This document shows, piece by piece, positions 1-64,000 of a stretch of 64,000 bases of DNA. Position 1 is the stretch's first letter. The number at the start of each line of letters is the position of its first letter. Under the pieces are notes generated by a model. That model saw nothing but the letters and a program-made list of their open reading frames with translations. It was not told where the DNA came from and did not search any database. This DNA is from Roseibium album (lineage in GTDB: Bacteria; Pseudomonadota; Alphaproteobacteria; Rhizobiales; Stappiaceae). A program made the position numbers and the translations under genes. The DNA is taken from contig NZ_CXWE01000001.1 in assembly GCF_001404515.1 (NCBI RefSeq), forward strand, positions 496,001 through 560,000. Direction: 5' to 3'.

Positions 1-72
1 CTGGGTCCGGTTGTCCTCGCGGTGTTTTATGAGCTGGTCATCGCCTGGGTGAAAGCTGGAGAGGACGGCTGA
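1..72 (+). CDS. C-terminal end of a probable AI-2E family (PerM/YhhT-like) membrane permease, cut by the window edge
   Basis: The first 23 codons are open in frame 1 and end at TGA 70-72. They encode a hydrophobic segment beginning LGPVVLAVFYELV and a short charged tail. A G-P-V-V-L-A run in the last membrane helix is typical of the C-terminus of AI-2E/PerM family transporters, so I read this as the end of such a gene. Only 23 residues are visible, so the family call rests on this short match alone. Confidence 0.45.
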   Translation: MGPVVLAVFYELVIAWVKAGEDG

Positions 73-250
73 AAGAGGCGAAAAGATCGCGCAACAGGTT
101 TTGTTTCCAGACGCCAATGTTCCCTGACCCGGAGCAGAAGTCGCGCGCGTGATCGGGCCAAGCCGTATGCGTCAAGGGGTGAACTTGCACGCCGAACTGC
201 GCTGTTCGGGGGCCGGTTGCAAATGAAGATCAAATCACCACCTGTTCACG

Positions 251-670
251 ATGCAGGAATTCCGTGCGAGGAAACAGCATCAGACGAGGCAATGGAAACG
301 CTTGAGTGCGAACAAAAAACTTGACCGGCTCATGTGGATGGAACGAGCGAAAAACGCGCTGATATTCCTGGTAATCGGAGTGCCGGTCGCCGTCGTGATC
401 AGTCTCCTCATGGTCTCGATGAGCGGCGTAAACAACTTTACCGAAGAGCAGGTTACCGGCGTATTGCATCACTACAATCTTGCCCCACGAGACGATGGCT
501 CGGTTCAGAAGATTTTGCACGTGCAATTGGAAGACGGAACTATTGTTACGGCGCGTACATCAAACAATGGAACAGTTGGCGTCGGCGAACCAGTGGAACT
601 CGTCAAGCGAACCAGGACGAGAGGGGCCACCAGCTACCACTTGCCAATTCCGAGTTCGTCAACCGACTAA
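251..670 (+). CDS. Small membrane protein of unknown function
   Basis: A 139-residue ORF I do not recognise. A basic N-terminus (residues 1-35, rich in K/R/Q) is followed by one clear membrane helix at about residues 36-57 (IFLVIGVPVAVVISLLMV). After it comes a soluble domain of about 80 residues rich in beta-prone stretches (VQLEDGTIVTART, GEPVELVK), plausibly a small OB- or SH3-like barrel. The predicted layout is inside-positive with the C-terminal domain outside. No clear ribosome binding site precedes ATG 251; in-frame ATGs at 332 and 338 would keep the helix and are alternatives. It stands alone between the permease end and the convergent pdeM. Confidence 0.55.
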   Translation: MQEFRARKQHQTRQWKRLSANKKLDRLMWMERAKNALIFLVIGVPVAVVISLLMVSMSGVNNFTEEQVTGVLHHYNLAPRDDGSVQKILHVQLEDGTIVTARTSNNGTVGVGEPVELVKRTRTRGATSYHLPIPSSSTD

Positions 671-713
671 TGCCAGCTGGTTACCGCTCTGTCTCGAGAA
701 TAAAATACATCGA

Positions 714-1451
714 TCAATCCCCCACCAACCGGCTTGCCGTGAACGGAAAGAGACGGTCATTCCCTAGCAGAAAGACCGAGAATTGCCGGCGATTGAAGAG
801 TGTCGCGTAGGCGCGGTCGGTCACATTGAGCCCGCCGGTCAGGGCGCCGAACGCGGGCAAGACGAGACGGGTACCGTCGGTGATGAAACAGGAGCGCCGG
901 ATCGACCGGCCGAAGCGCCTGACGCGGGCGACGGGATGCAGGTGGCCGCAAATCTCGCCGGCCGCGCGCTCGACACCGATCTCCTCAACCGGTTCGTGGC
1001 GGAATTTCAACGGGCCGACGGTAATTTCGTCAACCGTTTCGCCGCAAAGCCGCACAGGGGCGACCGGATCGTGGTTGCCGGTCACCCAGATCCATTCCCG
1101 GCCCAACTGCAGGGTGGTCAGCATGGCGCGATAGGGTGCCGGCAGCCTGTCGGATCCGTCAGCATCATGGAAACTGTCGCCGAGACAGATGACACAGGCC
1201 GGATCGAAGGCGTCCATCACGCCAGCGAGCTTTTCCAGAGTCGCTCCCGTATCATAGGGCGGGAGCATGACTCCCCTTCTGGCATAGCTGGAGCCTTTTT
1301 CCAGGTGAAGATCGGCAACGACCAGCAGGGACTCGTCAGGCCACCAGAGAATGCCGCTGTCGTGCAGACCCACCAGCTGGCCGTTGATCTGAATGTCATG
1401 GCACACCGGCGCAGTCTGATAATTGCGCACATGTGATGTCAGAACATTCAT
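714..1451 (-). CDS. pdeM: Ligase-associated metallophosphoesterase PdeM
   Basis: A 245-residue calcineurin-like phosphoesterase. The metal-binding blocks appear in order: DLH at 47-49, GDSFHD at 91-96, GNHD at 125-128 and GHLHP at 169-173. This is the layout of PdeM, the nuclease-like member of the bacterial ligase-associated DNA damage response module. Its start codon overlaps the stop of the upstream helicase by 4 bp (ATGA type), so the two are translationally coupled and belong to one operon. The substrate is not settled for the family; a phosphodiesterase or endonuclease role in end processing is assumed from the neighbourhood. All metal ligands are present. Confidence 0.88.
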   Translation of the reverse strand: MNVLTSHVRNYQTAPVCHDIQINGQLVGLHDSGILWWPDESLLVVADLHLEKGSSYARRGVMLPPYDTGATLEKLAGVMDAFDPACVICLGDSFHDADGSDRLPAPYRAMLTTLQLGREWIWVTGNHDPVAPVRLCGETVDEITVGPLKFRHEPVEEIGVERAAGEICGHLHPVARVRRFGRSIRRSCFITDGTRLVLPAFGALTGGLNVTDRAYATLFNRRQFSVFLLGNDRLFPFTASRLVGD

Positions 1452-3955
1452 TCCATAGCCTCCAGAACAAGATCCTCTGCCGCCTCTTCCAAAAGGGAAT
1501 CCATGGCTTCACCATAGATTGGTTCTTTGCCTATTTCCAAAAGGATAGGCACGGCAAGCGGCGAGACGCGTGTGAGCTGAGTATGTGCGATTCGCCCCCG
1601 AATGCGGGCAAGAAGTTCACCAAGACGAGAGATATCCAGAAGTCCCTCGGCCGCGTCGCTCCAGGTCGCCTTGAGCAGAATGTGATCCGGTTCATGCGCC
1701 CTGAGAACGTCGTAGATGAGGTCGGAGGAAACCGTGACCTGACGACCGGTCTTTTCCTGGCCCGGATGCCGGCGTTCGATCAGGCCTGCGATCACGGCGC
1801 AATTGCGGAAGGTACGCTTCATCAGGCTGGAGTCCGCCAGCCAGGCATCAAGATCGTCACCGAGGATATCCTCCTCGAAGAGTTCATCCAGTGAAATGCG
1901 GCCTGACGAAAACAGCAGGGAGAGGTCGCCAAGACCCCAGACCGACAGAGCATAGTCGTTGGCGACAAATCCCATCGGGCGGGCGCCCATCCGCTCCAGC
2001 CGCTTCGTCAGCAACATGCCGAGCGTCTGGTGCGCCAGGCGCCCTTCGAAGGGATAACAGACCATGTAGTGCTTGTTCGAGCGAGGGAAGGTCTCGACCA
2101 GCAGTCCGTCCCGCGTCGGCAGGACGGATTTGTCCCTCTGGATTTCCAGCCACTCCCGAACCTGTCCCGGCAACTGGTCCCAGCTCGACGGATTTGCCAG
2201 CATCGCCCGAACTCCCTCCGCCAGATAAGTGGAGAGCGGAAACTTGCCGCCCATGTAGGACGGTATCATCGGGTTTTCGGTTTTCGCGCGCGAAACATAG
2301 GCTTCGTTCTCGCGGATTGCCTCAAAGCGCACGACTTCGCCGCTGAATAGGAACGTATCGCCGGGGACCATCTGGTCGATGAAGTATTCTTCGATCTCGC
2401 CAAGTATCCGCCCGCCGCGCCCCACCGGTGTCCGTCGGCCATCCGCCTTCGAGCGCACAAGCCTGACCTTGATTTTGGGAGCTTCGACGATCGTGCCGAC
2501 ATTCAGCCGGTATTGCTGGGCGATTTTCGGGTTGGCAATCCGCCAGAACCCGTCCTTTCCCTTGCGAAGCTTGGCATACTGGTCGTAGCTCTTTAGCGCA
2601 TATCCCCCCGTTGCGGCGAAGTCGATGACGCGCTCGAACGTTTCCCAGTCCAGTGTGCGATATGTCTCGGACGATCGGATTTCCTCATAGGTCGCGGCAA
2701 GATCCAGTGCGTCGGCACAGGCAAGGCCGAGAACATGCTGTGCCAGCACATCAAGAGCGCCCTTGCGAAGTGGTGGAGTGTCCTGATCGCCGCGCCTGGA
2801 TGCTGCAAGCGCCGCCTGGCATTCGAGGACTTCGAAGCGGTTGGACGGCACAAGCACGGCCTTTGACGGTTCATCCATCCGGTGATTGGCCCGCCCGATC
2901 CGCTGCGCAAGACGGCTTGCGCCCTTCGGTGCGCCGATATTGACGACAAGATCGATGTCGCCCCAGTCGATACCCATGTCGAGCGATGAAGTCGCAACGA
3001 CGGCCCGCAGGGCTCCGGATGCCATCGCAGCTTCCACCTTGCGCCGCTGACCGACATCCAGTGAGCCATGGTGAAGAGCGATCGGCAGTGTATCGTCGTT
3101 GATACGCCAGAGTTCCTGGAAGAGCATTTCCGCCTGGCTTCTTGTATTCACGAAGAGCAGCGAAACATTATGTGCCTTGATCAATCGGTAGATGTCGCCG
3201 ATCGCGTAGCGTGAGGAGTGCCCGGACCACGGAAGACGTTCCTGCGATTCCAGTATCGATATGTCGGGTCGGGCTCCTCCCGAAACTTCTACAACATGCG
3301 ACAAAGCTCTTTTGTTCGCATCCGGCTGGTCAACCAGATAGGCGCGCAGATCATCCGGTTCAGCCACCGTCGCCGAAAGGCCAATGGTGCGAACACCGGG
3401 TGCCAGACGGCGCAACCGCGCCAGGCCGAGGGCGAGCAGGTCACCGCGTTTGGACGTGACGAGCGCGTGGAGCTCATCCAGGATGACCGTTTTCAAGGAG
3501 GCAAACAATCTGTCGGACGCCGGATCGGAAAGAAGCAGGGCGATCTGTTCCGGTGTGGTCAACAGGATGTCCGGTGGATTGAGTTTCTGACGCTGCCGTT
3601 TGTGGGAGGGCGTGTCGCCGGTGCGCGTCTCAAGTCGAACGGACAGGCCCATCTCCGAAACGGGAGCCTCGAGATTGCGGGCAATATCGACCGCCAGGGC
3701 TTTCAACGGGGAGACGTAAAGCGTGTGTATGCCGTATCCAGGCTGTCCGGGTTTGCGTTTTCCCCGCCTTTCAAGTTCCACAAGGCTCGGAAGAAATCCG
3801 GCCAGTGTCTTGCCTGCACCTGTCGGCGCGATCAGGAGCGTGGAATGGCCCAGCGTCAGGTGATCGATCAGCTGCAGCTGGTGCGGCCGCGGGGCCCAGC
3901 CTCGTGAGGCAAACCAGGATTGAAACCGATTGGGTAGCAGCGCAGCGTCCATCAA
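1448..3955 (-). CDS. Ligase-associated DEXH-box helicase (Lhr-like)
   Basis: An 835-residue superfamily 2 helicase. Walker A is APTGAGKT (43-50), the DEXH box is DELH (160-163), motif III is LSAT (about 193-196) and motif VI is QRIGRANHR (351-359). The C-terminal half holds the Lhr-type winged-helix and beta-sheet region. The length is typical of the ligase-associated DEXH helicase, which is shorter than full Lhr. It probably remodels DNA ends or duplexes for the exonuclease, ligase and PdeM. The gene is divergent from the exonuclease at 4086, with a shared intergenic region of about 130 bp, and overlaps pdeM by 4 bp. The two leading Met codons leave the start uncertain by one residue. Confidence 0.9.
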   Translation of the reverse strand: MMDAALLPNRFQSWFASRGWAPRPHQLQLIDHLTLGHSTLLIAPTGAGKTLAGFLPSLVELERRGKRKPGQPGYGIHTLYVSPLKALAVDIARNLEAPVSEMGLSVRLETRTGDTPSHKRQRQKLNPPDILLTTPEQIALLLSDPASDRLFASLKTVILDELHALVTSKRGDLLALGLARLRRLAPGVRTIGLSATVAEPDDLRAYLVDQPDANKRALSHVVEVSGGARPDISILESQERLPWSGHSSRYAIGDIYRLIKAHNVSLLFVNTRSQAEMLFQELWRINDDTLPIALHHGSLDVGQRRKVEAAMASGALRAVVATSSLDMGIDWGDIDLVVNIGAPKGASRLAQRIGRANHRMDEPSKAVLVPSNRFEVLECQAALAASRRGDQDTPPLRKGALDVLAQHVLGLACADALDLAATYEEIRSSETYRTLDWETFERVIDFAATGGYALKSYDQYAKLRKGKDGFWRIANPKIAQQYRLNVGTIVEAPKIKVRLVRSKADGRRTPVGRGGRILGEIEEYFIDQMVPGDTFLFSGEVVRFEAIRENEAYVSRAKTENPMIPSYMGGKFPLSTYLAEGVRAMLANPSSWDQLPGQVREWLEIQRDKSVLPTRDGLLVETFPRSNKHYMVCYPFEGRLAHQTLGMLLTKRLERMGARPMGFVANDYALSVWGLGDLSLLFSSGRISLDELFEEDILGDDLDAWLADSSLMKRTFRNCAVIAGLIERRHPGQEKTGRQVTVSSDLIYDVLRAHEPDHILLKATWSDAAEGLLDISRLGELLARIRGRIAHTQLTRVSPLAVPILLEIGKEPIYGEAMDSLLEEAAEDLVLEAME

Positions 3956-4085
3956 ACGGTTTTAGGCCAGACATTGTGAAAAGGCGAGGGGATCAGGTTG
4001 ATTTTGTTCACTTTGTGTTCCGGTGGGTGGCCGAATGATGAAAAGGCTCTTGAATGTCGCACCTGATCAGGAATTAAATCTCCTG

Positions 4086-5108
4086 ATGTCCGATCCACTG
4101 ACAATCACCCCCGAAGGTCTTTATTCTCCTGCAGCGCGAGCTCACATCGACCCCGTCCGGCCGGTCGAAAGAGCCGTCGTCACCCACGGTCACGCGGATC
4201 ACGCGAGGGCGGGCCATGGAGCTGTTCTGGCGACGCGGCAGACACTCGATATCATGGCGATCCGCTACGGTGAGAATTTCTGCGGCACAGCCCAGGCTGT
4301 CGACTTCGGCGAGACCCTCCGGGTCGGAGACGTCGACGTTTCGCTCCATCCCGCGGGCCATGTGCTGGGGTCGGCGCAGGTCCTGTTGCAGACTGGCGTA
4401 CAGAGGGTCGTTATCTCCGGCGACTACAAGCGCCAGAGCGATCCGACCTGCGCTCCATTCGAACCGGTTCCTTGCGATACGTTCGTGACGGAGGCGACCT
4501 TCGGGTTACCCGTTTTCCGCCATCCGCCAGCACGACTCGAGATTGCGAAACTGCTGTCCTCGCTCGATCTTTTTCCCGAGCAGACTCATCTGGTTGGCGC
4601 CTATGCTCTGGGGAAGGCGCAGCGCGTAATCGCGGAGATCAGGGCCGCCGGTTATGGCAAGGCGATTTACCTCCATGGCGCTCTGGAAAGGCTGACGGAC
4701 TACTACCAGGCACAGGGGATAGATCTGGGTCTGCTTGAACCGGTTGGAAAACGCGGCAAGGAGCTTCAGGGAGAGATCATAATCTGCCCGCCGGGGCAGT
4801 TGAGTGATCGCTGGGCGCGGCGATTTGGCGATCCTGTCGCCGCGATGGCATCCGGATGGATGCGAGTACGTGCCAGGGCGCGTCAACGTGGAGCAGAATT
4901 GCCGCTCATCATATCTGATCACGCCGATTGGGATGACCTTTGCCGAACGATTCTGCAAACAGGGGCAGAGCAGATCTGGGTCACGCACGGCGCCGAGGAA
5001 GCTCTCGTGCACTGGTGCGAGTTGAACGGACGAAAGGCCCGGCCTCTCAATATGATCGGCTATGACGATGGCGAGGATACCGACGATGTGCATGCCACAG
5101 AATCGTGA
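4086..5108 (+). CDS. Ligase-associated DNA exonuclease (metallo-beta-lactamase/beta-CASP type)
   Basis: A predicted nuclease of the mRNA 3'-end-processing (CPSF/SNM1-like) fold found beside bacterial ATP-dependent DNA ligases. The MBL metal motif HGHADH lies at residues 34-39 and a second histidine site HPAGHVLGSAQ follows near residue 95. ATG 4086 (MSDPLTITPEGLY) gives 340 residues and matches where family members begin; the frame stays open upstream to ATG 4038 or GTG 4023. It probably trims damaged ends before ligation. The final codons (ELNGRKARPLNMIGYDDGED) recur in decayed form at 6389-6540, so this end of the gene has been duplicated or replaced. Confidence 0.87.
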   Translation: MSDPLTITPEGLYSPAARAHIDPVRPVERAVVTHGHADHARAGHGAVLATRQTLDIMAIRYGENFCGTAQAVDFGETLRVGDVDVSLHPAGHVLGSAQVLLQTGVQRVVISGDYKRQSDPTCAPFEPVPCDTFVTEATFGLPVFRHPPARLEIAKLLSSLDLFPEQTHLVGAYALGKAQRVIAEIRAAGYGKAIYLHGALERLTDYYQAQGIDLGLLEPVGKRGKELQGEIIICPPGQLSDRWARRFGDPVAAMASGWMRVRARARQRGAELPLIISDHADWDDLCRTILQTGAEQIWVTHGAEEALVHWCELNGRKARPLNMIGYDDGEDTDDVHATES

Positions 5109-5296
5109 AGGTCGCGCAACGCCTGCTCCGCGCAGTTGGCTCGATGGTCATGACCGAGCGGATGAACCTCGGCATCGATCCTGCCGGCCTCGCGACCGTC
5201 TCATGTTCTCATTATCGGCGGAGTGGCATAACGCGGGATAGCGTCAGTTTCCGCACCCGGCGCTTTTTGTCACGCGCTGTTTCTAGAGAGGTTTGA

Positions 5297-6106
5297 CTAA
5301 TCCTCTTTCCACCAGATGTCCGGCAAAACTACGTCTGGATTTTCTGGGATGTTTTTTTCATCGAGAGGATGCGGAAACACGAGTTCTCTTGTCGGGTTCG
5401 AAGCATCTACCCGGTCCTTGCGCAGGAATGTAACTTCAAAGACCTTTGGAACGTGAATTCCGTTCCGTTCCACCAAACCCTTGCAGTTGTTGGGATGAAT
5501 GTGAACGACAACGAATTCGCGGGTGATCTTTTCCATCAGAGCTTTCATTAGCCGCAGGGTGTAACTCTCAAAGAGCATCTGCAACGTATGAAATTCGATA
5601 ACCATGATCCTGAAGCGTTTCAGGGTCTCGATGGACGTATCAATGAGGACGTCGTACTCAAAGCCTTCTATGTCCATTTGCAGCAAAAGATCCTGACCGG
5701 AAATTTGCTCTTCCTTCGAATTCAGCCAACTTTCCAGCCGGATGAAATCTCCTTCGTCCCGACTTCCCAGAGACTTCTTCTCAAACGAAAAGAACTCGTT
5801 GAGCACCGGCGGGTTCTCGACACTGGCATCCGCCAGAAACGATTTTATCGAATACCTGGACGCCAGTTCCTCTTCAAAACTCGCCTTTACCGAGACACCG
5901 GGTGAAAAGCAAAAACCTATGCCCTGGAAGTCATCTGGAACCAGATAACCGCCATCGCCTTCTTCTCCTATTCTTACAAGTTCATGTGAAGTAGGTTTTG
6001 GTCTAAGCATCTTGATGAATTCAACAAGGTCATCTGGTTCGCTGACTCTGGATCGCGGGCGCTTGTCTTCGTATAGAAATTTCGAAATGCTTTTGCGCAA
6101 TCCCAT
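5297..6106 (-). CDS. FkbM family methyltransferase
   Basis: A 269-residue protein with the FkbM SAM-dependent methyltransferase signature: an early EEGDGGYLVP block (48-57), the glycine loop region CFSPGVS (66-72), and the diagnostic QMDIEGFEYD acidic motif at 143-152. Members of this family methylate hydroxyls of polysaccharides or small molecules; the substrate here is unknown. The gene has no glycan partners nearby, is richer in A/T than its neighbours and uses more AAA/GAA codons. It sits between two homologous exonuclease 3' ends, which suggests acquisition by recombination. There is no signal peptide or membrane segment. Confidence 0.8.
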   Translation of the reverse strand: MGLRKSISKFLYEDKRPRSRVSEPDDLVEFIKMLRPKPTSHELVRIGEEGDGGYLVPDDFQGIGFCFSPGVSVKASFEEELASRYSIKSFLADASVENPPVLNEFFSFEKKSLGSRDEGDFIRLESWLNSKEEQISGQDLLLQMDIEGFEYDVLIDTSIETLKRFRIMVIEFHTLQMLFESYTLRLMKALMEKITREFVVVHIHPNNCKGLVERNGIHVPKVFEVTFLRKDRVDASNPTRELVFPHPLDEKNIPENPDVVLPDIWWKED

Positions 6107-6388
6107 TTTTTCTTCCTTGATTGAATGCTGTCGATCTTTGCCGTCGAAGCCCGGGTTGCTTCAAAAAAGTTGCAGTGCAACCAAACAGGTTGGCCACGAT
6201 GGCATTTTGTCTTCTTTGAACACCATCGTGAAGCCTTGCGCTCGGCAACCGGCATTCGATTGTCCGTTGAACCAGATTTACTTCTGTTGCCCTACACTCA
6301 GAACGCGGTTTTGGCTAGTGCCCTCGCTGCTGCCAGCTTTCTCAACCGCTTTTGCCGGCGCGAAGGTCGTGGTCTCGGTTATCCAGTG
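6107..6388 (+). other. Non-coding or degenerate stretch between the FkbM gene and the exonuclease remnant
   Basis: About 280 bases with lower GC than the flanks. Several short overlapping ORFs exist in different frames but none has a plausible ribosome binding site, recognisable motif or consistent codon use. It includes the promoter side of the minus-strand FkbM gene. I see no terminal inverted repeats or transposase. Confidence 0.5.
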
Positions 6389-6540
6389 ACCAGGCGATTC
6401 ACGAAATGGGCTCAGGGTAGATCTTTGTGACGAACGACACTGGGGACGCGCGTTTGCTCCGGCGCGAATTGAATGGACGAAACGCTCAAGCACTCAATAT
6501 GATAGGCTATGACGATGGTGAGGATGCGGGCAACACACAG
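6389..6540 (+). pseudogene. Decayed second copy of the ligase-associated exonuclease 3' end
   Basis: This stretch aligns without gaps to 4942-5093 of the intact exonuclease, at a constant offset of 1447 bases. Over 6466-6525 versus 5019-5078, 50 of 60 bases match, and most differences are synonymous (gag/gaa, aac/aat, gcc/gct, ggc/ggt). The encoded ends share ELNGR and LNMIGYDDGED. The reading frame carries an in-frame TAG at 6418-6420 and no upstream gene body, so it is a fragment. The alignment fades upstream of 6389. Confidence 0.85.
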
Positions 6541-6595
6541 GTTCAGGGGCGTAAGACTACCTGTGTGCTTGTGCCCATCCTCTGGGGAGGCGGTC

Positions 6596-7039
6596 ATGAC
6601 GGACAATGGTGGATTTGAGAAGGCCGGAAACGGCCAGGCGAACGGATCGGGGACGAGCGCGAACGGCGATGCCGAAGAGGCGATTGCGCAGCTTTTCGAC
6701 GACTACCAGGCCGGCTTCGACGACTACGATATTGAACGTATCTGCGATTGCTTTGCCCTGCCGGTGATTATCTGGCAGCACGAGAAGGGCCATGTTTTTG
6801 CAAATGACGACGAACTGATCGAGAACATCGAAGCCCTTCTGAAAGCGCTCGAGAAGGAAGGGATCGCGCACTCGGAATTTCAGGTCGTATCGAGCCACGT
6901 CAGCGGATCGGCTGCTCTCGTGACGCTCGACTGGTCGCAGGAAAGTGCTGATGGTGAAGCCGTGTTTGAGTTCACGTGCCACTATCAACTGATCCAGCAG
7001 GGGCCTGACTGGGTGATCACCTGTATCATCAATGAATGA
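6596..7039 (+). CDS. NTF2-like (SnoaL-type) small protein
   Basis: A 147-residue protein. After a flexible Gly/Asn-rich N-terminus (residues 1-25), it has the features of an NTF2-like cone fold: an opening helix (EEAIAQLFDDYQAGF), a conserved-looking FALPVIIW strand, then helix and strands ending GPDWVITCII. Such domains bind or modify small ligands or serve as partner domains; no catalytic dyad is obvious, so the role is unknown. ATG 6596 is chosen because GGGGAGG lies 6 bases upstream; the frame opens earlier into the exonuclease remnant. The 8-base inverted repeat acacaggt/acctgtgt at about 6535-6565 lies in its leader. Confidence 0.7.
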   Translation: MTDNGGFEKAGNGQANGSGTSANGDAEEAIAQLFDDYQAGFDDYDIERICDCFALPVIIWQHEKGHVFANDDELIENIEALLKALEKEGIAHSEFQVVSSHVSGSAALVTLDWSQESADGEAVFEFTCHYQLIQQGPDWVITCIINE

Positions 7040-7063
7040 TCGCCGCTGTATAGGGCCATAGTC

Positions 7064-8230
7064 TCAGGCAAGCAGAGCCTCGCAAAATGGGTAAGTGGTC
7101 ATCCGCTCGGCCCCCGTCTCGGTGATCAGGTACTGGTCCTCCAGTTTGACACCTTCGCTTTCCGCTTCCGCGCCGATATAGCTTTCAATGCAGATCACCA
7201 TGCCAGGCTCGAAACAACCTTCGAATACATAAGGAACGCCATCAAAATAATGCGGCACATAGGGGAATTCGCCACATAGTCCGAGGCCGTGACCGAGACA
7301 ATAATACCCATGGCCGCGATACTCGGCCGGAATAGGCCAGGCAGCACGCGCAAATTCTTCGTAGGAGACACCGGGTCCGAGGAGCATCGCATTGTGGTGC
7401 AACTGGTCATGGGCGAGCCTGTAGAGATCCTTTTGTCTCGGGCTGGCCGCACGGTCACCACACAGGAACGTTCGCGAAAAGTCCACGGCATAGTGCAGAT
7501 AGCCCAGGGCATCGGTATCAAAACACACCAGATCCCCGGATTGCATACGCCGCGGGCCTGCCTCCTGAAAGTAAGGGAACGTTCTGCTGCCGGATTGAAA
7601 TAGCCGGGTCGAGACGTATTCGCCTTCTGTCGCAATCAGGTGGCGGTGAAATTCGGACCACACTTCAACTTCACTGGCATCGGGCCTGATAGCCGCTTCA
7701 AGGGAGCGTGCAGCAGCCTCCACGCGGCTGACGGCCTCGCGCATGACTGAAATTTCCAAAGGCTGCTTGATGAGACGCGCAGTCGAAAAAACATCGGTCG
7801 CATCTTCCAGTTCAAGCCCGTCCTCGCGCAACGCATCAATGACCGGTAGATCGAAACCTTCTATCGCAAGCCGGGTTTCCACACCCAATGCGGATCTGAC
7901 GTCGCGAACCAAACGGGTGATCTCGGAGCGGTATCCGGCACCGGAAATGGCGGAGATCCCCGGAGCCGCACGGATGTCTGTTGCAACCGGATTGCCCGTT
8001 TGCAGATGTTCGCAGCCTGCGAATTCCCAAAGAACGACTTTTCCCGATGCCAATATGAGGGCAAACCGGAATGGGCCCATGAGGCTGAACACAGTCATGT
8101 TCCGAGCACCGGTCGCGTAGAGAATATTGATCGGGTTGGCCGTCAGCACTGCGGGAACAGCACGTTCGGTCATGACCGAAACAAGACGCTTGTGGGTTTC
8201 TCTGATCAGACGATCGCGTTCAATTTCCAA
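7064..8230 (-). CDS. M24 (creatinase-fold) metalloenzyme, DddP-like
   Basis: A 388-residue pita-bread-fold protein. The metal ligands are D238, D240, D250, H314, E349 and E364. Their spacing (2, 10, 64, 35, 15) equals the spacing I recall for the six iron ligands of the DMSP lyase DddP (D295, D297, D307, H371, E406, E421), including the extra aspartate not used by ordinary M24 peptidases. Y309 matches the DddP active-site Tyr366. The position recalled as the DddP catalytic base Asp377 is glycine here (G320, in GLCGEFP). It is therefore a DddP relative whose lyase activity is doubtful; a Xaa-Pro-peptidase-like activity is an alternative. It converges on the NTF2-like gene. Confidence 0.75.
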   Translation of the reverse strand: MEIERDRLIRETHKRLVSVMTERAVPAVLTANPINILYATGARNMTVFSLMGPFRFALILASGKVVLWEFAGCEHLQTGNPVATDIRAAPGISAISGAGYRSEITRLVRDVRSALGVETRLAIEGFDLPVIDALREDGLELEDATDVFSTARLIKQPLEISVMREAVSRVEAAARSLEAAIRPDASEVEVWSEFHRHLIATEGEYVSTRLFQSGSRTFPYFQEAGPRRMQSGDLVCFDTDALGYLHYAVDFSRTFLCGDRAASPRQKDLYRLAHDQLHHNAMLLGPGVSYEEFARAAWPIPAEYRGHGYYCLGHGLGLCGEFPYVPHYFDGVPYVFEGCFEPGMVICIESYIGAEAESEGVKLEDQYLITETGAERMTTYPFCEALLA

Positions 8231-8693
8231 GGCCGGGCGTCCCGTAGTGTTCTTGAGGCGCAGACGGAGGCAGGATGAACGACTTCGAACTCAGTCGGAT
8301 TTGGCTGCTTCGATCCATTTTCCGAACGAGAATAGAAACCTTGAACGCTATTGCAAGCCGATGTGTGGTCGCCGCGAGCGCAAGGCAGAGGCGGCATGCT
8401 CGCGTTCCGCTGCCAGTCGCAAAGGGTCCTGTTTTGCGTGAGCGTGCGCGGAATACGGCTTTCGGCACATCGAACCGGCAATCGGCTTCGGTTCAATCGC
8501 GCGACGTGGATCGATGTAGGGCACAGGTCTTTCCAAAACGGCAAAATGATGCGTCAATGACGGGAAAGCCGTATTGTGAATGCTTTTTGATTGGCCTTTT
8601 GAAAATCAATTTGTCTAATTGGCAGCAACAGTTTCGGCGACCTGTATATCCGGCCACAAGATCCGGAAAGTGAAAACCAGTGGAGGTTACCCT
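8231..8693 (+). promoter_or_regulatory. Intergenic region between divergent M24 and persulfide dioxygenase genes, with a candidate operator
   Basis: There is no convincing gene in these 460 bases; the short ORFs lack ribosome binding sites and recognisable products. An inverted repeat TTGATT (8587-8592) and AATCAA (8604-8609), spaced by 11, sits about 90 bases before the dioxygenase start in an A/T-rich stretch. It could be an operator for a sulfide- or persulfide-responsive repressor, but no such repressor is encoded in the window. Confidence 0.3.
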
Positions 8694-9728
8694 GTGATTT
8701 TCAGGCAATTGTTCGACAAGACCTCATGCACATACACCTATCTGATGGCGAGCAGAAGTGGCGGTGAGGCGCTCCTGATTGATCCGGTCCTTGAACAGAC
8801 CGGCCGTTATCTGAAACTTCTTGAAGAACTCGATCTGAAACTCGTCAAGGTGATCGACACGCATATTCACGCCGATCATGTCAGCGCCATGGGAAAACTC
8901 AGGGACGCTACGCGTTGCGTGACCGTCATGGGTGAACAGTCGCCGACGGAAGTCGTTTCCATGCGGGTCGGTGACAACGAGAAACTGACCATTGAAGGGT
9001 TGACGCTTAGAGCGCTTCACACACCCGGCCACACGAGCGAGAGCTACAGTTTCCTGATGGACGACCGCGTCTTTACCGGTGACACTCTCCTGATCAGGGG
9101 CACTGGCCGCACCGATTTCCAGAACGGCGACCCGTACGATCAGTACCACTCCTTGTTTGAACGCTTGCTCAAGTTGCCGGAACAGACATTTGTCTACCCC
9201 GGGCACGACTACAAGGGTGACACCGTCAGCACCATTGCGGAAGAGAAGGCGTACAATCCTCGCCTCAATGTTTCCTCGGCGGAAGAATACGCCGAGATCA
9301 TGAACAACCTGAATCTTCCCAATCCGAAGATGATGGACGTCGCGGTTCCCGAGAATTTGAAGCTCGGACTGCGAATGGAAGCTCAACACCGCGTGCCCTC
9401 CGTTGAAGTGGACGCGTTGCTTGCGGACTGGCCGAATGTACAGATGCAGCTCGTCGATATCCGTGAGGAGAGCGAGCGCAGACGTGATGGCGCAATCCCG
9501 GGATCAATTCATTTGCCCTATGGACGGTTTGCTTCCCACTGTTCGGATGCCGGCACACTTCGCAGCCTCAACAGGAACGCGGACCTTTTGATCTATTGCG
9601 CCGTTGGTGAACGTTCGACGCTTGCTGTTGAAATAGCCAATGAATACGATCTGAAGGGACTTGCGCATCTGCCTGGAGGATTTCGCGCCTGGAAAGCCGC
9701 AGGTGGCGAGATCGAGGCGGTCGACTAA
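8694..9728 (+). CDS. ETHE1-like persulfide dioxygenase fused to a rhodanese domain (Blh type)
   Basis: A 344-residue two-domain enzyme. The MBL-fold dioxygenase occupies about residues 1-230, with THIHADH (56-62), HTPGH (109-113), D130 and H171 as iron-site residues and GTGRTDFQ as the ETHE1-type block. The C-terminal rhodanese domain (about 245-340) carries the active-site Cys302 in IYCAVGERS. Such fusions oxidise persulfide sulfur to sulfite and transfer sulfane sulfur, detoxifying sulfide in the cytoplasm. GTG 8694 is chosen because GGAGG at 8682-8686 is 7 bases upstream and the protein then begins like other family members. The gene ends in a bidirectional terminator shared with the convergent RNA helicase. 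Confidence 0.88.
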   Translation: MIFRQLFDKTSCTYTYLMASRSGGEALLIDPVLEQTGRYLKLLEELDLKLVKVIDTHIHADHVSAMGKLRDATRCVTVMGEQSPTEVVSMRVGDNEKLTIEGLTLRALHTPGHTSESYSFLMDDRVFTGDTLLIRGTGRTDFQNGDPYDQYHSLFERLLKLPEQTFVYPGHDYKGDTVSTIAEEKAYNPRLNVSSAEEYAEIMNNLNLPNPKMMDVAVPENLKLGLRMEAQHRVPSVEVDALLADWPNVQMQLVDIREESERRRDGAIPGSIHLPYGRFASHCSDAGTLRSLNRNADLLIYCAVGERSTLAVEIANEYDLKGLAHLPGGFRAWKAAGGEIEAVD

Positions 9729-9746
9729 CGCCTGGTCTTCGCGTCC

Positions 9747-9790
9747 GAAAAAAAGACCGATTGCCTTGGCAACCGGTCTGTTTGTTATTT
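9747..9790. terminator. Bidirectional intrinsic terminator between the dioxygenase and deaD-like genes
   Basis: The stem agaccgattgcc (9754-9765) pairs with ggcaaccggtct (9768-9779), with one mismatch and a 2-base loop. It is flanked by an A run (9748-9754) and a T-rich run (TTTGTTATTT), so it can end transcription in both directions. Confidence 0.8.
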
Positions 9791-11842
9791 CTGCGCCTTT
9801 GACGCCTTCCGCTCTGCACGGGAAGGCTTGTTCTTTTTCGGGGCCTTCTTTTTGGCAGCGGACGTTTTGGCCGCTATCCGTGGTTTCGGCTTGCGCCGCG
9901 CATCGGCGTCGCCTTCCTTGGCGCCCTTCCGGTGCGGTTTGCTGTCGCCGCTATCCTGGTCCTTTGAAAGCGCCTTCATGTCAAGCGGCTCATAAGCGGG
10001 ATGATTGGGAGCGGCATCATCGTCGCGGCGCCGTTTCTTGCCGCGTGGCGCATCGAAATCGCGCTTCGGGCCACGTTTCGGTTTGCCGGATTTGAGGCTG
10101 TCTTCCGGTCCGAGTGTCTCGTAGTCTGGTGCATCCGCCTTGCGCGGGCGGCGTTTGGGCGGACCGCCGCGGTCGCGCCGGAACCCGTCGTCCTTGGGTG
10201 GTGCGGGGATCTTGCCGCCCCGAGCGTCCAGAAGCGTGATCGTGACGTTTTCCTCGCCTGAACCCTCACGCTTGATAACATCGGAAAAGCGCTTGCCGTG
10301 ACTGCCTGCGATTTCGAAATACAGCTCGTTCTGGAAGATCTTGATCGCACCGACTTCTTTCTTGGTGACATGGCCCGCGCGGCAGATCATCGGCAGGATC
10401 CAGCGTGGCTCTGCCCGTTGCCTGTGACCGAGCGACAGGGAAAACCAGATGCCGTCCTCGAACTTTCCGGTAATTTCCGCGGTTCGGCCACCACGTGATC
10501 CGGCGTCCCGTCCCCTGAGCGAAGATTCATCGATCTCCGCAATCTCTTCCGGCGCGGGCATGCGAGACTGTCTCAGCTTGACGAACGCAGCTGCCAGTTG
10601 TTCCGCGCTGTGCAGTGCGAGGAGTTCCATCGCCAGTGCACGGTCCTCGTCTTCGAGTTCCACTGACAGCGCAGGGTCGGCAAGAAGCCGTTCCTTGTCG
10701 TTTGCGCGGATGGCTTCGGCCGTGGGCGCACCGGTCCAGGTTGCCTTGATCCCCGCAAATTGAAGTACGCGTTCAGCCTGGCGCCGTCTTGGGAACGGCA
10801 CCATGAGAACACAGGTTCCCTTTCGTCCTGCGCGGCCGGTACGCCCGGACCGATGGAGCAGTCCAGCTTTCCCGGTTGGAAGATCCGCGTGGACAACCAG
10901 ATCCAGATTTGGCAGGTCAATCCCGCGTGCGGCAACATCGGTGGCAACGCAGACGCGCGCGCGGCCGTCTTTCATGGCGGCCAATGCACTGGAACGCTGT
11001 TCCTGGCTGAGCTCGCCGGAAAGAGAAACAATCGAAAAGCCGCGGTTGGCGAGTCGCGACGTCAGACGGCTGACGGCTTCGCGTGTAGAACAGAAGACAA
11101 TCGCCTTTTCAGCCTCATGCATTCGCAGGACGTTGATGATTGCGTTCTCTCGTTCATTCGGCGCAACAGGATGAGCGACATAATGGATGTCGCCGTGCTG
11201 CTCCCGCGCGTTGATAGTCGAGAGACGAACCGCGTCCTTCTGAAACCTCTTCGCAAGCTCCGCAATCGGCTTGGGAACGGTCGCCGAAAACATCAGCGTT
11301 CGGCGCTCCTGAGGAGCCGCGTCGAGAATAAACTCAAGATCCTCGCGGAAACCCATGTCGAGCATTTCATCGGCTTCATCGAGTACGACCGCGCGCAATT
11401 CAGACAGGTCAAGCGCGCCGCGCTCGATATGGTCACGCAAGCGGCCAGGTGTTCCGACGACGATGTGCACGCCGCGATCCAGTTGCCGCCGCTCGGTGCG
11501 CGGATCCATCCCGCCGACGCAGGACGCGGTGACGGCCCTGGCTTCTTCATAAAGCCAGGTCAGTTCTTCCTTGACCTGCAGCGCAAGCTCACGGGTCGGG
11601 GCAATCGCAAGGGCAATCGGAGCACCGGCTTTTCCAAGGTGTTCATTGTCGCGAAGGAGGGTCGGGGCGAGAGCAAGGCCGAAGGCAACCGTTTTTCCGG
11701 AACCGGTCTGGGCGGACACGAGAAGGTCCGCTTCTGCTGGTGCGTCGCTCAGAACGCTTTCCTGGACAGGCGTCAGGCTTTCATAGCCCCGCTTCGCCAA
11801 CGCGGCCGACAGGGCCGGGGCGAGTGAATTCAATTCGGTCAT
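9785..11842 (-). CDS. DEAD-box RNA helicase with DbpA-type RNA-binding domain (DeaD/CsdA-like)
   Basis: A 685-residue helicase. The Q motif region (LTPVQESVL), AQTGSGKT (44-51), PTRELA, DEAD, SAT and HRSGRTGRAG are all intact. A DbpA-like RNA-binding domain follows at about 470-550 (starting GIWFSLSLGH). The last 130 residues are a low-complexity Lys/Arg/Pro tail (KRRPRKAD, KKAPKKNK), which probably binds RNA non-specifically. The likely role is ribosome assembly or mRNA unwinding, often cold-induced in the family. Its start is divergent from the chemoreceptor at 12150, across a 307-base A/T-rich region long enough for a long 5' leader. It is one of several DEAD-box paralogues expected, so I give no symbol. 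Confidence 0.85.
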   Translation of the reverse strand: MTELNSLAPALSAALAKRGYESLTPVQESVLSDAPAEADLLVSAQTGSGKTVAFGLALAPTLLRDNEHLGKAGAPIALAIAPTRELALQVKEELTWLYEEARAVTASCVGGMDPRTERRQLDRGVHIVVGTPGRLRDHIERGALDLSELRAVVLDEADEMLDMGFREDLEFILDAAPQERRTLMFSATVPKPIAELAKRFQKDAVRLSTINAREQHGDIHYVAHPVAPNERENAIINVLRMHEAEKAIVFCSTREAVSRLTSRLANRGFSIVSLSGELSQEQRSSALAAMKDGRARVCVATDVAARGIDLPNLDLVVHADLPTGKAGLLHRSGRTGRAGRKGTCVLMVPFPRRRQAERVLQFAGIKATWTGAPTAEAIRANDKERLLADPALSVELEDEDRALAMELLALHSAEQLAAAFVKLRQSRMPAPEEIAEIDESSLRGRDAGSRGGRTAEITGKFEDGIWFSLSLGHRQRAEPRWILPMICRAGHVTKKEVGAIKIFQNELYFEIAGSHGKRFSDVIKREGSGEENVTITLLDARGGKIPAPPKDDGFRRDRGGPPKRRPRKADAPDYETLGPEDSLKSGKPKRGPKRDFDAPRGKKRRRDDDAAPNHPAYEPLDMKALSKDQDSGDSKPHRKGAKEGDADARRKPKPRIAAKTSAAKKKAPKKNKPSRAERKASKAQK

Positions 11843-12149
11843 AGAGATCTTTCAACTGCTCCGGATCATCTGCATGCCAATCAGCAGTCTACCGGATCCG
11901 CCCGGACTTCGTCGGGCGAGGATTTGCGCGGCTTATATATGCAAAAGCGGCTGTCGTCCACAGCGACCACATGACTCAATATTAGGCACAAGTGAAAGTA
12001 GTAACGATGGTTGCAAATGTGATTGGTATGAATTTAGTTGTAATTTTTAACATTAGACATAAAAGATTGTATTTTCACCCTCAGGTAGAGTGAATTTATT
12101 AACCTGCAACCATGCTAAATCCGGTCAGTTGAAGCGATGGGAGTGTCCG
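11843..12149. promoter_or_regulatory. A/T-rich divergent promoter region between the RNA helicase and chemoreceptor genes
   Basis: No gene is visible. The stretch 11935-12110 is much richer in A/T than the rest of the window (for example around 12030-12080) and must carry both divergent promoters. I see no clear operator palindrome. Confidence 0.5.
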
Positions 12150-14471
12150 ATGCTGAAATCGATTCGCATGCAGATCGCCCTGCTGGCGATTGTGCCGCTA
12201 TTGGCCTACGGTGTTGCGACATTTATCGCGCTCAACGAGGCCTACACGGAAAGCCGGGTTGCCGCCGATATCTATCCGACGGCGCTGATGGCCGAAAAAT
12301 CCGAGGCCGTGCTGCATGAATTGCAGAAGGAGCGGGGCAGGACTGCCGTTCTTCTTGCATCAGGCTACTCCGATGAGCCCAGGGCCCTCCTGGACAGGCA
12401 ACGCGGCGCAACCGACAAGGCGCTTGACGACCTGCGAAAGACGGTTGTTGATTTCAATGTCGGCAATCCCAAGCTTGTTGAAGAAGTCCGCGCCACTGCA
12501 AGCGGGTTGGACACCATCGCAGGGCACCGCTCCGGAATCGATGGCCGGATCCTGAACGGCAAGCAAAACCTGGAATTTTATTCAGGTAAGATTCGCGACC
12601 TGATCCTGATTATTCAGGAAGCCCAGCATGCGAGTGCGGATCCCGAATACGCCGAACAGATGACACCATTCCTGCTGCTCACCGAAGCGATCGAGGCAGG
12701 TGGGCTGGAACGTGCGCTTGGTGCTCAGCTCTTCACGATCATCGAGAAGAACGAAGAAATACCAGTTGATCGGTTTCTTGCCTATTTTGATCGCTTGTCG
12801 GTTGAAACCACGTTTCTGGAGAACTTCAAGAGTGTTGCGACGCCGGAAGAGCTCGCATCCTACAACCAGATCGTGGTGGGGCCGGCTGTCAATCAGATCG
12901 CGGAGTGGCGCAGTGTTCTGCGCAATTTGCCGCAGACGCAGGACGGTCAGGGGATCGAGGGATCCGTCTGGTTCGGTAAGGCGACCGAACGCCTGAACCT
13001 GATCCGAGAGACATCGCTGGGGATGCTCAAGGCCGGAGAACTAAGAGCACAGGAGCTTGCTGCTGCCGCGATTTCCCACCTGAATTACGTAATTGCCGAA
13101 ACGCTTGCTGTTATCCTTCTGACCCTTGCAATATGTGTCTGGCAGCTCCGCGGCGTCAACGGTGTCCTGGCAAACCTGACTGCCAACCTCGTGCGCATTT
13201 CCAATGGTGATATCGAGTTCAAGATGCCCTACGGCGAGCGTAGCGACGTCATTGGGGATCTCGCGCGTGCCGGTGGTGTTTTTCAGGAGAACGCGAGGGT
13301 GCGTCAGAAACTGGAGACCGAAGCTGCCAAGGAACGTGATCGCGAGCGCATGCGCCAGAATCACGTTGAGGAATTGATCAACAAGTTCAAGGATCTGATG
13401 AACAGCGTTACAGGCGAAGTTCACGAAAAGACAGGCACCATGACCGAGATTGCTGCGCGTGTCCGGTCGATCTCGCAAGAAGCATCTGGAGCTGCAACAC
13501 AAGCCCGCGATGCATCCGCCTCGTCATCAAACAACGTTCAGACAGTCGCAGCCGCAGCCGAAGAGATGTCCGCCGCGATCCAGGAAATCATGAGCCAGGC
13601 CGATCGTGCCAACACTGTCATCAGCGACGCGACGGGTGTGGCGCAACGAACTGATCAGAGTGTTTCAAGCCTAGCGGAAGCGGTGGAAAAAATAGGAACC
13701 GTCGTGGAGATGATCCGGGCAATTGCCGAACAGACCAATCTCCTGGCGCTGAATGCGACCATAGAGGCCGCAAGAGCCGGTGAGGCCGGCAAGGGGTTCG
13801 CGGTGGTCGCGGCGGAGGTCAAGGAGCTTTCCACGCAAACCGCCAAGGCAACGGAGGAAATCTCAAGTCAGATTTCCTCCGTGCAGGGACTGACCGATGA
13901 AGCCGTCGGTTCCATTCGGAAGATTTCCGGTTCCATTGAGATGATCAGTGAAGTGACCAGTGCGATCACAACCGCGGTCGGTGAGCAAAGCGTTGCGACG
14001 CAGGAGATCTCGCAAAGCATCACCATGGCCGCGAGCGAGACGAGCAATGCCGTCAACAGCGCCGAAAGCGTCGATCAGGCCGTTCAGACAACTGCGGGTG
14101 AAGCTCAAATCGTCGATCGTATCTCCGGCGAGGTCAAGGACGTTGCCGATCAGATGGCAAAGGGCATCGAAGGGTTCCTTGTTGAAATGGCCCAGGATGT
14201 TGAGGAACGCCGCCGGGCCTCGCGCACACTGGAGACGGGTCAGACGGTAACATTGACTACTCAAGACGGGCGCGAGATTACGACCAGCCTGGTGAACAGT
14301 TCCGAAGGTGGTGTTGCAGTCACCAGCTTTGAAGGTGCCGACGTTGGAATGCGCATTACCTATGAGGACGCGTCCGGTGACAGGCACCCCATGGAAGTCA
14401 GGTGGGTGAAGGATGGTATTGCCGGACTGAAAATCAATGCGGCTGAAGACCACCTGTATGCGGCGGCTTGA
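12150..14471 (+). CDS. Methyl-accepting chemotaxis protein with NIT sensor and C-terminal PilZ domain
   Basis: A 773-residue receptor. Membrane helix 1 is at residues 8-28. The periplasmic region to about 325 begins with the [25 protein letters not shown] pattern of nitrate/nitrite-sensing (NIT) domains. Membrane helix 2 lies near 330-350, followed by HAMP and a methyl-accepting signalling domain with the [19 protein letters not shown] hairpin tip. A PilZ domain fills the last 90 residues, with RRASR and the N-S-S-E-G-G motif that bind c-di-GMP in this fold. It could therefore couple a nitrogen-oxide-like signal and c-di-GMP to the chemotaxis kinase. ATG 12150 is chosen for the GGAG 7 bases upstream. 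A terminator at 14511 follows. Confidence 0.85.
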
Positions 14472-14510
14472 ATTGCAACCCCCTCCACGCAATTGAGCTA
14501 GTTCGCACAA

Positions 14511-14554
14511 GGCCGGGAAAGACTTGCATCGCAAGGCTTTCCCGGCTTTTCTCT
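14511..14554 (+). terminator. Strong intrinsic terminator after the NIT-type chemoreceptor
   Basis: The stem gccgggaaag (14512-14521) pairs with ctttcccggc (14537-14546). A second nested stem, cttgc/gcaag, continues it, and TTTTCTCTGTT follows. The run ends only 5-6 bases before the ligase start at 14559. Confidence 0.85.
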
Positions 14555-14558
14555 GTTC

Positions 14559-16208
14559 ATGCAGGCTTTCTCCCAGCTTCTGGACCGACTTTCCCTCGAA
14601 CCCCGGCGCCTTGCGAAGGAGGCGTTGCTGGTGCGTTACTTTCAGGAAACGGCCAATCCGGATCGTGGCTACGCCCTTGCCGCACTGACTGGGGGACTTT
14701 CGTTCAAAAACGCAAAACCTGCGCTTCTTCGATCCCTGATCAGTGAACGAACAGATCCGCAGCTGTTTGCGCTATCTTATGATTTTGTCGGGGATCTTTC
14801 CGAGACAATAGCGCTGATGTGGCCCGAGGCCGGAAGGAACCGTCCTGATGTGACCAACGGCGAATTGACGCTGACGCAGGTCGTTACTGAATTGGAGACT
14901 GCCGGAAAAACAGACGTTCCCCGATTGTTGACGGCATGGCTTGACCGGCTGGACGAGACAGGCAGGTGGGCGTTGTTGAAACTCGTGACCGGCGGCCTGC
15001 GTGTCGGTGTCTCCTCAAGGCTTGCCAAGACATCGGTTGCAAAGCTCGGCTGTCTGGATGTGTCTCAGATTGAAGAAGTCTGGCATGGATTGAAACCGCC
15101 CTATGAAACTCTGTTTGCCTGGGCAGAGGGAAAAGGCACAAGACCTGACAATCAGGATCCGGCACCGTTCCGGCCGGTCATGCTGGCGCACCCGCTGGAT
15201 GAAGCCCGGGATACCGGCATACTGGTGGCTGCGGACTACGCAGTTGAATGGAAATGGGACGGCATCCGGGTGCAGGCAGCGGCAGGGGAGACTTCAAGCG
15301 GTGAAACGGTTCGCCGCCTTTACAGCCGCACGGGCGAGGATATTTCCAGGGCGTTTCCCGATATTGTCGAGTTGCTGGATTTCAATGCCTGCATAGATGG
15401 TGAGCTTCTGATTGTTCATGATGGCAAGGTAAAACCCTTTTCCGACCTTCAAAAACGTCTGAATCGCAAGACAGCAGGACCGAAACTGATCCGGGACCAT
15501 CCGGCAGCGATCCGGGCATATGATCTGCTCCAGATAGGTGACGAGGATCTGCGCGACAGGCCGTTTGTTGAGCGGCGCAAGAGGTTGGAGGTATTCATTG
15601 GTACAGTTTCAGATCCGCGCATCGAGCTGTCGCCGATGGTTGAAGTGAACGGGTGGGATGAAATAGCCGCCGCACGCGCCGACCCGCACAAACTTCTCCG
15701 GTCCGACGACGCCGAAGCTGTCGAGGGACTGATGCTCAAGCAATGGGCCTCTTCATATGTCAGTGGCCGGCCGAAAGGACCCTGGTTCAAATGGAAACGC
15801 GAACCGTTTCTGGTCGACACCGTGCTCATGTATGCTCAGCGGGGACACGGAAAACGGTCTTCCTTTTACTCGGACTACACATTTGGCGTCTGGCGGCGCG
15901 GAGATGCCGGCGAGGAATTGGTGCCGGTCGGCAAAGCCTATTTTGGCTTCACCGATGAAGAACTTCGTGAAATTGACCGATTTGTCCGCAACAACACAAT
16001 CAACCGTTTCGGCCCTGTGCGGGAAGTCGAACACGGCAAGGATCAAGGTCTTGTTCTGGAAGTGGCCTTCGAAGGACTGAACCGTTCGACCCGGCACAAG
16101 TCCGGCGTTGCCATGCGGTTTCCAAGAATATCCAGGTTGCGATGGGACAAGCCGCCGGCGGAAGCCGACCGGTTGGAAGCGTTGGAAGCGTTGTTGCCGG
16201 ACAGTTGA
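14559..16208 (+). CDS. ATP-dependent DNA ligase of the ligase-associated repair module
   Basis: A 549-residue ligase. The N-terminal helical domain (residues 1-200, LLDRLSLEPRR..K) is typical of this bacterial group. The nucleotidyltransferase motif I is E-W-K-W-D-G with K232 as the adenylated lysine. Further ligase motifs and an OB fold (about 420-545) follow. It seals nicks during a damage response, working with the exonuclease, helicase and PdeM at 0.7-5.1 kb, from which it is separated by unrelated genes. ATG 14559 matches the family start, but it has no Shine-Dalgarno sequence and follows the terminator of the upstream gene by about 6 bases, suggesting leaderless or unusual initiation. 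Confidence 0.9.
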   Translation: MQAFSQLLDRLSLEPRRLAKEALLVRYFQETANPDRGYALAALTGGLSFKNAKPALLRSLISERTDPQLFALSYDFVGDLSETIALMWPEAGRNRPDVTNGELTLTQVVTELETAGKTDVPRLLTAWLDRLDETGRWALLKLVTGGLRVGVSSRLAKTSVAKLGCLDVSQIEEVWHGLKPPYETLFAWAEGKGTRPDNQDPAPFRPVMLAHPLDEARDTGILVAADYAVEWKWDGIRVQAAAGETSSGETVRRLYSRTGEDISRAFPDIVELLDFNACIDGELLIVHDGKVKPFSDLQKRLNRKTAGPKLIRDHPAAIRAYDLLQIGDEDLRDRPFVERRKRLEVFIGTVSDPRIELSPMVEVNGWDEIAAARADPHKLLRSDDAEAVEGLMLKQWASSYVSGRPKGPWFKWKREPFLVDTVLMYAQRGHGKRSSFYSDYTFGVWRRGDAGEELVPVGKAYFGFTDEELREIDRFVRNNTINRFGPVREVEHGKDQGLVLEVAFEGLNRSTRHKSGVAMRFPRISRLRWDKPPAEADRLEALEALLPDS

Positions 16209-16332
16209 GCATTGACAGGGATGAGGCGGAAAGTTTCCGCAAGCCGCGCTTTGGCCATGGATTTGTGTCACCCATCACCGCTATGAGAGTACAGCGACAG
16301 GTCTGCTGTTGAGCAAAACCCGGAGACCCACG

Positions 16333-16869
16333 ATGACGATGCGCAAGATTACGTTCCTTTACCTCCTTGGCGCGGTAGCGGCTGTCTTGGTCCTGGCGGT
16401 ACCTGCGCAAGCCCAGTCAGGAATGGCAGGCAAGGATTCCCAGGCCGTGACCGAGGGACAGCCCGAGCGGTTCTCTCTTGTTGAAGCCGACGGAGACATC
16501 CTGAGGGTCGACCGGCAAACTGGCACTGTTTCGATTTGCCGGAAACAGAACAGCTCCTGGAGATGCAACCCGGTGCCATTGGCGGAAGAAGCCTATCTTG
16601 CGGAAATCAATGAGCTGGCAGCGGAAGTTGACCGCCTGTCAGCCCGTCTTGAGCAACTGGAAGATCAGGCCGGATCTCCCGCGCCGCAAGCACCTGGTTC
16701 GACTCTGAAACGGCAGGGTCCGAAGACAGATGAAGGAGACCAGACATCCAGATGGATCGAGGAGGATGAGGAGCTGGAACGGGTTCTGACCTTTACTGAA
16801 AGTGCCATGCGGCGATTTTTCGGCATGGTGCGCGACTTGCAGAAAGACTTTGACAACGACGGGAACTAG
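16333..16869 (+). CDS. Exported coiled-coil protein of unknown function
   Basis: A 178-residue protein I cannot assign. It has a clear Sec signal peptide (hydrophobic core FLYLLGAVAAVLVLAV, cleavage after AQA near residue 28). It then has a small domain with two cysteines (SICRKQNSSWRC, likely a disulfide in the periplasm), a predicted coiled coil at about 80-105 (EINELAAEVDRLSARLEQL), a Pro/Gly linker and an acidic helix near the end. ATG 16333 is preferred: CGGAG lies 8 bases upstream, while the frame opens at TTG 16309. It is probably periplasmic and lies 100 bases after the ligase on the same strand, with no obvious functional link. Confidence 0.7.
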   Translation: MTMRKITFLYLLGAVAAVLVLAVPAQAQSGMAGKDSQAVTEGQPERFSLVEADGDILRVDRQTGTVSICRKQNSSWRCNPVPLAEEAYLAEINELAAEVDRLSARLEQLEDQAGSPAPQAPGSTLKRQGPKTDEGDQTSRWIEEDEELERVLTFTESAMRRFFGMVRDLQKDFDNDGN

Positions 16870-17115
16870 ACGTGGTGCCTCAACTGGGTGTCTTCTTCGA
16901 ACACGGTGTCCGGGAGACCAGTGATCAATAGCACCCACCGTAAAGCATTCACGAGCCTGTACGATGAGGGGTCTCGCACTTGCCCCTGTATTCTGTCGCA
17001 AATTGAATTGAAGCCCAACAAGCCGCCTGGGTGCTCACGAGCGAATTTCGGGTTGAGAAGCGCAGGCAAGTTTTGGATTGCCTTGCGCCCGGTCTTAACT
17101 GCTAAACCGTTTGAG

Positions 17116-17985
17116 TCAGTCGATTAGCATCTTTGAAATGCTGCTGTGAGCCTCTTCCGGCAAGGCAACGGCCTTGCGCGTCGAAAGATCCATTGTCAGG
17201 GCGACAACGTCCAGGGTCGCAACCAGTCTGGTCGTACGGCTTTCAAACAAATGATGCCGCATCGAGAAAGTGTTGGCGTTGACGCTGGTAAATCCTGTTG
17301 CGACGACCACTGTGTCTCCGGATTTAACCGGTGTCGACCAGGTCAGCTTCATCTCTGCGGCGACCCGGCCATATCCGTTTTGGTTTAGATATGCATGATC
17401 CATCGGTGTGCGCTGCCAGACATGCGCGACGCCATCGGTAAAGCAGGAGAGGGCAAACTGGTCATCTGCCTTTCCATCCGGCCCGATGTTGCGCGGCAGC
17501 ACCGTTCCCCTGAAGCAGATTTCCGCGCCGTGAGACAACAGTCCTGGCAACGAGGTGCGTAGTCCCGCCGGGCCGGACGGGATTCCTCGCGGCGCTGCTT
17601 CGGAAATCATGGGGGTCTGGAATTCCTTGAAACGCTGACGCAGCGATTTGGCGGAATTCGGGCTTGGTTCATATCCGTCGAGAGCGGTTGCCGCCAGGGT
17701 GCCTGTGGTTCCGTCACGCATTTCATGCACAACGGTCAACATGTGCGGACCGTCGAAGGCAACGCTGGAGTGTACAGTTATCAGATCGCCTGTGCGTAGT
17801 TCCCGGTGGTAGCGGACGTGTCTCACACGCCTTGCACCGACGATTGTTTCACTCAACCCGCACATCAAACGGAACTGGCGGTCGGCTTCTTCAAATCGGT
17901 TAAAATAGAACTGAACGTTTAGGTGATCATTTTCATCGCATTCCCAGCGATTCACAAATGAGTAAAGAGTAGCTTGAATGGTCAT
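17116..17985 (-). CDS. Double-hotdog acyl-CoA thioesterase-like protein
   Basis: A 289-residue protein with two hotdog halves. The first (about 10-110) has the 4HBT-like opening ECDENDHLNVQFYFNRFEEA, in which an Asp/Asn beside the His is expected at the catalytic site. The second half (about 140-280) resembles the acyl-ACP/acyl-CoA thioesterase partner fold (GRVAAEMKLTW, FSMRHHLFES). It probably hydrolyses an acyl thioester in the cytoplasm; the acyl chain is unknown. It stands alone, transcribed away from a 470-base A/T-rich region. Confidence 0.7.
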   Translation of the reverse strand: MTIQATLYSFVNRWECDENDHLNVQFYFNRFEEADRQFRLMCGLSETIVGARRVRHVRYHRELRTGDLITVHSSVAFDGPHMLTVVHEMRDGTTGTLAATALDGYEPSPNSAKSLRQRFKEFQTPMISEAAPRGIPSGPAGLRTSLPGLLSHGAEICFRGTVLPRNIGPDGKADDQFALSCFTDGVAHVWQRTPMDHAYLNQNGYGRVAAEMKLTWSTPVKSGDTVVVATGFTSVNANTFSMRHHLFESRTTRLVATLDVVALTMDLSTRKAVALPEEAHSSISKMLID

Positions 17986-18457
17986 TCTATAACTTCGTGC
18001 GCTTAGTGATTTATTAGGTTTTTGCGAATTGGTACAAGTTCATTTGTTGCTCTCTTTTGAGATTTTATCAATAAGAAATGTAGACTGTGGAAAAAATAGT
18101 TTGGATTGATCGCGAAATATTCTCAATAGGTGAAATGCTACTGCGGAAACTTAACATTAAACCCGTAGTTGCACGTTCCGATATGAAGTTAATCTAGGTT
18201 TTATATTAAAAGGGAAGAATTGCGTGCCGGCGAAAATCTATCGCCTTGCCGTAGAGGCGCGGATGAAAAAGTGCATACATTCACCAAAAGCATTGTTTGA
18301 CTTGCGCGCAACCCATGATGCAAACATACTTCAAACAAGCCGCATTACGGAACAAAAAGCCGATAGAGTCGCCTTGAAGCGCACGCTTGCAGCGGAGCGC
18401 TCGGCGAAAAAAAGGCTGGTAAGGCGGAAAAGTGACCGTTGAGGGAGGAAAAACAAC
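17986..18457. promoter_or_regulatory. A/T-rich intergenic region upstream of the NarL-type regulator
   Basis: A 470-base stretch with much lower GC than average, carrying the divergent promoters of the thioesterase and the regulator. It includes one doubtful 72-codon ORF (see 18224-18442). I see no palindrome long enough to call an operator. Confidence 0.5.
18224..18442 (+). CDS. Possible small basic protein
   Basis: A 72-codon GTG-started ORF ending 15 bases before the regulator. AAAGGGAAG lies about 8 bases before GTG 18224, which favours translation. The product is strongly basic, especially at its C-terminus (ERSAKKRLVRRKSDR), with no membrane segment. It could be a short leader gene co-transcribed with the regulator, or chance. 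I do not recognise it. Confidence 0.3.
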   Translation: MPAKIYRLAVEARMKKCIHSPKALFDLRATHDANILQTSRITEQKADRVALKRTLAAERSAKKRLVRRKSDR

Positions 18458-19138
18458 GTGTCGTCGACCTCATATCGTTTTATCATCGCAGATGATCATC
18501 CTCTGTTTCGTGGAGCTCTGCGGCAAACGCTCGAAACGCAGTATCCTGATGCGTCCATAGAGGAAGCAGGGGCGCTTGAAGATGTAACGTCGCGCCTTGA
18601 AAAGGACGGCGATGCCGATCTCATCCTTCTCGATCTGACGATGCCTGGAATGCGGGGCTTTTCCGGCCTGATGTATTTGCGTGCGCAATATGCCGGCGTT
18701 CCGGTGGTTGTTGTTTCCGCGAATGAAGAGCCGCAGGCAATCCGGAGGGCAATTGAATTCGGAGCTTCTGGTTTCATACCCAAATCACACGGCATCGAAG
18801 TCATCCGTCAGGCGATTTCTGAGGTCATGTCCGGCAACATGTGGACACCACCCGATGTCGATCTGAAGGCTGACGATGGCAGTGATGATCTGGTTCAACG
18901 CTTGTCCACGCTGACACCGCAACAGGTTCGCGTTCTGATGATGTTGTCCGAAGGCCTGCTGAACAAGCAGATCGCGTATGAGCTGTCGGTGTCCGAGGCT
19001 ACGGTCAAGGCTCATGTCTCTGCCATTCTGCAAAAGCTTGGTGTGGAAAGCCGAACTCAAGCCGTCATCGCCGCCTCCAAGATTGAGGCCGGGCAATGGC
19101 AGCTCGGCGGGGAGACGCAGGAAGCTGCCGGGGCGTAG
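18458..19138 (+). CDS. NarL/FixJ-family response regulator (receiver plus LuxR helix-turn-helix)
   Basis: A 226-residue two-domain regulator. The receiver (about 8-120) has the acidic pair DDH and phospho-acceptor Asp in LILLDLTMPG. The LuxR-type helix-turn-helix is at about 148-205 (LTPQQVRVLMMLSEGLLNKQIA, ATVKAHVSAIL). GTG 18458 has GGGAGG about 11 bases upstream. The nearest kinase is the symporter-fused hybrid kinase at 21903-25424, 2.8 kb away across a c-di-GMP gene. Regulators of this type are commonly found with that kinase family, so the kinase is a likely partner. Its targets are not shown by the sequence. Confidence 0.85.
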   Translation: MSSTSYRFIIADDHPLFRGALRQTLETQYPDASIEEAGALEDVTSRLEKDGDADLILLDLTMPGMRGFSGLMYLRAQYAGVPVVVVSANEEPQAIRRAIEFGASGFIPKSHGIEVIRQAISEVMSGNMWTPPDVDLKADDGSDDLVQRLSTLTPQQVRVLMMLSEGLLNKQIAYELSVSEATVKAHVSAILQKLGVESRTQAVIAASKIEAGQWQLGGETQEAAGA

Positions 19139-19396
19139 CAACATCCTTCCAGCACGGGTGTCGGCAAATCATCCTATACAGGCCGCAACGAAAGCGGTCT
19201 GTGCGTTGTTTATGTGCCAACTGGACCTCGGAAGCAGTCTGTTAACCTAAACGGGCATTAGCTCTAAATTCTTTAAATGTTTCAGAAATTTCCGTAATTC
19301 CGACCAAGCCTTTTACCGGAATTTCAGGGATTGCACTTACGTTCCCCCCATTGAACTGTGACGCCCACAGCGGCGAGTAGTGGATGCGGAGACGAG

Positions 19397-21898
19397 ATGC
19401 GGCCCGGCGCCAATTGGAAATTGATCCTCCAGACGATATTGATGGCGCTAGTGTCACCCGGGACGCGCATTAGATTTGCAGCGTCGAAGACGGATGGGCA
19501 AATGGATTCCAGTCCGTCGAGGGCTCTCCTTCTTGCATTCGGTCATCCTGTCGTCGATCAGTACCTGGCCTGCAAGGTGCGGGCGGCGCAGATCGCGAGT
19601 ATCGCCCGCCTGACGCCGCTCACTATTCTTGCCAACATCGTCAACGTGGTGGTCGTCACTCCTGTCCTGGCGCTGGTCCTGCCGCTTCCTTATGTTTTGG
19701 GTTGGGTGATTGCGGTGTTGAGCCTTATGGCGCTCACCGCGATAAAGTGGTTTCTCGCGAAACGTTCGCCGGTGGAACTGGCATCCCGACGAGCCCTTTC
19801 AGCAGCCTTGCGCCACGCCACCGTATTGAGTGCGCTTTGGGCCGTCGTGCCCATCGTCGCCTTTGCAAGTGGAAATTTGAACGGTATCTGGATTGCGTCC
19901 TGCATCACCACCGGGATGATTTGTGGCGGAGGGTTTGCACTTGCCACGGTACCCCAGGCCGCCTTCAGGTGGGTCGCAATCCTCTATGTGGCAACCGTTG
20001 TCGCGCTTGTCATCGATCAGGGCGTGATGATGTGGCCGCTCCTGTTTTTGCTAACCAGCTACGCTTTCGTGGTGATCGGCAGCACGACGGCGGCGGGATG
20101 GTTGTTTGCGTCTCATTTTCTCGCAGAGGCGGAGCTCGAAAAGCACAGCGAGCTGATTGCACTGCTGCTGAATGAGTTTGAGGAAACATCGAGCGACTGG
20201 ATCTGGGAAGCCAACAGTGCCGGAAATTTCCGGAATGTCTCAGACCGGTTTCTGCATGCGAGCGGTCGAAGCAGATCGGAACTCCATGCCATGCGCATGG
20301 TTGATCTGGCCTACTCTCTCGATGAGGACGAAGCGCGGGATGCGGTCGCCAAACTCGAGGAAGCCATTGGCCTGCAAAAATCTTTCCGCGAGATGATCAT
20401 CGGTCTGACGGTCAATGGTGAAGAACGCTGGTGGTCCCTTGCCGCAAGACCAATCTATGACGATCACGGCTCATTCGCTGGATACCGGGGGGTGGCCTCC
20501 GATATCACGGAACCTCGACGCGCCAATGCGCTTGCATCTCATCTGGCAGACCATGATTCACTGACCGGTATCGGGAACCGCAGCTGGTTCCTGAAGCAGG
20601 CTGAGAGCATGCTGGAGGAACAAGCCCGGACCGGCCAGAACACGCTGACGCTGTTTCTCATCGACCTGGACAATTTCAAGGTTGTCAACGATACGAGCGG
20701 ACACCCGGCCGGCGATGAGCTTTTGCGGCAGGTTGCCGACAGGTTTACGGCCATCAGCGAGGGCAGGACCGCGTTGGCCCGTTTCGGGGGAGACGAATTC
20801 GCTGCACTTGGCCGCTTCGTCAGCGACCAGGCGGCGAGTGCTTTTGCCGAAGAGCTTGTCAGTGTGACGCGAAAACCCTTCAGGATTGGACGGCGAGACT
20901 TCGCGATCGGTTCAACGGTCGGCTTCACGCGGCTGCGCGACAAAGGGGACACGGTCGACGATCTGATGCGAAAGGCCGACATCGCCCTCTACAAGGCCAA
21001 GGAAAGTGGCCGTGGCCGGGCACTTGCTTTTGAAAGTGACATGGAGCGCGAAGTTCGCGAACGCCGGGAACTGGAAGCGGATCTGCGTGAAGCCTTCGAA
21101 TACGGCAGGCTCAGTGTCGAATTCCAGCCGATTGTTGATTCCCGTTCCGGAAAAGTGGTCTCAAGCGAGGTCTTGGTCCGCTGGTTCCATCCAACGCGCG
21201 GTGAAGTTACGCCGAATACTTTCATACCCATTGCCGAACACGCCGGTCTTATCCTGCCGCTCGGAAACTGGGTTCTGCGAAAGGCATGTGCGGCGGCGGC
21301 GCAATGCCCCGAACTGGAGAGCGTCGCGGTGAACCTGTCACCGGTGCAGTTCATGGACCCCAACCTTGTGGGGCATATCACGTCCGTTCTTGATGAGACC
21401 GGATTTCCACCCGAGCGTCTTGTTCTTGAGATCACAGAATCGGTTTTTCTGCGGGACTTCGGATCAGCGCCGGACAAACTGGAAAAACTTCGCGATCTCG
21501 GTATCAAGATCTCGCTGGATGATTTCGGTACCGGCTATTCGTCGCTGTCCTACCTGCGGCAATACAAGTTCGACAAGATCAAGATCGACAAGTCTTTTGT
21601 GGACGAGATCGGAGAACGCAGCGATGGTTTGGCCATTATTTCTGCTGTGATCGCTCTTGCGCACAACCTCGGCCTTGAGGTGACTGCGGAAGGTGTTGAG
21701 CGCCAGTTCCAGGTGGAAGCCTTGCGCACCCTGGGGTGTGACACGCTGCAGGGCTATTACTTCGGCAAACCACATGCAAATCCGATGAAGATAACGCAAG
21801 TCAGTTCTGAAGACTGGGAAGACCGTAGCCCCAGTACCGCACCACAAAACTCCCTGGAGCCTCAACAGGTGCCGGGAAAAAAATCCTCCGCATCGTGA
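19397..21898 (+). CDS. Membrane-bound GGDEF-EAL c-di-GMP enzyme with PAS domain
   Basis: An 833-residue protein with an N-terminal block of 5-6 membrane helices (about 60-240), a PAS-like domain (about 255-375), then GGDEF and EAL. The cyclase motif GGDEF is intact (near residue 463) and no RxxD inhibitory site precedes it. The phosphodiesterase residues are present: EVL (in place of EAL), N in NLSP, EITES, DDFGTGYSSL, KIDKSF and EGVE. It may both make and degrade c-di-GMP. ATG 19397 has GGAG 5 bases upstream; the frame starts at GTG 19358, and ATG 19502 is another candidate. It converges on the hybrid kinase, stops 4 bases apart. Confidence 0.85.
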   Translation: MRPGANWKLILQTILMALVSPGTRIRFAASKTDGQMDSSPSRALLLAFGHPVVDQYLACKVRAAQIASIARLTPLTILANIVNVVVVTPVLALVLPLPYVLGWVIAVLSLMALTAIKWFLAKRSPVELASRRALSAALRHATVLSALWAVVPIVAFASGNLNGIWIASCITTGMICGGGFALATVPQAAFRWVAILYVATVVALVIDQGVMMWPLLFLLTSYAFVVIGSTTAAGWLFASHFLAEAELEKHSELIALLLNEFEETSSDWIWEANSAGNFRNVSDRFLHASGRSRSELHAMRMVDLAYSLDEDEARDAVAKLEEAIGLQKSFREMIIGLTVNGEERWWSLAARPIYDDHGSFAGYRGVASDITEPRRANALASHLADHDSLTGIGNRSWFLKQAESMLEEQARTGQNTLTLFLIDLDNFKVVNDTSGHPAGDELLRQVADRFTAISEGRTALARFGGDEFAALGRFVSDQAASAFAEELVSVTRKPFRIGRRDFAIGSTVGFTRLRDKGDTVDDLMRKADIALYKAKESGRGRALAFESDMEREVRERRELEADLREAFEYGRLSVEFQPIVDSRSGKVVSSEVLVRWFHPTRGEVTPNTFIPIAEHAGLILPLGNWVLRKACAAAAQCPELESVAVNLSPVQFMDPNLVGHITSVLDETGFPPERLVLEITESVFLRDFGSAPDKLEKLRDLGIKISLDDFGTGYSSLSYLRQYKFDKIKIDKSFVDEIGERSDGLAIISAVIALAHNLGLEVTAEGVERQFQVEALRTLGCDTLQGYYFGKPHANPMKITQVSSEDWEDRSPSTAPQNSLEPQQVPGKKSSAS

Positions 21899-21902
21899 AG
21901 AT

Positions 21903-24900
21903 TTACTCTGCCGCTTGACCAGCCTGGCATCGGGCAAGCTGCGCGCGCAACGCGGCAGGCTTGACCGGCTTGTTGAAGAAGGAGATATCCTTGTCTCCGG
22001 CTTCTGACCGCACGGGTCTGCTCCGGTCTGCGGTAATCAGGATTGCCGGAATGCTGTTTCCGAATTTCCACCTGAGTTTGACGATTGCCTCAATGCCTGT
22101 GCCCTCATCCAGATGGTAGTCGGCCAGGATGACGTCAGGCGTCAGGCCTGCCTTGTTCAGGAGCGCAGCGGCTTCATGCTCATTTGCAGCGGTGACGACT
22201 GTACAGTTCCAGCTCGACAAGAGATGGTGCATCCCGCTCAAGATGTCCGGTTCGTTGTCAATTGCCACGACGCAAAGGCCGTCCAGATTGCCGATTGCAG
22301 CAGGGGCTTGTTTGGCGGGTTCGATATCGGGAACTGCCGCTGAACGCGGTAACTCAACGGAGAAACAGGATCCCTTGTCGGCGTCCGAGCGAAGGTCGAC
22401 AGGATGGTTCAGAACATGACTGATCCGTTCCACGATCGACAGGCCAAGTCCAAGGCCCTTGGCAACACGCATGCCATCATCAAGCCTGTGAAACTCTTGA
22501 AAAATGGCCTTCTGCTTGCTTTTCGGGATTCCCATTCCGGTGTCGTGGATCTCGACAAGCACACGGTTGCCACGACGCCTGCAGCCGACCAGAACCCGGC
22601 CTTCCTGAGTGTATTTCAACGCATTGGAAACCAGATTTTGCAGCAGGCGGCGTAACAGCCGACGATCGGTTCGAATGGAAATTGACGTCGGCACGATCCT
22701 CAGTTCGAGACCCTTTTCCTGCGCGACGGGTTGAAAATCAAGCGCAAGACCACGCAAGATTTCATCCAGCCGGAATACGGTCGGCTCCGGTTTCAAGGCA
22801 CCAGTGTCGAGCCGGGAAATGTCGAGCACGGCGCCTATGATGTCCTCAACCGATTCCAGTGCCGCTTCCACGTTGCGCACGAGATCGCCGTCGTCACCTT
22901 CCTTGAGTTTGTCGACCAGGACGGACGAGTAAAGTCTTGCAGCGTTAAGGGGCTGCAAAATGTCATGGCCGGCAGCAGCCAGAAATCTGGTCTTGCCGAT
23001 ATTGGCTTCTTCTGCGGCGCGTGTGGCTTCGACGAGGCGTTCGTTGACGTGCGTGAGTTCCTCGGTTCTTTCCCTGACGCGCCGCTCGAGCGTTTCGTTG
23101 GCGCGCGCAAGTGCATCTTCTGCCATGACCCGTTCCGTGATGTCGGTATAGGTGGTGACGATTCCTCCGTCCGGCATGGGGCTGATCCGAACTTCAAACA
23201 CAGTGTCACTGGATTCCAGACGCTCCTGGAAGGTTTCCTGGACGAGCACCAGCTTTTCGATCCGGTCGGCGACAATCGCTTCGACTGGCCCCGGGCCGTG
23301 TTCGCCGCGTTCTGCGTTCACGCGCAAAATCGCGTCGAGAGTGGTGCCGACCTGACCATATTCCGCAGGCAGTCCAAGAAGGTCCCTGAACTGGCGATTC
23401 CAGCAGATCAGTCGCAAATCCCGGTCGAAAACACCGATGCCTTGTCGAACCTGATTGAGCGCTGTTTGCAGAAGATCGCGGTTGTACTGGATGGCAACGG
23501 ATGCGTCGTCGAGAAGTTTTACTGCTCCCTTGGTCGACGGATCGTGGCGTTTGAGCATCAGCGTCAGAACCAGACGTGAAGATGCAGCGCCGATGGCGCT
23601 TGCCAGGAGTTGCTCGGAAAACCTCAGCAGATTGGCATCGGCCAGGGTATTGGGGTCGAGCGGGATACCTCTTTCGGTCGCGAACCGATGAAACGAACGT
23701 TCCGTGCGTTCCTCGCCAAGATAGCGGGCGACAGTCGATTGCAGGTCGCCTGCTGTCACGGAGGTTCGCCAGTATCGAAGGCTCGGCGACGGGGTGAATT
23801 CTGCGGGCACAAATACATTTGCCTGCAGCGTTTCGGCCGGCAGCGGTTTTCTGATAAAGGAGACGCCGATGAAAAGCAGGATATTGATACAAAGGCTCCA
23901 GAGCGTCCCATGAATAAAGGGATCGGCCTCGATTCCAAAGAGCGATTGCGGGTTCAAAACGCCCACGCCGAACGGACCTGTTTCCAGAAAACCGGCCGAA
24001 ATCAGCCCGGATTGAGCGAAAGTCGGCAAAAGAAGAGTGTAGACCCAAAGCACGAACCCGCCGCTCAGTCCTGCCAGCGCCCCCAGAGAGGTTGCCCTGC
24101 GCCAGACAAGGGCCCCGATAAAGGCAGGCGCGAATTGCGCAATCGCGGCAAAGGACAGCAGGCCGATCGATACCAGCGCCGCGGTGTCACCGGCAGCCCG
24201 GTAATAGGCATAGGCCAGAAGAAGGATCGCAAAAATCGCCAGGCGGCGGATCGTGAGCAACTGCCGGCTCATGTCCCGTCCACTGGTATTGACCAGCTCG
24301 TCCTCACTGTGGCGGCGAAGAAGGAGCGGAACAACAATGTCATTGGAAATCATGATTGCCAGCGCTACCGTGGCGACGATGACCATTGCAGTTGCGGCGG
24401 ACAATCCGCCGATGAAGACAAACAGTGCCAGCCAGTTCTGGCCGGCATCAATCGGCAGGGCAAGAACGAAAGTATCGGGATTGATATCCTGGCCGAAGCG
24501 CAGCATTCCGGCAGCGGCAATCGGGATCACGAAGAGATTGATCAGAACCAGATAGACAGGGAACAGCCAGGTTGCCCGCCGAAGTTCGGCATCGGAGTTG
24601 TTTTCCGTGACGGTGACATGAAACTGACGCGGCAACATCAGAACCGCGAATCCGGACAGAATTGACAGGATCAGCCAGTTGCTCACGTTGATCGGCTGTT
24701 CGAATACCTCTGCCACCTCCGGAGCTTCCGTAATGGCCCGGACCAGGTCGAACGGGCCGTCGAACAGCCAATAAGTGACCCATACGCCAACGGCCAGAAA
24801 GGCAAACAACTTGACGATCGCTTCAGTTGCGATTGCCAGCATGAGGCCTTCCTGGTGTTCCGTCGCATCGATGTGACGAGTTCCGAAAGCCCAGCTGAAG

Positions 24901-25424
24901 ATGGCCATGCCCAGTGCGATAAGCAGCGTCACGTCGTCGAAGACAGGGGTAAAGATGTCGCCGGGCGAAATCAGCGGCCCCACCATGGTCGTGACCGACA
25001 GGGAAACGGCTTTCAGCTGCAGCGCGATATAGGGGATTACGCCAATCACGGCGATCAGTGTTGCGAGTGCCGCCACGGATTGGCTTTTGCCGTATCGCGC
25101 GCCGATGAAATCGGCAATCGACGTGATGCTCTCCGTCTTCGAGATCTGGACGATCCGCCGCAGCAGCGGATAACCAAGTGCGAATACAAGCAGGGGGCCG
25201 ATATAGATTGTCAGAAATTCCGCACCACTCCTGCTGGCGTTTCCAACCGAGCCGAAGAATGTCCAGGACGTGCAATAGACGGATAAGGAAAGTGCGTAGA
25301 TGAATGGACGTCCACCGGCGCGTGATGATTTGCGGCGCGTCATCCGGTCGCCATAGCTGGCAATGGCAAACAGCAGCAGGATATAGGCCGTTGCGGTCAA
25401 TATCACGATCCATCCGTGCAACAT
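21903..25424 (-). CDS. Hybrid histidine kinase with N-terminal sodium/solute symporter module (NahK/CbrA-like)
   Basis: A 1173-residue protein. Residues 1-490 form about 13 membrane helices of the sodium:solute symporter family, including the block RKSSRAGGRPFIYALSLSVY. A PAS domain (about 640-755), a coiled coil, a HisKA domain with His near 820 (GHDILQPLNAARLY), an HATPase domain (VSNALKYTQEGRVLVG, DTGMGIP, GLGLGLSIV) and a C-terminal receiver (Asp in VILADYHLDEGTG, near 1101) follow. Related proteins sense or transport a substrate and control carbon use or c-di-GMP behaviour. The likely output is the NarL-type regulator at 18458. It faces away from the aminotransferase. Confidence 0.88.
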   Translation of the reverse strand: MLHGWIVILTATAYILLLFAIASYGDRMTRRKSSRAGGRPFIYALSLSVYCTSWTFFGSVGNASRSGAEFLTIYIGPLLVFALGYPLLRRIVQISKTESITSIADFIGARYGKSQSVAALATLIAVIGVIPYIALQLKAVSLSVTTMVGPLISPGDIFTPVFDDVTLLIALGMAIFSWAFGTRHIDATEHQEGLMLAIATEAIVKLFAFLAVGVWVTYWLFDGPFDLVRAITEAPEVAEVFEQPINVSNWLILSILSGFAVLMLPRQFHVTVTENNSDAELRRATWLFPVYLVLINLFVIPIAAAGMLRFGQDINPDTFVLALPIDAGQNWLALFVFIGGLSAATAMVIVATVALAIMISNDIVVPLLLRRHSEDELVNTSGRDMSRQLLTIRRLAIFAILLLAYAYYRAAGDTAALVSIGLLSFAAIAQFAPAFIGALVWRRATSLGALAGLSGGFVLWVYTLLLPTFAQSGLISAGFLETGPFGVGVLNPQSLFGIEADPFIHGTLWSLCINILLFIGVSFIRKPLPAETLQANVFVPAEFTPSPSLRYWRTSVTAGDLQSTVARYLGEERTERSFHRFATERGIPLDPNTLADANLLRFSEQLLASAIGAASSRLVLTLMLKRHDPSTKGAVKLLDDASVAIQYNRDLLQTALNQVRQGIGVFDRDLRLICWNRQFRDLLGLPAEYGQVGTTLDAILRVNAERGEHGPGPVEAIVADRIEKLVLVQETFQERLESSDTVFEVRISPMPDGGIVTTYTDITERVMAEDALARANETLERRVRERTEELTHVNERLVEATRAAEEANIGKTRFLAAAGHDILQPLNAARLYSSVLVDKLKEGDDGDLVRNVEAALESVEDIIGAVLDISRLDTGALKPEPTVFRLDEILRGLALDFQPVAQEKGLELRIVPTSISIRTDRRLLRRLLQNLVSNALKYTQEGRVLVGCRRRGNRVLVEIHDTGMGIPKSKQKAIFQEFHRLDDGMRVAKGLGLGLSIVERISHVLNHPVDLRSDADKGSCFSVELPRSAAVPDIEPAKQAPAAIGNLDGLCVVAIDNEPDILSGMHHLLSSWNCTVVTAANEHEAAALLNKAGLTPDVILADYHLDEGTGIEAIVKLRWKFGNSIPAILITADRSRPVRSEAGDKDISFFNKPVKPAALRAQLARCQAGQAAE

Positions 25425-25604
25425 TGCGCTGTTTACTGTCCTCCCGACCCGGTTCCTGCAGCAATTTGTTTCGCCGCCTTATCCAGATCGGAGCACAGCG
25501 AAACCATTCTGTCCATTCGTCTTGCGAACAATGAGCGCAAAACAGAATATCGACCGGTTTGCCAAGGGGTAACTGATCAATGTTGGTGAAGTCCTGTTCA
25601 CATC

Positions 25605-25616
25605 GTTTCATGAAAC
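25605..25616. promoter_or_regulatory. 12-base palindrome in the promoter region between the hybrid kinase and the aminotransferase
   Basis: GTTTCATGAAAC is a perfect palindrome about 55 bases before the aminotransferase start, followed by a partial repeat (ggtttcaaac). It is a candidate operator; no cognate regulator is identified. Confidence 0.3.
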
Positions 25617-25670
25617 AATTGGTTTCAAACGAGCTAAGGTGCGCGGGGAAAGCATGCGAGGAAATGTGAG

Positions 25671-26843
25671 TTGTCCAACCTGATCGAGCGATTGAGTGCA
25701 GGTGCACGCAATACGGCAGAAAGCGGCATTGTCGAAGTGTTCAATGCGGGCTGGCATCACGAAGCTCTGATACCTCTCTGGGCAGGTGAGGGGGATCTGC
25801 CGACGCCGGATTTCATCAACCGGGCGGTGAAGGCTTCACTCGACCGGGGGGAAACCTTTTATACCTACCAGCGCGGCATTCCCCAGCTGCGCGAAGCGTT
25901 GGCGGCTTATCATCAGGACCTGTATGGCAGGGTGTTTTCTGCTGAAAGGTTCTTCGTCACCGGATCCGGCATGCAGGCGATCCAGCTTGCCGTGCAGGCT
26001 GTCGTGGACCCCGGCAGGGAAGTGATTGTTCCGTCTCCGTCATGGCCGAATATTTCTGCTGCAGTGGAAATACATGGAGCCAGACCGGTACCGGTACCGC
26101 TCCGCGAGGCAAACGGCGGGTGGAGCTTGCACATGGAGGAAATCGAGGCTGCGATCACACCTCACACCGCCGCACTCTTTTTGAATTCTCCGAGCAATCC
26201 GACCGGATGGACTGCATCGGAAGACCTGTTGCGCGCATTTCTGGAAATTGCCCGCAAAAATGGCCTCTGGATCATAGCTGACGAGATCTACGCCCAGTAT
26301 TTTTATGGGGAGCAACCTCGGTCACCGTCGTTTTACGATATCGCGGATGAAGACGATCAGATCATTTTTGTGAATTCGTTTTCCAAGAACTGGGCAATGA
26401 CAGGTTGGCGTGTCGGCTGGATCTCCGCACCGCCGATAATCGGTCAGGTTGTCGAAAACCTGATCCAGTACTCTACCTCCGGTGTTCCCGCTTTCATGCA
26501 ATGGGGAGCCGTTGCGGCGTTGACGGAGGGAGAAGACTTCCTCGCATCACAAATAGAACGTGCGCGCCTTGGAAGGAACGCCGTTTTCGAAGGACTTCAG
26601 GAGACCGGTCGCATTGGCGCAAAACCGCCTGACGGCGCGTTTTATCTGTTCTTTTCCATTGATGGCGTTACCGACACGCGCCGATTTGCGCTTGATCTTG
26701 TGCGGGAGACCGGTGTCGGTCTGGCACCCGGTTCTGCGTTTGGTCCGGGAGGTGAGAACTTTGTTCGTCTTTGCTACGCCCGCGGGCAGGATCAGCTGGC
26801 CGAGGCGGTACGGCGAATTAACGCTTGGCTTCCAGAGATTTAG
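25671..26843 (+). CDS. Class I/II PLP-dependent aminotransferase
   Basis: A 390-residue fold-type I aminotransferase. The PLP lysine is in SFSKNWAMTGWRVGW, the substrate/cofactor Asn-Pro-Thr-Gly block is NSPSNPTGW, DEIY carries the pyridine-binding Asp, and the C-terminal Arg in FVRLCYA binds carboxylate. It transfers an amino group between an amino acid and a keto acid; the specificity is not readable. A TTG start at 25671 is used with AGGAAA upstream. It lies just before fixL on the same strand (about 75 bases) but is not known as part of the oxygen regulon. Confidence 0.82.
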   Translation: MSNLIERLSAGARNTAESGIVEVFNAGWHHEALIPLWAGEGDLPTPDFINRAVKASLDRGETFYTYQRGIPQLREALAAYHQDLYGRVFSAERFFVTGSGMQAIQLAVQAVVDPGREVIVPSPSWPNISAAVEIHGARPVPVPLREANGGWSLHMEEIEAAITPHTAALFLNSPSNPTGWTASEDLLRAFLEIARKNGLWIIADEIYAQYFYGEQPRSPSFYDIADEDDQIIFVNSFSKNWAMTGWRVGWISAPPIIGQVVENLIQYSTSGVPAFMQWGAVAALTEGEDFLASQIERARLGRNAVFEGLQETGRIGAKPPDGAFYLFFSIDGVTDTRRFALDLVRETGVGLAPGSAFGPGGENFVRLCYARGQDQLAEAVRRINAWLPEI

Positions 26844-26917
26844 ACATATGTTGGGTTGCTGGTCTACGTGAAACCCCTTAAACCTTGAATGGACGTGATT
26901 TCCATTTGGGTGCCGGG

Positions 26918-28081
26918 ATGGCAGACGACAGTGTAATTGATCGCAATGCCGAAACGGCCGCTGTTTCAGAGGCGCGGCTTGCGAGTGTGTTCGATACCGC
27001 TGTCGACGGTATCATCGTTATCAATGATCGCGGTCTGGTGCTGGCCTACAACAAAGCTTGTGAGCGATTGTTCGGATACGAGGCAGCAGATCTGCTTGGA
27101 CGGAACGTCAACAAGATCATGCCTCGGGAATACGCGCAGGCGCATGATCACTACGTTCAAAATTACATTGATACCGGGGAGAAGAAAATCATCGGTATCG
27201 GCCGTGAGGTGCAGGCACAGCACAAGGACGGAACGGTTTTTCCGATCGAGTTGTCCGTCGGCGAGGCCGAATCGTCCTATGGGCGCCAGTTCATCGGTAT
27301 CCTGAGAGATCTTAGATCCCGCAAGCAGATCGAGGATCGGCTGGCCAAGACGCAGGCCCAATTGTTGCACATGACACGGCTCAGCGCACTCGACGAGATG
27401 GGCGCAGCAATCGCGCATGAGCTGAATCAGCCGTTGACCGCTGTCCTTTTGTACCTTCAGTCCGTATCGCGGAAAGCGAAGTCGGACGCTTCGATTGATC
27501 CGCTTGTGCTGTCTGTAATCGAAAAGGCAGTCCGAGAGGCGGAACGTGCCGGTGAAATCATCCAGCGGATGCGGCAGCTGGTCGAAAAGAAGGCTCCCGA
27601 AAGACAGACGGTCGATGTTGCCGAACTGGTAAGATCCTGTCTGGAAATGGCTCAACTCGGTAGTGGTGAAAAGCAGACATTTCTTTCGGCCACGATCGAA
27701 CCCGACCTACCGCCCCTGCAGGCAGATCCGGTACAGATAAGACAGATCCTGATCAACCTTTTGCGAAACGCCCGCGAAGCGGTTATTGACCAGCCAGACA
27801 AGAAAGTCAGCTTGTCGGTGATCATGAACGCAGAGTCCCTTGAGTTCAGGGTAAAGGACAACGGACCTGGTGTCCCTGCCGAACTCATTGATGGACTGTT
27901 TCGCGCTTTCACCGGTGCAAAGCACAAGGGTGTTGGACTGGGATTGGCGATCTCGCGATCAATTGCCCAGAATCACGGTGGCGATTTGAAACTTGAATCC
28001 ACGCCGGACGGCTGTGGCGCATCATTTTTGTTGACGTTGCCGGTTCATCCAAGAGAGGAATCATTGGATGAAAAGCTTTAG
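26918..28081 (+). CDS. fixL: Oxygen-sensing haem PAS histidine kinase FixL
   Basis: A 387-residue soluble kinase. The PAS domain (about 15-135) keeps the FixL haem signature: H76 in AQAHDHY aligns with the proximal haem His of Bradyrhizobium FixL (H200), and R96 in IIGIGR with the oxygen-sensing Arg220. The H box is IAHELNQPLTAV (H167) with HATPase motifs NLLRNAREA, DNGPGVP and GVGLGLAIS. It probably autophosphorylates when oxygen leaves the haem and passes phosphate to FixJ, 40 bases downstream. It lacks the N-terminal membrane helices of Sinorhizobium FixL and has a single PAS. ATG 26918 is used; TTG 26885 also opens the frame. Confidence 0.9.
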   Translation: MADDSVIDRNAETAAVSEARLASVFDTAVDGIIVINDRGLVLAYNKACERLFGYEAADLLGRNVNKIMPREYAQAHDHYVQNYIDTGEKKIIGIGREVQAQHKDGTVFPIELSVGEAESSYGRQFIGILRDLRSRKQIEDRLAKTQAQLLHMTRLSALDEMGAAIAHELNQPLTAVLLYLQSVSRKAKSDASIDPLVLSVIEKAVREAERAGEIIQRMRQLVEKKAPERQTVDVAELVRSCLEMAQLGSGEKQTFLSATIEPDLPPLQADPVQIRQILINLLRNAREAVIDQPDKKVSLSVIMNAESLEFRVKDNGPGVPAELIDGLFRAFTGAKHKGVGLGLAISRSIAQNHGGDLKLESTPDGCGASFLLTLPVHPREESLDEKL

Positions 28082-28120
28082 CTTTCGCGAAGCGATGGCA
28101 TAACTGAGGACTGAAAAACA

Positions 28121-28732
28121 ATGGAAGCTGACGCAGAGGCCGTTTACATCGTCGATGATGACCCTGCGGTGCGTGATGCGCTATCCGTCCTGTTCAACAT
28201 GGAAGGCTATGTTGTTGAAACCTTCTCTGACGGAGACACGTTCATTCAGTCCGCGAGCAAGTCGGTTCCGGCATGCGTCATGCTGGACGTTCATATGCCC
28301 GGCAGGTCTGGTATCGAGATCCTCAAGGCATTGAATGCCGAGAATTATCCCGCACCGATATTCATTATCTCCGGCCAGGGCGACATTCCGATGGCTGTTG
28401 AGGCAATCCGAAACGGAGCATTCGACTTCATTGAAAAACCCTTCTCCGCGGAAACTGTTCTTGACCGTGTCAAGGAAGCGATCGCGGCGATGAAACAGCG
28501 GGAAGACGAAGACAGGTCCCAAACGTTCGAGGGGGCAGACTTGCTCACCCGCAGGGAGCTCGAAGTACTCAAGCAGATCACGGACGGGGCCTCGAACAAG
28601 GAAGCTGGCAGGACACTTGGGATAAGCCCGAGGACCGTCGAGGTTCATCGTGCCCGGATCATGGAAAAACTGGGTGCGCGCAACGCGGCGGATCTGGTCA
28701 GGATTGTGCTGGGGCATCCAGCAGCCGGTTGA
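28121..28732 (+). CDS. fixJ: Response regulator FixJ
   Basis: A 203-residue FixJ orthologue. The receiver has DDD at 12-14 and phospho-acceptor D56 (CVMLDVHMPG), with ISGQGDIPMAVEAIRNGAFDF typical of the FixJ/DctD receiver and K in EKPF. The LuxR helix-turn-helix is at about 140-195 (LTRRELEVLKQITDG, ISPRTVEVHRARI). It follows fixL closely and probably activates fixK at 29495 when phosphorylated. Confidence 0.92.
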   Translation: MEADAEAVYIVDDDPAVRDALSVLFNMEGYVVETFSDGDTFIQSASKSVPACVMLDVHMPGRSGIEILKALNAENYPAPIFIISGQGDIPMAVEAIRNGAFDFIEKPFSAETVLDRVKEAIAAMKQREDEDRSQTFEGADLLTRRELEVLKQITDGASNKEAGRTLGISPRTVEVHRARIMEKLGARNAADLVRIVLGHPAAG

Positions 28733-28876
28733 AAGAGCCGATTCGCGAAAAAAGTTCCCGGCCGATCACGCAAGTTTTAGCGACAGACGTATTTCTGCGT
28801 ACATTCGCAGTAGTACTTTTGACGTAAGTATATGGGGAGTTCTGGCAATGTCGCCGGCTTCCTGGGATTGTTTTGT

Positions 28877-29218
28877 GTGATTGTTCACATCGTTGAGGAT
28901 GATGTAGCTGTTGCCGACGCGTTAGCATTTACGCTCGAACATCTGGACCATCGTCCCCGGATATACAAAGATGGCGAAACCTTCCTGGCACAGGCGAACC
29001 TGTCCGCCTGCCATTGGGTTATTGTCGATCTGGGACTTCCCGGTGTGAGTGGCGCAGAAATCGTCAAGAAATTGAAGAGCTTGGCGATACCTCCGAAAAT
29101 CATTGCGATCTCGGGAAAGTCACGGGTCAAGATCCTGCGGCAAATGCGGGAAATGCAGGACCTGACCATTTTGCGCAAGCCATTGTCCATCGACATGCTG
29201 ACATCCGCATTGATTTGA
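28877..29218 (+). CDS. Receiver-only response regulator between fixJ and fixK
   Basis: A 113-residue CheY-like domain without output: EDD at 7-9, phospho-acceptor D51 in VIVDLGLPG, Ser in ISGKS and K in RKPLS. Its sequence is closest in style to the FixJ receiver. It probably draws phosphate from FixL or competes with FixJ; the FixT antikinase of rhizobia plays such a role but I do not claim orthology. GTG 28877 begins the receiver fold directly; the frame also opens at ATG 28832, which would add a hydrophobic 15-residue start. The 11-mer ttgacgtaagt at 28819 lies just upstream. Confidence 0.75.
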   Translation: MIVHIVEDDVAVADALAFTLEHLDHRPRIYKDGETFLAQANLSACHWVIVDLGLPGVSGAEIVKKLKSLAIPPKIIAISGKSRVKILRQMREMQDLTILRKPLSIDMLTSALI

Positions 29219-29282
29219 CGCGTTTGGCAAACACCTGCGCTCACTCCGACTAATACTTTCGTTGCCTGCGTCCAATCGGCTC

Positions 29283-29296
29283 ATATGTAGTTCCTC
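29283..29296 (+). promoter_or_regulatory. Candidate FixJ-binding site upstream of fixK
   Basis: ATATGTAGTTCCTC matches 10 of 14 positions of the Sinorhizobium fixK-promoter FixJ site as I recall it (CTAAGTAGTTTCCC). It sits about 200 bases before the fixK start, far for an activator unless the leader is long. Confidence 0.3.
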
Positions 29297-29494
29297 TTAC
29301 GCAGTCGACCGAATTCCTTCAATGGATTCCAAGCTTTAGTGTAGCCCCTGCAAGTTGCGAGACGTCGGACGGGACGCCTCGGCAACAAGGGGCGGTGCTT
29401 GTTTGGTTCGTATTGGCCGGTTTCGGGATCGGCGACCAGGAACAAGGACTGCCATTGCAGGCCAGGCCGCGCAGATGCGCGCAAAGGAGGGAAA

Positions 29495-30208
29495 ATGGCG
29501 TATTTGGAAGCAAGTGTTATTGACCACGGTGCTGTCGCACGGCCCACAGGCAGAACACCATGCAGTCCCGCAAAATCAAATCTCTCCGATTTTGGTGGCA
29601 AATCGACGGCATATGAAACCCATGCCGTTGTTTACTATGAAGGCGACCCCGCAAAACGGCTTTACGAACTGGTTCGCGGTTCGATCATGCTCTATAAACT
29701 GTTGCCGGATGGGCGTCGTCAGGTCGTGGAAGTACTGCGTCCGGGCGACATTTTCGGGCTGGCAAGCACCGACGAAAACGATTGCACCGCTGAAACGCTG
29801 ACCAGCTCGATCGTGCAGGAAATTGACCTCAGGCAGGTCGAGCGATCTCAGGAACTGCAAAGTATCCTGACGAAAAGCCTGACCAGCCAGATGCACGTTC
29901 TGCATGAACATGCGGTTCTTCTTGGACGTAAATCGGCCGTCGAGCGGGTTGCCAGCTTTCTGATGCACTTGGTTCCCGATCGTGGTGGTCTGGGATGTGC
30001 AGGTCCCGAAGACGAAGAAAATGACGGCTTCGACTTGCAATTGCACATGACGCGCCAGGAAATCGCCGACTATCTGGGATTGACGATTGAAACCGTCAGC
30101 CGGGTTGTCTCCGATCTGAAGCGGCGCGGTGTCATAAGAGTGGACAAGGCTGACAAGATTCACCTCAACAAGGTCTGCAGCCTCTGCCAGATGACAGGCA
30201 TTCACTGA
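29495..30208 (+). CDS. fixK: CRP/FNR-family activator FixK
   Basis: A 237-residue CRP/FNR regulator: an effector-like beta-roll (about 35-140) and helix-turn-helix (about 185-215, MTRQEIADYLGLTIETVSRVVSDL) with the E-x-x-S-R contacts that read TTGAT-N4-ATCAA. It lacks the N-terminal cysteine cluster of FNR/FnrL (only one Cys, residue 23), so it should not carry an oxygen-labile Fe-S cluster; oxygen control would come through FixLJ. This makes it FixK rather than FnrL. ATG 29495 has an ideal AAAGGAGG. The expected targets are ccoNOQP and hemN. A terminator follows. Confidence 0.88.
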   Translation: MAYLEASVIDHGAVARPTGRTPCSPAKSNLSDFGGKSTAYETHAVVYYEGDPAKRLYELVRGSIMLYKLLPDGRRQVVEVLRPGDIFGLASTDENDCTAETLTSSIVQEIDLRQVERSQELQSILTKSLTSQMHVLHEHAVLLGRKSAVERVASFLMHLVPDRGGLGCAGPEDEENDGFDLQLHMTRQEIADYLGLTIETVSRVVSDLKRRGVIRVDKADKIHLNKVCSLCQMTGIH

Positions 30209-30235
30209 GCAGACATCAGGAACGATCTGAAAAAG

Positions 30236-30263
30236 GCCGCGATCATGTCGCGGCTTTTTTTTT
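30236..30263 (+). terminator. Intrinsic terminator after fixK
   Basis: A perfect 7-base stem gccgcga/tcgcggc (30236-30242 and 30248-30254) with loop tcatg, then nine T residues. Confidence 0.9.
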
Positions 30264-30328
30264 GGTTCAACTGGATACTTTTCCTGCTGACGATAGAAAT
30301 CGTTTCTTAGCCATGTCTCCAGTTTCAT

Positions 30329-31021
30329 TTGAACAGCCACCAATTGGCGGAGATCTGCGGAAGAATCTTAACAGTTGAAACTGCATATGAGTCTCTGGTT
30401 TCACAGGGATCGGACGCGATCGTGATGCAGATCAACTCACTACGTTTTGTGCAGGCGTCGGCACCCGACGGCGATGCGGACAAGCAATATTCAGTCCTGG
30501 CGAATGAGGAAGAATTCGTTCGCTGCGATCTTTCCAGGAGAACGATCGCCAAGCCGATTGCTCTGGTCAATCTGATGGACAAATCAACGCGAACATTGTC
30601 GCCTGAAAAGAAATTTCTCAACAAACGCTGGCATCTCACCGAGAGCGAAGACCGTGAAAGCGGTATGGTCGTGGCAGATGGCGCAAGTGCGTGGCTTGCA
30701 TGCGACGCCTCCGCCAACGAACTCTTCCGTGTGGTTGATCCCCGCAAATGGACAGCAAAAACCGTCGAAACCGCACTTGGCTCCTGGGCTGACAGTTATG
30801 CTGTTGTGTCACGGGATCGCTGTGTTGGTGTGGTGAGACGGGCCTTGCGGCCCGGCGAGGAAGAACCCGGCACAAGGCTGCAAAAGCTGAGAGGCCTGTT
30901 GAAACCTCGCGACTGGAAACTCGAACTCGATGAGCCGGTCTCCAGTGAGGCGGCGCATCTGATGATTGCGTCCATATTGCTTTTGGTCGAAATCACGGTT
31001 CGCGGCGCACGCGCAGGTTAA
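30329..31021 (+). CDS. Unknown protein between fixK and hemN
   Basis: A 230-residue product I do not recognise. It is rich in beta-prone and charged segments, with a central W-rich stretch (KRWHLTE, SAWLACD, RKWTAKT, GSWADSY). Its final 25 residues form a hydrophobic helix (LMIASILLLVEITVRG) that could be a membrane anchor. The start is uncertain: TTG 30329 opens the frame, and ATG 30425 is the first ATG. The stop lies 19 bases from the convergent hemN stop. Its place inside the oxygen-control region hints at a link but nothing in the protein shows one. Confidence 0.6.
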   Translation: MNSHQLAEICGRILTVETAYESLVSQGSDAIVMQINSLRFVQASAPDGDADKQYSVLANEEEFVRCDLSRRTIAKPIALVNLMDKSTRTLSPEKKFLNKRWHLTESEDRESGMVVADGASAWLACDASANELFRVVDPRKWTAKTVETALGSWADSYAVVSRDRCVGVVRRALRPGEEEPGTRLQKLRGLLKPRDWKLELDEPVSSEAAHLMIASILLLVEITVRGARAG

Positions 31022-31039
31022 CGGCGGCCCTGAGCTTTG

Positions 31040-32431
31040 CTATACGGCGGCCGAGTGTCTTGCCTTGCCGGTCGCCTGGCTTTCGGCCAGATAGGCATCA
31101 AATGCTGCAGCTGCAAGGCGCACATACGGTCGGCCGGTCTCTGTGACGCTTACCCTCACATTGTCATTTGCGCCGAAGTCCAGCGCGACCATTCCATCCC
31201 TGATCAGGTCCTGCAAGGTGTCCAGTGCGGTCTCTAGATCCCGCAGTGACAGACCGTATCTCTCGCAGACCGGTGCGAGATCACAGGCATAGTTGGTCAT
31301 AAGCTCTTCAATGATCCGGCCGCGCATCCTGTCGTCTGCCGAAAGGGCGAGGCCCTTGGAAACGGGCAACTCGCCTGCCAGTATGCTGCGGCGCCAGTTG
31401 CCGACGTCCGGCATGTTCTGGATGAAGCCCCTGGACATTTTCCCGATAGATGACACACCGAAGCCGACAAGCTGTTCACCCTGGTCAGTCGTGTACCCCT
31501 GGAAGTTACGCTTCAACGAGCCATCGGCGAGCGCAATCGCCATGCTGTCGTCGGCGCGCGCGAAATGGTCGAGACCGATTGCGACATACCCTGCATTCAG
31601 TAGCTCGGCCCTTGCCAGATCCGCAAGTTCAAGGCGCTGGGCGGCAGAAGGCAGGGCGGTCTCGTCTATCAGTCGCTGATGCTTCCGCATCCAGGGGACA
31701 TGTGCATACCCAAAAAGCGCGATCCGTCCCGGTGCCAGCGAGAGCGTCTTGTCGACCGTGTCGAGAATGGTGTCACGCGACTGACCGGGCAGGCCATACA
31801 TCAGGTCGAAATTGAGTGCATTTAAACCCGCTGACCGAAGGAACCTTGTTGCCTTTGCCACGATTTCATATGGCTGAACCCGGCCTATGGCCTTTTGCAC
31901 GTCTGGGTCGAAGTCCTGCACACCCAGGCTGGAACGATTGATACCCACCTGTGCAAGTGTCTCAGCCAGGTCTTCCGTCACCAGTCTCGGATCAAGTTCG
32001 ATCGCGTGTTCCAGGTCGGGCGACAGATCGAACCGGTCCCGCAACAGATCCGTCAGATCGATGAGACTTTGACGCGGCAACAGGCTTGGCGTGCCGCCAC
32101 CCCAATGGATGTGCCGTACCGGACCAGCTTCTTTCAAGTGTTCGCTTACCAGTCCGATTTCCTGCCCGAGAGTCGCCGCATAGGTCTTTAGTGGCGCATC
32201 CTGACGGGTTGCCTTGGTGTGGCAGCCGCAATAGTGGCAAAGTTCCCGGCAATATGGCACATGCAGGTAAAGCGAGAGGCTATCGTCCCGGGAGATCGCG
32301 CCGAGCCAGTCTGCATAGGTTTCAGCCGTGACACCATCGTGGAAATGCGGTGCTGTCGGGTAACTTGTGTAGCGCGGCACATTGCGCAGCGCGTAGGAGA
32401 GCGGATCGTGAGTCATGGCGGCATAATTCAT
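31040..32431 (-). CDS. hemN: Oxygen-independent coproporphyrinogen III dehydrogenase
   Basis: A 463-residue radical SAM enzyme. The Fe-S cluster cysteines are in VPYCRELCHYCGC (C-x3-C-x2-C), followed by HWGGGTPSLL and ELDPR. It decarboxylates coproporphyrinogen III to protoporphyrinogen IX without oxygen, supplying haem for the cbb3 oxidase when oxygen is scarce. The length is standard. The start is either ATG 32431 or the ATG at 32416; neither has a good ribosome binding site. A FixK/FNR-like site (TTGATATCGCTCAA) is centred about 26 bases before 32431 or 41 before 32416, which would suit a class II activator and a very short leader with the latter start. Confidence 0.92.
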   Translation of the reverse strand: MNYAAMTHDPLSYALRNVPRYTSYPTAPHFHDGVTAETYADWLGAISRDDSLSLYLHVPYCRELCHYCGCHTKATRQDAPLKTYAATLGQEIGLVSEHLKEAGPVRHIHWGGGTPSLLPRQSLIDLTDLLRDRFDLSPDLEHAIELDPRLVTEDLAETLAQVGINRSSLGVQDFDPDVQKAIGRVQPYEIVAKATRFLRSAGLNALNFDLMYGLPGQSRDTILDTVDKTLSLAPGRIALFGYAHVPWMRKHQRLIDETALPSAAQRLELADLARAELLNAGYVAIGLDHFARADDSMAIALADGSLKRNFQGYTTDQGEQLVGFGVSSIGKMSRGFIQNMPDVGNWRRSILAGELPVSKGLALSADDRMRGRIIEELMTNYACDLAPVCERYGLSLRDLETALDTLQDLIRDGMVALDFGANDNVRVSVTETGRPYVRLAAAAFDAYLAESQATGKARHSAAV

Positions 32432-32450
32432 TCAAGTGCCGACTGGAACC

Positions 32451-32464
32451 TTGATATCGCTCAA
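32451..32464. promoter_or_regulatory. FixK/FNR-type box upstream of hemN
   Basis: TTGAT-ATCG-CTCAA matches the TTGAT-N4-ATCAA consensus at 9 of 10 positions. It lies in the 61-base divergent gap between hemN and the GST-like gene. FixK at 29495 is the likely binder. Confidence 0.65.
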
Positions 32465-32492
32465 GTCCGGCTTCTGGATTTGGAGAATTTTG

Positions 32493-33257
32493 GTGATCGA
32501 CGGGTGGGAAACAGCTCAAGGACAGGCCCGGACGCCGCGCTGCCGGCTCCATGGGGCACCGGACAACGCAAATCTGGTTGTCCGCATGGTGTTGGAGGAA
32601 CTGGGAGCGGAATATGACTTTGTCCACGTAGATCGCGTTGCATCGGAGCAGAAATCGGAGACCTACCGGCAACTGAACCCGCAGGGGCTGATACCGGTAC
32701 TGGAATGGCCCGGACAGGATGCCCCCGTGTTCGAGACCGGAGCTATCGTGCTGATGCTTGTCGATCATCATCGCCGGCTCGCGCCTGTGCAAGAGGCACC
32801 TGAGCGCGGACGTTTCCTGAAGTGGCTTTTTTTCCTGTCCAACACGTTGCACGCCGACCTGCGCATATCATTCAAGCCGCATCGCTATTTTCCTGCCAAA
32901 GACCAGTCTGGCGTTTTCGCTGCGGCGCTGAGAAAGCGCATCGATTCCGGTTTTCAGCTTCTGGAACGCGAGCTTGTTGCAAAGGAAGGCCCGTTCCTTC
33001 TTGGTCCGGATCCGGGTTGCCTTGATTTCTATGCCGCCGCCTGTGCACGCTGGGCCCAGATTTATGGTAATTGTGGGCGATGGGACCTGGGCAGTTCACC
33101 CGGGCTGCGGCGCGTTTTCGAGCGCCTTGAGTGCCGGCCTGCCGTCAAAAGGGCGTGCGAGATGGAATTGATTGCAGGTGCCCCTTTTACAAGGCCGGTT
33201 CCGGTTACTCTCGCACGGGAACAAAAGCATTATGTTGATCGATACAATCAACCATGA
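32493..33257 (+). CDS. Glutathione S-transferase-like protein
   Basis: A 254-residue protein with the GST layout. A thioredoxin-like N-terminal half starts RLHGAPDNANLVVRMVLEELG, with LNPQGLIPVLEW and the FETGAIVLMLV block at the glutathione site. The alpha-helical second half contains LLGPDPGCLDFYAA. It probably conjugates or reduces using glutathione; the substrate is unknown. GTG 32493 is chosen because TGGAG lies 7 bases upstream; the frame opens earlier at 32436, overlapping the FixK box. It is divergent from hemN, so the same box could affect both genes. Confidence 0.75.
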   Translation: MIDGWETAQGQARTPRCRLHGAPDNANLVVRMVLEELGAEYDFVHVDRVASEQKSETYRQLNPQGLIPVLEWPGQDAPVFETGAIVLMLVDHHRRLAPVQEAPERGRFLKWLFFLSNTLHADLRISFKPHRYFPAKDQSGVFAAALRKRIDSGFQLLERELVAKEGPFLLGPDPGCLDFYAAACARWAQIYGNCGRWDLGSSPGLRRVFERLECRPAVKRACEMELIAGAPFTRPVPVTLAREQKHYVDRYNQP

Positions 33258-33292
33258 CGACAACGATCAACCATAGTAGGTCATGACGACAA
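33235..33292. repeat. Short imperfect tandem duplication at the end of the GST-like gene
   Basis: The 17-base unit atcaaccatgacgacaa (33247-33263) recurs at 33266-33292 with a 10-base insertion between its two parts (atcaaccat and gacgacaa). The first copy contains the GST-like stop codon. It looks like a small slip duplication. Confidence 0.6.
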
Positions 33293-33317
33293 TCCCGGAT
33301 CAACCCAGACGGATTTC

Positions 33318-34373
33318 ATGAATTCTGCGTTCTTCAACTCAACCCTGACCCGATTGCCCGTGACGATTCTGCTTGCGGCATTGGGGGGAGGGACGTTCTA
33401 TCTGATGGGCTTGCCGGCAGCTTGGTTGTCAGGCGCAATGGTTTTTGTCGCCGCCGCCACACTGGCAGGCGTTCCAACGATCATGCCGGACCCGCTTCGA
33501 GACGCACTGTTTGTCGGCATCGGCGTCTCCATGGGAGCAGGTGTTCGCCCGGATGTGGTGGAACGCATCGGCGACTGGCCGATATCCATGGCCCTGTTGC
33601 TCGTTGTCGTTGTCTGCGTCACGCTTGCCGGATATGCCGTGCTGCATTTTGGTGCCAAATGGTCAAAGGAAACAGCCTTTTTCGGCGCAATTCCGGGGAC
33701 GCTCTCCTATGTGATCGCCTTGGCTACCGATCGTGGTGCCGATCTCCCCCGTATTGCGTCCAGTCAGTCACTCAGGCTTTTCGTTCTGGTTGCGATCCTG
33801 CCTTTCGCGGTGGTGTCGACCAGCGGTACGCTCGAAGGCGAAACCGGCTTGCTGCAAGTCTCCAGCTGGTTTGAAATCATGATCGGCCTGCCCCTCTGTC
33901 TTCTTGCAAGCCTGATCGCGCTGAAGCTGAACGTGCCGGGCGGACTTATGACGGGTGCCTTTTTCATGAGCGCCGGCCTGAATGCATCGGGCGCCTGGAC
34001 ACTTATTTTGCCCGACTACATGGTCTTGCCTTGTTTCGTCTTGATGGGGGCCATGATCGGGTGCCGTTTCGGAAGCATGACTTTCCGGCAGTTCGTCAGC
34101 GTTCTTGGCGCGTCCGTTGCTGCGTTCAGCGCTGCATTCCTGATGTCCATTCTGGGAGCGCTGGCCATATCGTCGCTGGTGGATATCCCGTTCGGTCAGG
34201 CGCTATTGGCCTATGCGCCGGGCGGTCTTGAGGTCATGACCCTCCTGGCATTCATGCTGGATCTTGATCCGGCCTTCGTCGCCGCGCACCAGATTGCCAG
34301 GTTTACCGGCATGGTTTTGCTGTTGCCGTTGATTACCGGACTGGTATTCGGGCGGGCAAAGCCTCGGTCATAG
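33318..34373 (+). CDS. AbrB-type (GAP/YdbO-like) membrane protein
   Basis: A 351-residue hydrophobic protein with about 10 membrane helices. It has two similar halves, each with the pattern of this family (LPAAWLSGAM near residue 35; LNVPGGLMTGAFFMSAG near 205). GAIPGTLSYV and APGGLEVMTLL are the paired conserved loops. The family is often misnamed a transcriptional regulator; it is an integral membrane protein, probably a transporter of unknown substrate. ATG 33318 follows the GST-like gene by 60 bases, so the two may be co-transcribed. A GC-rich hairpin follows. Confidence 0.78.
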   Translation: MNSAFFNSTLTRLPVTILLAALGGGTFYLMGLPAAWLSGAMVFVAAATLAGVPTIMPDPLRDALFVGIGVSMGAGVRPDVVERIGDWPISMALLLVVVVCVTLAGYAVLHFGAKWSKETAFFGAIPGTLSYVIALATDRGADLPRIASSQSLRLFVLVAILPFAVVSTSGTLEGETGLLQVSSWFEIMIGLPLCLLASLIALKLNVPGGLMTGAFFMSAGLNASGAWTLILPDYMVLPCFVLMGAMIGCRFGSMTFRQFVSVLGASVAAFSAAFLMSILGALAISSLVDIPFGQALLAYAPGGLEVMTLLAFMLDLDPAFVAAHQIARFTGMVLLLPLITGLVFGRAKPRS

Positions 34374-34410
34374 CGGCGATGTGATCCGGATATGGGCGCT
34401 GAAATGAAAT

Positions 34411-34442
34411 TCGGGGCGCCGGGTGTTTCACCGGCGCCCCGA
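34411..34442. terminator. GC-rich hairpin between the AbrB-type gene and the chemoreceptor
   Basis: A perfect 11-base stem cggggcgccgg/ccggcgccccg (34412-34422, 34431-34441) with an 8-base loop. It lies between convergent genes. There is no long T run on the plus side; on the minus side A/T-rich aatttcattt follows, so it suits the chemoreceptor operon better. Confidence 0.6.
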
Positions 34443-34461
34443 AGATTGCGTGGACATGGGC

Positions 34462-36789
34462 TCAGGCAGCTGCCTGCAGGTTCATTTGCTCAAGCAGCAT
34501 TTTGAGTTCCGATATATGATCCAGGTTCAGCGGGAACTGCAGGGTGGTGGAATTGTCTTCAACCATTGCAACGCGGGCTTTGATTGTCATCGAAAGCTCT
34601 TCGCATGCAAACACGACCGGAGTGCCGGGAGCCAGGTTGAGCTTGGTGTTGACCGTGCAGTAGGCGGACGAGATTTTCGTTGTGGTGGCATTGATGAGCC
34701 TGCCATCGATTTCCAGTGTCGCCGCCCAGTCTACCTCGTAGATCCGATAGGTTTCGTCGTCACCGCGGCTACCGATCGCGTCGAGGAAGGTTTCAACTTC
34801 GTCGCCCAGAAGCACCGCCTCGTCATAGACCACTGAACTTCCATCCTGAACCAGCTTGGACGAACTTGCGGTGTCCTCGGAGTTCTGTCTCATGACGGAA
34901 ACACTGTCGCGCACACGTGTTGCGCTGCTGGAGACCGTTTCCATGCTCCGCGCGATTTCCGACGTTGCGCTTTCCTGCTGTGTGACCGAAGAGGCAATGC
35001 TGGTCGCGACGTCGTTGATCTCGCGCACGGTGCCATAAATCTCGCCTATGGAGTGTTCAGCGCTTTGGGCAGTCCGCTGGACAGCACCCACCTGGTTGCT
35101 GATCTCACCGGTTGCCCGTGCGGTCTGCGCGGCGAGTTCCTTGACTTCCGAGGCGACCACCGCAAAGCCCTTGCCGGCTTCCCCGGCTCTCGCGGCCTCG
35201 ATTGTGGCGTTCAGGGCCAGGAGATTTGTCTGGTCGGCTATTTCGCGGATCAGGTCGACAACGCTGGTGATCTGGTCAGACGCAGTCACAAGCTCGGTGA
35301 AATTGGCCTTGGTTTCTTCCACCCGGCCGGAGGCACGTGCGGCAATCTCTGCTGAATGATCCGCGTTCCGCCGGATTTCCTGAATGGAGGAAATCAGTTC
35401 TTCCGCGGCGGAGGATACGGTTGCCACCATCGAAGAAGTGTCGCTTGCTTCCTTGTCGAGTACTGTTGCCTGGGACGTCGAGTTTTCCGACGTTTCGGTC
35501 AGTGTGACGGCTGTCTCGGACATTTCGGTCGAGGAATCTGACATCCGTTTGAATATGCCGCGAATGGTATTTCCGAAAATGCCGATCATCTGGTCCAGTT
35601 CGTCGCGGCGACGGTTGGTCGTTTCGCGGTTTCTTTCCTGCTCTTCGCGCATCTTCTGGCGTTCGACCAGTCCGTCGCGGAACACGATGACCGATTGGGT
35701 CATCTCCGCGATTTCATCCTTGCCCTTGGCTTCCGGGATCAGTGTGTCGAGCCGGTTGTGCGACAGGTCGCTCATGGTTTTTGAAAGTCCGTTGATCGGA
35801 CGGCTGATCATCCGGCCAAGAAGGATGGCAGCGGCAAGGCCGATGACAAACCCGATCGCGGTTCCACCAAGCGAAAACATGATCGATTCGGCGGTCTGGG
35901 CGTGCACCTGTTCCTCAAGCTTATGCTCTGCGTTGATCGCGAATTCCTTGATGATATCGAGGTCTTTCGCGATGATTTTCGCCTCTGAGAACATCACATC
36001 ATTTTCCAGATGCGTGATGTCCTTTTCCAGAACACGAAATTCCTCAAGGGCGCTCACGTAGACGTCGATCTGATGCAGGGCGTCGTTGACAAGCTTTTTG
36101 TCTTCGCCATCCAGCTTTGCCATCGCATCGCTGGTCAGGTCTTTTTTGACCCGCTCGACTTCCTTGAGCGCATAGTCAAGTTCGCTTTCCAGTCCCGAGT
36201 AGACGAAGCGGTTGGCATGGTCCCTGGCGATCAGCAGGTGGATCATTGCATCCGTGACGAGTTCAAGCGTTTCTGCCGGCTTGCCGTTCTTGGAATCCTG
36301 TTCCTGCTTGTGTTTGAACACGGTGACGATTTCGTATTGAAGTTTGTCACCGGCCGCGTGCAGGCTGTTGTCGACGATGTCGTGCTGCAATTCGCGTTCA
36401 TGTGCGAGTTTCTTGAAGTTTCCCCAATAGATCTCGACATGCTTCCTGGCATCCTCGAGACGCTCGATTTCTTCCGGCACGTGCAGTTTCTTGATCTTGT
36501 CCGAAATCTGCTGAACGACCTTCGTGTGCGCCGCATCGACCTGCTGAAGATTTTCCTCGGTCGAATTCGCGACGAACTCAATCGCCTTGATCTCCATGTC
36601 GGAAAAAGACTGCGTGATGTCGGTGGCAGCGGCCAGAGCGTTGCCGTGCTCGGTAAACTCGGTGAATTCGTGATCCAGCGTACGGAACATCAGGGCTGAC
36701 TTTCCGCCAAGGAACGCAAGGATCAGCAGCAAAACACCGAACGCGAGCAGAAGTTTCTGCGTTATCCGCATATTAAAAAACCAGGCCAC
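34462..36789 (-). CDS. Methyl-accepting chemotaxis protein with degenerate PilZ tail (LOV operon)
   Basis: A 775-residue receptor. Membrane helix 1 (about 10-32) and helix 2 (about 303-325) flank a 270-residue, almost entirely helical, charged periplasmic region, suggesting a helical bundle (HBM-like) ligand domain. HAMP, a methyl-accepting domain with [16 protein letters not shown] at its tip, and a PilZ-like C-terminus (about 685-770) follow. The PilZ part has YRIYEVDW where RxxxR is expected and lacks the N/DxSxxG motif, so it may not bind c-di-GMP. It starts 35 bases after the receiver-only gene on the same strand, forming an operon with it and the LOV kinase. Confidence 0.82.
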
Positions 36790-36824
36790 GATTTTCCCCT
36801 CCGAAAGCGTGGATGAATTGGTGA

Positions 36825-37193
36825 TCAGTTCGAGGTGAGTGAGCTCACGGTCTCGATCAGGACTTCATTGGTGAAAGGCTTTTTCAGAACTGCATCGGCG
36901 CGGGACGCCGAAAGGCTCAAGGCGTCTTGCGCCGCAATGCCCGACCCGCCGCCGGACATTGCAACTACCTTGGGTCCGCTTCCACCGGACTTGAGCGCGA
37001 AAACGACATCTGTTCCGTCAGATGCCGGCATCATGATATCGGTGATAATCAGGTCGAACTGCCTTTTGGCTGCGATTTCCAACCCCTTGTTGCCGTCGTC
37101 GGTCTCGACAACATCATGCCCTGCCTTGCGAAGTGTCGCTGCAATGGCATGCCGGACTGGCTGCATATCGTCAATCAGTAGAATCTGACACAT
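36825..37193 (-). CDS. Receiver-only response regulator of the LOV kinase operon
   Basis: A 122-residue CheY-like protein with IDD at 7-9, phospho-acceptor D52 in LIITDIMMP, Ser in AMSGG and K in KKPF. ATG 37193 has GGGAGA about 8 bases upstream; the open frame continues into the kinase gene but without family sequence. It is the obvious phosphate acceptor of the LOV kinase 35 bases upstream and may relay to the chemoreceptor array or another output, since it has no DNA-binding domain. Confidence 0.8.
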
Positions 37194-37228
37194 TGGTCTG
37201 TCTCTCCCAGATCTACCGAAATACAACC

Positions 37229-38362
37229 CTACGTAATATTCGGTATATCTATAATAAACATACAACCAAATCCGTCGCCGTTAGGTTGTATCAGGCCGTC
37301 TTCAACTATAATTTGTCCATCAACTTTATTAATAATTTGCAAAGCGACAGGCAGCCCTAAGCCGGAGCTGTTTTTACTGTGGCTTTTTGAGTAAAATGGA
37401 GAAAATACTTTTTCTCTGAGTGAAGGTGGGATGCCGGGGCCATTGTCGGAAATCGAAATTTTCACTCTTGAACTGTCGTGTTCTGCGACTTCTATACGTA
37501 TTTTCCCTGAATGCTTGGTCGCCTGGGACGCATTTGTAATGATATTGATTAATACTTGTGCGAACAGTGTTTCATTGATTGGAACATTCAGTTCCCCTGA
37601 GATGTTTCTGAAACTAGTTTCAATGGTGATGGTCGGTGGAAGCATCAGTCGAACCAGATCGACTGCTCGAATCAGTCCGGCAGGCAGTGTCGTGACATCG
37701 GAGCTGTCCTGGAAACTGCCGCGTGACAGGCCAAGCAGATTGTCCGACAGGTCGGCGGCCTGGTTTGCACTATAGTGTGCCATTTCCAGGTCCTTGCGGA
37801 TGCCCGGATCCTCGATGTCGGGCAAGTGCAGGGAGATCAGGCTCGTGACCGGGTGCAGCAGGTTGTTGAGCTGGTGGGCCAATGCACCTGACGCCGTTCC
37901 TAGCGCTTCCAGGCGGTTCTGTCCGATATTCCGTTCGGCCTGTAGCCGTTCCTCGGTAATGTCGCGCTGGATGCCGAGATACGCCGACAATTGGCCGGAC
38001 TTGTCGAAGATCGGCGCCATACGCAGGGAATTTATGAAAGGCTCACCGGATTTCCTGTAGTTCAGCAACACGACGTCAACAGGTTGCCGAGCCTCGATTG
38101 CCTGCCTGATTTTGGCGACATCATCCCTGTCCGTATCTTCGCCCTGCAGGAAACGGCAGTTGCGACCCAGCACCTCGTCTGCGCTGTATCCTGTCGTTTT
38201 TGTGAATGACGGATTGACGTAAGTGAGAGGCAGGTCCGGAAGTCTGGCGTCCGAGACGCTGACAGTGTCTGGTGACCCTTCAAGCAGTGACTTCAACAAG
38301 TCGGGCGAGCTATCGGCAATTCTTTCCAGAGCCGCATATCCCTGGTCCAGTCGCTTCTGCAT
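37229..38362 (-). CDS. LOV-domain blue-light histidine kinase
   Basis: A 377-residue soluble kinase. Residues 25-138 are a LOV domain: GRNCRFLQG (65-73) with the flavin-adduct Cys69, flavin-contacting Asn101 and Asn111 (LNYRKSGEPFIN) and Gln132 (YLGIQRDIT). A linker helix leads to the phospho-acceptor His163 (ALAHQLNNLLHP) and an HATPase domain (NIITNASQA, DNGPGIP, SSGLGLPVAL). Blue light should form a flavin-cysteinyl adduct and change kinase activity. ATG 38362 is used because GGGGGGA lies 8 bases upstream; the frame begins at 38392. It heads a three-gene minus-strand group with a receiver and a chemoreceptor. Confidence 0.88.
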   Translation of the reverse strand: MQKRLDQGYAALERIADSSPDLLKSLLEGSPDTVSVSDARLPDLPLTYVNPSFTKTTGYSADEVLGRNCRFLQGEDTDRDDVAKIRQAIEARQPVDVVLLNYRKSGEPFINSLRMAPIFDKSGQLSAYLGIQRDITEERLQAERNIGQNRLEALGTASGALAHQLNNLLHPVTSLISLHLPDIEDPGIRKDLEMAHYSANQAADLSDNLLGLSRGSFQDSSDVTTLPAGLIRAVDLVRLMLPPTITIETSFRNISGELNVPINETLFAQVLINIITNASQATKHSGKIRIEVAEHDSSRVKISISDNGPGIPPSLREKVFSPFYSKSHSKNSSGLGLPVALQIINKVDGQIIVEDGLIQPNGDGFGCMFIIDIPNIT

Positions 38363-38440
38363 GTCTGTTTCCCCCCAAGCACTCAAAGGCACGCCAACAG
38401 GAGGGTAGGCAGAGAAACGGAAAAACGGAAGACTGCAGAT

Positions 38441-39763
38441 TCAGGTTCGAACGAAGTGCAGTTCGCCGAACTGTTTCCGCCAGTCCGAGACACGGCTTGC
38501 CATGGCTTCAGGATCGTTTGACCGCAAGGCTTCGGCGATAAGGCGTGCAAGCTCCGGCATGTCGGTTTCAGTCATGCCCCAGCGGACCAGTTCCGGTGTA
38601 CCGAACCGCAGTCCGTTCATGTCCCCGTCGACAGGCGGTACGGGAAGGCCGATGCCGCACGCCAGGAAGCCGGCCTTGCGAAGCTTCTTCGACGCTGCCT
38701 GTCCACCGCCCAGCGAAGCCGCTTCCAGGGCAAACTGGTGTGATCCGGTAAAGCCCAGCCTGGTAGAAAAGACCGGCAGACCTTCTTCAGAAAGGGCTGT
38801 TGCAAGGGCTTTTGCCGTTGCGGCCATCATTTGCGCGTAGGCAGGTCCAAAGTCGCGCCAATCCAGAAGCGATACAGCCAGCGCAGCAGATTTGGCAGCA
38901 TCGAAATTCGCCGTCAGTCCGGGAAAGGCGATCCCGTCGAGCCTTCTGGACAATTCCTGGTCGTTGGTGACAAGTAGCCCGCCTGCCGGCCCGCCAAGGC
39001 TCTTGTAGGTGCTCATGGTCATGAGATGCGCACCTTCCGCCAGCGGATCGGCGAAGACGCCACCTGCAATCATGCCGCACTGATGGGCCGCATCGAACAG
39101 GACATAGGCGCCAATCTCGTCTGCAATCGCCCTGATCTGCGTTACCGGATGCGGAAACAGGTTGAGGCTCATGCCGATCGTGATGAGCTTTGGGCGCAGC
39201 TCCAGGGCCTGGGCCCGCAAGCCCTCCAGATCGATCGTGTATCCGTCCGGATCAACCGGAGCTTCGTGAATTTCGAGCCCGTAAAGGCCGGCGCAACCCG
39301 GACCATGATGCGTCACATGCCCTCCGACGGAGGCGGGAGGAGCGATGATCACGTCGCCGGGTTTTGTGGTCGCCATAAAGGCGTAGAGATTGGCGATAGC
39401 ACCGGATGCGACCCGGATTTCCGCATATGTCGCGCTGAAAATTTCACAGGCAAGCTCGGCGGCAATCACCTCAATCTCTTCAATCGCCTCCAGGCCCATT
39501 TCATATTTGTCGCCCGGATAGCCGAGCGACGGGCGTGATCCGATGCCGCTGGCCAAAAGTGCCTCGGCCTTCGGGTTCATGACATTGGTCGCGGGATTCA
39601 GGTTGAAACAGTCCCGCTCATGGACCTTGCGGTTTTCTGCAACCAGCTGGTCGACGCGACCGGCAACCTGAGCTGAAGTCAGGGGACGGGTGCTCCTGGT
39701 TATTCCGTCGATACGCGAGGCGACGTTTTGCGGCAACCATGGCCGGAGTTCGTGTGCAGACAT
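38441..39763 (-). CDS. Serine hydroxymethyltransferase-like PLP enzyme
   Basis: A 440-residue fold-type I PLP enzyme related to GlyA. It has GYPGDKYEMGLEAIEEIE, the NLYAFMA block, DAAHQCG (224-230) with PLP-binding Asp and His, and the PLP lysine K254 in STYKSLGGPAGG, where true GlyA has T-H-K-T-L-R-G-P-R-G. These changes suggest a paralogue acting on another beta-hydroxy or alpha-methyl amino acid rather than housekeeping SHMT. It is divergent from a GcvA-like LysR regulator that probably controls it. Confidence 0.75.
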   Translation of the reverse strand: MSAHELRPWLPQNVASRIDGITRSTRPLTSAQVAGRVDQLVAENRKVHERDCFNLNPATNVMNPKAEALLASGIGSRPSLGYPGDKYEMGLEAIEEIEVIAAELACEIFSATYAEIRVASGAIANLYAFMATTKPGDVIIAPPASVGGHVTHHGPGCAGLYGLEIHEAPVDPDGYTIDLEGLRAQALELRPKLITIGMSLNLFPHPVTQIRAIADEIGAYVLFDAAHQCGMIAGGVFADPLAEGAHLMTMSTYKSLGGPAGGLLVTNDQELSRRLDGIAFPGLTANFDAAKSAALAVSLLDWRDFGPAYAQMMAATAKALATALSEEGLPVFSTRLGFTGSHQFALEAASLGGGQAASKKLRKAGFLACGIGLPVPPVDGDMNGLRFGTPELVRWGMTETDMPELARLIAEALRSNDPEAMASRVSDWRKQFGELHFVRT

Positions 39764-39864
39764 TCAGGTTTCTCCAATCCGAATTGCAATCAGAGTGGAC
39801 CCGGGCTTGCACATTCGCAAATCAGATTTTAGAAAAACAAGGGCCAGAAAAAATAGGTCAAAAG

Positions 39865-40755
39865 ATGCCTGTATCACCCCCGACACCTCGAATTCCGTCG
39901 CTCAATGCCCTTCGTGCCTTCGAAGCGGCCGCGCGGCTTGGCGGATTTGCGCTGGCAGCCGAAGAACTCGGAGTGACCCCGGGTGCGGTTGCCGCACAAA
40001 TCAAGTCGCTGGAAGAGGAGATCGGTGCCAGCCTGTTCGTCCGCAGTACCCGAGGTGTGACGCTTACACCGATTGGGCAAAGAGCACTGCCGGCATTCGT
40101 GGAGGTTTTCGATTCTCTGGGCCAGGCGGTGCGCGACCTCAGGCAGGATGCCACGCCCCACAAGGTGCACATTGCCGCACTGCCTGCCCTGGCGCAGCTC
40201 TGGCTCGCACCGCGACTTCCGATGCTGCGAGAAAGACTGCCTGACGTCGATGTGTCAGTGACTGCCATGGAAACGCCGCCAAACCTCAAACGGGTGCCGT
40301 TCGATCTTTGCCTGTTTTACACAAACACCACCCCCCCGGGAGGAGTACAGCTGGGAAGTGAAGAAATCCTGCCGGTCTGCGTTCCCGAACTGGCGCGCAA
40401 ACTCACGCGGCCGGAAGACCTGAAAACTGTTTCCTGCCTGACTGATATTGCATGGGCCGATGACTGGAAGCTGTGGGCGCAAAGAGTGATGCCGGAAGCC
40501 GACTTCAGTCCCGACGGTCCGGTCTTTTCACTTTATTCGGTTGCACTCCAGGAGGCGTTGAGCGGGGCAGGTGTTCTCATGGCACACAAGTCCCTCGTTT
40601 TGCATCATCTCCGGAAGGGAGAGTTGGTGGCCCCATTCAAGACACAGGTGCCGCTCACAGGGAGAATTACAATGTGGATTTTGCCAAGCAGGCATCACAT
40701 TAAAATTCTCAGCGATGTCGTTGAAAGCCTGAAGCAATCTGGTTCGGTATTTTGA
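39865..40755 (+). CDS. LysR-family regulator (GcvA-like)
   Basis: A 296-residue LysR protein. The winged helix (about 10-70) has LNALRAFEAAARLGGFALAAEELGVTPGAVAAQIKSLE, close to GcvA, and the effector-binding domain fills residues 95-290. ATG 39865 is used with AGGT upstream; the frame opens earlier from within the divergent gene's promoter. It probably regulates the adjacent SHMT-like gene in response to glycine or a related amino acid; this is inferred from gene order and the GcvA resemblance. Confidence 0.82.
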   Translation: MPVSPPTPRIPSLNALRAFEAAARLGGFALAAEELGVTPGAVAAQIKSLEEEIGASLFVRSTRGVTLTPIGQRALPAFVEVFDSLGQAVRDLRQDATPHKVHIAALPALAQLWLAPRLPMLRERLPDVDVSVTAMETPPNLKRVPFDLCLFYTNTTPPGGVQLGSEEILPVCVPELARKLTRPEDLKTVSCLTDIAWADDWKLWAQRVMPEADFSPDGPVFSLYSVALQEALSGAGVLMAHKSLVLHHLRKGELVAPFKTQVPLTGRITMWILPSRHHIKILSDVVESLKQSGSVF

Positions 40756-40909
40756 CCATGAGCCGTGTTGGGCTTTTGGACGGCGGGGATGTTTTCATGC
40801 AATGCCGGACGCGAGTGCGAGTACGCAGTTCTACGATTGCGACACTCTGCCTGTGGCGTGCGACATTGTGCGGGCAACTTTCACATCTTTGAATGCAGTA
40901 AGACCGCTC

Positions 40910-40923
40910 TTGATATGAATCAA
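40910..40923. promoter_or_regulatory. Perfect FixK/FNR box upstream of ccoN
   Basis: TTGAT-ATGA-ATCAA matches the consensus exactly. Its centre is 86 bases before the ccoN start, allowing a class II promoter with a leader of about 45 bases. FixK encoded at 29495 is the likely activator under low oxygen. Confidence 0.88.
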
Positions 40924-41002
40924 CGCGGCTCACAGGGAGTCGTGCGCATGGTCGTGCCATCGTTGGCACCTTGCATGGATTCTAATAAACTGGGGCGCTG
41001 AA

Positions 41003-42658
41003 ATGGCACATAAAAAGACCGGTTTGGTCTCGCTCGAGGAGGGTGGTTTCGCCATCTTCCTTGTGCTGCTTGCATTCGTCTGCATCATCGTAGCAGGCAA
41101 GACCTTTGATCAGGTCATGGCTTTTCACGCTGGCATCGGCGCGCTTTTCGCCGCGGTCAGCGTCTTTCTGATCTTCAAGAACTTCTTTGACGATGGCGGG
41201 GAACCTTTCCCGGCCGAAATCGACGGAAAACCGAACTACAATATGGGGCCGGTCAAATTCGGTGCGGTCGCCGCCATGTTCTGGGGGCTTGCCGGGTTCA
41301 CGGTCGGTCTCATAATCGCGCTTCAGCTGGCCTGGCCGGCATTGAATTTCGATCTTCCCTGGACCAACTTCGGCCGGCTGCGTCCCCTGCACACATCGGC
41401 GGTGATTTTTGCATTCGGCGGTAACGTCTTGCTGGCGACGTCCATGTATGTCGTTCAAAGGACGTGCCGTGTGCGCATGCCGGGCAAGATCCTGCCCTGG
41501 TTCGTGATCCTGGGGTACAACGTTTTCATCGTCCTCGCGGGTACCGGGTATCTGCTCGGTGTCACCCAGAGCAAGGAATACGCGGAACCTGAATGGTACG
41601 CCGATCTCTGGCTGACCATCGTCTGGGTCTTCTACCTGCTGTTGTTCCTGGGGACGCTTTGGAAACGCAAGGAACCGCACATCTATGTGGCGAACTGGTT
41701 CTATCTGGCTTTTATCGTCACGATCGCCATGCTGCACATCATCAACAACCTGACGGTCCCGGTCTCGATCTATTCGACCAAGTCCTACATCGTCTGGGCG
41801 GGTGTCCAGGATGCGATGGTGCAGTGGTGGTACGGTCACAATGCGGTGGGCTTCTTCCTGACCGCTGGCTTTCTTGCCATCATGTACTACTTCATCCCGA
41901 AGCGAGCTGATCGTCCGGTCTATTCCTACCGCCTTTCGATTATTCACTTCTGGGCGCTGATCTTCCTGTACATCTGGGCTGGTCCGCACCACCTCCACTA
42001 CACGGCGTTGCCGCAATGGGCATCGACGCTGGGGGCGACATTCTCCATCATCCTCTGGATGCCGTCATGGGGTGGCATGATCAATGGCCTGATGACGCTG
42101 TCGGGTGCCTGGGACAAGCTGAGAACCGATCCGGTTCTGCGCATGATGGTCGTATCGGTTGCCTTCTACGGCATGTCGACCTTCGAAGGTCCACTGATGA
42201 GTTTGCGTTCGGTCAACTCCCTGTCGCACTACACCGACTGGACCATTGGCCACGTACATTCCGGCGCTCTTGGCTGGGTTGGCTACATCTCCTTCGGTGC
42301 GCTCTACTGCCTGATCCCCTGGCTGTGGAACAAGAAGCAGCTTTATTCCCTGAAGCTCGTTGACTGGCACTTCTGGCTGTCGACGATCGGCATCGTGCTC
42401 TACATCACCGCGATGTGGGTGTCCGGTATCATGCAGGGTCTGATGTGGCGTGCCTACGACAGCCTCGGCTTCCTGGAATATTCCTTCGTCGAAACAGTGG
42501 AAGCGATGCATCCCTTCTACATCATCCGTGCTCTCGGAGGCGCACTGTTCGTGCTTGGTGCCGTGATCATGGCTTACAATCTCTGGATGACCGTCCGTCA
42601 TGGCGAGGCTGAGGAAGCCGAAGCCACGCCGGTTGGCTCCCTGGCTCCGGCCGAATAA
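41003..42658 (+). CDS. ccoN: cbb3-type cytochrome c oxidase subunit I
   Basis: A 551-residue, 12-helix haem-copper oxidase subunit. Histidines for low-spin haem b, high-spin haem b3 and CuB are present in the expected blocks ([49 protein letters not shown]). It reduces oxygen to water at very low oxygen in the inner membrane. It is first in ccoNOQP, 12 bases before ccoO, and is preceded by a perfect FixK box. Confidence 0.96.
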
Positions 42659-42670
42659 GGGAGGACAACA

Positions 42671-43405
42671 ATGTCACTTTGGAAAAAACACGAAGTCTTC
42701 GAAAAGAACTCCTTCGTTCTGCTGGTCGGTATCCTGGTCGTGGTCGCCATTGGCGGCCTGGTCGAGATTGCCCCGCTCTTCTATCTGAAGAGCACAATCG
42801 AGAAGACTGAGGGAATGCGGCCTTATACGCCGCTGGAACTCACGGGTCGCGACATCTATGTCCGTGAAGGCTGCTACCTGTGTCACTCGCAAATGATCCG
42901 CCCGATGCGCGATGAGCTCGCGCGTTACGGCAACTACTCTCTGGCTGCGGAAAGCATGTATGACCATCCGTTCCAATGGGGGTCCAAGCGGACAGGACCG
43001 GACCTTGCACGGGTCGGCGGCAAGTATTCCGATGCCTGGCACGTCGAGCACCTGGTCGACCCGCGCTCACTGGTTCCCGCATCCATCATGCCCGGATATC
43101 CGTTTCTTGCGGAAAACAGGCTGAACACGCGGGACATCCAGTCCGCTCTGACAGTCAACACCATTGTCGGCGTGCCCTACACGGATGAACAGGTCGAAAA
43201 TGCCAGGACCGATCTCCTCGGGCAGGCAATGCCGGACTCCGATGCTGCCTATGCCTTCGAAGAGCGTTGGCCCAGTGCAACTGTCCGCGACTTTGACGGC
43301 AATCCGAAGGAAGTCACCGAGATGGACGCACTGGTCGCCTATCTTCAGGTGCTGGGCACCATGGTCGACTTCTCCATCTACGACGACAAGGCAAACTCGA
43401 GGTAA
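42671..43405 (+). CDS. ccoO: cbb3-type oxidase subunit II, membrane c-type cytochrome
   Basis: A 244-residue subunit with one N-terminal membrane anchor (about 15-38) and a single haem c motif GCYLCHSQ (C68-x2-C71-H72) on the periplasmic side. The axial Met is probably in the later IMPGYPF block. It passes electrons from CcoP to CcoN. It has a strong GGGAGG ribosome binding site and sits between ccoN and ccoQ. Confidence 0.95.
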
Positions 43406-43410
43406 GGGCG

Positions 43411-43566
43411 ATGAACGAAACGTATAACGCTTTTGCAAGCTTCGCACAGACCTGGGGCCTGGTCTATTTCGTGGTCCTGTTCGGCATCGTCCTGGCCTAT
43501 GCGTTGTGGCCAAAGAACGCCAAAAAATTCGACGACGCGGCCCAGATCCCGTTCCGGGAGGATTGA
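43411..43566 (+). CDS. ccoQ: cbb3-type oxidase small subunit CcoQ
   Basis: A 51-residue protein from ATG 43411 to TGA 43566, 5 bases after ccoO, with AGGTAAGGG as ribosome binding site (overlapping the ccoO stop). It has a single membrane helix (LVYFVVLFGIVLAYALWP) and a charged C-terminal tail, the CcoQ/FixQ layout. It stabilises the oxidase complex. The ribosome binding site of ccoP (GGGAGG) lies within its last codons. Confidence 0.92.
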   Translation: MNETYNAFASFAQTWGLVYFVVLFGIVLAYALWPKNAKKFDDAAQIPFRED

Positions 43567-43569
43567 ACC

Positions 43570-44448
43570 ATGGCAGATACACAAAACAAGGAAGTCGACC
43601 AAATCTCCGGGGTCGAGACGACCGGCCATGAATGGGATGGTCTTAAGGAACTGAACAATCCCTTGCCGAGATGGTGGCTGTACCTCTTCTACGTCACCAT
43701 CGTATGGGCCGTAATCTACTGGGTGCTTTATCCCGCATGGCCCCTGGTCAACGGGTACACACACGGCATCCTGGGCTCGAACCAGCGCCAGGAAGCAGTT
43801 GCTGCCTACGAAAAGGGGATCGCGGAGCAGTCCGAGTTTGCAGACAAGATCGTGGCAACTGCACTTGAGGACATATCCAAGGATCAGGAGCTGTTGCAGT
43901 TTGCGCTGGCCAGCGGACAGGCTGCGTTTGGTGACAACTGCTCACCTTGCCATGGCTCGGGTGGCACGGGTGCGGAAGGGTATCCCAACCTCCAGGACGA
44001 TACCTGGATCTGGGGTGGAACGCTGGATGACATCCACACCACGCTTCTCCATGGCATTCGCTCGGAAAGTGAAGACACGCGCTTCGGCGATATGCCGGCT
44101 TTCGGTAGCGATGAATTGCTGAGCAGGGACGAAATAAACCAGGTTTCCAACTTCGTCGCCTCCCGTGCCGGTGTCGAAACCGATGACGGTGTGGACCTGG
44201 CTGCCGGGCAAACCCTCTATGAGGACAATTGTGCCGCCTGCCACGGCGACAATCTGGAAGGCCTGCAGGAAGTCGGAGCGCCGAGCCTGATGTCTGCGAA
44301 TTACCTTTACGGAAAGACGCTCGATGACATCAAGAGGCAGGTAGCCACCCCGCGCAACGGTGTGATGCCGGGATGGGTTGACCGCCTTGACCCGGCAACC
44401 GTCAAGTCACTTACCGTATACGTCCACTCCTTTGGCGGTGGTCAGTAA
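43570..44448 (+). CDS. ccoP: cbb3-type oxidase subunit III, dihaem cytochrome c
   Basis: A 292-residue subunit. N-terminal cytoplasmic segment, membrane anchor (about 36-60), then two cytochrome c domains with haem motifs CSPCH (C124, C127, H128) and CAACH (C221, C224, H225). Met ligands are likely in GDMPAFG and GVMPGW. It receives electrons from soluble cytochrome c. It is last in ccoNOQP and is followed by a strong terminator. Confidence 0.95.
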   Translation: MADTQNKEVDQISGVETTGHEWDGLKELNNPLPRWWLYLFYVTIVWAVIYWVLYPAWPLVNGYTHGILGSNQRQEAVAAYEKGIAEQSEFADKIVATALEDISKDQELLQFALASGQAAFGDNCSPCHGSGGTGAEGYPNLQDDTWIWGGTLDDIHTTLLHGIRSESEDTRFGDMPAFGSDELLSRDEINQVSNFVASRAGVETDDGVDLAAGQTLYEDNCAACHGDNLEGLQEVGAPSLMSANYLYGKTLDDIKRQVATPRNGVMPGWVDRLDPATVKSLTVYVHSFGGGQ

Positions 44449-44496
44449 CAAGATGGTGAGGAGACGGCAAATGCGCCGGGTCGCCTGAAGCATTTG

Positions 44497-44535
44497 ATCC
44501 GGCGCAAAGTGTGACGCTTTGCGCCGGATTATTTT
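44497..44535 (+). terminator. Intrinsic terminator after ccoNOQP
   Basis: A perfect 13-base stem atccggcgcaaag/ctttgcgccggat (44497-44509, 44517-44529), loop tgtgacg, then TATTTTC. It separates the oxidase operon from fixGHIS. Confidence 0.88.
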
Positions 44536-44639
44536 CAAGCAATGCTGATATTGATCGGCGATGAGAACGGGATGAGGGTCCCGTTCCGATTGAAGCAGGA
44601 TCCTATTGGGGCAGGATCGCGACAAAGAGGACGGACGGT

Positions 44640-46103
44640 ATGTCTGCGGACACCGATACGCATGAGGACGAGCACTCCGAAGAGTGGTTTGCGTCAGCCA
44701 AGAAAATCTACCCCATGGCAACCCACGGCCTGTTCCGCAGGATCAAGTGGGCGTTGCTGTTCATCACGCTTGGCATTTACTATTTCCTGCCGTTTGTACG
44801 CTACGACCGCGGTCCGGAAGCTCCCGGACAGGCAGTCCTGGTCGATATGGAAAAGGCCCGGGGTTATTTCTTCTTCATCGAGATCTGGCCGCAGGAAGTC
44901 TATTACCTCACCGGGCTTTTGATCATCGCGGCTGTTGCACTTTTTCTGATGAACGCCGTCGCCGGCCGGATCTGGTGCGGCTACCTGTGTCCCCAGACTG
45001 TTTGGACGGACCTATTTCTGTGGGTCGAGAGGCAGGTGGAAGGGGATCGGCGCGAACGCATTGCTCTCGACAAGGATCCCTGGACTTTCGGCAAGGTGAG
45101 CAAGCGCGCTACCAAACACTTCCTGTGGCTCATGATCGCCTGGTGGACCGGCGGGGCCTGGGTCCTCTATTTCAACGACGCGCCGACGCTGGTCTGGCAA
45201 CTGCTCACGTTTCAGGCGCCGATGATCGCCTATATCTGGATCGCGATCCTGACGACAACGACTTACCTGCTCGCAGGGTTCATGCGCGAACAGGTCTGCA
45301 TCTACATGTGTCCGTGGCCACGCATACAGGCTGCCCTTACCGATGAAAAAGCGCTTAATGTTACCTATCGCTGGGACAGAGGCGAGCCACGCGGATCTTT
45401 GAAACAGAACAAGAAGCTTGCGGCGGAAGGTTTGCCCGCAGGCGATTGTATCGACTGTTTCCAGTGTTTTCAGGTTTGTCCGACCGGCGTCGACATCCGT
45501 AAGGGGATGCAGCTTGACTGCATCCAATGCGGTCTGTGTATCGATGCCTGCGACAACATCATGACCAAGGTCGGCAAGCCCACGGGCCTGATCGGCTATG
45601 ATACCGACGAGAACATCGAGCGACGGATCGAAGGCAAGGAGCCGGTCTACGAGATCGTCAGGGTCAGGACCGTGGTCTATGCCGTGATTATCGCTCTCGT
45701 GGGCGCAATCATGCTGTTTGCGCTGCTCAACCGGGATTTTGCCGATATCAGCGTGCTTCACGACCGCAATCCGGTTTTCGTTGAGCAATCCGACGGTTCG
45801 GTGCGCAATGGCTACACCGTGCGTCTGTCCAACAAACGGCGCCATACCAGGGCATTCATGCTCCATGTCGAAGGCATGCCCACGAACACGCAGGTTGAGG
45901 CCGTCGGCGCGGATTCCAATTTTGCCGGTCGTCCGATTATCGAGGTCGGCCCCGACACAACACGTGAAGTGCGTGTTCTTGTAAGTTCGCCGCCCTGGGA
46001 GAAGATGCCGCATTCAACGCCGGTGACGTTCCGCATCACCGAAAGCGTGATGGGTGAGGTCGTAACCGCACAAGATACTTTCAAAGCGCCAGACAAGCCT
46101 TGA
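44640..46103 (+). CDS. fixG: cbb3 oxidase accessory ferredoxin-like protein CcoG/FixG
   Basis: A 487-residue membrane protein with about five membrane helices. Two 4Fe-4S ferredoxin-type clusters are bound by C270, C273, C276, C280 and C294, C297, C300, C304, and extra cysteines lie in WCGYLCP (113-118) and VCIYMCP. A periplasmic Ig-like C-terminal domain (about 365-487) follows. It is thought to reduce copper for cbb3 oxidase assembly. It heads fixGHIS; FixH starts 10 bases later. No FixK box is obvious in the 110 bases before it, so its promoter is unclear. Confidence 0.93.
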   Translation: MSADTDTHEDEHSEEWFASAKKIYPMATHGLFRRIKWALLFITLGIYYFLPFVRYDRGPEAPGQAVLVDMEKARGYFFFIEIWPQEVYYLTGLLIIAAVALFLMNAVAGRIWCGYLCPQTVWTDLFLWVERQVEGDRRERIALDKDPWTFGKVSKRATKHFLWLMIAWWTGGAWVLYFNDAPTLVWQLLTFQAPMIAYIWIAILTTTTYLLAGFMREQVCIYMCPWPRIQAALTDEKALNVTYRWDRGEPRGSLKQNKKLAAEGLPAGDCIDCFQCFQVCPTGVDIRKGMQLDCIQCGLCIDACDNIMTKVGKPTGLIGYDTDENIERRIEGKEPVYEIVRVRTVVYAVIIALVGAIMLFALLNRDFADISVLHDRNPVFVEQSDGSVRNGYTVRLSNKRRHTRAFMLHVEGMPTNTQVEAVGADSNFAGRPIIEVGPDTTREVRVLVSSPPWEKMPHSTPVTFRITESVMGEVVTAQDTFKAPDKP

Positions 46104-46113
46104 GGAGTAAACA

Positions 46114-46626
46114 ATGACAATGGTTCAGTCGAACATGAAAGACCCCAAGGCGATTACCGGCAAAACCGTTTTGATCTGGCTGCTGGGGTTCTTCGGGGTG
46201 ATTTTCGCAGCCAATGCCGTGTTCATCTACCTCGCGCTCGGGTCTTTCCCGGGCGTGGTGGTGGAGAGTTCCTATGAAGCCGGCCAGGGCTACAACCAGG
46301 AACTGGCGGCGGCGAAAGCTCAGGAACAGTTGAACTGGCAGGTTTCGAGCGAAGTCGTTCGGTCAACCGACGACACCTGGAAACTGGTCGTACACGCAGC
46401 AGATGCCGAAGCGACCCCGCTTTACGGCATCGACATCAATGTCCTCTTGAGGCGCCCGGCCCAGGAAATGGCAGACGTGGAAGCGAACCTGCGTGCGGAT
46501 GGCGGCGGGCGCTATGTGGCCGATCTGGAACATCTACCCGCCGGCAACTGGACGCTTGTCCTGGAGATCGAGCAGGACGGAAACCGCAAATTCAAGTCTG
46601 AAAACCGCATATTCCTGAAGGACTGA
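46114..46626 (+). CDS. fixH: cbb3 oxidase maturation protein FixH
   Basis: A 170-residue protein with one membrane helix (about 19-42, VLIWLLGFFGVIFAANAVFIY) and a periplasmic beta-rich domain ending ENRIFLKD. The helix followed by a GFxGVIFAAN-like block and SYEAGQGYN is characteristic of FixH. It works with FixI in copper delivery to the oxidase. GAGGAG precedes ATG 46114, and fixI starts 10 bases after its stop. Confidence 0.9.
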   Translation: MTMVQSNMKDPKAITGKTVLIWLLGFFGVIFAANAVFIYLALGSFPGVVVESSYEAGQGYNQELAAAKAQEQLNWQVSSEVVRSTDDTWKLVVHAADAEATPLYGIDINVLLRRPAQEMADVEANLRADGGGRYVADLEHLPAGNWTLVLEIEQDGNRKFKSENRIFLKD

Positions 46627-46636
46627 GGCACTCCGC

Positions 46637-48883
46637 GTGACGGTACATCAGCGTGACTGGCAGGCATTCATAACACCGGGAAACAACGGCGCGGTTCATA
46701 TGGACCTTGCCGTTGACGGGATCACCTGTGCCGCCTGCATGGGGGAAATCGAACGTGGCCTGAAACGTTTGCCGGGTATCCGTTCCGCCAGGGTCAATCT
46801 CACCAGTCAGCGGCTTGCCGTCGATTGGGTTGAGGACCAGACGGGCGCCGAAGAGATTGTCGGTGAATTGGCCAGACTGGGTTACGCGGCCCACCCGTTC
46901 GATCCAGCAAGCCAGAAGGAGCGTCAGGACAAGACAGGCAAACAGCTGCTGCGCTGCCTGGCTGTCGCGGGATTTGCCGGCATGAATATCATGCTGTTGT
47001 CGGTGTCAGTCTGGTCGGGAAATGCCACGGACATCACCCCCGAAACGCGGGACTTTTTCCATTGGCTGTCGGCCCTGATCGCGTTGCCGACTGTTGCCTA
47101 CGCTGGGCGTCCGTTCACGAAAAGTGCCTTTGGAGCGCTCGCTGCAGGCCGGCTCAACATGGATGTGCCTATTGTGATCGGTGTGTTTCTGACCGTGGCA
47201 CTGTCATTTGTCCAGACGCTGCAGCACCAGCAACATGCCTATTTCGAATCTGCGGTGATGCTGCTCTTTTTCCTGCTGGTTGGTCGTTATCTCGACCACA
47301 ACATGCGCGGACGAACCCGGTCCTTTGCCGAAAACATTGCTGCACTGAAAGCGGAAGTTGCCGCCCGGATGAATTCCGACGGAAGCATACGCGAAGTCCC
47401 GCTTTCCAAGATCAACACGGGTGACCTTGTCCTGGTCTCAGGCGGAGAGCGTGTGCCCGTGGATGGCGTCGTGGAAACGGGACAGTCGGAAATTGACCAG
47501 AGCCTGGTTACGGGCGAAAGCATTCTCGTGCCAGTCAGGCGGGGACAAAGAGTTTATGCCGGTACCCTGAATGGGGCAGGGGCACTTCAGGTTCGCGTTG
47601 AAGCTGCCTCGGGCACGACGCTTCTTGACGAAGTAAACCGGCTTCTGGAAACCGCGTCGCAGGCCAAGTCCGCCTACGTCCGGATCGCCGACCGTGCGGC
47701 GCGACTCTACGCTCCGCTGGTGCATGGTGCTGCTGCCTTGACATTTCTTGGCTGGCTTCTGGCCGGCCTGGCCTGGCAACCGGCCCTGGTAATCTCGATT
47801 TCAGTCCTGATCATCACGTGCCCCTGTGCTCTGGGACTTGCCGTCCCGGCAGTTCAGGTGGTGGCCTCCGGACAATTGTTCAGGCGTGGTATCCTGCTGA
47901 ATTCAGGGGATGCCATCGAACGCTTGGCTGAAATCGACACGATCCTTTTCGACAAGACCGGCACGCTGACAAGGCCTGAGCCTGAACTTTTCGAAACCGT
48001 TGACCCGGTAGACGAGACGATAGCCTTGGCCGGGCGTCTGGCCCTTGCCAGCCGTCATCCATTGTCCGCAGCATTGGTCCGGGCAACTGGCGCTATCATG
48101 CCGTTGCCCGATATTGAGGAAATTGCCGGATCAGGTCTGGAAACAAACCATGAAGGCAAGAAGCTCCGTCTGGGCAGTCCACAGTTCTGCCAAGCCTCTC
48201 GGGAGCTGATTGACGAAGCCCTTGAAAGGGTTCCCGGCGCTTCCCTGCTCGCAATCAGCTACGGTGACGAACCTGTGCGACTGTTGACTTTCCGGCAAAG
48301 CCTGCGGCCGGATGCGGCCAGTGTGATCGATCGGCTGGGCCAGGAAGGGTACACGCTTGAAATCATCTCCGGCGATACCCTGCCGGCTGTCGAGGACTGC
48401 GCAAAAACGCTGGGGATCTCTGCCTGGAGCGCGGGCATGAAACCTGCACGGAAAATAGCGCGTCTTGAGGAACTGCAGGCAGAAGGCCGCAAGGTACTCA
48501 TGGTCGGCGACGGACTGAACGACGCACCTGCATTGGCGGGTGCACATGTTTCACTCTCGCCTGTTTCCGCGGTTCATCTCAGTCAGGCGGCAGCAGACGC
48601 GGTGTTTCTGGGAGACAGGCTGATGCCGGTGGCCGATGCTTTGCACTTGTCCAGAAGGGCAAGGGCGGCGATCGAACAGAACCTCTGGATTTCTGCCCTC
48701 TACAACGTCATTGCCGTACCGATTGCGGTGGCCGGTTTTGTGACGCCTCTCATGGCAGCCGTTGCAATGTCGGCTTCCTCGCTGGCGGTTACGGCCAACG
48801 CCCTGAAGTTGAAGTGGGGCGAAACAAGCCGTTCGTCCGGTACCGGCAGCGCGCAAACGCCAAAGCCGTCAGACGGGAGATAG
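46637..48883 (+). CDS. fixI: Copper-type P1B ATPase FixI/CcoI
   Basis: A 748-residue P-type ATPase. The N-terminal metal-binding domain has C31-x2-C34 (GITCAACMG), the membrane metal site is CPC (395-397), the phosphorylated Asp is in DKTGT (439-443), the nucleotide-binding HP is in SRHPLS and the hinge is GDGLNDAPAL. It exports copper across the inner membrane for cbb3 oxidase assembly. GTG start at 46637, just after fixH; fixS begins 6 bases after its stop. Confidence 0.94.
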   Translation: MTVHQRDWQAFITPGNNGAVHMDLAVDGITCAACMGEIERGLKRLPGIRSARVNLTSQRLAVDWVEDQTGAEEIVGELARLGYAAHPFDPASQKERQDKTGKQLLRCLAVAGFAGMNIMLLSVSVWSGNATDITPETRDFFHWLSALIALPTVAYAGRPFTKSAFGALAAGRLNMDVPIVIGVFLTVALSFVQTLQHQQHAYFESAVMLLFFLLVGRYLDHNMRGRTRSFAENIAALKAEVAARMNSDGSIREVPLSKINTGDLVLVSGGERVPVDGVVETGQSEIDQSLVTGESILVPVRRGQRVYAGTLNGAGALQVRVEAASGTTLLDEVNRLLETASQAKSAYVRIADRAARLYAPLVHGAAALTFLGWLLAGLAWQPALVISISVLIITCPCALGLAVPAVQVVASGQLFRRGILLNSGDAIERLAEIDTILFDKTGTLTRPEPELFETVDPVDETIALAGRLALASRHPLSAALVRATGAIMPLPDIEEIAGSGLETNHEGKKLRLGSPQFCQASRELIDEALERVPGASLLAISYGDEPVRLLTFRQSLRPDAASVIDRLGQEGYTLEIISGDTLPAVEDCAKTLGISAWSAGMKPARKIARLEELQAEGRKVLMVGDGLNDAPALAGAHVSLSPVSAVHLSQAAADAVFLGDRLMPVADALHLSRRARAAIEQNLWISALYNVIAVPIAVAGFVTPLMAAVAMSASSLAVTANALKLKWGETSRSSGTGSAQTPKPSDGR

Positions 48884-48889
48884 CAATCG

Positions 48890-49048
48890 ATGGATGTCCT
48901 GATCTTCCTGATCCCGATCGCACTCTTTTTGGGTGCCCTCGGCCTGATTGCATTTCTCTGGTCGTTGAAGAATGGTCAGTATGATGATCTGGAAGGCGCG
49001 AAGTGGCGGATTCTGGACGATGACGACCTGCCGGAAGACAAGCGCTGA
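48890..49048 (+). CDS. fixS: cbb3 oxidase assembly protein FixS
   Basis: A 52-residue protein from ATG 48890 to TGA 49048. It has one membrane helix (LIFLIPIALFLGALGLIAFLW) followed by the FixS/CcoS signature NGQYDDLEGAKWRIL and an acidic tail. GGGAGAT overlapping the fixI stop serves as ribosome binding site. It completes fixGHIS and is needed for cofactor insertion into the oxidase. Confidence 0.93.
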   Translation: MDVLIFLIPIALFLGALGLIAFLWSLKNGQYDDLEGAKWRILDDDDLPEDKR

Positions 49049-49090
49049 CGCAAGGACCCGTTTCCCGCGTACGGTCTGTCGAAGGATATG

Positions 49091-49270
49091 TCAGGCAAGA
49101 ATGTTTGACAGCGCCATCGCAACCGCCAGCAATACAAGCCCCACTCCTGAAAGAAGCAGAATATTCTCGCGCAGTCCGCTGGAGCCCGCCGTAGATGGCT
49201 CGTGCTCGCCTGCAAGCGGCTCGTCCTGCCTGCTCTTGTCCCGGTCTGTGGTCATGAGGCTCGTGATCAT
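49091..49270 (-). CDS. Small single-helix membrane protein
   Basis: A 59-codon minus-strand ORF converging on fixS (stops about 42 bases apart). The product has a hydrophilic N-terminus rich in D, E, S and G and a C-terminal membrane helix (ILLLSGVGLVLLAVAMAL) ending in NILA, i.e. a tail-anchored layout. The ATG at 49255 (54 residues) is an alternative start; neither has a strong ribosome binding site. I do not recognise it; the clear helix and polar/hydrophobic division support a real gene. Confidence 0.5.
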   Translation of the reverse strand: MITSLMTTDRDKSRQDEPLAGEHEPSTAGSSGLRENILLLSGVGLVLLAVAMALSNILA

Positions 49271-49549
49271 TGAAGTGTGACATCTCTTTTTTTGTTTCTG
49301 GAAGCAGGATGACCTTCAGCTCTGAAAGTCCCGTTAATCCGTGGCGTGTGAAAAAGTTAATTGGCCACAGCATTACCAAGTTGTGAAAACTGAGCTTGAT
49401 TACAAATCTGAAATTAGATTTATGAATATTATTCAATGAGTTAAGCTTCGATTTGCTGCTGTTGCCCGATGCTTTCCACCTCGGCAGGGATACGGCTAAC
49501 CCAATCTTCAGGTTTTCATGGCAAGACAAGGGGAAACAAGGAGGAATTG

Positions 49550-50092
49550 GTGAGCCTGGATCTTGCCTCTTTGACATTTTTGCTGGTCGAAGACAGTGCT
49601 TATATGCGGACGATTCTGCGGACGATGTTGCAGGGTTTCGGTGCGCGTCGCATTGTGGAGGCAGAGGACGGTGCTTCCGGCCTCGAGGCCATGGATCGTG
49701 CAAACCCGGATATTCTGATCCTGGACTGGGTCATGCCCATTCTGGACGGTGCAGACATGGTGCGCATGATCCGCAGCCCGAACAATCCGTTCGCGTACAT
49801 CCCGATCATCATGGTAACGGCCCATACTGAACGGAGCCGGATTGTCGAAGCCCGCAGGCTAGGCGTGCACGAGTTGCTGTCGAAGCCTATTTCGGCAAAG
49901 TCGTTGTATCAGCGGGTTTCGAGCGTGATCCTTCATCCGCGTGATTTCATCAAGACAGCGACCTATTTCGGTCCCGCTCCCCGGGAAATAAGAAATCGGC
50001 AGAAGATTTGGCAGGGCGGACCGGGGCAACCGCCCGGGCAGCCGCCTGGAGAAGCTGCAGAAGAACCCGAAAACGTCACCGCGATTGGTTAG
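49550..50092 (+). CDS. CheY-like response regulator with Pro/Gly-rich tail
   Basis: A 180-residue protein. The receiver (residues 8-130) has VEDS at 13-16, phospho-acceptor D59 in LILDWVMP, Thr in MVTAHT and K in SKPIS. The tail (about 140-180) is low complexity (GGPGQPPGQPPGEA) with no DNA-binding domain. GTG 49550 is chosen for the perfect AAGGAGGAA 6-8 bases upstream. It is an orphan regulator; the partner kinase is not adjacent. Chemotaxis-like or phosphorelay roles are both possible. Confidence 0.82.
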   Translation: MSLDLASLTFLLVEDSAYMRTILRTMLQGFGARRIVEAEDGASGLEAMDRANPDILILDWVMPILDGADMVRMIRSPNNPFAYIPIIMVTAHTERSRIVEARRLGVHELLSKPISAKSLYQRVSSVILHPRDFIKTATYFGPAPREIRNRQKIWQGGPGQPPGQPPGEAAEEPENVTAIG

Positions 50093-50113
50093 GTATTTCG
50101 ATCGTGGGGGAAC

Positions 50114-50335
50114 TCAGGCCGCCGATTGTGCTGATTTTGAGGGTTCACTTGTCGTGTGCACGGTATTGGAGGCACTTGCTTCAAGTGCATCTGCAAACTG
50201 GGCCAGCACGTCCAGATCAACCGTATAATTGTCGAGCAGAAATTGAGACAGGACGTCGATCGAGAGATGTTGGTAACCCTCAATCGCCGCCATCAGTGCT
50301 TCCGGAGTGTCCAGCCGTTCACGCAGCTTGATCAT
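50114..50335 (-). CDS. Small hypothetical protein
   Basis: A 73-residue product, mostly helical (IKLRERLDTPEALMAAIEGY; LSQFLLDNYTVDLDVLAQFADALE) with a Ser/Ala-rich end and no membrane segment. GCGGAAG lies 5-8 bases before ATG 50335, supporting translation. It converges on the CheY-like regulator. I do not recognise the family. Confidence 0.55.
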   Translation of the reverse strand: MIKLRERLDTPEALMAAIEGYQHLSIDVLSQFLLDNYTVDLDVLAQFADALEASASNTVHTTSEPSKSAQSAA

Positions 50336-50534
50336 TGTCTTCCGCTGAGTTTATTTTCCGCCACCTTGGATATTTATAGTTAATAGTGAGTAAATCTGAC
50401 ACGCGCAATAGCGAGTTTTACCCGTATGGCGGAAGGTTCCGGCCGTCCACAGCCTTCTGGGGAAGAACTGGCTGAATGACTGGCAAAAGACGCTGTTTGA
50501 CCGCATTTTGGAGGCAGCGATCGAAAGGGCACGA

Positions 50535-50978
50535 ATGGCAAAAGTCGTTTATATCTTGAACGGACCGAATCTCAACCTGCTGGGAAAGAGGGAACCGGAG
50601 ATCTATGGCCATCAGACACTGGACGATGTTCATCAAATGTGCGTCGCTCAGGCGGAAAATGACGGACTTGATATCGTGTTCCGGCAAAGCAACGCAGAGC
50701 ACGACCTGATCGATTGGGTGCAGGAAGCCAGGGAAGCAGCTCACGCCATCATTATCAATCCGGCCGCTTACTCACACACGTCCATCGCTATATTGGACGC
50801 TCTCAGTGCGTGTACGTGTCCGGTGATCGAAGTGCATGTTTCCAACATCCACAGGCGCGAAGCTTTTCGTCATCACTCTTATGTTTCGCAAAAAGCAGAC
50901 GCGGTGATAGCAGGGTGCGGTGTCGAGGGCTACCTGCTTGCATTGCAACGGGCAGCGACCTTGCTGAAGGAAAGCTGA
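50535..50978 (+). CDS. aroQ: Type II 3-dehydroquinate dehydratase
   Basis: A 147-residue enzyme of the shikimate pathway. It has [17 protein letters not shown] (with the catalytic Tyr and flexible-loop Arg), the substrate block [10 protein letters not shown], and [17 protein letters not shown] (catalytic His and binding residues). It dehydrates 3-dehydroquinate to 3-dehydroshikimate as a dodecamer. ATG 50535 is used with GAAAGGG upstream; the frame opens at TTG 50508. No accB/accC follows, unlike in many relatives. Confidence 0.93.
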
Positions 50979-51030
50979 CGGGTTTCAATCGGACAAGCTC
51001 CAGACAATGGGTCATTGCTGAAGACGTATT

Positions 51031-51768
51031 CTAGTATCCGTTTCCGGAGAAAAATTCGCGCGCAATTGTCTGGGCGATGACTTTGAAATCAAGCAGGAGA
51101 GATTGGCTCTCCAGATATTGAAGATCATATTCAAGACGCATTTTCGCGGAAAAGGCATCCGTGGTTTCCCCACGAAATCCGTTGACCTGTGCGAGACCCG
51201 TAATTCCCGGGCGCACCTGATGACGTTCCATGTATCTTGTATCGAATTTTTCGTAGTCAATTCCGGCCGCCAGCATGCCCGGTACGTGCGGACGCGGCCC
51301 GACAAGCGACATGTCTCCGCGAAGGACGTTCATCAACTGGGGAAGCTCGTCGAAATTGCTCCTGCGCAGAAACGAGCCAACAGCGGTAACACGCGGGTCG
51401 TTGGATACCGTTTGGGTCACGCCTGATCCATCACCCAGATGCTGGTGCATCGTCCGGAATTTAAAAATCGTGAAAAGTTTTCCGTCGAGTCCGTATCGTT
51501 CCTGCCTGAATATGACAGGCCCACGACTTGTGACCTTTATCGCGATGGCGATCGCCACGAAAAGAGGCAGCAGAAGAAGCATTCCAGATCCTGCTCCCAG
51601 GATGTCCAGAATTCTCTTTAGTTTGCTGTTGCCTTGTGTCGAAGGGGTAACTTTCTTTATTGGACGGTTATCCTGATCAAAAACTGATGGGTTAAAAGAA
51701 TAATTGGTTGTTTTACCAATGTATCGATAGCGACTGGTATCGTCATATCTAACGGATTCGTTTGCCAA
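51031..51768 (-). CDS. Polyprenyl-phosphate sugar-1-phosphate transferase (short form)
   Basis: A 245-residue bacterial sugar transferase. One hydrophobic re-entrant helix (about 55-78, GAGSGMLLLLPLFVAIAIAI), then the catalytic block IFRQERYGLDGKLFTIFKFRTM and DELPQLMNVLRGDMSLVGPRP. It puts a sugar phosphate on undecaprenyl phosphate to start exopolysaccharide assembly. It lacks the four-helix and CoA-binding-like N-terminal region of full WbaP/ExoY-type initiators and starts with a polar 45-residue segment. A TTG start at 51768 is the best available. It precedes no glycosyltransferases here; UDP-glucose dehydrogenase lies next on the same strand. Confidence 0.82.
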   Translation of the reverse strand: MANESVRYDDTSRYRYIGKTTNYSFNPSVFDQDNRPIKKVTPSTQGNSKLKRILDILGAGSGMLLLLPLFVAIAIAIKVTSRGPVIFRQERYGLDGKLFTIFKFRTMHQHLGDGSGVTQTVSNDPRVTAVGSFLRRSNFDELPQLMNVLRGDMSLVGPRPHVPGMLAAGIDYEKFDTRYMERHQVRPGITGLAQVNGFRGETTDAFSAKMRLEYDLQYLESQSLLLDFKVIAQTIAREFFSGNGY

Positions 51769-52040
51769 GCTTTACAAGCCTCGAGCCAATACGTGTGGTC
51801 TAAAGGATTTGCCGATGCAACATAGCCCGTTGAAGCGGCAGGTGCTAAGTATTCGTTAATCAATGGTTAACAGAGAGCGTAAAATCCTTGATTTATTGGG
51901 ATTTGTTATCAGCTCGACATTCAAGCTGCAACATCGCGGTGCGAAAAACGAGTTAAATTTTTGTAAAACTTTAATTGAAACTGCCGAAAATTCTCTCTCC
52001 GGCAGCTCCATGATCAGACATTGCCCTCAGAATGGAAGGG

Positions 52041-53348
52041 TCAGTAGCTGCGGCCGACGCTTGTATACTCAAAGCCGCGGGAAAGCATGTAGTCGGGTTT
52101 GTATATGTTCCTGAGGTCGACCACCTTCGGTGCCTTTAGCAGGGATTTTACCCGCTCCAGGTCAAGTGCGCGGAACTGGTCCCATTCCGTGCAGATCACG
52201 ACCACATCCGCATTTTCGATGGCGTGATAGGGTCCGTCGCAAAACAGGACGTCCGACATCATCTTGCCGGCTTCTTCCATGCTCGCAGGATCGTAGGCAC
52301 GGATCCTGGCGCCACACGATTGCAGTTTCTCAACGATGTCGATGCTGGGAGCATCGCGCATGTCATCGGTGTTGGGTTTGAAGGCGAGGCCCAGCAGCGC
52401 GATTGTCTTGCCATTGACGTCACCGTCCAGGAAATCGACGACCTTGTCTGCCATCTTCTTCTTGCGAGCGGTGTTCACCTCTATCACGGAATCGACGATC
52501 TTGAGATCAGACCCGGCGTCCGCGGCAATCTTGGAAAGCGCGAGTGTGTCTTTCGGAAAACATGAGCCGCCGTAACCCGGTCCTGCATGCAGGAACTTGG
52601 ACCCGATACGGTTGTCCAGGCCAATTCCGCGAGACACTTCCTGCACGTTCGCACCAACGCTTTCGCAAAGATCCGCGATTTCGTTGATGAACGTGATCTT
52701 GACTGCCAGAAACGCGTTGGCCGCGTACTTGATGAGTTCGGAGGTCCGCCGCTTGGTAACGATGATCGGCGTTTCGTTGAGATACAGCGGACGATAGAGT
52801 TCCTGCATCACTTCGACAGCCTTGTCGTCCTCCGTACCGACAACAACACGGTCAGGCCGTTTGAAGTCGTTGATGGCCGCCCCTTCACGAAGGAACTCCG
52901 GATTTGAAACCACGGCGAAATCGGCATCAGGATTGGTTTTCTGGATTATCGCCTCGACTTCGTCACCTGTGCCGACCGGAACCGTCGATTTGGTGATGAT
53001 GACTGTGAAGCCTTCCAGAAGTCCGGCTATTTCCTCCGCGGCCGCATAGACGTAGGAAAGATCGGCGTGTCCGTCTCCTCGCCGCGTCGGGGTTCCGACT
53101 GCGATGAAGATGGCATCGGCGGTCCTTATGGCGTCCGATGAATCGGTCGTGAAAAAGAGCCGTTCTTCGTCAACGTTCTTTGCGACAAGTTCCTGAAGAC
53201 CCGGTTCGTAGATCGGAATCTTTCCATTGTTCAGGGCATCAATTTTTGTAGTGTCTTTATCAATACAGGTCACCACGTGACCGAAATCGGCAAAACATGT
53301 TCCCGATACCAGACCGACATAGCCGGTCCCAATCATTGCAACGCGCAT
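52041..53348 (-). CDS. ugd: UDP-glucose 6-dehydrogenase
   Basis: A 435-residue enzyme. The Rossmann motif is GTGYVGLVSGTCFADFGH (7-24), the catalytic Cys is in GPGYGGSCFPKDT and the C-terminal UDP-binding half contains LGLAFKPNTDDMRDAPS. It oxidises UDP-glucose to UDP-glucuronate for surface polysaccharide. It is 270 bases upstream of the sugar transferase on the same strand, suggesting a shared role in exopolysaccharide made from loci elsewhere. The intervening 51769-52040 is A/T-rich and shows no gene. Confidence 0.94.
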   Translation of the reverse strand: MRVAMIGTGYVGLVSGTCFADFGHVVTCIDKDTTKIDALNNGKIPIYEPGLQELVAKNVDEERLFFTTDSSDAIRTADAIFIAVGTPTRRGDGHADLSYVYAAAEEIAGLLEGFTVIITKSTVPVGTGDEVEAIIQKTNPDADFAVVSNPEFLREGAAINDFKRPDRVVVGTEDDKAVEVMQELYRPLYLNETPIIVTKRRTSELIKYAANAFLAVKITFINEIADLCESVGANVQEVSRGIGLDNRIGSKFLHAGPGYGGSCFPKDTLALSKIAADAGSDLKIVDSVIEVNTARKKKMADKVVDFLDGDVNGKTIALLGLAFKPNTDDMRDAPSIDIVEKLQSCGARIRAYDPASMEEAGKMMSDVLFCDGPYHAIENADVVVICTEWDQFRALDLERVKSLLKAPKVVDLRNIYKPDYMLSRGFEYTSVGRSY

Positions 53349-53531
53349 AATATAATTCCAGTTCCTAAGGCTGACCCGGGCGCAGGAAGTAACTGCGTCC
53401 TGAATTTTTCGGCAGCTTTGAAGCTGTCATGCCCCTAGCACGACTGACGTCGCGATTGCTAGCCCATATAGTCCGGCGATTCTCGCGGACTGTCATGTGA
53501 CGCCTTGCGGTCGGTCTGGGAAAACGTGCGC

Positions 53532-54227
53532 TTACACCGTCAGAAATCGCCTAACTTCGGTTTCCGACAGATCTGCACCTGAACCTGAAAGAACAATCTC
53601 GCCACGGTCCATGACTGCATAATCATCGGCGAGATCCCTGGCGAATTCGAAAAATTGCTCGACAAGGACGATCGCCATGGTTCCCTGGTTCCGAAGCCAT
53701 GCAATTGCGCGGCCTATGTCCTTGATGATCGATGGCTGTATGCCTTCCGTCGGCTCATCGAGAACCAGCAATTGTGGTCGTGTGATGAGTGCGCGCGCGA
53801 TTGCAAGTTGCTGCTGCTGCCCGCCTGACAGGTCGCCGCCGCGGCGGTTCAGCATGTCTTTGAGAACCGGAAACAGGTCGAACACGGTATCGGGAATAAA
53901 GCGGTCCCTTCGACGGATAGGTGCAAATCCCGTCTCGAGATTTTCCTTCACCGTAAGAAGAGGAAAAACCTCGCGCCCTTGTGGAACGACAGCAATTCTC
54001 CTGCGCGCCCGCGCGAAGGCCGGCAGCGATGAAATGTCATCTCCGTTCCACAGGATTTTACCGGCGGCGATACCATGCTGGCCTGAAATCGCCCGCAAAG
54101 TGGATGTCTTTCCAACGCCGTTGCGGCCCAGAAGACAGGTGATCTTGCCGGTTTCGGCAGTCAGGGAAACGTCACTCAGCGCCTGAGCCGCGCCATAATA
54201 AAGATCAATGTTTTCAACTTTGAGCAT
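53532..54227 (-). CDS. urtE: Urea ABC transporter ATPase UrtE
   Basis: A 231-residue ABC ATPase. Walker A is GRNGVGKT, the signature is LSGGQQQQLAIARAL, Walker B is LLVLDEP and the switch His is in VLVEQFFEF, as in LivF/UrtE. It couples ATP hydrolysis to uptake through UrtBC. It is last in urtABCDE, 47 bases after urtD. No terminator is obvious after it. Confidence 0.92.
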   Translation of the reverse strand: MLKVENIDLYYGAAQALSDVSLTAETGKITCLLGRNGVGKTSTLRAISGQHGIAAGKILWNGDDISSLPAFARARRRIAVVPQGREVFPLLTVKENLETGFAPIRRRDRFIPDTVFDLFPVLKDMLNRRGGDLSGGQQQQLAIARALITRPQLLVLDEPTEGIQPSIIKDIGRAIAWLRNQGTMAIVLVEQFFEFARDLADDYAVMDRGEIVLSGSGADLSETEVRRFLTV

Positions 54228-54274
54228 TGTATTGCACCTTCTCGGGGAAGACAGCGAATGTTCCGCGGCAAAAA

Positions 54275-55021
54275 TTATCGCCCCAGATAGACTTCGACGA
54301 CACGTTCGTTGGCAGACACATGATCAAGGGATCCCTCGGCTAGAACGGATCCTTCATGAAGCACCGTGACTTTGACGCTGAGCGAGCGTACGAACTCCAT
54401 GTCGTGTTCGACCACGACAACCGAGTGGTCTTGCGCGATGTCCTTGAGCAACTCGGCCGTTTCTGCCGTTTCCGCGTCGGTCATGCCGGCTGCCGGTTCA
54501 TCGACGAGGAGCAGTTTCGGGTCCTGCGCCAGCAGCATGCCTATTTCCAGCCATTGTTTCTGACCGTGACTGAGATTGGCCGCAAGTTCATGTTTCCTGT
54601 CGGATAGCCTTATGAGGCCGAGAAGGTCGTCGATGCGTTTCGTTTCTCCGCCGGAAATGACATGAAACAGCGTGGCGAACGGGCCACGGGGGGCTTTCAG
54701 TGCCAGTTCCAGATTGTCCCGGACTGTGTGGCTTTCGAAGACGGTGGGCTTTTGGAATTTTCGTCCGATGCCGATTTCTGCAATGGAGGCTTCGTCTTCG
54801 CCGGTCAGGTCGATCGCACCGTCAAAATAGATCTCGCCTCGGTCAGGCTTTGTCTTGCCCGTGATGACATCCATCATCGTGGTCTTGCCGGCACCGTTGG
54901 GTCCAATGATTGCGCGCATTTCTCCAGGAGCGATGGTGAGCGAAAGTTCGTTGAGCGCTTTGAAACCGTCGAAAGTGACGGAAACCCCGTCGAGATAGAG
55001 AAGGCTGGTTGCTTTCACCAA
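54275..55021 (-). CDS. urtD: Urea ABC transporter ATPase UrtD
   Basis: A LivG-type ABC ATPase. Walker A is GPNGAGKTT, the signature is LSHGQKQWLEIGMLL (the H-G-Q-K-Q-W form typical of UrtD), Walker B is LLLVDEP and the switch His is in VVVEHDMEFV. The open frame runs further upstream over the end of urtC, but TTG 55021 (or GTG 55018) begins the fold, with GGAG 7 bases before TTG and 5 bases after the urtC stop. That gives 248 residues, normal for the family. Confidence 0.92.
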   Translation of the reverse strand: MVKATSLLYLDGVSVTFDGFKALNELSLTIAPGEMRAIIGPNGAGKTTMMDVITGKTKPDRGEIYFDGAIDLTGEDEASIAEIGIGRKFQKPTVFESHTVRDNLELALKAPRGPFATLFHVISGGETKRIDDLLGLIRLSDRKHELAANLSHGQKQWLEIGMLLAQDPKLLLVDEPAAGMTDAETAETAELLKDIAQDHSVVVVEHDMEFVRSLSVKVTVLHEGSVLAEGSLDHVSANERVVEVYLGR

Positions 55022-55025
55022 TGTC

Positions 55026-56264
55026 TTACTCCGCCGGTTGAGGATGTGAAGCACCGGCGCGGGACATGGCCGGAACGGGAGGAGGCGTGCTGGCGGGTGC
55101 ATCTTCAGACTGTTTTGCCTGTGGCCGCGGGCCGCCGGTCCCGTCTTCCTGATCGGAAGAATTCCTGCGTTGACGCAGCGTCGACCAACCGTCATTCAAG
55201 GTGCCCAGTATTCCCTTGGGCAAGAACAACGTGACAAACACGAACAGTCCTCCGAGTGCAAACAGCCAGATTTCGGGAAGTGCCGCGGTGAACCAGGTCT
55301 TGGCAAAGTTCACCAGAACGGCACCCAAAACGGCTCCGACCAGTGTTCCTCTGCCGCCGACCGCCACCCAGATCACCACTTCGATGGAGTTTGCCGGCGC
55401 GAACTCGCCCGGATTGATGATGCCGACCTGCGGAACATAAAGGGCGCCCGCAACACCTGCCATCATCGCCGAAAGCGTCCAGACAAACAGCTTGTAGTGT
55501 TCGACGCGGTACCCCAGAAAGCGTATCCGGCTTTCCGCGTCTCGCACCGCAACCAGAACCTTGCCAAGCTTGGATCGGGTAATGGAACGGCAGATCATGT
55601 ACGAAAGAACCAGCGCCAGGCCGGAGGCTGCAAACAGGCCGGCCCGGGTCGTGTCTGCCTGTATGTCGAAGCCGAGAATATCCTTGAAATCCGTCAGGCC
55701 GTTATTGCCGCCGAACCCCATGTCGTTCCGGAAAAAGGCAAGCAGCAGTGCATAGGTGAGGGCTTGTGTAATGATCGACAGATAAACACCGGTGACCCGG
55801 GAGCGGAAGGCGAACCAGCCGAAAACAAAGGCAATCAATCCGGGGACAAGAAGCACCATCAGGGCCGCAAACCAGAACATGTCGAAGCCGTACCAGTACC
55901 AGGGCAGTTCCTGCCAGTTCAAAAAGACCATGAAGTCGGGCAGGGTCGGGTCGCCATAAACGCCGCGCGTGCCGATCTGGCGCATGAGATACATGCCCAT
56001 CGCATAACCGCCGAGTGCAAAGAAGGCAGCGTGGCCGAGCGAGAGAATTCCGCAATAGCCCCAGACGAGATCCACCGCCAGGGCCAGCAGGGCGTAGGTG
56101 AGATACTTGCCCATCAGTGTGACGGCATAGGTCGGCACGTGGAAGGGTGATCCGTGCGGGACAAGAAGGTTGCCCACTGGCACCAGAATGACGACGGCCG
56201 CCATGATCGCCAGAAAAACGCCGGCACGAGCATCCATGGCCCGAAACAGAAAGGAGGTCATCAT
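55026..56264 (-). CDS. urtC: Urea ABC transporter permease UrtC
   Basis: A 412-residue LivM-type permease with about nine membrane helices, including SLGHAAFFALGGYAMGMYLM and the coupling region SRIRFLGYRVEHYKLFVW. The last 50 residues form a hydrophilic Pro/Gln/Ser-rich tail (KQSEDAPASTPPPVPA) that is longer than I expect for UrtC. Its start overlaps urtB by 4 bases. It forms the membrane channel with UrtB. Confidence 0.92.
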   Translation of the reverse strand: MMTSFLFRAMDARAGVFLAIMAAVVILVPVGNLLVPHGSPFHVPTYAVTLMGKYLTYALLALAVDLVWGYCGILSLGHAAFFALGGYAMGMYLMRQIGTRGVYGDPTLPDFMVFLNWQELPWYWYGFDMFWFAALMVLLVPGLIAFVFGWFAFRSRVTGVYLSIITQALTYALLLAFFRNDMGFGGNNGLTDFKDILGFDIQADTTRAGLFAASGLALVLSYMICRSITRSKLGKVLVAVRDAESRIRFLGYRVEHYKLFVWTLSAMMAGVAGALYVPQVGIINPGEFAPANSIEVVIWVAVGGRGTLVGAVLGAVLVNFAKTWFTAALPEIWLFALGGLFVFVTLFLPKGILGTLNDGWSTLRQRRNSSDQEDGTGGPRPQAKQSEDAPASTPPPVPAMSRAGASHPQPAE

Positions 56265-57880
56265 GCTTCAACTGCCCGGCCCTTGAGGGCGAAGAGACCC
56301 CTTGGACGCTTTTGAATAAACAAAATGATGAACACCAGTACGAAGATCTTGCCGAGAACGGCGCCCGCGTAGGGTTCGAGGAATTTGTTGACGACCCCGA
56401 GTGTCATGGCTCCGACGAGCGTGCCCCACAGGTTTCCGACACCGCCGAACACGACGACCATGAAGCTGTCGATGATGTAGCCTTGTCCCAGGTTCGGCGA
56501 GACGTTGTCGATCTGTGAAAGCGCAACGCCGGCGATGCCGGCAATGCCGGAGCCGAGGCCGAAGGTCAGGGCGTCGATCCAGGGCGTGCGAATGCCCATC
56601 GAGGCCGCCATCCGGCGATTTTGAGTGACCGCGCGCGTGTAGAGGCCGAAGGGTGTTTTCTTGAGGACCAGCATGAGGCCGGCAAACACCAGCAGGGCGA
56701 ACACGACGATCCACATTCGATTAAAGGTAATGGTCATCTGGCCAAGTTCGAAGGCTCCTGACATCCAGTCCGGATTGCCGACCTCCCGATTGGTGGGACC
56801 AAAGACGGAGCGGACGGCCTGTTGAAGGATCAGTGAGATTCCCCACGTCGCCAGAAGCGTTTCCAGCGGTCGGCCGTATAACCAGCGGATCACGCCGCGT
56901 TCAATCGCGATGCCAATCAGGCCCGCGGTCAGAAAGGCGAGGGGCAGCGCGATAAACAGGGAATAGTCGAACAGGCCTGGTGCAGAGGTGCGGATAATCT
57001 CCTGAACCACAAATGTAGTGTAGGCACCGATCATCACCATCTCGCCGTGAGCCATGTTGATCACCCCCATCACACCGAAGGTGATGGCCAGGCCTATGGC
57101 CGCGAGCAGGAGAACGGAACCAAGCGAAACGCCGTACCAGACGTTTTGTGCCGTGTTCCAGGCTGCGATGGATTTTTCGATTTTTTCAACCGCGTGGTTC
57201 GCCGCGTCCCGTACCGCTCCTTCGGAATTGGACCGGACGCCGATCAACAGCGACAGGGCTTCGCGGTTTCCCATCTCCGAGAGCGTCTCGACGGCTGCAA
57301 GTTTCTGCGCCTCCTCCAGATCGGAATTCAGCACGGCGGCAGCTCGGGCCTGTTCCATGACAAGCCGGACGTTGTCGTCTGTCTCGGCGGCAAGAGCTGT
57401 CTCGAGTGCGTCGATGCCCGCGGGGTCTTGCGCCTTGAATATCGCTTCGGCGGCTGCGACGCGAACGTTCGGGTCCGCCGCCATGAGCGTCAGGGACCCA
57501 AGTGCCGAGCGGATAACCCGGCGCAGCTTGTTGTTGACCTTGATCTTCTTGATTTCCCGTTTGCCTGCGTCGCCTTCGACTTCCAGCGTCAACGGGTCGG
57601 TAAGGGTAAATCGTTTGCCGTCCTTTTCCGCGATGAAGACCTGGCCGTCCGACTTGCGGAAATAAAGGTCACCGGCACCGAGAGCCTGAAGCGCCGGCGC
57701 GACTGCCGGATCGCCGGTTGCGACCAGGGCTCCGATCTGCTGTTCCGTCTCTGCGTATTTGCCTTTTGCAAGTGCGTCGACCAGCGAGCGCAGGCTTTCG
57801 GTGTCACTTTGGGCAAGCGCGGGGCTCACCAGACCGGCAACGAGGCAAAACAAGACAAAGATTGATTTCAAGTTGGACAT
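56261..57880 (-). CDS. urtB: Urea ABC transporter permease UrtB with N-terminal periplasmic domain
   Basis: A 539-residue protein. A signal peptide (1-23, ending ALAQ) leads into a 220-residue soluble helical region with HEAT-like repeats (LGSLTLMAADPNVRVAAAEAIFKAQD) that is typical of UrtB and absent from LivH. About eight membrane helices follow with the LivH motif MGVINMAHGEMVMIGAY. It pairs with UrtC. A 207-base gap containing two hairpins separates it from urtA. Confidence 0.92.
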   Translation of the reverse strand: MSNLKSIFVLFCLVAGLVSPALAQSDTESLRSLVDALAKGKYAETEQQIGALVATGDPAVAPALQALGAGDLYFRKSDGQVFIAEKDGKRFTLTDPLTLEVEGDAGKREIKKIKVNNKLRRVIRSALGSLTLMAADPNVRVAAAEAIFKAQDPAGIDALETALAAETDDNVRLVMEQARAAAVLNSDLEEAQKLAAVETLSEMGNREALSLLIGVRSNSEGAVRDAANHAVEKIEKSIAAWNTAQNVWYGVSLGSVLLLAAIGLAITFGVMGVINMAHGEMVMIGAYTTFVVQEIIRTSAPGLFDYSLFIALPLAFLTAGLIGIAIERGVIRWLYGRPLETLLATWGISLILQQAVRSVFGPTNREVGNPDWMSGAFELGQMTITFNRMWIVVFALLVFAGLMLVLKKTPFGLYTRAVTQNRRMAASMGIRTPWIDALTFGLGSGIAGIAGVALSQIDNVSPNLGQGYIIDSFMVVVFGGVGNLWGTLVGAMTLGVVNKFLEPYAGAVLGKIFVLVFIILFIQKRPRGLFALKGRAVEA

Positions 57881-57952
57881 GGGTCCACCGGCGTTGATTG
57901 TTTGTTTCCAATTGCGGGAATTGTCGCCCGGCGACAGTCGTCGGCCGGTTTC

Positions 57953-58036
57953 CCGTCATCCCTGCGAAGGCCGGGGTCCAGTAGTCCGGGTCGGCGACTG
58001 CTGGATCCCGGGATCGTGTTTGACTGACCGGGATGA
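57953..58036. repeat. REP-like imperfect palindrome between urtA and urtB
   Basis: The left arm gtcatccctgcgaaggccgg...tccag and right arm ctggatcccgg...accgggatgaa pair imperfectly around tccgggtcggcgac. The left arm has the form of the dispersed intergenic palindromes common in alphaproteobacteria. In this position it may tune stability of the urtA message against the rest of the operon. Confidence 0.55.
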
Positions 58037-58046
58037 ATACCGGTCA

Positions 58047-58071
58047 GGGGCGGGTCATTCGAACCCGCCCC
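58047..58071 (-). terminator. Hairpin just after urtA (attenuator or processing site)
   Basis: A perfect 9-base stem ggggcgggt/acccgcccc (58047-58055, 58063-58071) with a 7-base loop, starting 16 bases after the urtA stop on the minus strand. There is no T run, so read-through to urtB is expected. Confidence 0.6.
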
Positions 58072-58087
58072 GACACCGTTTTCCCTG

Positions 58088-59374
58088 TTAGGATCCGGAG
58101 CCTCCGCACTTGCCCGTAACAGTGTTGAAGTTGCCGCAGGACATCGGAGCACGCCAGTCGGAGATCAGGTCCTTGGAACCTTCCAGGTAGTCGGACCAGG
58201 CATCGCCGATGACGAGACCGGATGTTTCCCAAACTGTTTCGAACTGGCCATCATCCTGGATTTCGCCGATCAGCACGGGCTTGGTGATGTGGTGGTTTGG
58301 CATCATTGCCGAGTACCCACCCGTCAAGTTCGGCACGGAAACACCGACAATGGAGTCGATCACGGCATCCGGGTCGGTTGTTCCCGCCTTTTCAACGGCT
58401 TCTACCCACATGTTGAAACCGATGAAGTGGGCTTCCATCGGATCGTTTGTCACACGCTCTTCGTCACCGATAAAGGCGTGCCAGGCGTCGATGAACTCGG
58501 CATTGGCGTCGGTATCTGCAGACTGGAAGTAGTTCCAGGCGGCGAGGTGTCCGACCAGCGGACCGGTGTCGAGACCGGCGAGTTCTTCTTCCCCAACCGA
58601 GAAGGCGACGACCGGAATGTCTTCCGCCTTGATGCCGGCGTTTGCCAGTTCCTTGTAGAAGGGAACGTTTGCGTCACCGTTGATCGTGGAGACCACTGCG
58701 GTTTTCTTGCCGGCCGAGCCGAAAGTCTTGATGTCGGAGACGATCGTTTGCCAGTCGGAGTGTCCGAACGGCGTGTAGTTGATCATGATGTCTTCTTCAG
58801 CAACACCCTTGGATTTCAGGTAGGCTTCCAGGATCTTGTTGGTCGTGCGCGGATAGACATAGTCTGTACCGGCCAGGACCCAGCGCTCGACGCCTTCTTC
58901 ATTCATGAGGTAATCAACCGCAGGGATTGCCTGCTGGTTCGGAGCAGCGCCCGTATAGAAGACGTTCCGCTGGGATTCTTCGCCCTCGTACTGCACCGGA
59001 TAGAACAGCAGGGAGTTCAGTTCCTCAAAGACCGGAAGAACGGACTTGCGAGACACGGAGGTCCAGGCACCGAACACGGCGTCGACTTCGTTCACTTCTA
59101 TCAGTTCGCGTGCCTTTTCAGCAAAAAGCGGCCAATCTGAAGCAGGGTCGACGACGACGGCTTCAAGCTGCTTTCCAAGAAGTCCGCCATTTTTGTTCTG
59201 CTCTTCGATGAGCATCAGCATGACGTCCTTAAGCGTTGTTTCCGAAATCGCCATCGTGCCGGACAGCGAATGGAGAACACCGACCTTGATCGTGTCTTCC
59301 TGAGCAACTGCGCTGCCGATCATTGTGGAGGCCATCAGACCTGCCAGCGCGAGTTTTGTGAGAGTGTTTTTCAT
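58088..59374 (-). CDS. urtA: Urea ABC transporter substrate-binding protein UrtA
   Basis: A 428-residue periplasmic binding protein. The signal peptide (1-26, ending SAVAQ) precedes the mature start EDTIKVGVLHSLSGTMAISE, the UrtA/AmiC-like signature. It also has FGAWTSVSRKSVLPVFEE and FYPVQYEGEE. It ends in a short Gly/Ser tail with a Cys pair (SCGNFNTVTGKCGG). It binds urea or short amides. ATG 59374 is chosen for AAGGGGA 6-9 bases upstream and the signal peptide; the frame opens further at 59470. It is divergent from the transporter-fused kinase. Confidence 0.94.
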   Translation of the reverse strand: MKNTLTKLALAGLMASTMIGSAVAQEDTIKVGVLHSLSGTMAISETTLKDVMLMLIEEQNKNGGLLGKQLEAVVVDPASDWPLFAEKARELIEVNEVDAVFGAWTSVSRKSVLPVFEELNSLLFYPVQYEGEESQRNVFYTGAAPNQQAIPAVDYLMNEEGVERWVLAGTDYVYPRTTNKILEAYLKSKGVAEEDIMINYTPFGHSDWQTIVSDIKTFGSAGKKTAVVSTINGDANVPFYKELANAGIKAEDIPVVAFSVGEEELAGLDTGPLVGHLAAWNYFQSADTDANAEFIDAWHAFIGDEERVTNDPMEAHFIGFNMWVEAVEKAGTTDPDAVIDSIVGVSVPNLTGGYSAMMPNHHITKPVLIGEIQDDGQFETVWETSGLVIGDAWSDYLEGSKDLISDWRAPMSCGNFNTVTGKCGGSGS

Positions 59375-59396
59375 GCCAGTTCCCCTTTTTGATAAG

Positions 59397-59417
59397 GCAC
59401 CGGTTCCCGGCCGGTGC
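59397..59417. repeat. Inverted repeat in the urtA leader
   Basis: gcaccgg/ccggtgc (59397-59403, 59411-59417) with a 7-base loop forms a stable hairpin 23 bases before the urtA start. It may affect the 5' end of the urtA message. Confidence 0.4.
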
Positions 59418-59482
59418 AAGGCGGCTGGAAGGACTGCCGCCACCGGGGAAAGATCGTGCGCCGGAAACATTGCACCGCAACA

Positions 59483-59498
59483 TACGTCAATTGACGTA
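59483..59498. promoter_or_regulatory. Perfect 16-base palindrome in the urtA/kinase divergent promoter region
   Basis: TACGTCAATTGACGTA reads the same on both strands. It lies 109 bases before urtA and 159 bases before the kinase start at 59657. It is a strong candidate operator, most simply for the LuxR-type regulator encoded at 63036. Its right half extended by three bases (ttgacgtaagt) recurs at 28819, before the fix receiver gene. Confidence 0.6.
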
Positions 59499-59656
59499 AG
59501 TCGCCGGTGGCGCGCTCTGGCGGGCGTTTGTGCCGTTCGGCATGAATCGTGCTCTGCAGGAAAGCCAATGAGAAACAGGTTGGAAAACGGGGCAATTCTG
59601 GCCGTGAGTTGCCAAAAATTTATGCAACTGGCGTCAATTCGGGCGATTGGTCTGAA

Positions 59657-62600
59657 ATGACCGCCCGTCAGCGCATCCTGCCCATTCGGCGCCAGTACAA
59701 CAAATGGGTCAACAACCAGACGCTGGAAGACTATGCCCTACGTTTCACGGCCAAGGGCGCGCGCCGGTTTTCCTCCCGTGCGATCTCCCAGACCGCAATA
59801 GGGGCCATCTCCTTTCTGGCGCTTGAAGCGATCGGCGGTGCGATAACGTTGTCGCACGGAACCGCAAATGCATTTTTGGCGATCCTTGTCGGAAGCCTGG
59901 TGCTGCTGATCGTCGGCCTGCCGATCAGCCGCTACGCGATGCGGTATGGCGTCGATATTGACCTGCTGACGCGTGGTGCGGGTTTTGGATATATCGGTTC
60001 AACGATCACATCGCTTGTCTATGCAAGTTTCACCTTCATTCTTTTTGCAATTGAAGCCTCGATCATGTCGAGTGCATTGGAATTCGCATTCGGCGTGCCG
60101 CTCTGGCTCGGCTACATCATCAGCGCGGTTGCCGTCATTCCACTGGTCACCCATGGTGTAACCTGGATCAGCCGGTTTCAGCTGGCGACGCAACCATTCT
60201 GGATCATCCTGAACATCCTGCCGTTCATTTTCATCGCGTTTACCGACTGGCAATCGGTCGGGCAATGGCTCTCGTTTTCCGGAATCGACCCGATAACTCA
60301 AGCGCAGCGCCTGGAACCGGGTGGTTGGAACAACATCAATCTCGTCAGTTTCGGTGCGGCAACCGCGGTTATTCTTGCGCTGATGGCGCAGATCGGAGAG
60401 CAGGTCGATTTCTTGCGCTTCCTTCCTGCGGAAGATTTCGCCGGCCGGCGTCACCGGTTGGCCCTGTTTCTCGCCGGGCCGGGCTGGGTGATCCTGGGAG
60501 CTCCGAAGATGATCGCCGGATCGTTCCTCGCCGTGCTCGTGCTCTCGCACGGCGTTCCGGTCGAACACGCCGACGAGCCGTCGCGGATGTATGCGGTGGC
60601 ATTCGGCTACATGATCCCGAGCGAAACCGTCGTCCTGTTGCTGATGGCGGCTTTCGTCGTCGTCGCACAGCTCAAGATCAACGTGATGAATGCCTATGCC
60701 GGCTCGCTTGCCTGGTCGAATTTCTTTTCGAGGCTGACCCATTCACACCCCGGACGTGTTGTCTGGCTGGTGTTCAACGTTGGTATTGCGCTGTTTTTGA
60801 TGGAACTCGGCATCTACAAGCTTCTGGAAGAAACGCTTGGCATCTTTTCCATCATTGCAATGGCGTGGCTGTCTTCAATTTCAGCGGACCTCTTCATCAA
60901 CAAGCCGCTTGGTCTTTCTCCGCCGGGTATCGAGTTCAAGCGAGCGCATCTCTTTGACATCAATCCGGTCGGAACAGGAGCCATGCTGCTTGCCGCCGGG
61001 CTGGCTATCGCAGCGCATTTCGGCTTGTTCGGCGACATTGCCGCTGCACTCGCGACATTTCTGGCGATGGCGGTCGCCTTCGTCGCGGCGCCCGTCATTG
61101 CATTCGCGACCAAAGGAAAATTCTATCTGGCACGAAAGCCTCGTGCGCACTGGCAGGACAGGGACCATATCGCCTGTTCCATTTGCGAAAATCCGTTCGA
61201 GCCGGAAGACATGGCCTATTGTCCGGCCTATCAGTCACCGATCTGCTCGCTTTGCTGTTCCCTGGATGCCCGTTGTCATGATTCCTGCAAGCCGAACGCC
61301 CGTATTACCCATCAGGTCGGGTCCGTCGCGGCTGTATTCCTGCCAGATGCGGTACTCGACAGTCTTCGTTCCCGTCTTGGCCGTTACGCGGTTACCTCTG
61401 TTCTAGCAGTAACGGGAATAGGCCTTGTCCTCTGGATCATCTACGCCCAGGCGGCGAGTCGGCTTGATGACCCGACAGGCCTCATCGCCCAAACCGTGTC
61501 GCTGATCTTCTTCGTGTTTGCCATTGTGGCCTGTATTGCCTGCTGGTTTCTGGTGCTGGCCCATGATACGCGGCAGGTCGCCGAAGAGGAATCTGCCCGT
61601 CAGAACGCTCTGCTTCAAAAGGAAATCGACGCACACGGTGTCACGGACGCCGCACTCCAGAAGGCAAAGGAAGACGCTGAAGCGGCCAATATTGCCAAAA
61701 GCCGCTACGTCGTTGGCCTGAGCCACGAGCTCAGGACGCCGCTCAATGCGGTGCTCGGCTATGCGCAGGTTTTGGAGATGGACGAAACGTTACCACAGGC
61801 AAGAAGGCCCGCAGTCGGTACGATCCGCCGCAGTGCAGAGCACCTGTCCGGCCTGATCGATGGCCTGCTGGATATCTCCAGAATTGAGGCCGGCCGGCTG
61901 CAGATCTATTCCAACGAAATCAATATTCATGGATTTCTCGACCAGATCGTCGACATGTTCCGCATGCAGGCAAGCGCAAAAGGGCTTGGGTTTTCCTTTG
62001 AAAAACCACGGAACCTGCCGGTCTTTGTCCGGACCGACGAAAAGCGTCTGCGCCAGATCCTGGTCAATCTGTTGTCCAACGCAATCAAGTTCACGGACAG
62101 TGGCAGCGTCTCGCTCCGTGTCGGTTATCGTTCGCAAGTCGCCAGTTTCGTGGTGTCCGATACCGGCCCGGGCATCGCGCTGGAAGAACAGGCGAAGATT
62201 TTCGAACCTTTCGAGCGCAGCAAGGCCGCCAGTGGCCGCAAGGCGCCAGGCCTTGGTCTCGGACTGACGATCACCAAGCTGCTTACAGAATCGATGGGTG
62301 GTGCCGTGGCTCTGGCAAGCGAACTGGGGCAGGGCGCTTCTTTCGAGGTCCGGCTCATGCTGGCGGCCGTCGATCGACCTGTGGACGCCGTGCGCCTCGA
62401 ACGCCAGGTGAGGGGATACCGGGGCACCCGCAAGACAATTGCAGTCGTGGATGACAACCCGGAACACCGTGCACTGGTGCGCGAGGTTCTGGAGCCGATC
62501 GGCTTCACACTGCTCGAGGCGGAAAACGGTTCAATTTGTCTTGCGAATATCAGTGATCTGAAACCCGATCTCTATCTCATAGATATCCTGATGCCGGGAA

Positions 62601-63046
62601 TGAACGGGTGGGAACTTGCCCGGGCTCTCCGGGACAGAAAAGACGTTGCACCGATCATCATGCTGTCTGCAAATATCGGCGACCAGTCCCTGCGTCCAGA
62701 TGGTCCGGCGCTGCACGACGGCTCGCTTGGAAAGCCTTTCGACATCGGCCGTCTTCTCGACCTGTTGCAAAACAGCCTTGGCTTGACCTGGACCGAAACT
62801 CCGAATTCCGGTCACGTGGACAGGCCGGCAGTGACCAGATTCCGGTCGCCCGGGCAAAGGCATGTTGCCGATCTGATCTCGCTTGCCGAGATCGGATATG
62901 TGGAAGGCATCGAGGCCAAACTCACGGAACTCGCGGGCACACCGGAGCATCGTCCACTGGTTGATGCCCTTCATGGCCATCTCAACCGGTTTGATTTCGA
63001 CGCCTATCGGGACACATTGAGCGAATTGGAAACCAATGACGGATGA
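59657..63046 (+). CDS. NCS1-type transporter fused to a hybrid histidine kinase
   Basis: A protein of about 1129 residues. Residues 30-500 are about 12 membrane helices resembling NCS1 nucleobase/hydantoin permeases. A Cys-rich cytosolic segment at about 506-545 (CSICENPF, CSLCCSLDARCHDSC) could bind metal. Further membrane helices lie at about 575-640. HisKA (His near 689, LSHELRTPLNAV), HATPase (NLLSNAIKFTDSG, GLGLGLTITK) and a receiver (Asp near 974, LYLIDILMPGMNG) follow. It is divergent from urtA and overlaps a LuxR-type regulator by 11 bases, so it probably senses a urea- or purine-derived solute and controls urt. ATG 59657 is used; the frame opens at 59549. Confidence 0.85.
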   Translation: MTARQRILPIRRQYNKWVNNQTLEDYALRFTAKGARRFSSRAISQTAIGAISFLALEAIGGAITLSHGTANAFLAILVGSLVLLIVGLPISRYAMRYGVDIDLLTRGAGFGYIGSTITSLVYASFTFILFAIEASIMSSALEFAFGVPLWLGYIISAVAVIPLVTHGVTWISRFQLATQPFWIILNILPFIFIAFTDWQSVGQWLSFSGIDPITQAQRLEPGGWNNINLVSFGAATAVILALMAQIGEQVDFLRFLPAEDFAGRRHRLALFLAGPGWVILGAPKMIAGSFLAVLVLSHGVPVEHADEPSRMYAVAFGYMIPSETVVLLLMAAFVVVAQLKINVMNAYAGSLAWSNFFSRLTHSHPGRVVWLVFNVGIALFLMELGIYKLLEETLGIFSIIAMAWLSSISADLFINKPLGLSPPGIEFKRAHLFDINPVGTGAMLLAAGLAIAAHFGLFGDIAAALATFLAMAVAFVAAPVIAFATKGKFYLARKPRAHWQDRDHIACSICENPFEPEDMAYCPAYQSPICSLCCSLDARCHDSCKPNARITHQVGSVAAVFLPDAVLDSLRSRLGRYAVTSVLAVTGIGLVLWIIYAQAASRLDDPTGLIAQTVSLIFFVFAIVACIACWFLVLAHDTRQVAEEESARQNALLQKEIDAHGVTDAALQKAKEDAEAANIAKSRYVVGLSHELRTPLNAVLGYAQVLEMDETLPQARRPAVGTIRRSAEHLSGLIDGLLDISRIEAGRLQIYSNEINIHGFLDQIVDMFRMQASAKGLGFSFEKPRNLPVFVRTDEKRLRQILVNLLSNAIKFTDSGSVSLRVGYRSQVASFVVSDTGPGIALEEQAKIFEPFERSKAASGRKAPGLGLGLTITKLLTESMGGAVALASELGQGASFEVRLMLAAVDRPVDAVRLERQVRGYRGTRKTIAVVDDNPEHRALVREVLEPIGFTLLEAENGSICLANISDLKPDLYLIDILMPGMNGWELARALRDRKDVAPIIMLSANIGDQSLRPDGPALHDGSLGKPFDIGRLLDLLQNSLGLTWTETPNSGHVDRPAVTRFRSPGQRHVADLISLAEIGYVEGIEAKLTELAGTPEHRPLVDALHGHLNRFDFDAYRDTLSELETNDG

Positions 63047-63950
63047 TCGCCGCGATACGGTGCTGGTGGTTGACGACAGCCCCGAAACCCTCGGGTTTGT
63101 GACCGAAGCCCTGAAGAAGACAGGAATCGCTGTCCTGGTGGCAACCAGCGGCGAGGCGGCGCTGTCGGTCTGCTCGAAAGTGGTTCCCGACACCATATTG
63201 ATGGATGCGGTCATGCCGGGGCTGGACGGGTTCGAGACATGCAAGAAGATCAAGATCAATCCGGTGTTGCAGCATGTTCCGGTCATATTCATGACCGGGC
63301 TGTCGGAAACAGAACACATCGTCAGGGCGCTTGAGGCAGGCGGCGTCGACTTCCTCACCAAGCCGATCGCCGTCGACGAATTGAAGGCAAGGATCAACGT
63401 ACATCTGAAGAATGCCCGTTCGGTACAAAGTGCACATGTTGCCCTGGATGCGGCCGGTCGCCATCTGGTGGCGGTGACCGCTGAAGGCAACATCCTCTGG
63501 TCGACGCCTCAGATCCACTCGCTTTTGAGCCGGACGGGAGACGGCGACACGAGTCTCTTGCACTTGGGCAGGGCGTTGGGGGAATGGCTTGGTGAGGCAG
63601 CGCACTCCGAAGTCCCGCAAAAGAGCTTCGTGCTCGGGTTGTCGGAGACCCTGACAGTACAATTGCATCCGCTTGGTCGGGTTGGTCCGGACGAGAATCT
63701 CTTTCGCCTCACCACCGAAGATGAAGCCGGACAGGTCAAGGCACTCCAGGATCGGTTTGGTCTGACGCGGCGCGAAGCTGAAGTGCTGATCTGGATCGCA
63801 AAGGGCAAGTCCAACAAGGATATCGGCGAAATTCTTGGATTGTCACCGCGCACCGTCAACAAGCATCTGGAGCAGATCTTTGTGAAACAGGGTGTTGAGA
63901 ACCGTGCTTCTGCAGCGGTCCGGGCTGCGGAAATCATCTACGCGTTGTGA
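63036..63950 (+). CDS. LuxR-type response regulator paired with the NCS1-fused kinase
   Basis: A 304-residue regulator overlapping the kinase stop by 11 bases. Receiver at 7-125 with VVDDS, phospho-acceptor in ILMDAVMPG and K in TKPIA. A middle region of about 100 residues (PAS-like, from LDAAGRHLVAVTAEGNILWST) separates it from the C-terminal LuxR helix-turn-helix at about 235-295 (LTRREAEVLIWIAKGKSNKDI, LSPRTVNKHLEQIF). The tight coupling marks it as the kinase's partner. It probably acts on the divergent urtA/kinase promoter region. The remaining 50 bases of the window show no gene. Confidence 0.88.
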   Translation: MTDDRRDTVLVVDDSPETLGFVTEALKKTGIAVLVATSGEAALSVCSKVVPDTILMDAVMPGLDGFETCKKIKINPVLQHVPVIFMTGLSETEHIVRALEAGGVDFLTKPIAVDELKARINVHLKNARSVQSAHVALDAAGRHLVAVTAEGNILWSTPQIHSLLSRTGDGDTSLLHLGRALGEWLGEAAHSEVPQKSFVLGLSETLTVQLHPLGRVGPDENLFRLTTEDEAGQVKALQDRFGLTRREAEVLIWIAKGKSNKDIGEILGLSPRTVNKHLEQIFVKQGVENRASAAVRAAEIIYAL

Positions 63951-64000
63951 GCAGCTTTAGTTCAAAAGTCCATCTGGTCTGAAGTTTCCACCGGCCGCGG

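What the first reader, a model, noticed from the sequence alone, without database searches (positions are those of the whole stretch)
34462..38362. Blue-light kinase, receiver and chemoreceptor in one operon
Three minus-strand genes are packed together: a LOV kinase with Cys69, Asn101, Asn111 and Gln132 intact, then a receiver-only protein (35 bases later), then a chemoreceptor (35 bases later). The sequence shows the arrangement directly. LOV chemistry is established for blue-light kinases. The inference is that light changes receiver phosphorylation and acts on taxis, adaptation or the receptor's PilZ-like tail. I know LOV kinases with receivers, but not a fixed unit with a chemoreceptor, so this may be a little-described photoresponse module.
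Basis: partly seen in the sequence, partly recalled or inferred. Interest (0 to 1): 0.75.

Follow-up and report, generated by a model that had tools for sequence, protein, structure and literature searches.

The report
Blue-light kinase–receiver–chemoreceptor cassette
Some marine Roseibium-type bacteria carry a block of three genes, encoding a predicted blue-light-sensing kinase, a small receiver protein and a chemoreceptor with an unusual tail, that is present or missing as one piece at its usual site and likely lets light adjust how cells respond to chemical gradients.

Summary
A LOV kinase (37229-38362), a receiver-only protein (36825-37193) and a chemoreceptor (34462-36789) lie on the minus strand 35 bases apart, with the LOV and receiver key residues intact. 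The trio is a real evolutionary unit. Among 45 genomes of the genus, the chemoreceptor's tail was found at 14 places, all 14 beside a LOV kinase and receiver in this order. A diverged second version (29-44% identical) exists in two of these genomes, and a relative in another family keeps the order. In 12 genomes the two flanking genes are neighbours with the trio absent. The chemoreceptor also has a predicted McpS-like (HBM) periplasmic sensor, and the genome has a CheA/W/Y/B/R set to receive its signal. Best inference: light changes receiver phosphorylation, and the receiver acts on the chemoreceptor through the degenerate PilZ tail. No phosphotransfer, binding or taxis was tested. I found no description of this trio in the papers searched. 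New variant of a known kind.

The parts
37229..38362 (-). LOV histidine kinase, 377 aa, no transmembrane stretch; LOV domain about residues 21-140 (Cys69), predicted phospho-acceptor His163, HATPase_c 264-374
36825..37193 (-). receiver-only response regulator, 122 aa, Asp52 phospho-acceptor, 'SGGG' subtype, 28% identical to the genome's own CheY
34462..36789 (-). chemoreceptor, 775 aa: two transmembrane regions (near residues 9-27 and 307-332), periplasmic helical sensor, HAMP 323-375, MCP signalling 476-635, PilZ-like tail
35890..36699 (-). periplasmic sensor domain of the chemoreceptor (residues 31-300), predicted HBM fold, closest solved structure McpS
34465..34785 (-). C-terminal degenerate PilZ-like domain of the chemoreceptor (residues 669-775)
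38402..38431 (-). conserved element upstream of the kinase gene (CTTCCGTTTT-N7-CTCTGCCTACCCT here); recognisable in the 10 loci aligned; likely promoter or operator, factor unknown
34410..34443 (-). terminator-like hairpin after the chemoreceptor gene (13 pairs, 11 G-C); would end a three-gene transcript
   Evidence: the region as a whole has no excess of such sites (3 found, 5.2 expected)
38441..39763 (-). flanking gene, SHMT-like PLP enzyme: left border of the cassette, not part of it
33318..34373 (+). flanking gene, AbrB-family membrane protein: right border of the cassette, not part of it

Best explanation
The three genes form one inherited cassette in which a predicted blue-light LOV kinase likely sets the phosphorylation of the neighbouring receiver, and the receiver would then act on the neighbouring chemoreceptor, probably through its degenerate PilZ-like tail, so that light would tune the signal that this receptor sends to the CheA chemotaxis kinase. 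Shown: order, spacing, intact residues, co-inheritance, the cassette's all-or-none presence at its usual site, the tail's missing c-di-GMP motifs, and a che gene set elsewhere in the genome. Predicted by model: the tail's PilZ fold and the HBM sensor fold. Inferred: flavin photochemistry, phosphotransfer to this receiver, binding of the receiver to the tail, and the effect on taxis. Polarity guess (weak): the linker between the LOV domain and the phospho-acceptor is exactly one heptad shorter than in the light-repressed kinase SB2F1, so the kinase would be on in the dark and a net phosphatase in blue light.
Against: No interaction, phosphotransfer or light assay. Members of one genus share ancestry, so the 12 type-A cases are not independent. 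In G747 the kinase gene is convergent with, not upstream of, the receiver-chemoreceptor pair. A kinase-receiver pair with the same receiver subtype exists without a chemoreceptor (G526), so such a receiver need not act on one. In the class search no trio was seen around 27 of 30 tail-model hits; they are other chemoreceptors, small proteins or unidentified frames. Five contig lengths are shared by receiver and chemoreceptor hits without a listed LOV kinase, so some relatives may lack it. 8 of 11 loci with a LOV-like cysteine motif read have no chemoreceptor match in the stretch held, so LOV kinases of this wider group mostly work without one. The linker of 29 is shared by wider relatives, so the polarity guess is not specific to this trio.
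Confidence: 0.45

Rival explanations
1. The receiver works away from the receptor, as a CheY-like motor ligand, a phosphate sink, or a LovR-type regulator of stress or attachment, and the chemoreceptor is only co-expressed with it.
For: LovK-LovR, a LOV kinase with a single-domain receiver, is known in Caulobacter (search listings, rest recalled). A receiver of the same subtype pairs with a non-LOV kinase without any chemoreceptor (G526).
Against: The receiver is only 28% identical to the genome's CheY. A shared light response without contact would not need the receiver and chemoreceptor to stay adjacent where the kinase gene is turned round (G747), nor the special tail to be found only beside this system within the genus.
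Confidence: 0.27
2. The direction is reversed: the chemoreceptor, with its periplasmic ligand and its tail, regulates the LOV kinase or holds the receiver, so that a nutrient signal gates the light response.
For: The receptor has its own predicted McpS-like sensor domain; a protein of the tail's fold binds a partner protein, MapZ with CheR1 (title of 5xly).
Against: I recall no case of a chemoreceptor controlling a separate soluble histidine kinase outside the CheA array; nothing in the sequences favours it over the forward direction.
Confidence: 0.13
3. No functional link: the genes are neighbours by shared ancestry within one genus.
For: The flanking SHMT-like and AbrB genes are syntenic too in 11 of the 12 type-A genomes.
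Against: The trio without those neighbours in G027, the diverged type-B trio, the trio in G525, and clean absence in 12 genomes between the same neighbours.
Confidence: 0.05
4. The tail still binds a nucleotide second messenger in an altered way, making this a light plus c-di-GMP integration point.
For: Type-B trios sit between two GGDEF-EAL genes; PilZ chemoreceptors tied to c-di-GMP exist in Azospirillum and Azorhizobium (PMC6406031, passages; PMC6454048, listing).
Against: RxxxR in 0 of 24 tails; [DN]xSxxG in 1 of 24, out of register, against 8 and 7 of 9 own-genome PilZ domains. In type B, G525 and G747 neither motif stands in register; type B has an RxxxR string out of register and keeps one arginine of the motif in register.
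Confidence: 0.1

Closest known systems
LovK-LovR of Caulobacter crescentus and Brucella LOV-HK (recalled; listings)
   Same: Soluble LOV histidine kinase with a single-domain receiver partner.
   Different: The kinase here is far under the cut-off of the NCBIfam blue-light kinase model (126.9 bits against 450) and a chemoreceptor is the third gene.
PRK13557-type histidine kinases (NCBIfam NF010076)
   Same: Best NCBIfam model for this kinase (191.8 bits, residues 21-350).
   Different: Below the model's cut-off of 631; the receiver is a separate protein here.
Chemoreceptors with C-terminal PilZ (Azospirillum Tlp1 and Aer, Azorhizobium Cbp1)
   Same: Chemoreceptor ending in a PilZ fold.
   Different: Azospirillum Aer has the c-di-GMP residues (PMC6406031, passages); here they are missing, and there is a dedicated two-component pair beside the receptor gene.
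Sensory rhodopsin with its transducer Htr
   Same: A photoreceptor working through an MCP-type transducer (PMC6798134, passages).
   Different: There the two form a direct complex with a retinal pigment; here a flavin kinase and a receiver would stand between.
PYP-MCP fusions
   Same: Blue-light sensor linked to a chemoreceptor (12 cases, PMC12826048, passages).
   Different: Covalent fusion and a different pigment (p-coumaric acid).
McpS (solved ligand-binding domain, 2yfa/2yfb)
   Same: Predicted fold of the periplasmic sensor (TM-score 0.72-0.76 by the model's length, 0.82-0.85 by the target's).
   Different: 13-14% identity; ligand here unknown; no role of McpS in light sensing known to me.

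Membership tests
LOV photoreceptor domain | Photoactive Cys in the GxNCRFLQ motif plus flavin-contacting Asn, Asn and Gln | tested here: met
   C69, N101, N111, Q132 invariant in 19 of 19 and 12 of 12 (8 rows in both)
LOV photoreceptor domain | Binds flavin and forms a light-driven adduct | not testable with these tools
   needs purified protein
Histidine kinase (HisKA/HATPase_c) | HATPase_c domain and a phospho-acceptor His in an H-box | tested here: met
   PF02518 72.1 bits over 26.4; H163 invariant; PF00512 itself is below cut-off here (17.7 against 26.9) but above it in G525 and G747
NCBIfam blue-light-activated histidine kinase (NF052306) | Score above the curated cut-off of 450 bits | tested here: not met
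   126.9 bits, best stretch residues 34-150
CheY-type receiver | DD, phospho-acceptor Asp, Ser/Thr, Lys | tested here: met
   10 of 10; PF00072 74.7 bits
Methyl-accepting chemotaxis protein | Transmembrane stretches, HAMP and MCP signalling domain with conserved hairpin tip | tested here: met
PilZ domain | PilZ beta-barrel fold | tested here: met
   predicted model only; profile match
PilZ domain | Match to Pfam PF07238 | tested here: not met
   no family at E<=10 for the tail; tail not among the 10 own-genome PilZ matches
PilZ domain, c-di-GMP-binding | RxxxR and [D/N]xSxxG motifs | tested here: not met
   0 of 24 and 1 of 24 (out of register); not in register in type B, G525 and G747 either
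HBM sensor domain | Helical bimodular fold as in McpS | tested here: met
   predicted model: four McpS chains are the only matches at E<=0.001; Pfam PF16591 26.3 bits is under its cut-off 29.8, and 4HB_MCP_1 27.7 is just over its cut-off 27
LovK-LovR system | Cognate phosphotransfer from LOV kinase to its receiver | not testable with these tools
   needs purified proteins

The most novel reading that the evidence does not exclude
A light-gated chemoreceptor of a new design: a complete LOV two-component system whose phospho-receiver docks on a PilZ domain that has lost c-di-GMP binding and been turned into a receiver-docking module, so that an ordinary two-component pathway writes directly into a chemoreceptor array; the whole design travels as one three-gene cassette and exists in at least two diverged versions.
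Probability: 0.38. Interest if true: 0.82.

Novelty: new variant of a known kind. Interest (0 to 1): 0.62.

Why it matters
How LOV photoreceptors reach motility in flagellated bacteria is, as far as I know, mostly open; effects of LOV kinases on swarming and flagella are reported (PMC4844311, passages). This cassette names a candidate pathway with every part present and a natural presence/absence contrast among close relatives. It also offers a testable case of a conventional two-component system feeding into a chemoreceptor, and a PilZ domain that appears to have been repurposed from nucleotide to protein binding. If it works as inferred it would be a ready-made light input for chemotaxis.

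Tried and rejected
Null of recent shared ancestry: rejected as the whole story by the G027, type-B and G525 copies and the empty sites. c-di-GMP sensing by the tail: judged unlikely on motifs. Regulon of the upstream element: a strict pattern with up to 3 mismatches found only this operon in the genome; a looser one found 4 places against 12 for the reversed control, so no regulon was inferred. Sigma-70 scan: one weak site, at chance level. Foreign origin by composition: kinase 51.4%, receiver 55.8%, chemoreceptor 55.4% G+C against 56.4% for the window, not decisive. Neighbouring kinase and receiver genes without a chemoreceptor (G526, G537, G512, G627, G686, G742) were looked at as possible wider members and not included; in G627 the two genes are divergent, and in G537 the contig ends about 0.9 kb after the receiver. 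Of 37 loci read, 11 have a LOV-like cysteine motif (a simple text pattern); 3 of these have a chemoreceptor within the stretch held (about 1.5 kb each side) and 8 do not. Contig-length matches between protein lists (matched by eye): kinase and receiver share 9 lengths, receiver and chemoreceptor 9, kinase and chemoreceptor 7, all three 4; equal length suggests but does not prove the same contig, and the lists show 120 of 1152 kinase hits, 120 of 155 chemoreceptor hits and all 34 receiver hits. Presence of the kinase in the last 8 genus genomes was checked only in the 3 that have the tail. The order search (397 genomes) gave 6 genomes with a tail hit: this one, G011 and four weak ones (E 2.5e-5 to 8.3e-4) with no trio in the stretch held. 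The own-genome PilZ alignment leaves out 1 of 10 matches (one with a stop in its frame). Papers: searches found no description of a LOV kinase-receiver-chemoreceptor trio; only open-licence papers are held, I saw listings cut at 10-20 rows, and of 8 papers opened I read passages, not whole texts.

Full report
What is there. On the minus strand of the window lie a 377-aa LOV histidine kinase (37229-38362), a 122-aa receiver (36825-37193) and a 775-aa chemoreceptor (34462-36789), 35 bases apart each. A strong hairpin follows the chemoreceptor (34410-34443). The nearest named relative is Labrenzia sp. DG1229 (kinase 97% identical) and the next four are Roseibium or Labrenzia at 72-77%, so the window is very probably Roseibium; the genome itself is held without a name.

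Residues. Its best-scoring solved relative is the engineered kinase of entry 8a3u, SB2F1, which is light-repressed (PMC13322254, passages). The receiver keeps all catalytic positions in 10 of 10 aligned rows and is 28% identical to the genome's CheY.

A unit, not neighbours by accident. The chemoreceptor tail, used as a profile, hits 13 of 45 genomes of the genus at 14 places. All 14 lie beside a LOV kinase and receiver in the same order. Twelve are type A, close to the window; two are type B, in G007 and G027, with identities of only 33-34% (kinase), 44% (receiver) and 29% (chemoreceptor). G027 has both types about 30 kb apart, and no usual flanking gene was seen beside its type A. In 61 related genomes, close kinase orthologues and the window's own tail occur in the same 9. 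Outside the genus, 385 genomes of the class (this one included) gave 30 tail hits in 24 genomes; 3 are in trios (this one, G525 and G747), and no trio was seen around the other 27 in the stretches held. G525 keeps the order kinase-receiver-chemoreceptor, with kinase and receiver overlapping by 8 bases. In G747 receiver and chemoreceptor are adjacent but the kinase gene faces them and overlaps the chemoreceptor end by 4 bases.

Empty site. The SHMT-like gene upstream was found in 32 of 45 genus genomes at E<=1e-100. Thirty of these loci were examined: 11 carry the kinase directly downstream; 12 have the AbrB gene there instead, 17-526 bases away, with no kinase; 7 have neither in the 1.5 kb held. 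Cassette-less G022 has the flanking gene most like the window's after G030 (85%), so gain or loss happened among close relatives, and as one block.

The chemoreceptor. It has two transmembrane regions. Its periplasmic part is predicted as a long helical bundle (mean pLDDT 86.2) whose only matches at E<=0.001 are four McpS chains; the Pfam HBM score is just under its cut-off and that of the four-helix-bundle family just over its own. The cytoplasmic part is a normal signalling hairpin. The genome has CheA, CheW, CheY, CheB and CheR genes in a row, and CheW-type domains nowhere else, so the receptor has one array to join.

How it probably works. Inference: light switches the kinase, the receiver's phosphorylation follows, and the receiver touches the chemoreceptor. 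The tail is the natural docking place, because within the genus this tail was found only beside this kind of receiver, because receiver and chemoreceptor stay adjacent even where the kinase is turned round, and because a PilZ fold without its nucleotide motifs suggests protein binding; MapZ, a PilZ protein, is seen bound to CheR1 (5xly). The kinase's linker is 29 residues from D134 to H163 in every row aligned (23 distinct sequences), against 36 in SB2F1 (counted by hand): one heptad. Linkers of 7n residues gave light-repressed kinases in the YF1 series (PMC6798134, passages). So the weak prediction is kinase on in the dark, off in blue light.

Control of expression. Upstream of the kinase gene lies an element recognisable in the 10 loci aligned, found once in the genome. 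What reads it is unknown; the looser pattern was not enriched over its control.

Against. Nothing biochemical was tested. Genus members share ancestry. A kinase-receiver pair with this receiver subtype exists without a chemoreceptor (G526), and 8 of 11 loci with a LOV-like motif read have no chemoreceptor match nearby. Some relatives of the receiver and chemoreceptor come from contig lengths with no listed LOV kinase, though that list shows 120 of 1152 hits and a kinase as long as G525's would have escaped the search by its length limit.

Known systems. LovK-LovR (listings and recall) gives the kinase-receiver half, Azospirillum and Azorhizobium PilZ receptors the receptor-PilZ half (PMC6406031, passages; PMC6454048, listing), and sensory rhodopsin-Htr and PYP-MCP fusions the light-to-receptor idea. 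The combination, with a PilZ tail lacking the c-di-GMP motifs, was not found in the searches listed under Tried and rejected.

Verdict.

Noticed in passing
L120:882-10115 and L122:3133-12365: The type-B trio in G027 and G007 is flanked on both sides by PAS-GGDEF-EAL genes (for G027); the downstream one has a LOV-like PAS without the cysteine, and in G007 its frame is broken.
   Followed up: partly
window 38441-39763: SHMT-like enzyme: over the Pfam SHMT cut-off, but under the NCBIfam PRK00011 one (287 against 335 bits), with some similarity to fluorothreonine transaldolase (176 bits, cut-off 650), and a divergent LysR-like gene at 39739-40755.
   Followed up: no
L096, L097, L098: Short stand-alone LOV-like frames (130 aa) in genus genomes that lack the trio (G008, G001, G004).
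   Followed up: no
L237:7783-10581: The genome's CheA has two CheW-like domains and a C-terminal receiver (932 aa).
   Followed up: no
window 37200-37599: The end of the kinase gene is markedly A+T-rich (41% G+C against 56% for the window).
   Followed up: no
window 38402-38431: Conserved element upstream of type-A trios that matches no promoter consensus I could name.
   Followed up: partly
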